The position numbers and the translations under genes were made by a program. The notes under the pieces are model-generated. The model saw nothing but the letters and a program-made list of their open reading frames with translations. It was not told the DNA's origin and ran no database searches. From the NCBI GenBank assembly GCA_013002205.1, contig JABDKN010000132.1:1-41699 (forward strand): a stretch of 41,699 nucleotides of DNA. Direction: 5' to 3'. Source of the stretch: Granulosicoccus sp. GTDB taxonomy: Bacteria; Pseudomonadota; Gammaproteobacteria; Granulosicoccales; Granulosicoccaceae. The stretch's first letter is position 1, and each line of letters begins with the position of its first letter. This document shows positions 1 to 41,699 of the stretch, one piece after another.

Positions 1-329
1 CCTCAGTGGCCATAGGCTCATCAGCAGCCTCAGCTTCCTCAGTGGCCATAGGCTCGTCAGCGGCCTCAGCTTCCTCGGTGGCCGTAGGCTCATCAGCAGC
101 CTCGGCTTCCTCGGTGGCCATAGGCTCGTCAGCGGCCTCAGCTTCCTCGGTGGCCATAGCCTCGTCAGCAGCCTCAGCTTCCTCAGTGGCCATAGGCTCG
201 TCAGCAGCCTCAGCTTCCTCAGTGGCCATAGGTTCGTCAGCAGTCTCAGCTTCCTCAGTGGCCACAGGCTCGTCAGCAGCCTCAGCTTCCTCGGTGGCCA
301 TAGGCTCATCAGCAGCCTCAGCCTCGTCA
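1..329. repeat. 36-bp tandem repeat, nine copies, running off the left edge
   Basis: A 36-bp unit recurs with exact spacing: the plus-strand landmark GTGGCC occurs at 6, 42, 78, 114, 150, 186, 222, 258 and 294. The period is a multiple of three, so the minus-strand protein repeats every 12 residues. Copies differ by a few substitutions (for example ATG to ACG at the Met codon, CCT to GCT at the Pro codon near 156) and have no indels. Copy number is probably variable between strains, and assembly across it should be treated with care. Confidence 0.95.
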
Positions 330-1744
330 GCGGCGTCGCTGCTCTCCGCTGAATCCTCTGCGCTGGAGGTAGCGGTGTCGGTGATGCTGCTGGCTGCTGT
401 CGTGATCTCCGTCGCCGCATCTGTGGCGGCTTCGGTTACTGCATTCGCTGCCGTGTCAACAGCAGCTGACACGTCCCCGCCTGTGGCAGAGTCTTCCGCA
501 GTGTCAGTGTCTGCTTCGCTGCCTTCCATCGCGATCTCGTCGCCGGACTCAGTAGAATCTGCGCTACTGTCCGCCGCCGCAGTGGTCTCGGCAGTCTCAG
601 ATGTCTCCGATTCCATGGCGACCGTATCTGTTTCTTCCGCTGCAGTTTCTGCCGCAGCGTCGGTAGACACAGGCTCGTCGTCAGAAACCGAATCACCTGC
701 GACGGCGTTTTCCGCCTCCGCAGCCATGTCGGTAGCAGCCTCAGCGGTTGCCTCCGTAACCTCTTCGGTGGTCTCCTCCGTAGTCTGCTCAGCGCTGGAC
801 TCAGCGGAATCTGCGATTCCGGTGGCCGCTGTCGTGATATCGGCAGAGTCAGCAGGCTCCGACTCCCCTTCAGCCGTTTCCGACTGGTCTACTTGAGAGT
901 CTGCCGCTGTTTCTGTCGAAACAGGTTCAGAATCGTCGGCACTCGTTCCATCCGCCGCGGTGTCGGAAGAGGCCGACTCAGTGGTGGCGTCGGTCTCGGC
1001 CATTGCACTGTCAGCTTCAGCGTCGTCGGATTCCATGGCATCGTCGGTTTCCGCATCGGCAGCCATGTCATCGGCAGCCGTTTCAGTGGAGGTGTCGGCA
1101 GCCGCGTCTGCAGGCGTCTCTGTATCTGGGTCTGTACCTGAATCAGTGTCTGTACCCGGATCTGGGTCCGTACCTGAATCAGTGTCGCTGCTCAGCGAGG
1201 CAACTTCGGCGCTGGACTCCGTAGCATCTGCAAGACTGCTGGCTGCGGTAGCAGTGTCGGCTGTGTCAGCGGGTTCTGAGTCTGCTGCGACCGTATCTGC
1301 CTGATCTGTCTGAGAATCTGCCGCAGCTTCCGTGGAAGCAGCTTCATCGGTGTCTGCAGCCGTAGCGTCTGTCGCGGCTGTATCGGACGATGCAGGCTCG
1401 GTGGTATCTGTCTCGGCAGTCGCGCTGTCGCTCTCAAGTTCGGCTGCTTCCGTATCAGTCGTTGACTCTGTAACTTGCTCAGTAGCTGTCTCAGTAGCTG
1501 TCTCGGTTGCTGACTCAGTAGCTGTTTCAGTAGCTGTTTCAGTAGCTGACTCAGTAGCTGCCTCGCTGCTCGCTGACGTATCCTCAGTGCTGGATTCAGT
1601 GGCATCTGCGCTGCTGCTGGCAGTCTGAGCCTGCGGTGCTGCACTTTCCTCTGTCGCCGGTTCGTCATCTCCGCCGAAAAACAGCATGAGCAGCAAGATG
1701 ATTAGCACCGCGCCGCCGATATAAGGAAAGTATTTCTGCGACAT
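1..1744 (-). CDS. Membrane-anchored, highly acidic Ala/Glu/Thr/Asp repeat protein (partial, C-terminus outside window)
   Basis: I do not recognise this gene. The minus-strand frame is open from ATG 1744 to the window edge (581 codons, no stop), so the C-terminus is missing. A good Shine-Dalgarno (AGGAG, 9 nt before the ATG) fixes the start. Residues 1-6 precede one hydrophobic segment (about 7-23, GGAVLIILLLMLFF), then GGDDE, consistent with a signal anchor that puts the rest in the periplasm. All that follows is low complexity, almost only A, E, D, T, S, with very few basic or aromatic residues. Residues 63-94 are eight 4-residue units (A/V)TE(S/T/Q), about 185-209 are DTDSGTDPD-like, and from about residue 475 there are nine 12-residue units AEAADEPMATEE with five acids each. 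It is probably disordered and strongly anionic. A role in cation binding, envelope spacing or surface charge is speculation. A folded C-terminal domain could lie outside the window. Confidence 0.8.
   Translation of the reverse strand, partial: MSQKYFPYIGGAVLIILLLMLFFGGDDEPATEESAAPQAQTASSSADATESSTEDTSASSEAATESATETATETATESATETATETATEQVTESTTDTEAAELESDSATAETDTTEPASSDTAATDATAADTDEAASTEAAADSQTDQADTVAADSEPADTADTATAASSLADATESSAEVASLSSDTDSGTDPDPGTDTDSGTDPDTETPADAAADTSTETAADDMAADAETDDAMESDDAEADSAMAETDATTESASSDTAADGTSADDSEPVSTETAADSQVDQSETAEGESEPADSADITTAATGIADSAESSAEQTTEETTEEVTEATAEAATDMAAEAENAVAGDSVSDDEPVSTDAAAETAAEETDTVAMESETSETAETTAAADSSADSTESGDEIAMEGSEADTDTAEDSATGGDVSAAVDTAANAVTEAATDAATEITTAASSITDTATSSAEDSAESSDAADEAEAADEPMATEEAEAADEPVATEEAETADEPMATEEAEAADEPMATEEAEAADEAMATEEAEAADEPMATEEAEAADEPTATEEAEAADEPMATEEAEAADEPMATE
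1463..1558. repeat. 12-bp tandem repeat, eight copies
   Basis: Eight 12-bp units encode (A/V)-T-E-(S/T/Q) at residues 63-94 of the acidic protein. They are independent of the 36-bp array at the other end, so the gene has grown by slippage or unequal exchange at two scales. Confidence 0.85.
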
Positions 1745-1839
1745 TCTTGAATCTCCTGATGTGGAATGACTGCGCTTGCGGCACTCTGGCCACACCCTGC
1801 AGTGGAATTTTATTCGAATAGAAACAATTTGATTGTGCC

Positions 1840-1855
1840 AGCATACCTGTATGCT
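1840..1855. promoter_or_regulatory. Perfect 16-bp palindrome, candidate operator
   Basis: AGCATAC-CT-GTATGCT has 7-bp arms around a 2-bp centre and lies about 96 bp upstream of the ATG of the acidic repeat gene. Beside it are two more symmetric elements, ACAAT-TTG-ATTGT (1824-1836) and the 10-bp palindrome TATTCGAATA (1811-1820). This is the pattern of binding sites for dimeric regulators. I cannot name the regulator, and no promoter with a good -35/-10 pair stands out. Confidence 0.4.
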
Positions 1856-1907
1856 CGGCAAATGCTAAGTAAATAAAGATCGCTCGGACGTAATATTTTC
1901 AAACCAC

Positions 1908-1941
1908 GATGCTGCGGGTATGTGCCAGCCTGCGCAGCATC
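1908..1941 (-). terminator. Hairpin downstream of rsmA, possible terminator
   Basis: GATGCTGCG (1908-1916) pairs perfectly with CGCAGCATC (1933-1941) around a 16-nt loop, just after the rsmA stop. In the minus direction it is followed by GTGGTTTG and then A/T-rich DNA, with no clean T-run, so intrinsic termination is plausible but weak. It separates the lptD-surA-pdxA-rsmA operon from the acidic repeat gene. Confidence 0.4.
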
Positions 1942-1964
1942 ATCCCCTGCGCGGCATCATCCCA
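1931..1964. repeat. 17-bp tandem direct repeat overlapping the rsmA stop
   Basis: Two adjacent 17-bp copies (1931-1947 and 1948-1964), both of the form TGCGC(A/G)GCATCATCCC plus one base, differ at two positions. The second copy covers the rsmA stop codon and the first supplies one arm of the hairpin at 1908-1941. Confidence 0.6.
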
Positions 1965-2745
1965 ATTTTGCAGCCATGCGATGAAACGCCGACAGGTCGA
2001 GCGTTTCTGCACGTGCCTGAGGATCTATCTGCAGCTCACGCAGTGCGTTTTCATCCAGATGCCCCTTCAGGTTGTTGCGTAGAGTCTTGCGCTTGTTGGC
2101 GAATGCCAGGCGCGTACAGGCTTGAAGAGCTTCCATGGCGCAGGGATCAGGCGCGTTCTCCAGAGGCGTCAGGCGTACCACGGCGGACTGAATCTTCGGG
2201 GCCGGGCGGAAAGCTTCGGCTGCAACGGTGAACAGGGGTTGTACATCGAAGACACTCTGGATCAGAACGCTGAGCCGACCAAAGGCGCGCGTGCCCGGTG
2301 ATGCGTGCAAGCGGTCGACGACTTCCTTTTGCAGCATGACGTGGACGTCTCGAATCGCCTCATGGCTGTCCAGCAGCCGAATGAGCAGCGGGGTGCCGAT
2401 ATTGTAGGGCAGGTTGCCCACGACTCGCAGCGAGTGTGCGGACGACTGCGTACCGGAAAGCCTAGTGGCCAGTGCAGAAAAATCGAATTGCATCACATCT
2501 CCGGAAATGATGGTCAGGGAGTCGTCCCGCAGGGCTTCAAGCCTGGCAATGAGATCGCGGTCGATCTCGATGACAGTCAGGTGTTCAAGTCGTGATAGCA
2601 GCGGCAGCGTCAGAGCACCCAGGCCAGGCCCCACCTCGACCACAGCGTCTGTGGGCTGCAGTCGAAGTGCTGCCAGCAGACGTTCAATGACCGCCAGATC
2701 CTGCAGAAAATTCTGGCCGAAACGCTTGCGTGCCTTGTGCGTCAC
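1957..2745 (-). CDS. rsmA: 16S rRNA dimethyladenosine transferase RsmA (KsgA)
   Basis: This SAM-dependent enzyme dimethylates the two adjacent adenines in helix 45 of 16S rRNA late in 30S assembly. The 262 residues match the family size (273 in E. coli). The N-terminus RFGQNFLQD, the SAM-binding motif [10 protein letters not shown] (about 37-46) and the catalytic motif [11 protein letters not shown] (about 111-121) are all present. The start is GTG 2745, whose GTGA overlaps the pdxA stop by 4 nt, so translation is probably coupled. It is the last gene of lptD-surA-pdxA-rsmA, an order typical of gammaproteobacteria. Confidence 0.96.
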
Positions 2746-3797
2746 CGCCTCTCGGCGTCCTGTCGTTTACCTGCCAGTTCCACGGCCAGTGATAGTGCGG
2801 CATTCAGGCTGCCACCGCTGATTGCGCCACTGCCAGCCTTGTCCAGTGCCGTGCCATGATCCACCGAGGTGCGGATCAGTGGCAGCCCCAGCGTAATATT
2901 GACTGCCTGTCCGAAACCTGCGTACTTCAATACGGGTAATCCCTGATCATGAAACATCGCCATCACTGCATCGGCATTGGCCAGATGCTGAGGTGTAAAC
3001 AGCGTATCGGCTGGCAATGGGCCAATCAACTGCAGTCCATTTGCCCGAAGCTCCTCGAGTACCGGTGCGATGACATCGATCTCCTCGCGCCCCATGTGAC
3101 CACCTTCGCCAGCATGTGGATTGAGGCCTGCTACCAGAATTCGCGGGTTGGGAATGCAGAACTTGCGGGTGAGATCTTCGTGCAGAATGTTCAGGGCGCG
3201 TCGCAGTACCTTTCGGGTCAGGAATCGTGGCACATCAGCCAGTGGCAGATGAGTGGTTGCGAGCGCAACACGCAGGGGTCCCTGAGAGGTCTCGGCTAAC
3301 AACATCATGACAGGCTCACTGTGAGTGCGTGTGGCCAGATACTCAGTATGTCCCGTGAAGGTGATACCCGCGTCATTGATGACGCCCTTGTGCAAAGGTG
3401 CCGTGACCATGGCGGCAAATCGACCCGACAGGCATCCATCCACTGCGGCGTCAATTGTCGACAGGACGTAGCAGGCATTGCGTGTATCCAGCTGACCACA
3501 GCACACAGATGCACTCACGGGAACGTGCTGCACGAACAGGCCACCAGGCAGGTGACCAGGCCCGGCTGCGGCATCCGCCGGATCGTCCGGACACCCCTCA
3601 TCGAAGCTGGTGAGAGAGGCAGGAGGATAATCGAACAATTCCAGTGGCAGTTCGAGTGTCTCGGCGCGCTGCAGCAGCATGTCCCGGTCGGCAATGGCCA
3701 CGATCCGCTGTTGCCTGTGCTGCTGTGCCAGCATGACGGTGAGGTCCGGACCAATACCGGCAGGTTCCCCCGGAGTCAGTGCAATCGTTGCGCTCAA
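2742..3797 (-). CDS. pdxA: 4-hydroxythreonine-4-phosphate dehydrogenase PdxA
   Basis: PdxA oxidises 4-phosphohydroxy-L-threonine with NAD in the DXP-dependent route to pyridoxal 5'-phosphate. The 351 residues include the N-terminal [10 protein letters not shown], the His-containing [15 protein letters not shown] and [10 protein letters not shown] segments (metal and substrate binding in the family), and [11 protein letters not shown] near the end. The start is TTG 3797, inside a TTGA overlap with the surA stop. There is no better start nearby, and the product begins directly with the conserved [10 protein letters not shown]. pdxH, the last step of the same pathway, lies at 13469-14137. Confidence 0.95.
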
Positions 3798-5107
3798 TTA
3801 CGAATTTCCACGTAGGATTCATCGCGCAGTTGACGCGACCAGCTTTCAACCTCCTGTTCGACCTTGCCCTGGCGCAGGGCGTTGCCCGCCTGGATGCGCA
3901 GTGACTCTAAGTCCAGTTCACGGGTGCGACGCTCCAGCACCTGCATCAGATGCCATCCGAATTGAGTACGGAATGGTTGACTGAGTTCGTTCAGAGCCAG
4001 TGAACCAGCCATCTGCTCCATGGCGGGCGGCATCTGCCCCTGGCTGAACCAGGGCAATTCACCGCCCTTTTCAGCGCTGTTCGGGTCCTCACTGACACGA
4101 GCGGCTGCATCGGCAAAGGATCTGCCGGCAAGTAATTCACCACGAAGCTCAAGCAGACGTTGTTCGACCTCAGGCGAATCCCCGGCAATGAAGATATGCC
4201 GTGCCAGTGTCTCGGCCTGGCGAGTCAAGTCGCCGCTTTGCGTGTCCACCAGGCGAATCACATGCAGTCCGTTGGCGGAGCGCAGTGGCTCGCTGAGATC
4301 ACCCGGGGACATGTCCCGTAATGCGTCCGACAGGAAGTCGGGCAATTCCTGCAGGCTTCGCCAGCCAAGATCACCGCCCTGGAGTGCACGTGCGCCATCG
4401 GACGACGCGGCGGCTACTTCCGCAAAATCATCCCCCGCCTGCAAACGGGCCAGTACGGCTCTGGCGCGTGTCTGCGCCTCGGCCAGTTCTGCAGCTGCAG
4501 CTGTCGGCGGAACGGCGATCAGGATGTGCTGAATCTGGTAGCGCTGCTGCTCTTCGACATCGTTCCTGATCGATTCGATATAGTCATCGATTTCCTGTTG
4601 AGTTACGCGAATCCGCGATTGCACTTCGCGTTCAATCAGTCGTTGAAGCAGCAATTCCTGCTCGATGTTCTGGCGAAACAGGTCGTAGTCGAAGCCCTGA
4701 TTCTGCAGGGTGTCACGAAATTGCAGCGTATCCATGTTGTTGTTACGCGCAATCTGTTCTATCGCCCGATTCACACTGCCCGCGTCGATACTGATGCCGA
4801 TCTCACGTGCGTGCTGTCGGCGTATTTCCTGATTGATCAGTTCGTCCAGTACGCGGCTGGCCAGCACATCGTCGGGCGGCAGTGCCTGTCGATTGCTCTG
4901 GGCCTGTTGCTTGAAGTAGAGCGTGGCTGCAGCGATGTCGCTGTCCAGCACCACCCCTTCATTGACCACGGCGCGGATGCGGTCGAGCACCACATCCTCC
5001 TCCGCTGCTGCGTTCTGCGCACTGAACGGCAGCACGCTCAGGCTCAGCAGCAATAACGCGAGAAACCGTCCGGTGGGTCCGTTGGTCTCTTTGTTTCGCT
5101 CAATCAT
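3794..5107 (-). CDS. surA: Periplasmic chaperone and peptidyl-prolyl isomerase SurA
   Basis: SurA escorts outer-membrane beta-barrel proteins, LptD among them, across the periplasm. The 437-residue protein (428 in E. coli) has a Sec signal peptide ([21 protein letters not shown], cut near residue 35), an N-terminal chaperone region beginning [19 protein letters not shown], two parvulin domains (about 190-290 and 300-400, the first with HILIAVPP and GGDLGWRS, the second with HIFIAGDSP and [10 protein letters not shown]) and a C-terminal helix. It starts at ATG 5107, overlapping the lptD stop by ATGA, so client and chaperone are made from one message. Confidence 0.95.
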
Positions 5108-7374
5108 TGCACGTCATCTCGATAACCCAGTATGGCATTTTCCAGCAGGGCGCCATAGTTCTGTCCGAGGGGCGCAAGCCCCTTCAGTACCAGCTGAAAG
5201 TATGCGCTGGTGTCGTGATCCTCACCATTATCGGCGATATAGCGCCTGGCAGCGAATCGCACCGCCCAGCAGCAACTGTCATATTCCAGACCCAGCAATG
5301 TCTCGATGCTTCGATCCGAATCCAGCGAGTAGTTCCAGCGACTGGCGATACGCCAGCTGTCACCAATTTTCCACAACCCTGACAGGTCTATCTGTTCTGT
5401 CTTTTCATCGCGTGCCTCGCTGTTGACGACGCGGTGCGTTACATTGAGGATCCGGTTCGGCCCGGGCCTGTAACCCAGGGACAGGGAGCCTCTGATCGTC
5501 TGGTCCTCGTCAGGGTTCCATTGAATGCTGCCCTTGCCAACCCAGTTGCTGCTGAGCGTGGTGAACAGTTCCCCGACCAGGTCCGAATAATTGCGTGTGC
5601 CAATGGTGTCGGCGGGAGGCAGGGTTACCCGTCGATCATCAAAGTAGCGGATCTGGCCGATGCTGGCACGAAACCGTTCCCGTCCGTCGACGCCATCGAT
5701 CATGCGGGTGGTCAGCGCCATGGAAAGCTGGTTGGCGTCTGCAACCCGGTCTCCCCCACTGAATCGGTTTTCACGAAACAACTGGCTGATATTGAAGTCG
5801 AAGGCGCTGGAGTCGAACACCGGTATGTCGGACTGGTCACGGTAGGGAACCTTGAGGTAGAACAGTCGAGGTTCCAGTGTCTGTATCGATCCTTCGTCGT
5901 CAAGCAGGCGGTCGAAGAACACACCTGTGTCCACGCTGAGGGTATCCAGACTGCGACTGCTGGAACTGTCCAGACGGTTGTCGGTAACGACCGAGCTCGT
6001 GTTGTTCAGACTATAGTAGGTGAAACGGTGGGCCACGCTGGGTTTGAAGAACCAGGCGTCTCGCACGACTGGCAGGGAGAGTCGTGGGTGCAGGTCCACC
6101 CGGGTACCGGTCACCGCATCGTCTTTGTCGAAATAGACGAACTCGCCTTCGACATCGCTGCGCAGGCCCAGCGGCAGGGGCTCTGATCGGATGTAGGCTT
6201 TGAGTTGTGGAAGTCGGCGGTGAGGGCGGTCTTCAGGCACGATGTTCTCGTCCACCGTCTGAAAACTCTGCAGGCGTGCAAGGGCTTTGACGCGACCGAG
6301 TTCGTAATTGAGATCGGCGCGTTGCTCCAGATGAGTGATACTGGCTACCTGCAGGCTGTCGCCCAGGTCCTCCAGGTAATCCTTGTCCGAGACTCGTCGG
6401 GCCACGATGGTAGTGCTCACATCCGGACTGAAGCTGCCCTTCTGTAACAATTGTGTGAAGTAGCGTGAGTCGCCATCGTTTACCCGATCCTTCAGGTATT
6501 CATGATCCAGGGTCCATAGCCCCTGACGGGTCAGGTACCTGATTTCACTCTGCAGCTGCGTGCCGCGTCTGGTCATGAATCGGGGTGTGAAGGTTGCATC
6601 CAGGTCAGGGCGGATATTCCAGTACCAGGGTAGATGCAGCTCCAGCCCGGTGGATTCACCGCGTGCCAGCACGGGTGCCAGAAACCCGGTCTTGCGACGA
6701 TCGCTGATGGGAAAACTGAATGCGGGCAGTGCCATCAGTGGTACGCCTTTGAAGACCAGGCGCAGGTCCCTGGCGGTACCAATGCCTTCGTCCGTATCCA
6801 GATCGATGCTGTCTGCCCGCACATACCAGCTCAGATCCCCCGGGGGACAGGTGGAATAGGTAGCCTTCTGCAGGACGAAGTGACCATCTGCCATGCGCGC
6901 CATGGACGCTGCAGTGCCGGTTGCCCGCTTGCCTTTCAGGTCCAGTTCATATTCACTCTGCCCGGTGCGAAACAGGTCATCGTCCAGGTCGATGAATGCC
7001 TCGTTGCTCTGGAGCTGAAATCCTTCACCGAGAAATTTCAATGCTCCATTGACCGACACCTCACCCGTTGTCGGGTCATAGCTGGCATTGTCGGCTGAAA
7101 TCTCGCGGCCCTGGTAGCGAATGGTGGTGTTGCCCTCCAGTGTGACCAGGCCCTGTTCCGAGATCACGCGATCCGCTTCGGCCAGGACCGGCAGTCCAGG
7201 TGTGCTGTCGAAGGCTCCTGGCTCGTAGACGAAGCGTGGTACCGGACATTGGGCAGCCATGGAATTGCCGGTTACCAGCGTAGCCGCCAGCAGTGACGGG
7301 ATCACGATGGGCAGGGCGCCGGGCAATCCGGAGGAGATGAGGTGCACGCGCCTGATGTCTGAAGTCCAGTACAA
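5104..7374 (-). CDS. lptD: LPS-assembly outer membrane protein LptD
   Basis: LptD is the beta-barrel that inserts lipopolysaccharide into the outer leaflet with LptE. The 756-residue frame has a signal peptide ending in AA before QCPVP, an OstA-like beta-jellyroll (about 65-190) and a long C-terminal barrel. The cysteine pattern fits the family's interdomain disulphides: one Cys just after the signal peptide, one in YSTCPPGDLSWY, and a CC pair in LEYDSCCWAVR. The start is uncertain. TTG 7374 gives an n-region with two arginines, which suits a signal peptide. GTG 7347 follows a weak AGG and would suit a promoter with -10 TACAAT at 7377-7382. It heads the operon and is divergent from ung. Confidence 0.94.
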   Translation of the reverse strand: MYWTSDIRRVHLISSGLPGALPIVIPSLLAATLVTGNSMAAQCPVPRFVYEPGAFDSTPGLPVLAEADRVISEQGLVTLEGNTTIRYQGREISADNASYDPTTGEVSVNGALKFLGEGFQLQSNEAFIDLDDDLFRTGQSEYELDLKGKRATGTAASMARMADGHFVLQKATYSTCPPGDLSWYVRADSIDLDTDEGIGTARDLRLVFKGVPLMALPAFSFPISDRRKTGFLAPVLARGESTGLELHLPWYWNIRPDLDATFTPRFMTRRGTQLQSEIRYLTRQGLWTLDHEYLKDRVNDGDSRYFTQLLQKGSFSPDVSTTIVARRVSDKDYLEDLGDSLQVASITHLEQRADLNYELGRVKALARLQSFQTVDENIVPEDRPHRRLPQLKAYIRSEPLPLGLRSDVEGEFVYFDKDDAVTGTRVDLHPRLSLPVVRDAWFFKPSVAHRFTYYSLNNTSSVVTDNRLDSSSSRSLDTLSVDTGVFFDRLLDDEGSIQTLEPRLFYLKVPYRDQSDIPVFDSSAFDFNISQLFRENRFSGGDRVADANQLSMALTTRMIDGVDGRERFRASIGQIRYFDDRRVTLPPADTIGTRNYSDLVGELFTTLSSNWVGKGSIQWNPDEDQTIRGSLSLGYRPGPNRILNVTHRVVNSEARDEKTEQIDLSGLWKIGDSWRIASRWNYSLDSDRSIETLLGLEYDSCCWAVRFAARRYIADNGEDHDTSAYFQLVLKGLAPLGQNYGALLENAILGYRDDVQ

Positions 7375-7487
7375 GGATTGTAGGTCAAATGATAGTCGCC
7401 TTTCCGACGTGTCTCAATCTTGCTGGTGCATGTGCTTCCAGGGCTGCCGGTGGATGCGCGGGCCGCCCCGGTCGGAAGCGCAGCAGG

Positions 7488-7493
7488 TAGACT
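7488..7493 (+). promoter_or_regulatory. -10-like TAGACT 6 nt upstream of ung ATG
   Basis: TAGACT ends six bases before the ATG at 7500, so initiation would fall on or beside the start codon. No Shine-Dalgarno lies between hexamer and ATG, and there is no recognisable -35. It is one of six similarly placed hexamers in the window. Confidence 0.5.
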
Positions 7494-7499
7494 TGACTC

Positions 7500-8201
7500 A
7501 TGGCTCAACGAATCGCGATCGATCCAAGCTGGCAGAGTCGTCTCGAGACGGAATTTGCTGCACCGTATATGCACGAGTTGCGGGAGTACCTGGCCAGTCG
7601 CAAGGCGCAGTCGGCTGTGGTCTACCCGCATTCGAGCAACTGGTTCAATGCATTCGCGCTGACACCCTTCGACGCGGTAAAGGTCGTGATACTCGGGCAG
7701 GACCCGTATCATGGTGCCGGCCAGGCACACGGGCTGAGCTTCTCGGTGCCCGACGGTGTGGCGTTACCCCCCTCATTGCTCAATATCTACAAGGAGGTAG
7801 ACAGTGATCTGGCGGACGGGGTGCCGACATTGACACAGGCACGCAAGGGTTGCCTCATTCCGTGGGCTGCGCAGGGAGTCTTTCTGCTCAATAGCGTGCT
7901 GACTGTCGAAAGCGGACAGGCAGCATCGCACCAGGGACGTGGCTGGGAGACGTTCACTGATAATGTAATCAGTCAGCTCAGCCGTGAACGGGAGAATCTG
8001 GTGTTCCTGCTGTGGGGCAGCTATGCGCAGAAAAAGGGACAGGTCATCAACGCCGGACGGCACCTGGTGCTGACCGCGCCGCATCCCTCACCATTATCGG
8101 CACATCGCGGTTTTCTGGGTTGCCGACACTTTTCCAGAACCAATCAGTGGCTGATCGAGCATGGTATGGACCCGATAGACTGGTTTGCAGTCGATCGCTG
8201 A
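7500..8201 (+). CDS. ung: Uracil-DNA glycosylase, family 1
   Basis: Ung removes uracil from DNA, the first step of base-excision repair. The 233 residues contain the water-activating motif GQDPYHGAGQAHGLSFSV (catalytic Asp68), the substrate loop region and the DNA-intercalating HPSPLSAHRGFLG motif near residue 200. Start ATG 7500 has no Shine-Dalgarno; a TAGACT hexamer lies 6 nt upstream. It stands alone between the divergent lptD operon and mltB. Confidence 0.96.
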   Translation: MAQRIAIDPSWQSRLETEFAAPYMHELREYLASRKAQSAVVYPHSSNWFNAFALTPFDAVKVVILGQDPYHGAGQAHGLSFSVPDGVALPPSLLNIYKEVDSDLADGVPTLTQARKGCLIPWAAQGVFLLNSVLTVESGQAASHQGRGWETFTDNVISQLSRERENLVFLLWGSYAQKKGQVINAGRHLVLTAPHPSPLSAHRGFLGCRHFSRTNQWLIEHGMDPIDWFAVDR

Positions 8202-8231
8202 AAATGGCCTGAATTGTCAGGTTTGCTCGTC

Positions 8232-8237
8232 TAGACT
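8232..8237 (+). promoter_or_regulatory. -10-like TAGACT 7 nt upstream of mltB ATG
   Basis: TAGACT is followed by seven bases and then the mltB ATG at 8245, with no Shine-Dalgarno. It has the same hexamer and almost the same spacing as ung and lipA, consistent with a leaderless message for mltB-rlpA. Confidence 0.5.
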
Positions 8238-8244
8238 CTGCGAC

Positions 8245-9309
8245 ATGAAGAAGTTTCCTGTACACGCCGCCCTTGCGGTCATATTACTGTGGCCGGTGAT
8301 CAGTACCGCCGGTACGCCCAGCGAGACGGCCGTTGCCGGGGATTCCGGTTCCGGTACGGCCGACAACTATCTGCACAGGGAAGACGTTCGTCTGTTCCTG
8401 GATGAATTGAGCAGCGACAGCGGTATCGATCGAATCCGGCTCGCCGGCATCGTTGCCCGTGCGCAACGCCAGTCATCCGTTCTGGAGGCCATATCGCGTC
8501 CCGCTGAACGCACCTTGACCTGGCGTGAGTACCGGCCGATTTTTCTCGGGCAGGAACGCGTGCAGCAGGGCCGGGAATTCCTTCAGGAACATGCCGATCT
8601 GCTGGCCCGGGCAAACGCAACCTACGCCGTGCCACCCAGCATCATTGCGGCGATCATCGGTGTGGAAACCTTTTACGGTCGCATTACCGGCAAGCACCAG
8701 GTGCTGGATTCTCTGGTCACCCTGGCCTTCGATTATCCGCCAAGGTCAGCGTTTTTTCGCCAGGAGCTGAGAGAGTTCCTGATGCTCAGTGAGGCAGAAG
8801 GCTGGAATGCCCATGAGCGGTTCGGCAGCTACGCGGGTGCCATGGGCACACCGCAGTTCATCTCCTCCAGTTACCGGCAGTACGCCGTGGACTTTGACGG
8901 GGACGGGACGCGCGATCTATTCAATTCCATGGCTGATGTGATCGGCTCTGTTGCCAATTATCTGGCAGTGCACGGCTGGGTAGCGGGTGCACCGGTAGCT
9001 GATCCCTGGCCAGTGGGCAACGTGGTGCCAGATGAGGTTCAGGCGCTTTTGCGACGCTCACTGACGCCCACGGTGTCGGGGGACACCGTCCGTGCGCTGG
9101 GATTTACATCGGAAAATTTCGCCCTGGGAACCGCCGACAGACACCTGCTCAGCGTAATGGTCCTGGCCGGGGCGGAAGGGGATGAGGTCTGGGTGGGATA
9201 CCGGAACTTCTATGTGATCAGCCGCTACAACCGCAGCCAGCTCTATGTGATGGCCGTACTGCAGCTGGCGCAGAGTATTCTTGACAATCCGGAGAAACCA
9301 GACACATGA
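8245..9309 (+). CDS. mltB: Lytic murein transglycosylase B (MltB family)
   Basis: It cleaves the MurNAc-GlcNAc bond with formation of 1,6-anhydroMurNAc. From ATG 8245 the protein has 354 residues: a Sec signal peptide (MKKFPVHAALAVILLW..., cut near residue 22), then the GH103 catalytic domain with the general acid Glu141 in GVETFYGR, and the SYAGAMGTPQFISSSYR and DFDGDGTRDLF motifs typical of MltB. There is no lipobox, so it is probably soluble in the periplasm rather than a lipoprotein as in E. coli. An upstream in-frame ATG at 8185 overlaps ung and would bury the signal peptide, so I rejected it. It overlaps rlpA by ATGA. Confidence 0.93.
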   Translation: MKKFPVHAALAVILLWPVISTAGTPSETAVAGDSGSGTADNYLHREDVRLFLDELSSDSGIDRIRLAGIVARAQRQSSVLEAISRPAERTLTWREYRPIFLGQERVQQGREFLQEHADLLARANATYAVPPSIIAAIIGVETFYGRITGKHQVLDSLVTLAFDYPPRSAFFRQELREFLMLSEAEGWNAHERFGSYAGAMGTPQFISSSYRQYAVDFDGDGTRDLFNSMADVIGSVANYLAVHGWVAGAPVADPWPVGNVVPDEVQALLRRSLTPTVSGDTVRALGFTSENFALGTADRHLLSVMVLAGAEGDEVWVGYRNFYVISRYNRSQLYVMAVLQLAQSILDNPEKPDT

Positions 9310-10148
9310 TGCGACCGACTCCAGGTGTTTTCCTGTGTATGTTCATTGCCGGGACTGTGTCCAGCTGTTCGCTGGCTGCACCACAGCCTGCGTGGGTGGC
9401 GGCGGTTGCCGGAGATGGTCCGGGTGAGTTACAGAAGATTCATGGCGTCGAGCCGGTCGTGCAGAACCTGCCCAAGTCACGTCGGGGCAATCCGGATGAG
9501 TACAGCGTGTTCGGGCAATCCTACAAGGTCATGGACAGTGCACACGATTTCGCCGAGCAGGGCATTGCCTCCTGGTATGGGCGCAAGTTCCATGGGCGAG
9601 CCACCTCCAGTGGCGAACCCTACGACATGCATCAGCTGACGGCAGCGCACAAGACACTTCCGCTGCCCACTTTCGTGCGCGTTACCCGTGTCGACAATGG
9701 CCAGTCTCTGGTGGTCAAGGTCAATGACCGGGGCCCCTTCGTCGGTGACCGGATCATCGATCTGTCCTACGCGGCAGCGGCCACGCTGGGCATGCTCGAA
9801 CATGGCAAGGCGGAGGTACAGATAGAGGCACTGAGTACTCATGGGCCGCTGAAAACCGCGACAAGTGCGGAACGAGCCCGGCCTGTCGCACAAGTTGTGC
9901 CGGCTGAGGTTCAGGCACATCACTATCTGCAGGTAGGCGCCTTTGCCGAATCCTTGAATGCACAGGCCATGCTGGACAATCTGCATGGGATGCTGAGCAT
10001 TCCGGCGCAGATAGATCATGATGTCGCTGCCGAGCTGTATCGCGTGCGGATCGGACCGTTGTCGGATTCACGCATGTTGCAAAGTGCACAGGATTCCCTG
10101 GCGCATGCAGGAATTGACAGTGTCACGGTCACATCCACCAATCCATAG
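9306..10148 (+). CDS. rlpA: Septal-ring lipoprotein RlpA with SPOR domain
   Basis: RlpA is an outer-membrane lipoprotein that in some species cleaves denuded glycan strands at the septum. The 280 residues show a lipoprotein signal with lipobox VSSC (Cys21), a double-psi beta-barrel domain (about 85-175: ASWYGRKFHGRATSSGE, then VKVNDRGPF and IIDLSYAAA) and a C-terminal SPOR domain (about 205-275, YLQVGAFAESLNAQAM) expected to bind denuded septal peptidoglycan. It overlaps mltB by 4 nt and precedes dacA, forming a murein-processing set. Confidence 0.94.
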   Translation: MMRPTPGVFLCMFIAGTVSSCSLAAPQPAWVAAVAGDGPGELQKIHGVEPVVQNLPKSRRGNPDEYSVFGQSYKVMDSAHDFAEQGIASWYGRKFHGRATSSGEPYDMHQLTAAHKTLPLPTFVRVTRVDNGQSLVVKVNDRGPFVGDRIIDLSYAAAATLGMLEHGKAEVQIEALSTHGPLKTATSAERARPVAQVVPAEVQAHHYLQVGAFAESLNAQAMLDNLHGMLSIPAQIDHDVAAELYRVRIGPLSDSRMLQSAQDSLAHAGIDSVTVTSTNP

Positions 10149-10160
10149 CGTCGAATAATT

Positions 10161-10166
10161 TACACT
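10161..10166 (+). promoter_or_regulatory. Possible -10 (TACACT) for dacA
   Basis: TACACT just after the rlpA stop would start transcription near 10173 and give a leader of about 40 nt to the ATG at 10212. The -35 is poor. It matters because it lies between the upstream GTG start candidate and the preferred ATG. Confidence 0.3.
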
Positions 10167-10211
10167 GTTGTGCCATCCTCATCGCCAGTTATCAGTCAGC
10201 CAGGTCCTGTT

Positions 10212-11387
10212 ATGACGTTCCTTTCCATTGTCTCCGCTTGTCTCGCCTGTCGCCTGCGGCCGTGTTTTACCCTGCCGGCAATGCTGTTGATCGTCTCCGT
10301 CTCATCCGTCGCAGCAGCGCCACTGCCTGCGCCACCGCAACTATCCGCCAACAGCTACCTGCTGTTCGACCACACCAGCGGTGAAGTGCTGGCGTCCAAG
10401 GATCCGGACAAACGCATCGAGCCTGCCAGCCTGACCAAGATGATGACCGCCTACATCGTCGCCTCGGAACTCAGGCGGGGTAGTGTGACGCTCGACGAGC
10501 CCGTCATCATCTCGGCCGAGGCTCAGGCCATGCCAGGCTCGCGCATGTTTATCGAAGCGAATACCGTCGTACCGTTGGGCGAGCTGATGCGCGGGCTGAT
10601 CATCCAGTCCGGCAACGATGCAAGTGTCGCCCTGGCGGAGCACATCGCCGCCAGCGAGGCAGGCTTCGTGGACATGATGAATCGTACGGCCGTGACGCTG
10701 GGCATGAACGCGACGAATTTTACCAACGCCTCCGGACTGCCCGACCCTGACCATTACACCACTGCCCATGATCTTGGCCTTATCGCCAGTGCCATCATCC
10801 GCGAGCATCCTGCCACCTACAAGCTCTATTCGGAACGAGATTACACCTACAACGAGATTACCCAGAAGAATCGCAATACGCTGTTGTGGCGGGACGATTC
10901 AGTGGACGGTATGAAGACCGGTCATACCGAAGCAGCCGGCTACTGCCTGGTCGCCTCGGCCGTGCGTGACGGCATGCGCCTGGTCAGTGTGGTACTCGGT
11001 ACCGGCAGTGACAAGTCGCGTATTGCCGAAAGCCAGAGGCTGCTCAATTACGGCTTTCGTTTCTTCAGAACCCGCAAGGTCTATTCCGCCGGTGAGCAGA
11101 TTGCCGAAGCGCGAATCTGGATGGGAACGCAGGAGACAGTAGGTGTGGGCGTCAGCGAAGATCTGTACCTGACGCTGCCGCGCGATGCCTTCGATACCCT
11201 GCAGACCAGGGTAGAGATGGGTGAGTACCTGCGTGCCCCGATGCGCATCGGTCAGGAAGTTGGCCGGAATGTGCTGATGGCCGACGACGAGGTCATCAGC
11301 GAAGTGCCGCTGCTGGCCTTGCAAAAAGTGGAAGAGGGCAGCATCTTTCTGCGCATGAAGCACTCGATCCAGCGCTATCTGCAGTAG
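10212..11387 (+). CDS. dacA: D-alanyl-D-alanine carboxypeptidase, PBP5 family
   Basis: This low-molecular-weight penicillin-binding protein trims the terminal D-Ala from peptidoglycan stem peptides. From ATG 10212 it has 391 residues: a signal peptide cut near SSVAAA, the acyl-enzyme motif SLTK (Ser73, Lys76), a second motif SGN in IIQSGNDAS, and KTG in GMKTGHTEAAGYC. A C-terminal beta domain (about 280-365) and an amphipathic terminal helix (FLRMKHSIQRYLQ) fit PBP5-type membrane attachment. I preferred ATG 10212, with an upstream AGG, over GTG 10170. ybeD and lipB follow, the same order as in E. coli. Confidence 0.94.
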   Translation: MTFLSIVSACLACRLRPCFTLPAMLLIVSVSSVAAAPLPAPPQLSANSYLLFDHTSGEVLASKDPDKRIEPASLTKMMTAYIVASELRRGSVTLDEPVIISAEAQAMPGSRMFIEANTVVPLGELMRGLIIQSGNDASVALAEHIAASEAGFVDMMNRTAVTLGMNATNFTNASGLPDPDHYTTAHDLGLIASAIIREHPATYKLYSERDYTYNEITQKNRNTLLWRDDSVDGMKTGHTEAAGYCLVASAVRDGMRLVSVVLGTGSDKSRIAESQRLLNYGFRFFRTRKVYSAGEQIAEARIWMGTQETVGVGVSEDLYLTLPRDAFDTLQTRVEMGEYLRAPMRIGQEVGRNVLMADDEVISEVPLLALQKVEEGSIFLRMKHSIQRYLQ

Positions 11388-11443
11388 CGATGAACCCGTG
11401 GCGTCCCGACAATCAGGATAGTCGGGCAGAAACCGGGCGGAAA

Positions 11444-11710
11444 ATGCGCATGAGCAACGACACACTGATTGATTTTCCAGCGGAGATAGCGGTCAAGGCC
11501 ATGGGTCTGAACGACGATGAGTTCGAGAAGTTGATCGCCCGGACCGTTCTACCCCTGATTGAGCCGGCAACCGCCAGAATCAGTACCCTGCCGAGCAAGG
11601 AAGGCAAGTACCTGTCTGTCAGGGTGCACTTCACTGCCCTCAACCATGATCATCTGCAAAGCGTGTACATCGCATTGAGAGCCGAGGAGAGAGTGCTCTT
11701 CACGCTGTGA
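11444..11710 (+). CDS. ybeD: YbeD/DUF493 family protein
   Basis: A small cytoplasmic protein (88 residues from ATG 11444; E. coli YbeD has 87) conserved between dacA and lipB in gammaproteobacteria. It fits the ferredoxin-like DUF493 fold, with [15 protein letters not shown] at the start and [10 protein letters not shown] in the middle. Its biochemical role is unknown. The position beside lipB suggests a link to lipoate metabolism, but that is context only. The start may be ATG 11444 (after GGGCGGAAA) or ATG 11450. Its stop overlaps the lipB GTG start. Confidence 0.85.
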
Positions 11711-12315
11711 TTACCCGCGAACTGGGCCTGTCGGACTATCAGCAGACATGGTCGGCCATGCGCGAGTACACCGATAACCGGCAGGCGGATGATGAGGATG
11801 AACTGTGGGTGTGTGAACACCCGCCAGTGTATACCCTGGGGCAGGCTGGCAAACGCGAACACATCCTGAACACGTCGGGCATCCCGGTGATTCAGACCGA
11901 TCGTGGGGGACAGGTTACCTACCACGGGCCCGGCCAGGTCGTCATCTATACCCTGATCAACCTGCGTCGAGCCGGCCTGGGCGTGCGCGATCTGGTCATC
12001 CGGCTGGAAAACAGCGTCATAGATACGCTGGCAGAATACGCGATCATGGCAAGCGGGCGCCGGGATGCACCGGGTGTTTATGTGGACGATGCCAAGATTG
12101 CCGCCCTGGGTCTGCGGGTTCGCCGAGGTTGTACCTATCACGGACTGGCACTGAACATCGATGTTGATCTTGCACCGTTCAACGGAATCAACCCCTGTGG
12201 ATTCCGTGATCTGGCAGTGACCTCGACGCGGGAACTGGGTATCAACGTGCCCGGGAAAGTCATCATCGCCGCACTGGTGACGCAACTTCACCATCAATTG
12301 CGTACTGCCAGGTAA
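11707..12315 (+). CDS. lipB: Lipoyl(octanoyl) transferase LipB
   Basis: LipB moves octanoate from acyl carrier protein to the lipoyl domains of 2-oxoacid dehydrogenases and GcvH, forming a thioester intermediate. The 202 residues include [12 protein letters not shown] (about 66-77), catalytic Lys130 in DDAKIAALG and the nucleophile Cys164 in NPCGF. The start GTG 11707 forms GTGA with the ybeD stop. lipA, the next enzyme, follows 45 nt downstream. Confidence 0.96.
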
Positions 12316-12347
12316 TGGCAGTGCACGGTATTCCATCGCCGAACTGG

Positions 12348-12353
12348 TAGACT
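12348..12353 (+). promoter_or_regulatory. -10-like TAGACT 7 nt upstream of lipA ATG
   Basis: TAGACT, seven bases, then ATG 12361, with no Shine-Dalgarno in between. This would let lipA be transcribed separately from lipB as a leaderless message. Confidence 0.5.
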
Positions 12354-12360
12354 CGCACCC

Positions 12361-13338
12361 ATGGACCATACAGCCCCCTCCCGCTTCGATCCCGAAGGTC
12401 ACCAGCGTGGCGCAGCCAAACTGGCACGAATTCCTGTCAAGGTAGCGCCCACCACTGAAACGGTGCGCAAACCGGATTGGATCCGGACACGTGTGTCGAC
12501 CAATCCGCGTGTCCAGGAAATAAAGCAGATGATGCGGGAGTTGAACCTGTCATCCGTCTGCGAGGAGGCCAGCTGTCCCAATCTGGGCGAGTGCTTCAGT
12601 CACGGCACTGCTACGTTCATGATCATGGGTGATATCTGTACCCGTCGCTGCCCTTTCTGCGATGTGGCCCACGGTAAGCCCAAGCCTCTGGATACTGATG
12701 AACCCGGCAATCTGGCCAAGGCAGTAGCGCAACTCGGCCTCAGCTACATCGTCATCACCTCGGTGGACAGGGACGATCTGCGCGATGGCGGTGCCAGTCA
12801 CTTCGACGCGTGTATCCGGGCCGTGCGCGATGCCTGCCCGGGAATCCAGATCGAGGTGCTGGTGCCGGACTACCGCGGCCGCATGGAAAAGGCCCTGGAT
12901 GGTATGGCGGATAATCCACCGGATGTGTTCAACCACAATCTGGAGACCGTACCGCGACTGTATCGCCAGTGCCGACCGGGCTCGGATTACGAATGGTCCC
13001 TGGATCTACTGGAAAATCACAAGCAGCGCTTTCCCCGTGTGCCAACCAAATCGGGTCTGATGCTGGGTCTTGGCGAATCCATGGAGGAGGTACAGCTCGT
13101 GATGCAGGATCTGCGCGATCACAAGGTCGATATGCTGACCCTGGGTCAATACCTGCAACCGAGCAAGGCACATCTGCCGGTTGCCCGGTTCGTTCACCCG
13201 GACGAATTCGATGAGTTGGCGCGTATCGGTGATGGTCTGGGTTTTTCCCACGTGGCCAGTGGGCCGATGGTGCGTTCTTCCTACCACGCAGACCGGCAGG
13301 CAGCCAACGTCGTCGCAAAGGAGGTCGTGGCAAAATAG
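12361..13338 (+). CDS. lipA: Lipoyl synthase LipA (radical SAM)
   Basis: LipA inserts two sulfur atoms into protein-bound octanoyl groups. The 325-residue protein has both expected iron-sulfur sites: the auxiliary cluster cysteines 67, 72 and 78 ([12 protein letters not shown]) and the radical SAM cysteines 93, 97 and 100 (CTRRCPFC). RSSYHA near the C-terminus carries the serine that ligates the auxiliary cluster in known LipA structures. It starts at ATG 12361 and converges on pdxH. The 130 bp between them shows no strong terminator hairpin. Confidence 0.97.
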
Positions 13339-13468
13339 GATCTGCATGGACGGCAGAAATTAGTCCGCCCGCAAACCCTGTCCGCAATGCTACGGTTTCC
13401 CCGCCACCAGGATCTGAACGATCAGTGTGGTCAGCAGTTTCAATTCAGCTCGAGTCGTGTGCGCTGAT

Positions 13469-14137
13469 CTAGGGTGACAGCCGTTGGATCGACCACTCCT
13501 GGCCGCTGTCAATACGTGCGTAGACAAAGCGATCATGCAGTCGATCGGCACGGCCCTGCCAGAATTCGAAGCGGTGTGGAAAGAGGCGGTAGCCACCCCA
13601 GGATTCTGGTCGGGGCACGTTCCCGTTGGGGTGTTCCTTGTGCAGCTGGGCTACTCGTTGCTCGAGAACCTGCCGGTTGTCCACGGGTGCCGATTGAATC
13701 GAGGCTGCTGCACTGAAGCGACTACCTTCCGGACGTGACTGAAAATAGGTCTCGGCATGCTGTGGATCCAGTGATTCGACATGACCTTCCAGGCGAACCT
13801 GCCGTTCCAGTGCACACCAGTAGAACAGCAGGGATGCTTTGGGGTTGGCTGCCAGTTGCCGCGCCTTGTCGCTCGTCTGGTTGGTATACCAGCTGAAACC
13901 CTGTGTATCGAAGTGCTTGAGCAATACGACGCGTGAATGTGGCTGGCCCTGCACATCGGCCGTGCTCAGGACCATCGCAGTCGCATCGAGAATGTTCTCG
14001 TCACGGGCATCCCGCAGCCAGTGTGTGAACTGTGAAATCGGGTCGCCAGCCAGGTCCTTACGGCGCAGGGTACTTGCCGAGTAGTCACGACGCGCCTCGA
14101 TCAATGCGGCTCGGTCCTTGTCATTTTCTGTACTCAT
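13469..14137 (-). CDS. pdxH: Pyridoxine/pyridoxamine 5'-phosphate oxidase PdxH
   Basis: This FMN-dependent oxidase makes pyridoxal 5'-phosphate from PNP or PMP. The 222 residues (218 in E. coli) begin with an RRDYSASTLRRKDL segment and contain SRVVLLKHFDTQGFSWYTN (FMN binding), RQVRLEGHVE, SRPEGSRFSAAAS and the C-terminal PHRFEFWQGRADRLHDR. It starts at ATG 14137. It lies 55 nt downstream of the DUF423 gene and may share its transcript. Confidence 0.96.
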   Translation of the reverse strand: MSTENDKDRAALIEARRDYSASTLRRKDLAGDPISQFTHWLRDARDENILDATAMVLSTADVQGQPHSRVVLLKHFDTQGFSWYTNQTSDKARQLAANPKASLLFYWCALERQVRLEGHVESLDPQHAETYFQSRPEGSRFSAAASIQSAPVDNRQVLEQRVAQLHKEHPNGNVPRPESWGGYRLFPHRFEFWQGRADRLHDRFVYARIDSGQEWSIQRLSP

Positions 14138-14192
14138 GGATCACCCAGGTAGTTTGCGCGAATGTCAGGTGTGTGGCTGGAAGCCGGGCCGA

Positions 14193-14585
14193 TCAGTCGT
14201 CAGGCAGGCGACTGGCAGCTGAGGCCAGGCTCAACCAGGCCAGTATCAGCAGCAGGCCGCCAAGTGGAGTAATCATTCCCAGAGTCTTCAAGCCGGTCAG
14301 GGCCATGGTATACAGACTGCCCGAAAAAACCAGTGTGCCGCACGCAAAGCAGATCCCGGCAATGTGCAGCCAGCGACGACGACCGGTCGCTGCCGGGTGC
14401 AGTGACAGTAGTCCGCAGGCGAACAGGGCCAGTGCATGTCCGGCGTGATAGTTGACCGCAGTAGCGTACCAGCCACGGGCCTGCTCACTCATCGTCCCTT
14501 GCAGCGCATGTGCACCGAAGGCACCACTCATCACTCCCAGCGCACCGAGCAGTGCACCGGCAACCAGCATCCATCTACCCGACAT
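14193..14585 (-). CDS. DUF423 family small membrane protein (YgdD-like)
   Basis: This is a 130-residue inner-membrane protein with about four transmembrane helices. GALLGALGVMSGAFGAHAL at the N-terminus and the later FSGSLYTMALTG and ITPLGGLLLILAWL segments are typical of DUF423. No biochemical function is established. ATG 14585 is preceded directly by TAAGGT. It is divergent from yajQ (117 bp gap). Confidence 0.88.
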   Translation of the reverse strand: MSGRWMLVAGALLGALGVMSGAFGAHALQGTMSEQARGWYATAVNYHAGHALALFACGLLSLHPAATGRRRWLHIAGICFACGTLVFSGSLYTMALTGLKTLGMITPLGGLLLILAWLSLASAASRLPDD

Positions 14586-14702
14586 ACCTTATGGACTCTT
14601 GTGGACTCGTGGTAATCGGCATGGCGGCAGACTGCTGTACACGACAGTGAACGCTGCTAACATCGTCAGATAATCCTTTCATGAGTCTCCAGGGAGCTTT
14701 GC

Positions 14703-15185
14703 ATGCCCACATTCGATGTCGTGTCAGAAGTCGATCAGCACGAACTCAGCAATGCGGTTGATCACACCCAGAGAGAAATCGGCAACCGCTTTGATTTCAA
14801 GGGTACATCAGCCAGGGCCGAGTTGGCGGACGGGAACATCATGTTATACGCCGACAGCGATTTCCAGATTCAGCAGATTCATCCCGTTCTGTACCAGAAA
14901 CTGACCGCCCGGAAAATTGACATAGCCTGCCTGGAAGCGGGCAAGGTGGAGAGCAGTGGCAAGGGTGTCAAACAACTGGTAAGAGTCAGGCAGGGTATCG
15001 ACAGGGAAACGGCAAAGAAGGCCACCGCCACGATCAAGGAATCCAAACTCAAGGTTCAGGCACAGGTGCAGGGTGAGCAGCTTCGGGTGACGGGCAAGAA
15101 ACGCGATGATCTGCAGGCCGTGATGGCGCTGCTCAAGTCCGCCGAGTTGGGTGTGCCCCTGCAATTCCAGAATTTTCGCGACTGA
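14703..15185 (+). CDS. yajQ: YajQ family nucleotide-binding protein
   Basis: YajQ proteins are small cytoplasmic proteins with a tandem ferredoxin-like fold; some bind cyclic di-GMP, others GTP or ATP. The 160 residues start MPTFDVVSEVD and include NAVDHTQREIGNRFDFKG, characteristic of the family, and end in LGVPLQFQNFRD. ATG 14703 has a clear Shine-Dalgarno (AGGGAG, 6 nt upstream). It is transcribed alone and converges on rsmJ with a 14-bp gap. Confidence 0.94.
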   Translation: MPTFDVVSEVDQHELSNAVDHTQREIGNRFDFKGTSARAELADGNIMLYADSDFQIQQIHPVLYQKLTARKIDIACLEAGKVESSGKGVKQLVRVRQGIDRETAKKATATIKESKLKVQAQVQGEQLRVTGKKRDDLQAVMALLKSAELGVPLQFQNFRD

Positions 15186-15199
15186 ATGCGCTGTCGGCT

Positions 15200-16003
15200 T
15201 CAGCGGCGATGATAGACATCGTATCGCGTATTCGGTGACTCGAGGCAGGTGCGCTGTCCCCGCCACTGCTCCGCGCCCGGCAGAGGTTCGGCACCGCGTG
15301 GTCGCTTGACCACCACACGACTGACTGCACATTGCAGCGCCGCAGGCAGGAGTTGTCCGTCATCGCAGGACCCGGAAGGTCCGAGCAGGGCGTGCAGAAA
15401 CTGCATACCCTTACGTGAATCTGCCTTTTTCCGCTTACGTTCCGGGTACATCGGGTCCAGGTAGATGGCATGTCCATCGAGTTCTGGCAGCAATTTTTCG
15501 GCCAGCCCGTGCAGCAGCACGATGCGCCTGGCGATATCGCCCGCTTCACCGTGTCCGGCCGCTCTGTGCAGAGCGTTGGCCAGCAGGGCATGTACGATCG
15601 GATGTTGTTCGATGACAGTGACCCTGCCCCCGAGAGAGGCCAGTGCCCATGCATCCTGACCCAGTCCGCCGGTGGCATCTATGACCGCAGGTAACTCGCC
15701 GAACTGTCTGCGATAGGCATTCAGGCCCAGTGCCCGGGCCAGTGTCCGGATGCCCTTGCCAGACTCAGCCGCGCGGTGGCGTGCCTTGCCCGCGTTGAAA
15801 TCGATTGTCAGCTTTACACCATCGGGCCTGGTCAGCGCCAGTTCCTCACCATGGGCAGTCAGTACCCAGGCGGCCTGCGGAATTCGGCTGCACAGTGGCA
15901 AGTCCAGGGAATCAAGCAGTTCGCTGCACGCAGGTGAAATCCCGCCCGTGTTGTTGCCAGTGTCGCGATAGGCGACGATGTCCGGGGCACTCCAGCAGGT
16001 CAC
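15200..16003 (-). CDS. rsmJ: 16S rRNA (guanine-1516-N2)-methyltransferase RsmJ
   Basis: This SAM-dependent enzyme methylates G1516 of 16S rRNA. The 267-residue protein has the SAM motif DATGGLGQDAWALASLG (about 110-126), the catalytic-loop motif YLDPMYPERKRKK (about 181-193) and the C-terminal VVVKRPRGAEPL, all as in the YhiQ family. GTG 16003 is the likely start, though the ribosome-binding site is weak and the first 25 residues are poorly conserved, so a later start is possible. Its 5' end is only 44 bp from the divergent Rieske-like gene. Confidence 0.92.
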   Translation of the reverse strand: MTCWSAPDIVAYRDTGNNTGGISPACSELLDSLDLPLCSRIPQAAWVLTAHGEELALTRPDGVKLTIDFNAGKARHRAAESGKGIRTLARALGLNAYRRQFGELPAVIDATGGLGQDAWALASLGGRVTVIEQHPIVHALLANALHRAAGHGEAGDIARRIVLLHGLAEKLLPELDGHAIYLDPMYPERKRKKADSRKGMQFLHALLGPSGSCDDGQLLPAALQCAVSRVVVKRPRGAEPLPGAEQWRGQRTCLESPNTRYDVYHRR

Positions 16004-16011
16004 GACTGCCG

Positions 16012-16017
16012 TACACT
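16012..16017 (+). promoter_or_regulatory. Possible -10 (TACACT) for the Rieske-like gene
   Basis: TACACT sits in the short gap between divergent rsmJ and the Rieske-like gene and would give a leader of about 25 nt to GTG 16048. No convincing -35 is visible. Confidence 0.3.
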
Positions 16018-16047
16018 CGACGTTTCCGCCAGTCCCCCGACAGACCT

Positions 16048-16626
16048 GTGAGAGACATCAGCCCTGAAGATCGACAGCGCCGACTCCGACTGCGCGTCGC
16101 TGCCAAACTGATGCTGTTCATGGCGGTGGCAACGGCTGCCTATGTTCTGCTGTCGTCCATTTCCGGCAGACAGGATCAGGCGTCCAGGTTGCCGACTCTG
16201 CGGGTTCCTGTAGGCGATTTGCAGCCCGGTCAGGTCAACATTGTCGAGTGGGAAGGCCGCCCGGTGATCTTCTACAGGCGCAGCGCCGGTGACCTGGCAA
16301 CACTGCGCAGGGACGATGCGCGCCTGCTCGATCCCGTCTCTGACAGCTCGGAACAGCCTGACTTCTTCGACCGCATCGAACGATCGGCTACGCCAGAGCT
16401 TTTCGTAGCCATTGCGCTGGGTACCGATCTGGGTTGCCCGGTTGCCTACCTGCCCGCCGCCGATACCGCGTTTCAGGGCAAGCCCTGGTCCGGTGGTTTT
16501 GTCGACACCTGTCGTCAGGCGCGCTACGATCTGGCGGGGCGTGTCTATCGTCACCAGTATGCCGACCGGAACCTGCTGGTTCCGCCCTATTCTGTGGATG
16601 AAGACACCGTGACTCTGGGGCGCTGA
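16048..16626 (+). CDS. Membrane-anchored Rieske-fold protein lacking all [2Fe-2S] ligands
   Basis: This is a 192-residue protein from GTG 16048. A basic N-terminus (RQRRLRLR) and one hydrophobic helix (about 22-38) precede a domain that follows the cytochrome bc1 Rieske subunit PetA: VEWEGRPVIFYRRS (67-79), LLDP (93-96), then the cluster loops. Box 1, normally CTHLGC, reads GTDLGC (125-130). Box 2, normally CPCHGS, reads DTCRQA (153-158) inside WSGGF...RYDLAGRVY, and LLVPPYSV follows. Thus Cys-Gly, His-Asp, Cys-Asp and His-Arg replace all four ligands, while the two disulphide cysteines (130 and 155) are kept. It cannot hold a normal cluster and is more likely structural or regulatory than redox-active. 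No cytochrome b or c1 gene is nearby. The start lacks a good ribosome-binding site. Confidence 0.8.
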   Translation: MRDISPEDRQRRLRLRVAAKLMLFMAVATAAYVLLSSISGRQDQASRLPTLRVPVGDLQPGQVNIVEWEGRPVIFYRRSAGDLATLRRDDARLLDPVSDSSEQPDFFDRIERSATPELFVAIALGTDLGCPVAYLPAADTAFQGKPWSGGFVDTCRQARYDLAGRVYRHQYADRNLLVPPYSVDEDTVTLGR

Positions 16627-16630
16627 TCGT

Positions 16631-16867
16631 TCAGTAGTGTGGTGGCAGTTCATCACGCAAGGTGGGGTTGGCCGGGTTTTCATTGGATCCCTGAAGTGCG
16701 TCCGACAACTTCAGGTGCAGGCTGTGCAGGCGTTCGATGTCGCGGTATTGCCGCAGAATCACGTCGTTGAGTTCCTGGACCGTACTTTCCAGGTCCATGA
16801 GCTTGAGTTCGAGTATCTCGATCCTGGCATCGACGGCCCTGTGCCGTTGGGAATCTCGTTCACTCAT
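16631..16867 (-). CDS. slyX: SlyX family coiled-coil protein
   Basis: A 78-residue cytoplasmic protein that is almost wholly one coiled coil (RIEILELKLMDLESTVQELNDVILRQ...), ending in the PPHY motif characteristic of SlyX. Its function is unknown. It starts at ATG 16867 with a weak GAG upstream, ends 4 nt from the convergent Rieske-like gene, and is divergent from gatC (81 bp). Confidence 0.88.
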   Translation of the reverse strand: MSERDSQRHRAVDARIEILELKLMDLESTVQELNDVILRQYRDIERLHSLHLKLSDALQGSNENPANPTLRDELPPHY

Positions 16868-16907
16868 AAGTTGCTCGGCGGCGGAATCGGGGTCTGCAGG
16901 GCTGCAG

Positions 16908-16918
16908 TATGATAGATT
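16908..16918. promoter_or_regulatory. Overlapping -10-like elements in the slyX/gatC divergent region
   Basis: TATGATAGATT on the plus strand offers TATGAT or TAGATT as a -10 for gatCAB, and the complementary strand reads TATCAT, usable for slyX. The -35 elements are not convincing. The two promoters must overlap because only 81 bp separate the starts. Confidence 0.35.
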
Positions 16919-16948
16919 GCCGCGCTCGAATCCAAGACTGGACCATCA

Positions 16949-17236
16949 ATGTTACTGACACCTGACGATATCAAGCAGATAGCGCATCTGGCGCGACTGG
17001 GCATCGAAGAGGCTGCACTCGACCACCTGGCAGCCGATCTGTCCACCATGCTCGATCTGGTCGAGCAGCTTCAGGCGGTGGATACCGAGGGTGTGGAACC
17101 GATGGCCCATCCAGCCAATGCCTCCTTGCTGATGCGCGATGACATCGTGACTGAATCCGATCAGCGAGACGTGCTGCAGGCACCGGCCCCGGCACTCCAG
17201 GATGGTTACTTCCTGGTGCCCCGCGTCATCGAATGA
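16949..17236 (+). CDS. gatC: Asp/Glu-tRNA amidotransferase subunit C
   Basis: GatC is the small stabilising subunit of the GatCAB amidotransferase, which converts misacylated Glu-tRNA(Gln) and/or Asp-tRNA(Asn) into the correct amidated form. The 95 residues match the family: IKQIAHLARLGIEE at the start, VEPMAHP in the middle and DGYFLVPRVIE at the end. It is the first gene of gatC-gatA-gatB. Confidence 0.95.
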   Translation: MLLTPDDIKQIAHLARLGIEEAALDHLAADLSTMLDLVEQLQAVDTEGVEPMAHPANASLLMRDDIVTESDQRDVLQAPAPALQDGYFLVPRVIE

Positions 17237-17248
17237 CAGGTGCAGACC

Positions 17249-18703
17249 ATGCATGACATGACAATGGCTCAGCAGGCCGCTCTGCTCGCCAGCGGTGAAC
17301 TGACCAGTGCGGATCTGGTCGAGCACTATCTGGCAAGAATCGAGCAGCACGATGCACGACTCAATGCCTACCTGGCAGTCGACGCCGAAGGTGCCCGGCT
17401 GGCTGCTGCAGAAGCTGATAAACGGCTGCAGAGGGGCGAGGCTGGCCCCCTGACGGGCATACCGATAGCGCACAAGGACATCTTCTGCACCACTGATATG
17501 GCCACGACCTGCGGCTCACGCATGCTGGAGAATTATGTATCGCCCTATGCTGCCACTGTCGTGGACAAGCTGCAGGCGGCCGGCATGGTGACGCTTGGAA
17601 AGGCCAATATGGATGAATTCGCCATGGGTTCATCCAACGAGAACAGCTATTTCGGTGCGGTGGCCAATCCGTGGCAGGAAAACCGCGTGCCTGGTGGTTC
17701 GTCCGGTGGCAGCGCGGCCATCGTGGCGGCTCGCCTGGCATCGGCTGCCACCGGCACCGATACTGGCGGCTCGATCCGGCAGCCGGCGGCATTTTGTGGC
17801 ATAACCGGTATCAAGCCGACCTACGGCCGCGTGTCCCGCTATGGCATGGTCGCCTTTGCCTCCAGTCTCGATCAGGGCGGACCACTGGCCCAGACCGCTG
17901 AGGACTGCGCTCTGATGCTCCAGGCCATGGCCGGTCATGACGTGCGTGATTCCACCAGTTCGGTACTGAAGGTGCCTGACTTCAGCGAATCCCTGAATGA
18001 GAACCTGGCGGGACTGCGTATCGGTATTCCGGATGAGTACTTTGCCCAGGGCCTGGACAGTGATGTCGGCGATTGCGTGAACGAAGCCCTGTCTGTACTG
18101 GAAAGTGCCGGAGCCATTCTGAAGCGCATTTCACTGCCGAATCAGAATCTGTGTATTCCGGCCTACTACATCATTGCACCGGCCGAGGCGTCCAGCAACC
18201 TGTCCAGGTTCGACGGTGTGCGCTTCGGACACCGCTGCGAAAACCCGCAGGACATCGATGATCTGTACACCCGTTCTCGCGGCGAAGGCTTCGGCCCCGA
18301 AGTCAAGCGCCGAATTCTGATCGGCGCCTACGCATTGTCTGCGGGATATTACGATGCCTATTACAAAAAGGCCCAGCAGGTACGCCAGCTCGTCAGTGAT
18401 GACTTTACCAGTGCGTTTGCCGAGGTCGATGTCATAGCGGGGCCTACCACACCAACCACCGCCTTTGAACGTGGAGCCAAGAGCGACGATCCGGTGGCGA
18501 TGTACCTGAATGACCTGTTCACCGTCTCGGCCAATTTGTCCGGCCTGCCGGCCATTTCTGCTCCCTGCGGCTTTGCCGATGGTTTGCCCGTAGGTCTTCA
18601 GTTGTCAGCATCGGTGAACCAGGAAGCGCGCTTGCTCAACGTGGTGCATCGCTACCAGGGATTGACTGACTGGCATCGCCGGATGCCCGATGCCGTTGCC
18701 TGA
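17249..18703 (+). CDS. gatA: Asp/Glu-tRNA amidotransferase subunit A
   Basis: GatA is the glutaminase of GatCAB and supplies ammonia through an internal tunnel to GatB. It belongs to the amidase-signature family: the catalytic Lys is in IAHKDIF (residue 76), the cis-Ser and nucleophilic Ser are in [10 protein letters not shown] and [12 protein letters not shown]. Length is 484 from ATG 17249, which has a CAGG upstream; GTG 17240 is an alternative that adds three residues. It follows gatC by 12 nt. Confidence 0.96.
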
Positions 18704-18741
18704 ATGATGACCCGTAAACGAATGACACAGGCTTGCTCACC

Positions 18742-20178
18742 ATGACTTGGGAAACCGTCATCGGGCTGGAAATACACGCTCAGCTCGCAACTCGATCGAA
18801 GATATTCTCCGCATCCTCGACAGCGTTTGGTGCAGAGCCGAACACGCAGGCATCGGCCGTCGATCTCGGCCTGCCGGGTGTCCTGCCGGTGGTCAACCGG
18901 GATGTCGTGCGCATGGCCGTGCGTTTCGCCCTGGCCACCGATGCAAGCATCACCAGGCGGTCGGTCTTCGCCCGTAAAAACTATTTCTACCCGGATCTGC
19001 CCAAGGGATACCAGATCTCGCAAATGGCCTTTCCGATCGTCGGCCCGGGTCGCATAAGCCTGACCCTGCCGGACGGAGAGGAAAAAATCATCGGATTGAC
19101 ACGTGCCCACCTGGAAGAGGATGCTGGTAAGTCGGTGCATGATCTTTTTGACGGTTACACCGGCATCGATCTCAATCGTGCCGGTACACCATTGCTGGAG
19201 ATCGTTTCCGAACCGGACATGCGTTCAGCCGCAGAGGCAGTCGCCTACGCTCGTTATATGCATTCACTGGTACGGTATATCGATATATGCGATGGCAACA
19301 TGCAGGAAGGCTCTTTCCGCTGTGATGCCAATGTGTCCATTCGACAATCCGGCAGCAATACCCTGGGTACCCGTACCGAGATCAAGAACCTGAACTCGTT
19401 TCGCTTCCTGGAACGGGCCATAGAGTTCGAGATCGAGCGACAGATCGATATAGTGGAAAGCGGTGCCACGGTCGTACAGGAAACGCGGCTCTATGATGCG
19501 GATCGGGATGAGACACGCTCGATGCGCAGTAAGGAGGAGGCGAATGACTATCGCTATTTTCCAGATCCCGACCTGCCACCACTGGTCATCGATGATGATT
19601 TCATCGATGCGGTGAGGAGCACCATGCCGGAGTTGCCGGCAGCACGTAGAGCCCGTTTCGTTGAACAGCTGGCACTTCCACCCGCCGATGCGCAGGCCTT
19701 GTGCGCCGATCGGCAGACAGCTGATTACTTCGAGGCCGTCTTCGAGAATCACAGCTTTGCACCAAGACTGGCGGCTAACTGGGTACTCGGCGAGTTGTTT
19801 GCCCGCATGAACAAGGAGAATATCCCGCTGGCCGCTTCACCAGTCAGCTCGGCACAGCTCGGCAGGCTGATCGAGCGAGTGGACGATGGCACGCTGTCCG
19901 GCAAACTGGGCAAGCAGGTATTCGACGCGCTGTGGTCCGGTGAGCAGGACGTCGATGCCATCATCGATTCCCGCGGGCTGAAGCAGATATCGGATACCGG
20001 GGCCATCGACACCATGATCGATGCGGTCATGGCGGACAACCCGACTCAGGTTGCCGAATACCGTGCAGGCAAGGAGAAGCTGCTGTCCTTCTTCGTGGGA
20101 GCAGTGATGAAGGCCTCCAGGGGCAAGGCAAACCCGGCGCAATTGAACCAGCTGCTGCGCGAACGGTTGAAAGGCTGA
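18742..20178 (+). CDS. gatB: Asp/Glu-tRNA amidotransferase subunit B
   Basis: GatB phosphorylates and amidates the misacylated aminoacyl-tRNA. The protein (478 residues from ATG 18742) begins [15 protein letters not shown] and contains [25 protein letters not shown] and [12 protein letters not shown] of the catalytic cradle, followed by the helical and YqeY-like tail domains (end [19 protein letters not shown]). TTG 18733 is a less likely start. Its stop is immediately followed by the next gene's TTG. Confidence 0.96.
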
Positions 20179-21114
20179 TTGATCCGTCTATTCACCTGTC
20201 TGGGACGGCACGGTCGATGGGTACTGCCCGGCGGTCTGCTGGCTGGATTGCTGATGCCCTGGGCTGCCGAGACGATGCGGCAGGCCATCCCCGCCTTCAT
20301 CGGCATACTGTTATTTCTTGCGCTCCTGCGAATTCTGCCGGATAGCCGTGCGGCGGCCAGTTTTCGCCAGGGGGGCGCATGGTCTGGCACCCTGCTCGGC
20401 GTAGTGCTGGCCCAGATTGGTCTGCCGCTACTGGTGTTGCTGGTGATGACGATCGGCAACGCGCCTCCATTATGGAGCCTGGCAGCGGCGCTGGTGGCGG
20501 CGGCTCCGCCAATTTCCGGCTGCCCGAACCTGGTCCTTCTCCTGCGTGGTGATGCGGCACTGGCCATGCGCTGGTTGATGCTGGGTACCGCGATATTGCC
20601 GCTCAGCTGCCTGCCAGTGATGTATCTCTTGTTCCCGGAGCAGTCCGTCACCACGTTGTTACGACCGGCGCTGGTTCTGCTTGCATTGATTGGCACCTCC
20701 ATTCTGCTGGCGGTAGCGGTGCTGAGGCTGTCACGATCGCTGCAGTGGACGATGAATGCAGATGCACTGGATGGCCTGGGAGCTGTAGTCCTTGCACTGA
20801 TGGTCATTGGACTGATGGCAGCGGTTCATGACCCTCACAATGGCTGGCCGGAGATTGGACAGGCGCTGATGCTGGCAGTGATCATCAACGTGGGATTTCA
20901 GTGTCTGGGGGTAATTGTCTCGGTCGGTCTGAAGCGGGGTCGTAGTTGCAGTGTAGCCACCGGTGTGGCAAATGGTAATCGCAATATCGCCCTTTTTCTG
21001 GCGGCCTTGCCTGCCGGCCAGATGGAATCCCTGCTGCTGTTCATAGCCTGTTACCAGGTGCCGATGTACCTGACCCCGTTGCTTGGCGACCTGTTCTATG
21101 GTCGCCTGGAGTGA
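20179..21114 (+). CDS. Polytopic membrane protein, bile acid:Na+ symporter (BASS)-like
   Basis: This is an integral inner-membrane protein of 311 residues with about nine or ten hydrophobic helices in two related halves. AAPPISGCPNLVLLLRGDAA (about 110-129) and VANGNRNIALFLAALP (about 269-284) resemble the two broken-helix sites of BASS/SBF transporters. The substrate cannot be inferred. It starts at TTG 20179 directly after the gatB stop and ends directly before hslO, so it is probably cotranscribed with both. Assignment rests on motif pattern and topology only. Confidence 0.6.
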   Translation: MIRLFTCLGRHGRWVLPGGLLAGLLMPWAAETMRQAIPAFIGILLFLALLRILPDSRAAASFRQGGAWSGTLLGVVLAQIGLPLLVLLVMTIGNAPPLWSLAAALVAAAPPISGCPNLVLLLRGDAALAMRWLMLGTAILPLSCLPVMYLLFPEQSVTTLLRPALVLLALIGTSILLAVAVLRLSRSLQWTMNADALDGLGAVVLALMVIGLMAAVHDPHNGWPEIGQALMLAVIINVGFQCLGVIVSVGLKRGRSCSVATGVANGNRNIALFLAALPAGQMESLLLFIACYQVPMYLTPLLGDLFYGRLE

Positions 21115-21120
21115 ATGCTG

Positions 21121-22032
21121 ATGAGAGATACTGATACCCGACAGAAATTTCTGGTGGAATCGTGTGATGTACGGGGTCATCACGTGCAGTTGGATCACAC
21201 CTGGCAGGAAGCGGTGGCACGAACCCGGTATCCACCAATGATCCGGCAGATACTGGGTGAGGCGTTTGCCGCCACCGCCCTGCTGGCCAGTACCATCAAG
21301 TTCGACGGCAAGATGACCTTGCAACTGCGCGGCGACGGACCGGTCTACCTGCTGGTCGTCCAGGTTACTGCTGATGGCGATATGCGTGGCCTTGCCCGCT
21401 GGAATGCAGAACCGGAGGATGTTTCACTGAATGGCCTGTTCGGCAGCAATGCTCGCATGAGTATCACGGTCGAAGCTAACCGTCACCATGCGCCCTATCA
21501 GGGAATCGTACCGCTGGAAGGCAGCAGCCTTGCACAGTCGCTGCAGGCGTATTTCAGGACCAGTGAGCAGTTGCCCACACAGTTGTTTCTGGCTGTCAGT
21601 GACGACACGGCCGCCGGTGTGCTGGTCCAGAAATTACCGGCCGATCTACGCCAGGCCAATGATTCCGATGGCTGGCAGAGAGCCACGGTACTGTGCGATA
21701 CGCTCAGCGACGAGGAGTTGTGCCTGCAGGACACTTCCACCTTGCTGCATCGCCTCTTCCACGACGAACGCGTGCGGGTGTTCGAGGCAGAGCCCGTGCG
21801 TTTTCATTGCAGCTGTTCGCGGGAGCGCACCGACGGCATGCTGATCGGACTCGGCAGCAGTGAGGTCGCAGACATCGTGCAGGAGCAGGGCAGGGTGGAG
21901 ATCACCTGCGAATTCTGTGACCGTCAGTACATTTACGACGCGGTGGATGTTGCTGCCCTGTTCAAGGGTTTGCCTACCGGTGTCGTGGTACCTGCCGCCG
22001 GTGATGATGACACCGACATGACGCGTCACTGA
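21121..22032 (+). CDS. hslO: Redox-regulated chaperone Hsp33 (HslO)
   Basis: Hsp33 is a holdase activated when oxidation releases zinc from its C-terminal switch. The protein (303 residues from ATG 21121) has the N-terminal core with GEAFAATALLASTIKFDGKM and the Zn motif CSC...CEFC (HCSCSRER about 231-238, then CEFC about 267-270). GGAG lies 9 nt before ATG 21121 but only 3 nt before ATG 21115, so I prefer the former. Its 3' end overlaps the opposite-strand kinase gene by 7 nt. Confidence 0.94.
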   Translation: MRDTDTRQKFLVESCDVRGHHVQLDHTWQEAVARTRYPPMIRQILGEAFAATALLASTIKFDGKMTLQLRGDGPVYLLVVQVTADGDMRGLARWNAEPEDVSLNGLFGSNARMSITVEANRHHAPYQGIVPLEGSSLAQSLQAYFRTSEQLPTQLFLAVSDDTAAGVLVQKLPADLRQANDSDGWQRATVLCDTLSDEELCLQDTSTLLHRLFHDERVRVFEAEPVRFHCSCSRERTDGMLIGLGSSEVADIVQEQGRVEITCEFCDRQYIYDAVDVAALFKGLPTGVVVPAAGDDDTDMTRH

Positions 22033-25000
22033 GGCCCGATCGGTCGCGGTTGCTGCAGGAAATCACGCAGGTGCTGAATCTCCACCGGCTTGGTCAGGTG
22101 GTGATCGAAAACCGCCTGCTTCTGCTCGTCCAGTGCATTGCGGCCTGTCAGCGCAATGAACTGGCTGGCCGCCAGGGCCGGCATTGCGCGCATGCGGGTC
22201 ACCAGGGCGTAGCCGTCTTCATCGGGTAAGCCGATATCACTCAGGACCACGCTCGGAACGATACTGTCCAGCTGTGCCATGGCCTGGCTGGCAGTATGCG
22301 CCACGTGTACCGCATGGCCTGAGCGCTCCAGCAGGCGTGCCAGGATCCGCGCAGATTCTTCATGGTCCTCCACCAGCAGAATGCAATGAGATAGTGACTC
22401 GGCAGGCTTCTGGTTCGCCTGATTGATGTGGCGGTGCAGGCTTTCGAGCAGGAGTTGGCGATCGACAGGCTTCGTCAGGTAATCACTGCACCCCGCGGCC
22501 AGGCATTTATCGCGCTCTCCTTTCATGGCGTTGGCCGTCAGGGCGATGATCGGTTTGTTGAAACCGCGCTCGCGTAGTGTACTTGCCGCGTCGTACCCGT
22601 TGATCTCCGGCATCTGCATGTCCAGTACGATTGCCCGGTAGCCGGTACCCAGTGCTTCTGCACGCTTTACCTTTTTCAACGCCTGCGCCGCGCTGGGCGC
22701 CGTGTCGACCTCGGCGCCGGCATCTTCGAGAATATGCTGTACCACGTGCAGCACGTCGCGTCGATCGTCGACTGCCAGCAGTCGGTAGGGCAGGCGCAGC
22801 GCCCTAACCGGTTCGCTGGATTCACTGTCACCAGGTCTGACGGGTGTGGCCAGTTCAACGTCATGCGCTGGGCCGGTCGGTAGTTGCAGGGTCACTGTAC
22901 TGCCCACACCCGGTGTACTTTCCAGGTGAATGGAACCGCCCAGGCTGGCTGCCAGCCGCTGGCTGATGGCAAGTCCGAGTCCACTGCCACCGAAGCGGCG
23001 GGATATCGAAGAATCGGCCTGGGTAAAGGAGCCGAAGACCTCGGCTTGCTGCTTGCTCGTCATACCGATACCGGTATCGATGACCTGAAAGAGCATGATG
23101 CCGGCATCCTGCCGTGACTGGTATTCGATACGCAGTGTCACACTGCCTTTTTCAGTGAATTTGACGGCATTACCGGTGAGATTGATCAGGATCTGTCGCA
23201 GGCGCGTGGGGTCGGTTTCCATCGTAACCGGTAGTCGTCCGGCGTAATCCACGGCCAGTGCCAGTTGCTTGCAATCTGCCTGCAACTGCATCGTGTCCAG
23301 CGTCTGCTCGATGATGGCCACCGGCGATACCCTTGCCAGTTCCAGTTCCAGCTTTCCCGATTCGATTCTGGACAGATCGAGGATATCATCCAGCAATCCG
23401 ATCAGGAATTGCCCGTTTCGCTTGATCGTCTTGACACTCTGCAGATTGTCCGGGTCGTTCAGATGGGCATCGAGCAGATCGGCATAGCCGAGAATGGCGG
23501 TCATCGGTGTGCGAATTTCGTGGCTCATATTGGCCAGAAACTCACTTTTCAGTCGATTGGCTTTTTCCGCCTGTTCCTGAGCCTCTTCAGCCTGCTGTTT
23601 CAGTGCCTTGAGCTTCTCTTCGGCTTGTCGTCTCTGGGTGACTTCTTCGGCGACGACGTTTATCCCCACCACCCTGTCATTCACATCCCTCATCGGTATC
23701 CAGCTTTGGATCCAGTGCCGCTCGACTCCCGGTTGAGCCGGTGTCGTACCACTGATGGGAATTTCCAGTACGGCCTCGCCGGTGTGCAGGATCCTGCGTA
23801 GTCTGGGCAATGCCTCTTTGGCAATGTCCGGCAGTAGCTCCTCGAGACTGCGACCTATGTGCTCGCTGGCCGACAGTCCATTGAATGCGGCCAGCTGCTC
23901 ATTGACCCGGGTAAATTTCAGATTACTGTCCAGCACGCACAACCCGACCGGCGCGGTGTGGTAGATATCCTCGATCTCCTGGAGCAGGGCACGTGTCTTC
24001 ATCTCCGCCATCTCCAGTGCCAGTTCCATCTGGCGCCTGTGGGTAACATCGATCGCCGAGGGAATCAGGTGCGTAACCGTGCCATCGGTACTGCACATCG
24101 GCACGATCTGGAAATCGATGGTGGCCCTGGTATTGCCCTCCAGCATGATGTCCACATCAAAGCGTGAATGTTCACCCGCGGCTGCGCGCTCTATGGCAGC
24201 ATCCAGCAGTGCCTGTGAGTCAGGAAGCTGTGACCACCAATAGGACTCTCTGAAGGGTTTCCCCAGGACTTCGGAAGACTCGATACCTGCTGCGGCCAGG
24301 GCGGATTCGTTGGCCTGCAACAGAATACCGTCGGTGGTGCACACGCCCACGAACGTGCGCAGGCTGTCGATGACCTGCCGGGTGAACTGTTCGGCGGACT
24401 TGGTTTCGGTGATGTCGGTGAAGGTCACCACCATGCCACCGGTGGACGGTATGGAACTGACATAGGGCAGCACCCGTCGCAGATACCAGCGCCCGTCCCG
24501 CGTGTGAATCTGGGCTTCCTCGCCCTGATCACCCAGGGTTGCCGTCAGTGGCAGCTCAGGCATGTCCACCGCATGATGCGCAACCTGGCTGATACAGCGG
24601 CCCATGTCGCGCCTGGTGAGATAGTAGATACGCTGAATGGCAGGTGTAAAGCGTTGAATGCGATGCGCATCATCCAGGAAGAGAGTTGCCAGCTGGCCAC
24701 TGTCGAGCAGGTTTTCCAGATGATCATTTGCCTGCCTGAGCGCCAGCTGACTGGTTTCATTGGATTCCCTGGCCAGTTCCAGCTCGTTATAGGCGCGTTG
24801 CAGTTCCAGGTTTCTGGCCATCAACTCCTGATTGGAGGATTCGAGCTTTTCGTTGGCTGTCTCCAGGTCCGTCAGGTTACGCAGCAGATCAGCCTGCGTC
24901 GTGCTCAGCTCATGCTTAAGCGTATCAATCCACGGCTGGGCGTGCTGCGACCAGGCAGGTTCAGCATCTTTTGAGAGCCTGCTCAATATCGTCCCCAGTT

Positions 25001-25568
25001 TACGGATATCCGCAATCCGGCAGTCATCTGCCGCGGCCTTGCCTGGCAGGCGGTGCCGGATGAAGCCATCACCCTCGGCGACCTGCGTGAATGTGCGTCC
25101 GCTGGCATCGCGTATCGATTGCAGCCCGGTACTGCCATGCGCAGTGGCGCCGGAGAACAGAATTCCCACCGCGCGGTGACCCTGGTCCACGGCCAGAGTG
25201 TGAAACAGTCGGTCGATCGGCGACTGGAGCGTGTCCTTATCCCCTGCCTGTGAATGCGCAAGCGCCTGGCGATGAAACCGGCCGTCCCTGATCGTGACTC
25301 GAGCATCTGCATCCAGTATATGGATACATTGCGGGCCGAATATTGCGCCATCCTCGACGGCTCGAACAGCCATGGCGGAGTCCTGAGCGATCGCGTCGAT
25401 CAGTTGTTCGCAGTCGAGGTTGGCCGCCAGCGGCATGATCAGCAGCGAAAGCTGCGCGGTATCGTGCAGCCTGCCCAGCAACTCGCAGAGATCCGCGGTA
25501 TCACCGGCATTGCAACCGATGGCCACGTAGATAGATGCCTTTGACGATGCCGAGGAGTTCCGGACCAT
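22026..25568 (-). CDS. Hybrid histidine kinase: degenerate CheB - coiled coil - PAS x3 - HisKA - HATPase - REC x2
   Basis: A 1180-residue cytoplasmic sensor with no transmembrane segment. Order: CheB-like domain (about 11-195), coiled coil (225-285), three PAS domains (about 283-390, 395-512, 530-648), a second coiled coil, HisKA (His683 in MSHEIRTP), HATPase (N box NLTGNAVKF, G1 DTGIGM, G2 GGSGLGLA), REC1 (Asp983, Lys1033) and REC2 (Asp1111, Lys1160). The CheB domain has lost its triad: Ser becomes Asn20 in AIGCNAG, His becomes Ile44, and Asp becomes His144 in SGATAHG. The CheR domain that normally follows in such CheB/CheR/PAS proteins is absent, though its adjoining coiled coil and PAS remain. 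ATG 25568 follows GGAAA; TTG 25613 is an alternative. No partner regulator is adjacent, and the target is unknown. Confidence 0.92.
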   Translation of the reverse strand: MVRNSSASSKASIYVAIGCNAGDTADLCELLGRLHDTAQLSLLIMPLAANLDCEQLIDAIAQDSAMAVRAVEDGAIFGPQCIHILDADARVTIRDGRFHRQALAHSQAGDKDTLQSPIDRLFHTLAVDQGHRAVGILFSGATAHGSTGLQSIRDASGRTFTQVAEGDGFIRHRLPGKAAADDCRIADIRKLGTILSRLSKDAEPAWSQHAQPWIDTLKHELSTTQADLLRNLTDLETANEKLESSNQELMARNLELQRAYNELELARESNETSQLALRQANDHLENLLDSGQLATLFLDDAHRIQRFTPAIQRIYYLTRRDMGRCISQVAHHAVDMPELPLTATLGDQGEEAQIHTRDGRWYLRRVLPYVSSIPSTGGMVVTFTDITETKSAEQFTRQVIDSLRTFVGVCTTDGILLQANESALAAAGIESSEVLGKPFRESYWWSQLPDSQALLDAAIERAAAGEHSRFDVDIMLEGNTRATIDFQIVPMCSTDGTVTHLIPSAIDVTHRRQMELALEMAEMKTRALLQEIEDIYHTAPVGLCVLDSNLKFTRVNEQLAAFNGLSASEHIGRSLEELLPDIAKEALPRLRRILHTGEAVLEIPISGTTPAQPGVERHWIQSWIPMRDVNDRVVGINVVAEEVTQRRQAEEKLKALKQQAEEAQEQAEKANRLKSEFLANMSHEIRTPMTAILGYADLLDAHLNDPDNLQSVKTIKRNGQFLIGLLDDILDLSRIESGKLELELARVSPVAIIEQTLDTMQLQADCKQLALAVDYAGRLPVTMETDPTRLRQILINLTGNAVKFTEKGSVTLRIEYQSRQDAGIMLFQVIDTGIGMTSKQQAEVFGSFTQADSSISRRFGGSGLGLAISQRLAASLGGSIHLESTPGVGSTVTLQLPTGPAHDVELATPVRPGDSESSEPVRALRLPYRLLAVDDRRDVLHVVQHILEDAGAEVDTAPSAAQALKKVKRAEALGTGYRAIVLDMQMPEINGYDAASTLRERGFNKPIIALTANAMKGERDKCLAAGCSDYLTKPVDRQLLLESLHRHINQANQKPAESLSHCILLVEDHEESARILARLLERSGHAVHVAHTASQAMAQLDSIVPSVVLSDIGLPDEDGYALVTRMRAMPALAASQFIALTGRNALDEQKQAVFDHHLTKPVEIQHLRDFLQQPRPIGPQ

Positions 25569-25613
25569 TAGTTTTCCAGCGGGGCGGGTTTTCAACGCTG
25601 CCAGGGTTGGCAA

Positions 25614-25717
25614 ACCCGATCGTGAAATATACTTGCCGGATCCAAACTACTGCGATTGACCCAGCGAACCCCCGGTTTGTAAATTTTACCGGTCCCTCGA
25701 AGTCAGGGTTCTGCCGG
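25614..25717 (-). promoter_or_regulatory. Probable promoter region of the hybrid kinase
   Basis: The 104 bp between the moeB-like stop and the kinase is more A/T-rich than its surroundings. On the minus strand TATATT (25626-25631) is a fair -10, giving a leader of about 50 nt to ATG 25568. No good -35 is seen. Confidence 0.35.
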
Positions 25718-26491
25718 TTAGGCTGTCCTACTGTTCGTTGACACCGTGCCAACGCCGCATACCGGGCACTGCGGGTGACGACGCAGGCGTATTTCATTCC
25801 ACTCCATCGACAGACCATCGAACAGCACCAGTCGCCCTGCCAGGCTGGTGCCGATGGCGCAGATCAGTTTGAGCGTCTCGATGGCCTGTGCACAGCCGAT
25901 CAGGCCGACCACCGGCCCCAGAATGCCGGCCTGGGCACAGGTGTCCATCGGCGCATCGGCGTCACTGTACAGGCAGCGATAGCAGGGTGCGTCGGCCTGC
26001 CTTGTATCGAACACACTGATCTGTCCGTCGAAGCGAATGGCTGCGCCACTCACCAGTGGAACCTTGTGCCTGACACACGCTGCGTTGATGGCAAATCGGG
26101 TATCGAAGTTGTCTGTGCAGTCCAGCACCACGGAGGATTCGGCGCACAGTGGATCCAGGTCATCCCGGTCCAGAGCGTAATCCAGCGTGCGGATCTGACA
26201 GGCCGGATTGATCTCGAGACAGGCCTGCCTGGCAGACTCGGTTTTCAACTGGCCCACGCGTGCTGTCGTGTGTGCTACCTGCCGCTGCAGATTGGATGTT
26301 TCCACGGTATCGAAATCGGCGAAGCTCAGGTGTCCCACACCCGCTGCTGCCAGGTAGAGTGCGGCGGGGGAGCCCAGTCCACCCAGGCCCACTATCAGGA
26401 CATGACTGGCCTCGATACGCGCCTGACCCGTCTCACCGATCTGTTCCAGGATGGTATGCCGGCTGTATCGATTGTGCGGTGTCAAGTCCAT
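25718..26491 (-). CDS. moeB: E1-like adenylyltransferase, MoeB/ThiF/HesA family
   Basis: It adenylates the C-terminal glycine of a ubiquitin-like sulfur carrier (MoaD or ThiS). From ATG 26491 it has 257 residues (E. coli MoeB: 249): NRYSRHTILEQIGE, the nucleotide-binding VLIVGLGGLGSPAALYL, DFDTVETSNLQRQ, DCTDNFDTRFAIN, and zinc CxxC pairs CYRC and CPVC. No rhodanese domain is present. I rejected the upstream extension to 26728, which reads over the divergent gene. MoeB rather than ThiF is inferred because no thiamine genes are near; no moaD is near either. Confidence 0.82.
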   Translation of the reverse strand: MDLTPHNRYSRHTILEQIGETGQARIEASHVLIVGLGGLGSPAALYLAAAGVGHLSFADFDTVETSNLQRQVAHTTARVGQLKTESARQACLEINPACQIRTLDYALDRDDLDPLCAESSVVLDCTDNFDTRFAINAACVRHKVPLVSGAAIRFDGQISVFDTRQADAPCYRCLYSDADAPMDTCAQAGILGPVVGLIGCAQAIETLKLICAIGTSLAGRLVLFDGLSMEWNEIRLRRHPQCPVCGVGTVSTNSRTA

Positions 26492-26498
26492 GAGGTCC

Positions 26499-26504
26499 AG
26501 AATA
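26499..26504 (-). promoter_or_regulatory. -10-like TATTCT 7 nt upstream of moeB ATG
   Basis: On the minus strand TATTCT is followed by seven bases (GGACCTC) and ATG 26491. It lies three base pairs from the oppositely oriented TACATT at 26508-26513. If correct, it supports ATG 26491 over ATG 26512. Confidence 0.45.
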
Positions 26505-26507
26505 CAG

Positions 26508-26513
26508 TACATT
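26508..26513 (+). promoter_or_regulatory. -10-like TACATT 7 nt upstream of acpH-ppk ATG
   Basis: TACATT, seven bases (AGCAGGT), then ATG 26521. Any -35 would lie inside moeB. The AGG is too close to the ATG to be a normal Shine-Dalgarno. Confidence 0.45.
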
Positions 26514-26520
26514 AGCAGGT

Positions 26521-29373
26521 ATGAATTTTCTCGCGCATTCCCTGTTGGGCTTTGACGATGACGAACTGATCGCCGGCCAGATCTGCGGGGATTTCGTCCG
26601 CGGCAGCACCCTGTCACATTTTCCGGTGGGTCTGGAGACGGGCATACGCCTGCACCGTCATCTGGATGCCTATACCGATTCGCATCCTGGTCTGGTAGCG
26701 GCACGCGCTGAGCTGGAAGGTGTCTCACAACGCTTTGCCGGGATCATCATCGATGTGCTGTTCGACCATTTTCTGGCGCAGCACTGGTCAAGGTTCAGCG
26801 CACAGTCGCTGCCTGCGCATGCCAGCACGGTGCATGCAGCGCTGGATATTCACCGCCGATTCCTGCCCGACCTTCTCCAGCGTTTCATGCCGGTATTCTC
26901 CCGGGAACGCATACTGGAGCGTAATACCGAACTGCCGGCCATCGAACAGACGCTTGCTCGCCTGTCACGGCGCTCACCGCGGTTTGCACCGCTGGCCATC
27001 GACGGAGCACACCTGCTGACCTTGCGCGAGCAATTGCAGGAACCCTTCGAGTCGTTCTATCCTGATTTGCTGGGGGCCGCCAGAGCCTACCTGGACTTGC
27101 GGGAGCAATCGCATCCACAACAGGCCGAGCAACAGAAACGCGCCAGCGCGCCGCCACAGAAAAGAAAGAAGAAACGTAAAGCTTCAGGAGCAAGCAATGT
27201 GAATGACAGCAAAGCCAGCCAGCCAGCTACGCTGCCTGAGCAGTGGACCCGGAGTCAGTATTCCTCACTGGCACTGGCAAACCGGGAACTGAGCTTCCTG
27301 GCATTTGACGAGCGCGTGCTGGCCCTGGCCAGCGACGCCAATGTACCGCTTCTCGAACGGTTACGCTTTCTGTGCATTTCCAGCAGCAACCTGGATGAAT
27401 TTTTCGAGATTCGTGTGGCTGGCCTGAAACAGAAGATCCTTGGTGGCATCGAAGGAGCGGGCATCGACGGCATGTCGCCTCTGCAGGAAATGGATGTCAT
27501 CAATCGCGAGGCCCATGCGCTGGTGGAAAAACAGTACCAGCTACTCAACGAGGTACTCATTCCCGAACTTGCCGAACACGACATCCGCTTCTTCACGCGC
27601 AAGAGCTGGTCGAGTGAGATCAGCACCTGGGTGAAGGATTTTTTCACCAACGAAATCGCGCCGGTGCTGAGCCCCCTGGGACTGGATCCGGCACACCCGT
27701 TTCCGCGCCTGACCAACAAAAGCCTGAATTTCATCATCGATCTGCGCGGGGTGGACGCCTTCGGCCGTGATTCGGGCTTTGCACTGGTGCGGGCGCCGCG
27801 TTCTTTGCCGCGCGTCATTCGCGTACCATCCGAAATCTGCGGGGTGCGGGATGGATTCGTCTTCCTGTCATCCATCGTGCATTCGCAGATCGGTTCGCTG
27901 TTCAATGGCATGAACCCGGTCGGCGTGTACCAGTTCAAGGCCACGCGCAACAGTGACCTGTATGTCTCCGAGGAGGAAGTAGCCAATCTCAGGCGGGCGC
28001 TGGAGAGTGAGCTGGTGCAACGCAACTTCGGCCAGGCGGTGCGCCTGGAAGTGGCTGCAAACTGCCCGAACCGAATCGTCCGCTACCTGCAGCGGCAGTT
28101 CCAGCTTGAGCAATACGACGTCTACCGGGTGGATGGACCGGTGAATCTGAACCGCCTGCTGGCCATCCCCGACGAGATAGACCGGCCGGATCTGAAGTAT
28201 CCCTCCTTCACACCGCATGTCGCGCCGGCGTTCCAGTCGGGCATGAGCATCTTCGAGAACATCACGCAACGTTCACCGATATTGTTCCATCATCCCTATG
28301 AGTCATATGTGCCGGTCATCGACCTGGTGCGCCAGGCGGCTGCAGATCCTGATGTGCTGGCAATCAAGCAGACCCTGTACAGGACAGGACATGAATCGGT
28401 TTTCGTAAGCTCCCTGATGGAAGCCTCCCGGCGCGGCAAGGATGTAACCGTGGTCATCGAGCTGCGAGCCCGGTTCGACGAGGCGGCCAATATCGAACTG
28501 GCTACCCGGCTGCAGGAAGCGGGCATTCAGGTGGTTTACGGTGTGGTGGGATTCAAGACCCATGCGAAGATGTTGCTGGTCGTACGGCGGGAAAAGAAAA
28601 AACTCGTCAAGTACGTGCATGTCGGTACCGGCAACTACCACGCAACCACGGCCAGGGCCTATACCGACATCAGCATGCTCACCAACAGCAAGGCCATCAC
28701 CGAAGACGTACACCGCGTTTTCACGCAGCTGACCGGACTGGGCCAGACACTCAATCTTAAACAGCTGGTGCAGGCGCCGTTCACTCTGCACACCTTCATT
28801 GTCGACCGCATTGCCCGTGAAACCAAAGTGGCCGCCAAGGGTGGTAAGGGTCATGTCATTGCGCGTATGAATTCACTGGTGGATCCGGGCGTCATCCAGG
28901 CATTGTATGAAGCTTCGCAGGCGGGCGTTAAGGTTGAGCTGGTGGTGCGTGGTATCTGCATGCTCAAGGCACAGGTGCCGGGATTATCCGAGAACATTCG
29001 CGTCATCTCCGTACTGGGTCGATTCCTGGAGCACTCGCGCGTTTTCTGGTTCCTCAATGAAGGCAAGGAGCAGTTGTACATCAGCAGTGCGGACTGGATG
29101 CCCCGCAATTTTTTCAATCGGGTAGAGATCGCGGTACCGCTGGATGGCAATGCACTGGATCGGGTCAAGGAAGAGTGTCTCGAGGTGTACCTGAAAGACA
29201 ATGTATTCGCCTGGGAACAACAGGCTGATGGCACATATCGACGACTCAAACCCGGCTCGGACGGCACCAGGGAGGGTACAGCAGACAAGCAAGCGAACAA
29301 GGTGTCCGAAGAACCCTTCTGTGCGCAGCAGTTCCTGATCGACCGCTACGGTGGCAGTCGCCTGGATCATTAG
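26521..29373 (+). CDS. ppk: AcpH-type phosphodiesterase fused in frame to polyphosphate kinase Ppk1
   Basis: One 950-codon frame holds two proteins. Residues 1 to about 190 are an AcpH/DUF479 domain, which removes phosphopantetheine from acyl carrier protein (MNFLAHSLLG, GDFVRG, LHRHLDAYTDSHPG, DVLFDHFLAQHWS). Residues 191-226 form a Lys/Arg-rich linker (QKRKKKRK). From 227 on is a complete Ppk1, which makes polyphosphate from ATP: LANRELSFLAFDERVL at the N-domain, catalytic His681 in KTHAKMLLV, second conserved His838 in EHSR, and SSADWMPRN. AGGAG at 27186-27190 stands 8 nt before in-frame GTG 27199, so a separate 724-residue Ppk1 could also be made. It faces ppx. Confidence 0.9.
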   Translation: MNFLAHSLLGFDDDELIAGQICGDFVRGSTLSHFPVGLETGIRLHRHLDAYTDSHPGLVAARAELEGVSQRFAGIIIDVLFDHFLAQHWSRFSAQSLPAHASTVHAALDIHRRFLPDLLQRFMPVFSRERILERNTELPAIEQTLARLSRRSPRFAPLAIDGAHLLTLREQLQEPFESFYPDLLGAARAYLDLREQSHPQQAEQQKRASAPPQKRKKKRKASGASNVNDSKASQPATLPEQWTRSQYSSLALANRELSFLAFDERVLALASDANVPLLERLRFLCISSSNLDEFFEIRVAGLKQKILGGIEGAGIDGMSPLQEMDVINREAHALVEKQYQLLNEVLIPELAEHDIRFFTRKSWSSEISTWVKDFFTNEIAPVLSPLGLDPAHPFPRLTNKSLNFIIDLRGVDAFGRDSGFALVRAPRSLPRVIRVPSEICGVRDGFVFLSSIVHSQIGSLFNGMNPVGVYQFKATRNSDLYVSEEEVANLRRALESELVQRNFGQAVRLEVAANCPNRIVRYLQRQFQLEQYDVYRVDGPVNLNRLLAIPDEIDRPDLKYPSFTPHVAPAFQSGMSIFENITQRSPILFHHPYESYVPVIDLVRQAAADPDVLAIKQTLYRTGHESVFVSSLMEASRRGKDVTVVIELRARFDEAANIELATRLQEAGIQVVYGVVGFKTHAKMLLVVRREKKKLVKYVHVGTGNYHATTARAYTDISMLTNSKAITEDVHRVFTQLTGLGQTLNLKQLVQAPFTLHTFIVDRIARETKVAAKGGKGHVIARMNSLVDPGVIQALYEASQAGVKVELVVRGICMLKAQVPGLSENIRVISVLGRFLEHSRVFWFLNEGKEQLYISSADWMPRNFFNRVEIAVPLDGNALDRVKEECLEVYLKDNVFAWEQQADGTYRRLKPGSDGTREGTADKQANKVSEEPFCAQQFLIDRYGGSRLDH
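27186..27202 (+). promoter_or_regulatory. Internal Shine-Dalgarno and GTG(A) start for a stand-alone Ppk1
   Basis: AGGAG, 8 nt, then GTG at 27199-27201 in the fused frame. The following base makes GTGA, so a TGA lies in the frame one base over (27200-27202). This is the same GTGA architecture used at pdxA/rsmA and ybeD/lipB. A second stop, TAA at 27177-27179, closes the remaining frame. Confidence 0.6.
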
Positions 29374-29430
29374 CCTGCCTGTTGTTATGGCATCGGCTTT
29401 AACGACATCGGCAGTGCGGGGTTGTCCCTT

Positions 29431-29470
29431 TGCCTGCAGGTGCAGGCAGACTAGGCGGATTTCTCCGCCT
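29431..29470. terminator. Two adjacent palindromes between convergent ppk and ppx
   Basis: TGCCTGCA-GG-TGCAGGCA (29431-29448) is an 18-bp near-perfect palindrome, and AGGCGGA-TTTC-TCCGCCT (29453-29470) is a 7-bp stem whose minus-strand loop is GAAA. They fill the convergent junction and overlap the last codons of ppx. Neither has a T-run, so bidirectional termination or 3'-end stabilisation is only a suggestion. Confidence 0.4.
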
Positions 29471-30968
29471 TGAGCCTGATATTGACGTGCGTGAGTCGTT
29501 CGGCTTCGGCCAGCAACTCGGCATAGGTAAGGGGGTGCTCGTCCAGCCATGCCTGGGGAGCCAGCACGGTAATCTGGCCGTCCTTGACACGGAAGCTGAC
29601 CTCGTCAAGCGGATCTTCAAACCGGCTTCTGTGCAGCAGGGCTGCCAGGCGCAGGATGCCCAGTAGAATCAGCAGGCGCTGTCGCTCGTCATCCGGCAGG
29701 GTGGCAAAGGCCTCGTTGTCGATCTTGCGCCGGTGGTAGCGTACCAGCAGCGCCAGGGCTTTCTGTTCGGCGAGCGTGAACCCCAGCAGGTCTGAATTTT
29801 CCAGGATATACGCGCCATGCTTGTGGTATTGGGTGTGTGCCACACCCATGCCCAGTTCATGCAGCCTGGCCGCCCAGGTCAACAATTCCAGATCAGCCTC
29901 GATGTCCATATTCCAGGGTTCGGCGACCAGGTGGAAAAGCGTCGTGGCGGTGCGTTCGACACGGCCCGCCTGGTGAATATCGATGGAGTAGCGACTGGTC
30001 AGGTTAGCCAGGGTCTGGCTCTGTATGTCGACGTGCTCGGCCTTACCCAGCATGTCGAAAACAAGGCCCTCGCGCAGTGCAACCTGGCTGGCCTTCATGA
30101 CATCGATATCCAGGGTTCTCATGGTGGCCCGCAGTATCGCGATCCCGCCGGCGACCACCTGGGTACGGCTCTGGCTGATACTGGTGAGGTTCATGGCTGC
30201 AAAATTGCCGGCCTTGATCGCCATGCGCATCAGTTTGCGCAGGCCTTCCTGGGTGATGGCACCGTCGGTGATGCCGGTTTCAGCCAGCATGCGCGCTGCC
30301 GCCTTGATGGTACCGGAGCAACCGATGACCTCATCCCAGCCGCTATGCCGGTAAGCAACGACCAGTGGTTGCAGTTCCAGCTCGGCTTCAGTCATCGCCC
30401 GCTTTACCGCGGATGCGCTGAGCTTCTCACCGGTGACCAGAAAACGCGTGCTGTAACTGACGCAACCCATGTTCACGCTTTCCATCAGACTTGGAACGAG
30501 TCCCTTGCCCACGACAAGCTCTGTGCTTCCACCACCGATATCGATGACCAGACGTTGCTGATCGTTATCAGGCAAGGTGTGCGAGACGGCCAGGTAGATC
30601 AACCTGGCCTCCTCTCGCCCGGAAATGATTTCAATCGGCTTGCCGAGCAGTCGCTTTGCCTCCTTCATGAGCGAGTCCCGGTTCTTTGCCCGTCGCAGTG
30701 TATTGGTACCCACGATGCGAATACGCTTCTTCGGAACATCGCGCAGGCGTTCGGCGTACTGTGCCAGCGCGTCGATAGCCGCCTTTTCGGTGTCCGCAGT
30801 CAGGCGTTTTTGCTTGTCCAGTCCAGCCCCGAGCCGCACAGGCATGCGCAGACTGTCGATCATGCGTATCGAATCGCCTTCAGGAACGGCAATGATCATG
30901 TGAAAGCTGTTGGAGCCGAGATCGATGGCGGCATAGGCTTTGTCGCGGGGTGTGTCGTCAATGCTCAT
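29451..30968 (-). CDS. ppx: Exopolyphosphatase (Ppx/GppA family)
   Basis: It releases phosphate from polyphosphate ends and may also hydrolyse pppGpp. The 505 residues show the actin-like ATPase fold motifs AAIDLGSNSFHM (about 13-24), GREEARLIY and VIDIGGGSTELVVG, then the C-terminal HD-like region with AARLHELGMGVAH and LLVRYHRRK. It starts at ATG 30968 without a clear Shine-Dalgarno, 29 nt after prmC, and is probably the last gene of hemA-prfA-prmC-ppx. It faces the polyphosphate kinase gene tail to tail. Ppx versus GppA cannot be separated by eye; length and the neighbouring ppk favour Ppx. Confidence 0.92.
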   Translation of the reverse strand: MSIDDTPRDKAYAAIDLGSNSFHMIIAVPEGDSIRMIDSLRMPVRLGAGLDKQKRLTADTEKAAIDALAQYAERLRDVPKKRIRIVGTNTLRRAKNRDSLMKEAKRLLGKPIEIISGREEARLIYLAVSHTLPDNDQQRLVIDIGGGSTELVVGKGLVPSLMESVNMGCVSYSTRFLVTGEKLSASAVKRAMTEAELELQPLVVAYRHSGWDEVIGCSGTIKAAARMLAETGITDGAITQEGLRKLMRMAIKAGNFAAMNLTSISQSRTQVVAGGIAILRATMRTLDIDVMKASQVALREGLVFDMLGKAEHVDIQSQTLANLTSRYSIDIHQAGRVERTATTLFHLVAEPWNMDIEADLELLTWAARLHELGMGVAHTQYHKHGAYILENSDLLGFTLAEQKALALLVRYHRRKIDNEAFATLPDDERQRLLILLGILRLAALLHRSRFEDPLDEVSFRVKDGQITVLAPQAWLDEHPLTYAELLAEAERLTHVNIRLKAEKSA

Positions 30969-30997
30969 GAAGAAATGGCAGGTGTTCCGGGTTCAGT

Positions 30998-31858
30998 TCA
31001 TGCGTGCTGCAGGTAGCCCAGGCTGACACGTTCGAGTCCGGTCAGGTCAGGTTCTGTCTGTATCCGCTGGTAATTGTAGTGCCGCAGAATTGATCTCACC
31101 GAACTGGCCTGATCGCAGCCATGTTCGAGTAAAAGCAGGCAGCCGGGCATGCCGACACGACGTGCACTGCTGACGATGCGTTCAATGTCCTCCAGACCCG
31201 ATACGCCGCTGACCAGTGCACTCCGCGGTTCATGGCGAAGTGCCGGCAAATGTGGATCATTGCTCGCCAGATAAGGCGGATTGGCGATGATCATTGCAGC
31301 TGAAGTATCAGCGATAGACTCCAGCCAGTCTCCCTGCAGCAGCTGCACACGTTCGCGACCGAAACGCCTGACGTTGCCCCGTGCGACCTGTAATGCCTCC
31401 GTGTGCAGTTCCACGGCAATGATCAGGCGATCCTCCAGTTCCTGGGCCAGTGCCACGGCGATGGCCCCGGATCCTGTTCCCAATTCGATGATACTGCCTG
31501 CGGGCAATGCAGCATGATGACGCAGTGCCTGCTCGACCAGCAGTTCGGTGTCGGCCCTGGGAACGAGAGCACCTGGCGTGAGGGTCAGGGGCAGGGACCA
31601 GAATTCACGTTCACCGACAATGTAGGCCAGGGGTTCTCCACTGCAGCGTCGTTGCAACAGCCTGTCCAGGGAACTCTGCTGGCGGGCAGAGAGTTCGGTT
31701 TCCGGAAAGGCATACAGGTGTGCACGGCTGCGCCCGGTGACATAGACGGCCAGCAGTTCGGCGTCGAGCCTGGCAGTCGATGGCTGTGGATCGGCGGTCA
31801 CGCCGGTGCCAGACAACTGCCGTCGTGCCTGCTCGATCCAGCACCCGACAGTGTTCAG
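30998..31858 (-). CDS. prmC: Release factor glutamine N5-methyltransferase PrmC (HemK)
   Basis: PrmC methylates the glutamine of the GGQ motif in RF1 and RF2. The domain has an N-terminal helical bundle ([25 protein letters not shown]), the SAM motif [14 protein letters not shown] and the catalytic NPPY in [12 protein letters not shown]. The open frame extends upstream to 32164, but that part lies over prfA and is not PrmC-like. Family-like sequence begins at [10 protein letters not shown], just after CTG 31858, whose CTGA overlaps the prfA stop. I infer a CTG start (286 residues); TTG 31816 is the fallback. It sits directly after its substrate gene prfA. Confidence 0.9.
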
Positions 31859-32937
31859 TCGCCGAACTCTGCCAGGAGCTCGGCCTGGTGTTCCGCGATC
31901 AGTGGGTCGATGACTTCGCCGAGTCCGCCGGCCATGATTTCGTCCAGTTTGTACAGGGTCAGGTTGATCCGATGGTCGGTCAGGCGTCCCTGCGGAAAGT
32001 TGTAGGTGCGTATGCGCTCGGAACGATCGCCGGAACCTACCTGCAGGCGACGTGACTCGGATTCCGCACTCTGTTGCCTGGACACTTCTGCATTGAGCAG
32101 ACGAGCCTGCAACAGGGCCATGGCTTTTGCCCGGTTCTTGTGCTGAGAGCGCTCGTCCTGACATTCGACGACCACGCCGGAGGGAATGTGCGTCAGCCTT
32201 ATGGCCGAATCCGTCTTGTTCACATGTTGCCCACCGGCGCCGGATGCACGAAAGGTATCCACACGGATATCAGCCGGGTTGATGGTGATTTCTTCCACCT
32301 GGTCGACCTCGGGAAGTATGGCCACGGTAGCTGCAGAGGTATGCACGCGGCCCTGCGACTCGGTCTCGGGAACGCGCTGCACGCGGTGGGCGCCGGACTC
32401 GAATTTCAGTCGTGAAAAAACCCGCTCACCCACCAGGCGGCACACGACTTCCTTGTAACCACCATGTTCTCCCGGGCGTTCGTTGATGATCTCTGCGCGC
32501 CAGTTGTTCTGCTCCGCATAGCGCAGGTACATGCGTAACAGGTCGCCGGCGAAGATCGCCGCTTCGTCACCACCGGTGCCTGCGCGGATTTCCAGGAAGG
32601 CATTGTTCTCGTCCCGCGGATCGCGTGGCAGCAGCAGCGTCTGCAATGCGCGCTCCTGTGCCTCCATCTGCGCTTCGAGTGCCGGCATCTCCTCATCGGC
32701 CATGGCGCGCATGTCAGCGTCACTGTCGGCGGCCATCTCCGTTGCACTGGACAGGTCGCGATCCGTCTGTTGATAGGCTGCAAATGCCGAGACCACGGGT
32801 TCCAGAGAGGCGTATTCCCTGGACAGACTGCGGAACTTGTCCTGGTCGCCGATGATGTCCGGATCACCAAGCAGAGCGGCTATTTCCTCATGACGTTCGC
32901 TGATACTTTCAAGCTTGGCCTGTATGGAGGCTTTCAT
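31855..32937 (-). CDS. prfA: Peptide chain release factor 1
   Basis: RF1 ends translation at UAA and UAG. The 360 residues match E. coli RF1 in length. The stop-codon recognition tripeptide is P-E-T in [17 protein letters not shown] (E. coli: PAT), and the catalytic GGQ lies in [18 protein letters not shown]. It starts at ATG 32937 in an ATGA overlap with hemA and is followed by its own methyltransferase gene. Confidence 0.97.
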
Positions 32938-34196
32938 GGCGTCTTGCTCGGCAGGTCAAGTAACGAACGTGCTGCATCGAGCAGGGAATGGTTGCCTTCT
33001 TCGGCTGCCTGGCGCATGCGTGCAGTCGGCTTGTGCATGACCTTGTTACTCAGACTGTGGGCAAGGTGCTTGAGCACCATTTCAGGATCCTGGCCGGCAC
33101 GCAGTTGACGAAGCGATTTTTCGATGGCGGCATCCCGGATGCCACCCACCTGGCCACGGTATGAGCGGATCAGGTCTGTCGCTCCGAGTGTCTGCAACTT
33201 GCGCATGAACAGATCGACCTGGGCGGTGACTATCTGTTCGGCTTCAAAGGCGGCTTCCTGACGTGTCAGTCGATTACCCTCTATCACCGCCTGCAGGTCA
33301 TCAACGGTGTACAGGAACGCACCGTCAATATCGTTGACTTCGGCTTCCACATCACGAGGTACGGCGATATCCACGATGAGTTGCGGGCGGAATTTTCGCT
33401 GTTTCAGGGCTCGCTGGACGGTACCCTTACCCAGAATGGGCAGCGCAGAGCCCGTGGAGCTGATGATGATGTCCGCCTGCGGCAGGGCATCGGGAATGTC
33501 CTTGAGTTCGATCGCCAGGCCGCCTACTTCTGCGGCCAGCAGGGCGGCACGCTCCGGGGTCCTGTTGGCAATGCGAATTGTGCCGATGCCTGCACGTTTC
33601 AGATGTCGTGCTGCCAGTTGAATGGTCTCTCCAGCGCCGATCAGCAGGGCAGACTGCTCGCCCAGATTGGAAAATATCTGCCGCGCCAGACTGACGGCGG
33701 CAAAGGCGATCGATACCGGGCTGTTGCCGATCGCCGTGTCGGAACGCACTTGCTTGGCCACCGAAAACGCTGTCTGGAACAGGGTGGAGAGCTCACTGCC
33801 CATGGCGCCCAGTTCATACGCGTCGCGGTAGGCACGCTTGATCTGGCCAAGTATCTGGGGTTCTCCCAGGATCATCGAATCCAGGCCGCTGCAGACGCGC
33901 ATCAGGTGCCTGACCGCTTCCCGGTCGGCATGGTGAAAAAGGTAGGGTTCAAAGCCTTTGTCACGTAATTCGAAATATCGATGCATCCATTCGATCACAG
34001 ATCGTGTATCCTGTTGGTCCATCCCGCAATAAATCTCGGTGCGGTTGCAGGTTGATACGATGGCCGCTTCATTGACCGGGCCGACCTGTCGCAGCGTGGT
34101 GAGAGCCTCGCCCAGCTGACCCTCGGCGATGGCTGCACGTTCCCTGATGGCTATGGGAGCAGTGTGATGATTAAGACCGAGGGCGAGGATGGGCAT
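32934..34196 (-). CDS. hemA: Glutamyl-tRNA reductase HemA
   Basis: It reduces glutamyl-tRNA to glutamate-1-semialdehyde, the first committed step of C5 tetrapyrrole synthesis. The 420 residues carry the catalytic Cys50 in STCNRTEIY, the His-containing [21 protein letters not shown], the NADPH-binding [17 protein letters not shown] and a C-terminal dimerisation helix. ATG 34196 lacks a Shine-Dalgarno and has TAGAAT 6 nt upstream. The order hemA-prfA-prmC is the common gammaproteobacterial one. Confidence 0.97.
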
Positions 34197-34202
34197 TCGG
34201 CA

Positions 34203-34208
34203 ATTCTA
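34203..34208 (-). promoter_or_regulatory. -10-like TAGAAT 6 nt upstream of hemA ATG
   Basis: The minus strand reads TAGAAT, six bases (TGCCGA), then ATG 34196. There is no Shine-Dalgarno and no good -35, again the geometry of a leaderless promoter. The rest of the 120-bp divergent region should hold the promoter of the TPR-lolB operon, which I cannot pin down. Confidence 0.5.
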
Positions 34209-34316
34209 GCAAAAACAGCGGCGAACCCGACCGGATTGGCACCTGATTAGCAGGTATCTGCCGCTAAGCACACTATTTCTTAAATGTGGTGCGTGAACAT
34301 GCGCACGGGATAGAGG

Positions 34317-36125
34317 ATGAGCAATAAGTTATACAATGGAAAAAGAGTCGTGAAACGGCTGTGTTCGGGGGCTGCATCCTGTCTGCTGATTGGTTGCAGC
34401 GCAGTACCCATGAGCCCCGGCACCGCACTGGCGCAAGCTGATGGCGATGCGCAACCCGTTGCACCGAGGTTGCTGGCGAGCGAAGCTGGAGAGTACGCCA
34501 CCTCAGGTGTCGAAGAGACCAGCGTCACCGGTCAGTCATCGATGGACAGCCAGCTGATGTTCGAGCTGATGATCGCCGAGCTGGCTGGTCGCCGTGGTCA
34601 GCTCGACGTCGCCACGGCAGGTTACCTGCGTGCGGCAGAGCACACCAGTGACCCTCGGGTGTCCGAACGGGCAACCCGCCTGGCGATGTACAGTCGACAG
34701 TGGACTGAGGCGGAAAAGGCCTGCAAACGCTGGCTGGCACTATCGCCGGGTGCGGCCGAAGCCAACGAGATGCTTGCGCAGGCACTGCTGCGACAGAACA
34801 AGACCGACGAGGCCGTCGGAATCTACCGCGAGCTGTTGACCAAATCGGCCGATCAGGATCAAACGCTGCGGCAGATCCAGGTTGAATTGCAGAGCCTCGA
34901 CGATTCTGCACAGGCCTTGCTGGTCATGCAGTCACTGCTTGACACGGTGGAGGACAATTCGCAGGCCTACATGACCCTGGCGCGCCTGCAGATGGCCGGC
35001 AATGATCGCGACGGCGCCCTGGCCTCCACGGAGCAGGCCCTGAGTCTGGATGCCAGCAACAGCAATGCCCTGTTGCTCAAGGCGCAGCTGCTGATTCTAT
35101 CCGGTAAACCGGATGACGGCTTCGAGGCTGTCGAAACCGTGCTCGAAACCAATCCGGACAAGCTGGCGCTGCGTCTGGGCTATGCACAGTTGCTGGTGGA
35201 AGCAGGCCGCTTCGACAGCGTCGGTGAACAGCTGGACACGCTGTTCGAAAAAAATCCGGGCGATCCGGACACTTTGCTGAATATCAGCATGCTGGCGCTG
35301 GATGCACGGCGCATGGAGCGCGCCAGGCAATACCTGACAAACCTTCTGGAAACGGGACAATACCCGGACCAGGCGAATTTCTATCTGGCACGCATCAGTG
35401 ACCAGCAACAGGACTACGAGAGCGCCATCGGTTACTACGACGCAGTGAGTGAAGGCGACCTGCAGCTCGCCGCACAAATTCGCATAGCCGAACTATTGGG
35501 CCTGTCCGGCGAACTCGAACAGGGCCGCGCGCGGCTTCGTCGCCTGTCCGCTGGCGTGCAGAGACCAGAGTTGCGAACGCAATTGCTGAGCGCCGAGAGC
35601 CGTATGCTGCAACAGTCAGGTCAGGCGGTCGAGGCGGTCAGCGTACTCACGGAAGGATTGAAGCAATATCCCGATAACGGGGATCTGCTGTATGCCCGTG
35701 CGCTGGCTGCCGATGTGGCAGGCGACAACGACATGATGATTGCTGATCTGACTCGCCTGATCGAGTCGCAACCGGACAATGCGCATGCGCTGAACGCACT
35801 GGGATATCATTATGCTGACAAGAATATCAATCTGTCCGAGGCGGAAACCCTGCTGGTCAGGGCCATTGAACTGTTGCCCAATGATCCAGCGATTATGGAC
35901 AGTCTGGGCTGGTTGCGTTATCGACTCGGCCAGTACGAGGAAGCCATCAGCGTCCTCAGGGCGGCCTACAAGCTATATCCCGATCCGGAAATTGCGGCGC
36001 ATCTCGGTGAGGTGCTATGGCTGAACGGTAATGAGGATGACGCGCGCAGGCTGATCGACGAGGCCCTGCTGGTGACGCCGGAAGATACGCATCTGCAGCA
36101 GGTCCTGCAAAAGTATATTGAATGA
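34317..36125 (+). CDS. TPR-repeat lipoprotein upstream of lolB
   Basis: A 602-residue secreted protein with a lipoprotein signal: lipobox LIGC with Cys27 (Cys16 if GTG 34350 is the start). After a short linker it consists of TPR-type helical hairpins up to the C-terminus; clear units include NAHALNALGYHYADKNINL and PAIMDSLGWLRYRLGQYEEA. Such TPR lipoproteins are often found just before lolB in gammaproteobacteria; their function is not firmly known, and scaffolding in the envelope is a guess. ATG 34317 has GGGA 6 nt upstream. It overlaps lolB by ATGA. Confidence 0.88.
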   Translation: MSNKLYNGKRVVKRLCSGAASCLLIGCSAVPMSPGTALAQADGDAQPVAPRLLASEAGEYATSGVEETSVTGQSSMDSQLMFELMIAELAGRRGQLDVATAGYLRAAEHTSDPRVSERATRLAMYSRQWTEAEKACKRWLALSPGAAEANEMLAQALLRQNKTDEAVGIYRELLTKSADQDQTLRQIQVELQSLDDSAQALLVMQSLLDTVEDNSQAYMTLARLQMAGNDRDGALASTEQALSLDASNSNALLLKAQLLILSGKPDDGFEAVETVLETNPDKLALRLGYAQLLVEAGRFDSVGEQLDTLFEKNPGDPDTLLNISMLALDARRMERARQYLTNLLETGQYPDQANFYLARISDQQQDYESAIGYYDAVSEGDLQLAAQIRIAELLGLSGELEQGRARLRRLSAGVQRPELRTQLLSAESRMLQQSGQAVEAVSVLTEGLKQYPDNGDLLYARALAADVAGDNDMMIADLTRLIESQPDNAHALNALGYHYADKNINLSEAETLLVRAIELLPNDPAIMDSLGWLRYRLGQYEEAISVLRAAYKLYPDPEIAAHLGEVLWLNGNEDDARRLIDEALLVTPEDTHLQQVLQKYIE

Positions 36126-36844
36126 GGGTGGTTCGGGCACGACTGTCATCTGTCGGCGCCATGCTACTGCTGTCGGTACTACTGGGCGCCTGCCAGAGTC
36201 TTGACGATGTGGATAACCCTGGCGAGGGGGCTCTCTCGACAGGCGGTGAAGCCCGCTACGCCGAACTGGTCAGGCAGCGCGATGCCCGGCTGGCCGGTCT
36301 TGACAGTTTCCAGGTGGAGGGTGGCCTGGGTATCTGGACCGATCAGGAATCGATGTCAGCGCGGATGACATGGCAACAGGTCGCGGATCATCTGGACCTG
36401 ACCCTCACCGGGCCCCTGAGTATGGGTACCTTGCGCATGCGTCACGACCATGGGCTTGCCGTGCTTACTCGCGGTAACAGGCGCGTGGCCAGCGGCCCCT
36501 CCGCCGACAAGGTTCTGCAGCGGGGACTGTCCCTGGATGCCCCTGTACCCATCGGGCAGCTGGGCTCATGGATTCGCGGACTACCCGGAAACGCCACCTC
36601 GCTGGAACGCGACGCGCAGGGCAAACTGACCTCACTGCGGTTTATCGACCGGCAGGGGACCCGCTGGCAGGCGAATTTCCGCCGCTATTCGCCCTGGGAT
36701 GATGTGGACTTGCCAACTCTGATAACCGCATCGGGTGGACCGTATTCAGTTCGACTGGTACTGAAAAACTGGCAACTGGCGGCCACAACAGTTGTTCCGG
36801 AAACTTCCGAATCAAACAATAGGCTTCCGATACCAGGCCGGTAG
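36122..36844 (+). CDS. lolB: Outer-membrane lipoprotein receptor LolB
   Basis: LolB accepts lipoproteins from LolA and places them in the outer membrane. The 240 residues have a lipoprotein signal with lipobox LGAC (Cys24), an 11-strand-like domain with DSFQVEGGLGIWTDQES, LDLTLTGPLSMG and a C-terminal GPYSVRLVLKNWQ. It is translationally coupled to the TPR lipoprotein and followed by ispE, the usual lolB-ispE order. Confidence 0.93.
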   Translation: MRVVRARLSSVGAMLLLSVLLGACQSLDDVDNPGEGALSTGGEARYAELVRQRDARLAGLDSFQVEGGLGIWTDQESMSARMTWQQVADHLDLTLTGPLSMGTLRMRHDHGLAVLTRGNRRVASGPSADKVLQRGLSLDAPVPIGQLGSWIRGLPGNATSLERDAQGKLTSLRFIDRQGTRWQANFRRYSPWDDVDLPTLITASGGPYSVRLVLKNWQLAATTVVPETSESNNRLPIPGR

Positions 36845-36847
36845 CGG

Positions 36848-36853
36848 TACACT
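36848..36853 (+). promoter_or_regulatory. Possible -10 (TACACT) for ispE
   Basis: TACACT followed by the G/C-rich ACGCGCC lies just after the lolB stop, about 40 nt before the ispE start. The -35 is weak. The G/C-rich discriminator resembles those of the tRNA-Gln and rplY promoters downstream. Confidence 0.35.
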
Positions 36854-36892
36854 ACGCGCCGTAATCAACCCACAATCAATAGAAGGATAACG

Positions 36893-37735
36893 TTGACTAC
36901 CAGATGGCTGGCCCCGGCCAAAATAAATCTGTTCCTGCATGTAACTGGACGGCGCAGCGACGGATATCACACACTTCAGACCGTTTACCAGTTCGTCAAC
37001 CTGTGTGACGTCCTGCAGTTTGCCGTGCGGGAAGACAGTGAAGTTCACCTGAAGTCCGAGTTCAAGGAAGTGCCAGCCGAGAGCAACCTCGTGGTTCGTG
37101 CTGCGCGTGCCCTGCAGGCGCATTCGGGAACCCGGGCCGGTACCGACATTACCCTGGAGAAGGTCATTCCCACTGGTGGTGGCCTGGGTGGAGGCAGCTC
37201 CGATGCCGCTACTACACTGGTGGCACTCAATGAATTCTGGCGCCTGGGGCTGAGCATCAAGGAACTGGCCGAAATCGGTGTAACCGTCAGCTCTGATGTA
37301 CCGGTGTTCGTCTATGGGCAGGCAAGCTGGGCGGAAGGCATCGGTGACAAGCTGACCCCGGTGGCGCCACCCGAGCCCTGGTATCTGATCGTCAATCCCA
37401 TGGTGCAGATTTCGACGGAAACCCTGTTCAATGCGCCTGAATTGACCCGTAACACGAGCCCCATCACCATTCGCGATTTTATGGACGGCCGCAGCACCAA
37501 TGTTTTCGAGTCTGTCGTCATTGCACGGTATCCCGAGGTTGGCGTGGCTCTTGAATGGTTGCGAGCCAACTACCGGGGATACCGGGCCAAGATGAGCGGT
37601 ACCGGCAGCTGCGTATTCACCGCCTTTGATTCCCAGGAAGAAGCACAGAAACTGTGCGATCGTTTACCCAAGGGACTGACGGGCTATGTTGTAAAAGGCA
37701 GAAATGCCTCGCCACTTTATGACTTTTCCGGCTAG
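36893..37735 (+). CDS. ispE: 4-diphosphocytidyl-2-C-methyl-D-erythritol kinase IspE
   Basis: This GHMP kinase acts in the MEP isoprenoid pathway. The 280 residues open with APAKINLFLHVTGRRSDGYH (substrate site, catalytic Lys) and contain the ATP-binding PTGGGLGGGSSDAA (about 90-103) and the late KMSGTGSCVFTAF motif. The start is TTG 36893, well supported by AGAAGGA 5 nt upstream. tRNA-Gln follows 28 nt after the stop. Confidence 0.96.
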   Translation: MTTRWLAPAKINLFLHVTGRRSDGYHTLQTVYQFVNLCDVLQFAVREDSEVHLKSEFKEVPAESNLVVRAARALQAHSGTRAGTDITLEKVIPTGGGLGGGSSDAATTLVALNEFWRLGLSIKELAEIGVTVSSDVPVFVYGQASWAEGIGDKLTPVAPPEPWYLIVNPMVQISTETLFNAPELTRNTSPITIRDFMDGRSTNVFESVVIARYPEVGVALEWLRANYRGYRAKMSGTGSCVFTAFDSQEEAQKLCDRLPKGLTGYVVKGRNASPLYDFSG

Positions 37736-37743
37736 TAGTAGCG

Positions 37744-37749
37744 TACAAT
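37744..37749 (+). promoter_or_regulatory. -10 (TACAAT) of tRNA-Gln
   Basis: TACAAT is followed by CTGCGCGTC, a G/C-rich discriminator typical of stringently controlled stable-RNA promoters, and lies 14 nt before the tRNA. The -35 falls in the end of ispE and is weak. Confidence 0.5.
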
Positions 37750-37763
37750 CTGCGCGTCTTGAT

Positions 37764-37839
37764 TGGGCCGTCGCCAAGCGGTTAAGGCACCGGGTTTTGA
37801 TCCCGGCATTCGGAGGTTCGAATCCTCCCGGCCCAGCCA
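37764..37839 (+). tRNA. tRNA-Gln (anticodon TTG)
   Basis: The cloverleaf closes fully: acceptor TGGGCCG pairs with CGGCCCA, the anticodon stem CCGGG/CCCGG encloses TTTTGAT with anticodon TTG at 37797-37799, and the T-arm GGAGG-TTCGAAT-CCTCC is intact. GCCA follows, so the CCA end is encoded. The position between ispE and prs is common in gammaproteobacteria. Confidence 0.97.
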
Positions 37840-37915
37840 TTCCTGTCAGTGTACGGATGGTTAATCGTCCACAGGCCGCTGAATATCACCAAAACGGCGA
37901 AAAGCTGCTGATCCC

Positions 37916-38869
37916 ATGCATGAGCGCAGACTGATGATCTTTGGCGGTAACGCCAATCCTCGTTTGACTCAGAACATCGCGTCCTACCTGCAGCAGCCCA
38001 TCGGCAAACTGCAGCTGACCCGATTCAGTGATGGCGAAACCGCTGTCGAAATACTCGAGAACGTTCGTGGAGGTGATGTATTCATCGTCCAGCCTGTTTG
38101 TGCCCCGACCAATGACAATCTGATGGATTTGCTGGTCATGGTGGATGCCATGCGTCGATCCTCGGCAGACCGCATCACGGCGGTCATTTCCTATTACGGT
38201 TACGCGCGACAGGATAGGCGCGTCAGATCGGCACGTGTGCCGATCACCGCAAAACTGGTTGCCAACATGCTGAGCGTGGCCGGCGTGGACAGGGTGCTGA
38301 CCGTCGATGTCCACGCAGAGCAGATTCAGGGCTTTTTCGATATTCCAGTGGACAATGTCTATGCCTCGCCACTGCTGTTGCTGGACATCTGGCGCAGCAA
38401 GTACGAAAACCTGGTCGTCGTGTCACCGGACGTGGGTGGTGTGGTGCGCGCGCGGGCGGTTGCCAAGCAACTGGATGATGCGGACCTGGCCATCATCGAC
38501 AAGCGACGTCCACAGGCCAATCAGGCCCAGGTGATGCATATCATCGGCGAGGTGGCCGGTCGGACCTGTGTGATCATCGATGACATGGTCGACACCGCCG
38601 GCACGCTGTGCAAGGCGGCTGAAGCCCTGAAAGAGCACGGGGCAACCAAGGTCGTTGCTCTGGCAACACACCCGGTGCTCTCCGGCAGGGCCATCGACAA
38701 TATCAGTGGTTCGGTTCTCGACGAGCTGGTCGTCACCGATACCATTCCCCTGTCCGAAGCGGCGCAGGCCTGTGAGCGTATCCGCCAGCTGTCCGTCGCC
38801 GACCTGCTGGGTGAGACTATACGCAGAATTCACGAAGACGAGTCAGTCAGCTCTGTCTACATGGACTGA
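37916..38869 (+). CDS. prs: Ribose-phosphate pyrophosphokinase Prs
   Basis: Prs makes PRPP from ribose 5-phosphate and ATP. The 317 residues (315 in E. coli) contain [15 protein letters not shown] (ATP binding), [33 protein letters not shown] and the PRPP loop [12 protein letters not shown]. The start is uncertain: ATG 37916 or ATG 37934 (beginning MIFGGNANP, closer to the conserved N-terminus); neither has a strong Shine-Dalgarno. Confidence 0.96.
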
Positions 38870-38874
38870 TGTTC

Positions 38875-38883
38875 TGATATACT
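38875..38883 (+). promoter_or_regulatory. Extended -10 promoter (TGATATACT) for rplY
   Basis: TG-A-TATACT is an extended -10 followed by CCGCCGG, a G/C-rich discriminator. Transcription would start near 38890 and leave a leader of about 70 nt before the rplY ATG. The -35 is weak, as allowed by an extended -10. The discriminator suggests growth-rate or stringent control, suitable for a ribosomal protein. Confidence 0.55.
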
Positions 38884-38958
38884 CCGCCGGCTCTGCCTGG
38901 TCGCGGGCAGTGATTCGGTGCGCCAATTCCGGTGACACCGCCCATTGGAGAATTCGAC

Positions 38959-39636
38959 ATGTCTGACGATATCAGCGTCATTGCCACGTCGCGCAGCGTT
39001 TTTGGGAAAGGTGCGAGCCGCCGCCTGCGTCGTGACAATCTGGTCCCTGCCATCCTGTATGGAGCCGACAAGGAACCTCAAGCCATCCAGTTGAAGCACA
39101 ACGAGGTGCTCAAGCATCTGGATACGGAAGCCTTCTATTCACAGCTGCTGTACGTCAGTGTCGATGGTGGAGAACCTGTTCGTTCGCTGCTCAAGGACGT
39201 TCAGCGTCACCCGTACAAGCAACAGGTACTGCATATGGACTTCGTTCGCGTCGTTGCCGGTGCCGAGCTTCAGGTCAACGTGCCACTGCACTTCATCAAC
39301 GAGGACGTCTGTGTTGGTGCCAAGAGTGGCGGAATCATTACGCACAATGACAACGACGTACTGGTGGCCTGTCTTCCTCGTAATATCCCCGAACATATAG
39401 AAGTGGACATGTCCGCGCTGAATGTCGGTGATTCGGTACACCTGTCCGACCTCACCATGCCGGAAGGCGTGCGCCTCGTCGACCTGCATGAAGCCGGCGA
39501 TGATTCCGATCGCCAGGTGGCAGCCGTCAACGCTCCGCGAGTTGAGGTCGAACCGACTGATGAGGATGAAGTGGAAATGCCAGACGTGGACAGCACCGAC
39601 ATCGACACCGACGCCGACGAAGGCAGCGTAGAGTAA
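38959..39636 (+). CDS. rplY: 50S ribosomal protein L25, long form (Ctc/TL5 type)
   Basis: It binds 5S rRNA in the large subunit. This is the long two-domain form (225 residues): an L25 core (SRSVFGKGASRRLRRDNLVPAILYG) and a C-terminal TL5 beta domain (NVPLHFINEDVC... about 95-185), then an acidic tail (TDEDEVEMPDVDSTD). ATG 38959 has GGAG 8 nt upstream, so the in-frame ATG at 38932 is not the start. It is followed by pth, the usual order. Confidence 0.95.
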   Translation: MSDDISVIATSRSVFGKGASRRLRRDNLVPAILYGADKEPQAIQLKHNEVLKHLDTEAFYSQLLYVSVDGGEPVRSLLKDVQRHPYKQQVLHMDFVRVVAGAELQVNVPLHFINEDVCVGAKSGGIITHNDNDVLVACLPRNIPEHIEVDMSALNVGDSVHLSDLTMPEGVRLVDLHEAGDDSDRQVAAVNAPRVEVEPTDEDEVEMPDVDSTDIDTDADEGSVE

Positions 39637-39661
39637 TCTCATTTCCCATGGCTGGTCGACC

Positions 39662-39694
39662 GGCGTCATCCGCATCCACATTCCGGATGGCGCC
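39662..39694 (+). other. 11-bp hairpin in the rplY-pth intergenic leader
   Basis: GGCGTCATCCG (39662-39672) pairs with CGGATGGCGCC (39684-39694) through ten Watson-Crick pairs and one G-U, with an 11-nt loop. No T-run follows, so it is not a classic terminator. It stands 23 nt before the pth ATG and could be an mRNA processing or stability element that sets the pth/rplY ratio. Confidence 0.45.
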
Positions 39695-39717
39695 AATCGT
39701 GGTGCCAGTGGCTTCCC

Positions 39718-40320
39718 ATGCCGGGTGAACGTGTCCAGTTCGAGCTGATTGCAGGATTTGGCAATCCCGGCAGCGACTATGCCAACACGCGTCACAATGC
39801 AGGTTTCTGGTTCATCGATGAACTGGCGCGACAGTTGGGAGTCAGTTTCAACACGGACAAGCGATTCCTTGCCGCAGTGACCAGTACGCAGATTGCCGGC
39901 CGCAAGGTGATTCTGGTCAAGCCCATGAACTTCATGAACAACAGTGGGCAGGGTCTGGCAGCGGTAGCACGCTTCTTCAAGGTTGACCCCGGGCGAATTC
40001 TGGTAGCGCATGATGAACTCGACCTGCCGCCGGGGCAGATACGTCTGAAAAAAGGCGGTGGACACGGAGGCCACAACGGTTTGCGTGATTCGCTGGCGAA
40101 GCTTGGCAGTGGTGACTTCTGGCGCCTGCGTATCGGCATCGGCCACCCGGGCCACAAGAGCGCGGTCACGGGCTATGTGCTGAAGCGTGCCACGGCTGAG
40201 CAGCAGCGCCTGATGGATGAAGCGATCGAGCTGGCCCTGCGTGAGTCGGCAACCATCATCGACGGTGATATCAATGTCGCCATCAAGGCATTGCACAGCC
40301 ACAAGCCCACCAACCCCTAA
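39718..40320 (+). CDS. pth: Peptidyl-tRNA hydrolase Pth
   Basis: Pth recycles tRNAs from peptidyl-tRNAs dropped by the ribosome. The 200 residues hold AGFGNPGSDYANTRHNAGFW (the His is catalytic), VKPMNFMNNSGQ, VAHDELDLPPGQIRLKKGG and GGHNGLRD. ATG 39718 has no strong Shine-Dalgarno. ychF follows 15 nt after the stop, the usual rplY-pth-ychF order. Confidence 0.96.
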   Translation: MPGERVQFELIAGFGNPGSDYANTRHNAGFWFIDELARQLGVSFNTDKRFLAAVTSTQIAGRKVILVKPMNFMNNSGQGLAAVARFFKVDPGRILVAHDELDLPPGQIRLKKGGGHGGHNGLRDSLAKLGSGDFWRLRIGIGHPGHKSAVTGYVLKRATAEQQRLMDEAIELALRESATIIDGDINVAIKALHSHKPTNP

Positions 40321-40335
40321 CAGGTACGAATTCAC

Positions 40336-41427
40336 ATGGGTTTCAAATGCGCGATCGTGGGTTTGCCCAATGTCGGCAAGTCGACGTTGTTCAATGCCCT
40401 GACCAAGGCGGAGATTGCCGCTGAGAATTATCCGTTCTGTACGATCGAACCCAATGTCGGCATCGTGCCGGTGCCCGATGCGCGTCTTGATGCACTGGCA
40501 GAAATAGTATCGCCACAGCGAATTCTGCCCACCGCCATGGAATTCGTGGACATCGCCGGGCTGGTCGCCGGTGCGTCAAAGGGGGAGGGGCTGGGTAATC
40601 AGTTTCTGGCCAATATCCGGGAGACTGATGCCATCGCCCATGTGGTCAGGTGTTTTCATGATGATGACGTCATTCACGTAGCGGGCAAGGTGGACCCACT
40701 GAATGATATCGAAACCATTGATACCGAACTTCTGCTGGCGGACATGGAAACCATCGACAAGGCGCTGTTGAAGATCAAAAAGACGGCAAAGTCGGCCAAC
40801 AAGGAAGCGATAGCCGAGCAGGCCTTCCTGCAGAAGCTGGCTGCGGCGCTGGCCGACGGAGTCGCCGTGCGTACGCTTGATCTGTCGGACCAGGAACGCA
40901 CATGGATGCGCCACTATCATCTGCTCACGGTGAAACCCACCATGTATATCGCCAACGTGGATGAAGGCGGGTTTGAGGACAACCCGATGCTCGATTCATT
41001 GCGTGCCCATGCCAGTGCCGAGGGAGCCAATGTGGTCACGGTATGCGCAGCGATCGAAGCCGAGATCGTGCAGCTGGATGATGCAGACAAACAGGAATTT
41101 CTGGCCGAGATGAACCTCGACGAGCCGGGGCTTAATCGCGTCATCCGTGCCGGCTATGAACTACTGGGCCTGCAGACTTTCTTCACTGCCGGTGAAAAGG
41201 AAGTACGTGCCTGGACGGTACCGGCCGGTGCTACCGCACCACAGGGCGCGGGTCGTATCCATACCGACTTCGAAAAGGGTTTCATCCGTGCAGAAGTGGT
41301 GGGTTACGACGATTTTGTGCAGTTCAAGGGCGAGAACGGTGCCAGGGATGCGGGTAAATGGCGTCTGGAAGGCAAGGATTACGTACTGCGCGAAGGTGAT
41401 GTCGTGCACTTTCGCTTCAACGTCTGA
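40336..41427 (+). CDS. ychF: Redox-regulated ATPase YchF (Obg family)
   Basis: YchF is a universally conserved P-loop NTPase associated with ribosomes and oxidative-stress control. The 363 residues (363 in E. coli) have GLPNVGKST (P loop, 9-17), [17 protein letters not shown] (switch II), and NVDE in place of the G4 motif NKxD, which accounts for its preference for ATP. A TGS domain forms the C-terminus (about 280-363, ending VVHFRFNV). It starts at ATG 40336. Confidence 0.97.
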
Positions 41428-41574
41428 TGGCTTGGGGCATCCTGCAGGTTGTCAGGCGCCGCGGCAACATAACTATGACGACCCGTTTCAGTACGCTTTC
41501 CCGAGGCCTGGGTATGGTGTACCGGCCTGCAGAAACTGCCCCGCTGAACCCTGTCCAGGGGTAGGGCTCAACAC
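41428..41574. other. Intergenic region after ychF without a recognised gene
   Basis: About 150 bp between the ychF stop and the tRNA-Met promoter. Small open frames cross it but none has a ribosome-binding site or family-like sequence. I see no strong T-run terminator. The remaining 20 bp up to the tRNA are its promoter spacer and start site. Confidence 0.5.
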
Positions 41575-41603
41575 TTGACAGATCGATACGCCCGATCCAG
41601 AAT
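41575..41603 (+). promoter_or_regulatory. Sigma-70 promoter of tRNA-Met
   Basis: A consensus -35 TTGACA (41575-41580), a 17-bp spacer and -10 CAGAAT (41598-41603), with predicted initiation near 41610, about 13 nt before the mature tRNA. This is the best conventional promoter in the window. Confidence 0.75.
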
Positions 41604-41622
41604 AGTGGGCTTGGGTTCCGGC

Positions 41623-41699
41623 GGCTACATAGCTCAGTTGGTTAGAGCACAACACTCATAATGTTGGGGTCCCTAGTTCGAATCTAGGTGTAGCCACCA
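41623..41699 (+). tRNA. tRNA-Met (elongator type, anticodon CAT)
   Basis: The acceptor GGCTACA...TGTAGCC, D-arm AGCTCAGTTGGTTAGAGCA, anticodon stem CAACA/TGTTG around CTCATAA (CAT at 41657-41659), T-arm CCTAG-TTCGAAT-CTAGG and an encoded CCA end exactly at the window edge. It resembles the elongator tRNA-Met of E. coli rather than the initiator. A CAT-anticodon tRNA-Ile2 is less likely. Confidence 0.95.

Follow-up and report, generated by a model that had tools for sequence, protein, structure and literature searches.

A conserved family of PetA-derived Rieske-fold proteins without cluster ligands in Granulosicoccus and other gammaproteobacterial families

The window analyzed here, the whole stretch of 41,699 nucleotides from Granulosicoccus sp., carries at 16048..16626 on the forward strand a gene with a GTG start whose 192-residue product has a Rieske fold without the cluster ligands; we refer to it as pseudo-Rieske. 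The gene lies outside the petABC operon and adjoins a divergent rsmJ-type methyltransferase gene (15200..16003, reverse strand; Pfam SAM_MT). Within the coding region, the N-terminal helix forming the membrane anchor occupies 16063..16167 (codons 6-40; helix H6-40 in the AlphaFold2 model), with a conserved RxLRVxxKLM motif and no Tat RRxFL motif, followed by a linker that replaces the PetA hinge (16168..16197, codons 41-50; pLDDT ~66). Downstream on the same strand, the two ligand loops read GTDLGC (16420..16437, codons 125-130) and DTCRQA (16504..16521, codons 153-158), and QYADRN, with the prolines lost, stands at the position of the PetA Pro loop (16555..16572, codons 170-175).

When the protein was compared with NCBIfam, the bc1 Rieske equivalog TIGR01416 matched residues 10-188 (E-value 9e-26) with a score of 90.9 bits against a curated cutoff of 97.4, i.e., 6.5 bits short, and a Pfam search with the same protein gave no match; automatic annotation may therefore well miss it. 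Matches in the PDB were to bc1-type Rieske proteins only, headed by Pseudomonas aeruginosa PetA (8smr chain C; E-value 1e-31), and included T. tepidum PetA (7yr9; 3e-25). The AlphaFold2 model, computed with sequences from the window and from fetched relatives, had a mean pLDDT of 94.3 and showed a beta domain and, at the N terminus, a single long helix; used as a Foldseek query, it returned bc1 Rieske structures throughout among the matches listed (top E-value 1.4e-17). Altogether, the profile, PDB, AlphaFold2, and Foldseek results establish a Rieske fold and full-length homology to bc1 Rieske subunits, in agreement with the initial annotation, which had seen bc1-type PetA likeness over the whole domain; the predicted fold is thus not one unrelated to Rieske.

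Alignment of pseudo-Rieske with the PetA proteins of 8smr and 7yr9 was gap-free through the motif region, pairing CTHLGC with GTDLGC and CPCHGS with DTCRQA. The four cluster ligands are all replaced, Cys by G125 and His by D127 in the first loop and Cys by D153 and His by R156 in the second, and the disulfide cysteines C130 and C155 are kept; both observations had been made, with correct residue numbering, in the initial annotation. The two cysteines align with Cys129 and Cys154, the solved Rieske disulfide of T. tepidum PetA (PMC10492824). A first alignment of 21 Granulosicoccus members showed C130 and C155 to be invariant and ligand residues to be present nowhere, and the same held for 76 distinct full-length relatives, none of which had Cys or His at any ligand position (0/76) and all of which kept both cysteines (76/76). 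These data show that no residues that could bind a [2Fe-2S] cluster in the Rieske manner are left in the pseudo-Rieske clade, and this loss of ligands suggests that an Fe-S cluster is absent from the proteins.

The residues now occupying the ligand positions follow a pattern of their own. D153 is nearly invariant among the ligand-less proteins (71/75), and D127 is found in 58/75, being replaced by Gly, Ser, Thr, or Ala in several lineages. At the former His positions 127 and 156, Asp is paired with Arg in 54 proteins and occurs without Arg in 3, 19 proteins have neither, and none has Arg without Asp. By count this pairing is strong (Fisher p 4e-15), with only 3-5 independent changes behind it; a tree-aware sign test gave p 0.25 and, because of so few independent changes, was unable to reach significance. 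The covariation would fit a salt bridge in place of the cluster and is suggestive only. A different Rieske paralogue, encoded at 1471-2088 on the reverse strand of locus L259 (genome G387, family f147), reads CTFDGC and CPCCGS, with both His ligands replaced (by Phe and Cys) and the cysteines kept.

The 76 relatives, all with intact frames, are spread over seven gammaproteobacterial families, Granulosicoccaceae among them. Pseudo-Rieske occurs in 42 of the 48 genomes of the order. The distant family f103 had more than one Rieske match in 38/42 genomes, and the top Rieske matches read there were ligand-less in 30/30 cases; further members were found in families f20, f122, f123, f124, and f147. 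In a maximum-likelihood tree of 126 rows, a single branch with support of 100/100 separated 74 ligand-less proteins from PetA. Two later members, L269 and L273, grouped with the ligand-less proteins in a quick tree in which PetA was represented by just two rows; L269 drew a long-branch warning there. Across 37 pairs of close orthologues, dN/dS ranged from 0.05 to 0.27, evidence of purifying selection. Altogether, the results show that pseudo-Rieske is a single, old, selectively maintained clade derived from PetA that has kept the anchor, the Rieske fold, and the disulfide cysteines, and the simplest reading is that ligand loss arose once. One genome of Granulosicoccaceae, G039, holds two pseudo-Rieske copies (L070, 868-1446; L071, 4421-4999), with a dN/dS of 0.12 between them.

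Adjacency to rsmJ is kept in four families, with the two genes divergent in Granulosicoccaceae and convergent in f103, f123, and f147, and yajQ and a DUF423 gene are often near the pair. This common site points to descent of a single gene; since these neighbors are housekeeping genes, gene order says little about function. In the loci read, petABC or oxidase genes were never beside pseudo-Rieske. The only clean absence is that in the Granulosicoccus genome G008, where the gene is missing at its site, so pseudo-Rieske is not essential everywhere; absence in G002, G040, G043, G055, and G056 was not scored as loss because rsmJ was likewise not found. The number of haem-copper oxidase genes did not explain presence or absence of the gene. 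At three loci outside Granulosicoccaceae, a cyaY-like gene (frataxin-like, read by eye) lies within a few genes of pseudo-Rieske (L210, 5856-6182, reverse; L212, 8516-8836, forward; L213, 6088-6549, reverse), and none was seen near it in the Granulosicoccaceae windows read; this proximity was given no weight in the interpretation.

The window genome also encodes, on a different contig, a canonical PetA with CTHLGC and CPCHGS, whose gene adjoins that of cytochrome b; hence PetA has not been replaced by pseudo-Rieske. An alignment-based scan of genome contigs succeeded where a single-protein scan returned nothing, and the nearest named relatives that it gave were Granulosicoccus genomes. Rieske matches were present in 48/48 genomes of the order and 42/42 genomes of f103, mostly two per genome, and wherever a genome was near complete, PetA always accompanied pseudo-Rieske.

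PetA is targeted to the membrane via the Tat pathway in P. aeruginosa (PMC8432897) and S. oneidensis (PMC3623810). A loose Tat pattern was matched by 94/100 PetA sequences, the six misses including trimmed N-termini, versus 12/75 ligand-less proteins, whose N-termini typically read RLRVxxKLM where PetA has the Tat motif; the RRxFL motif had no match in the window protein, which reads RRLRLR. The anchor, which the initial annotation had described as retained, is therefore kept as a helix, while the Tat twin-arginine motif is mostly gone in the clade. The hinge and anchor sequence is likewise unlike that of PetA, and the prolines of the Pro-Ala-Pro (PxAP) docking loop, present in 98-100% of PetA, are mostly lost. 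In T. tepidum PetA, a hydrophobic patch surrounds the corresponding disulfide (PMC10492824); the pseudo-Rieske tip gains Asp and Arg. As neither the bc1-docking Pro loop nor the hydrophobic tip is conserved, it is doubtful that the protein docks on cytochrome b as PetA does.

Pseudo-Rieske thus shares with PetA and other bc1 Rieske proteins (TIGR01416; 8smr chain C, 7yr9) the fold, length, N-terminal anchor, disulfide pair, and WxGG and YDxAGRV cores, and differs in lacking the four ligands, the Pro loop, the petABC location, and, mostly, the Tat motif. NirD, the small subunit of assimilatory nitrite reductase (Rieske_2 Pfam family), also has a Rieske-like fold without the standard ligands; unlike pseudo-Rieske, it is described as cytoplasmic and without an anchor, and it belongs to a different Rieske branch. 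The strongest precedent is Arabidopsis mFDX-like of the complex I bridge domain, a paralogue of a [2Fe-2S] ferredoxin that has kept the fold; having lost a ligand, it no longer binds a cluster, yet complex I supercomplexes depend on it (PMC10069907). Its gain of a structural role was shown by experiment, whereas the role of pseudo-Rieske is proposed from sequence; it also differs in its ferredoxin fold, its eukaryotic host, and the loss of only one ligand in land plants (PMC10069907).

A ligand-less family conserved across at least seven bacterial families probably has a job other than electron carriage. We tentatively favor, at somewhat below even confidence, a non-redox role comparable to that of mFDX-like, in the structure or assembly of a respiratory complex linked to quinol or cytochrome c, with the bc1 complex as the first candidate partner; the fuller proposal, that this undescribed, widespread, cluster-less family serves bacterial respiratory complexes as a dedicated subunit or assembly factor without redox activity, with an Asp-Arg pair in the place of the cluster, is offered with more reserve. 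The protein would reach the membrane largely without a recognizable Tat signal and adopt an N-in/C-out topology that places its domain on the periplasmic side; the scarcity of such signals fits a protein without a cytoplasmically inserted cofactor. The C130-C155 disulfide would pin the two loops, an Asp/Arg (or small/acidic) arrangement would replace the cluster, and the charged, rebuilt tip would bind a partner protein. The selected non-redox role put forward in the initial annotation agrees with the fold, the ligand loss, the selection, and the retention of PetA, but gene order provides no link to a respiratory complex, and the choice there of an assembly factor, inhibitor, or scaffold is still conjectural, the docking loop and tip chemistry being unlike those of PetA.

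The main rival to a respiratory assembly factor is a scaffold or envelope protein in the periplasm that is unconnected with respiration; the Rieske fold would then be reused as a generic binding domain. A stand-alone gene set beside rsmJ, yajQ, DUF423, slyX, and gatCAB and never in a respiratory operon, together with the rebuilt tip and docking loop, is what such a protein would lead one to expect; the constant company of PetA in near-complete genomes and an ancestry squarely within bc1 Rieske proteins point the other way, neither being decisive, and we consider it rather unlikely. The PetA descent and the retained anchor and domain are also compatible with a competitor or inhibitor that occupies the PetA anchor or docking site on cytochrome b and throttles bc1, but the lost Pro loop, the Asp and Arg in place of a hydrophobic tip, and a hinge and anchor unlike those of PetA make this a poor prospect.

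Because no other potentially reactive residues are invariant, C130 and C155 might have become redox-active or redox-sensing after cluster loss; however, this disulfide has a structural role in all canonical Rieske proteins, which is enough to explain its retention, and a CxxC or thioredoxin-like feature is absent, leaving a thiol-disulfide function improbable, if less so than competition with PetA. Binding of another metal or an unusual cluster via Asp127 and Asp153, to which the frequency of these residues lends some support, is very unlikely, given that R156 adjoins the site, that D127 varies among lineages, and that the zinc site of T. tepidum PetA uses two Cys (PMC10492824), the ligand Cys being absent here. 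If a single genome is taken alone, the lost key residues could suggest a decaying pseudogene or an assembly error; the intact-frame relatives, the strong purifying selection, and the one conserved site contradict this, and we practically dismiss it. A damaged copy confined to this genome was rejected on the ligand-less orthologues and their dN/dS.

That paralogues can lose a cofactor is familiar; what appears undescribed is such a loss within the bc1 Rieske lineage on this scale and with this degree of conservation. A search of an open-access library found no publication on a PetA paralogue lacking the cluster. The cluster is taken as the defining feature of Rieske proteins, and a conserved ligand-less branch would show reuse of the fold as a binding module, one lying in the energy-conserving membrane. 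The clade, with its joint loss of cluster ligands, Tat motif, and Pro loop, also offers a natural experiment on the part that the cluster plays in stability and export, and it cautions annotators that a protein homologous to TIGR01416 need not be a redox protein.

Two other reading frames of the window are worth recording. An unusual-looking fusion of 950 residues at 26521-29373 on the forward strand joins an acyl-carrier-protein phosphodiesterase (residues 1-183) to polyphosphate kinase 1 (residues ~253-911), and a hybrid sensor kinase of 1195 residues at 22026-25613 on the reverse strand combines CheB methylesterase, PAS, HisKA/HATPase, and two receiver domains.
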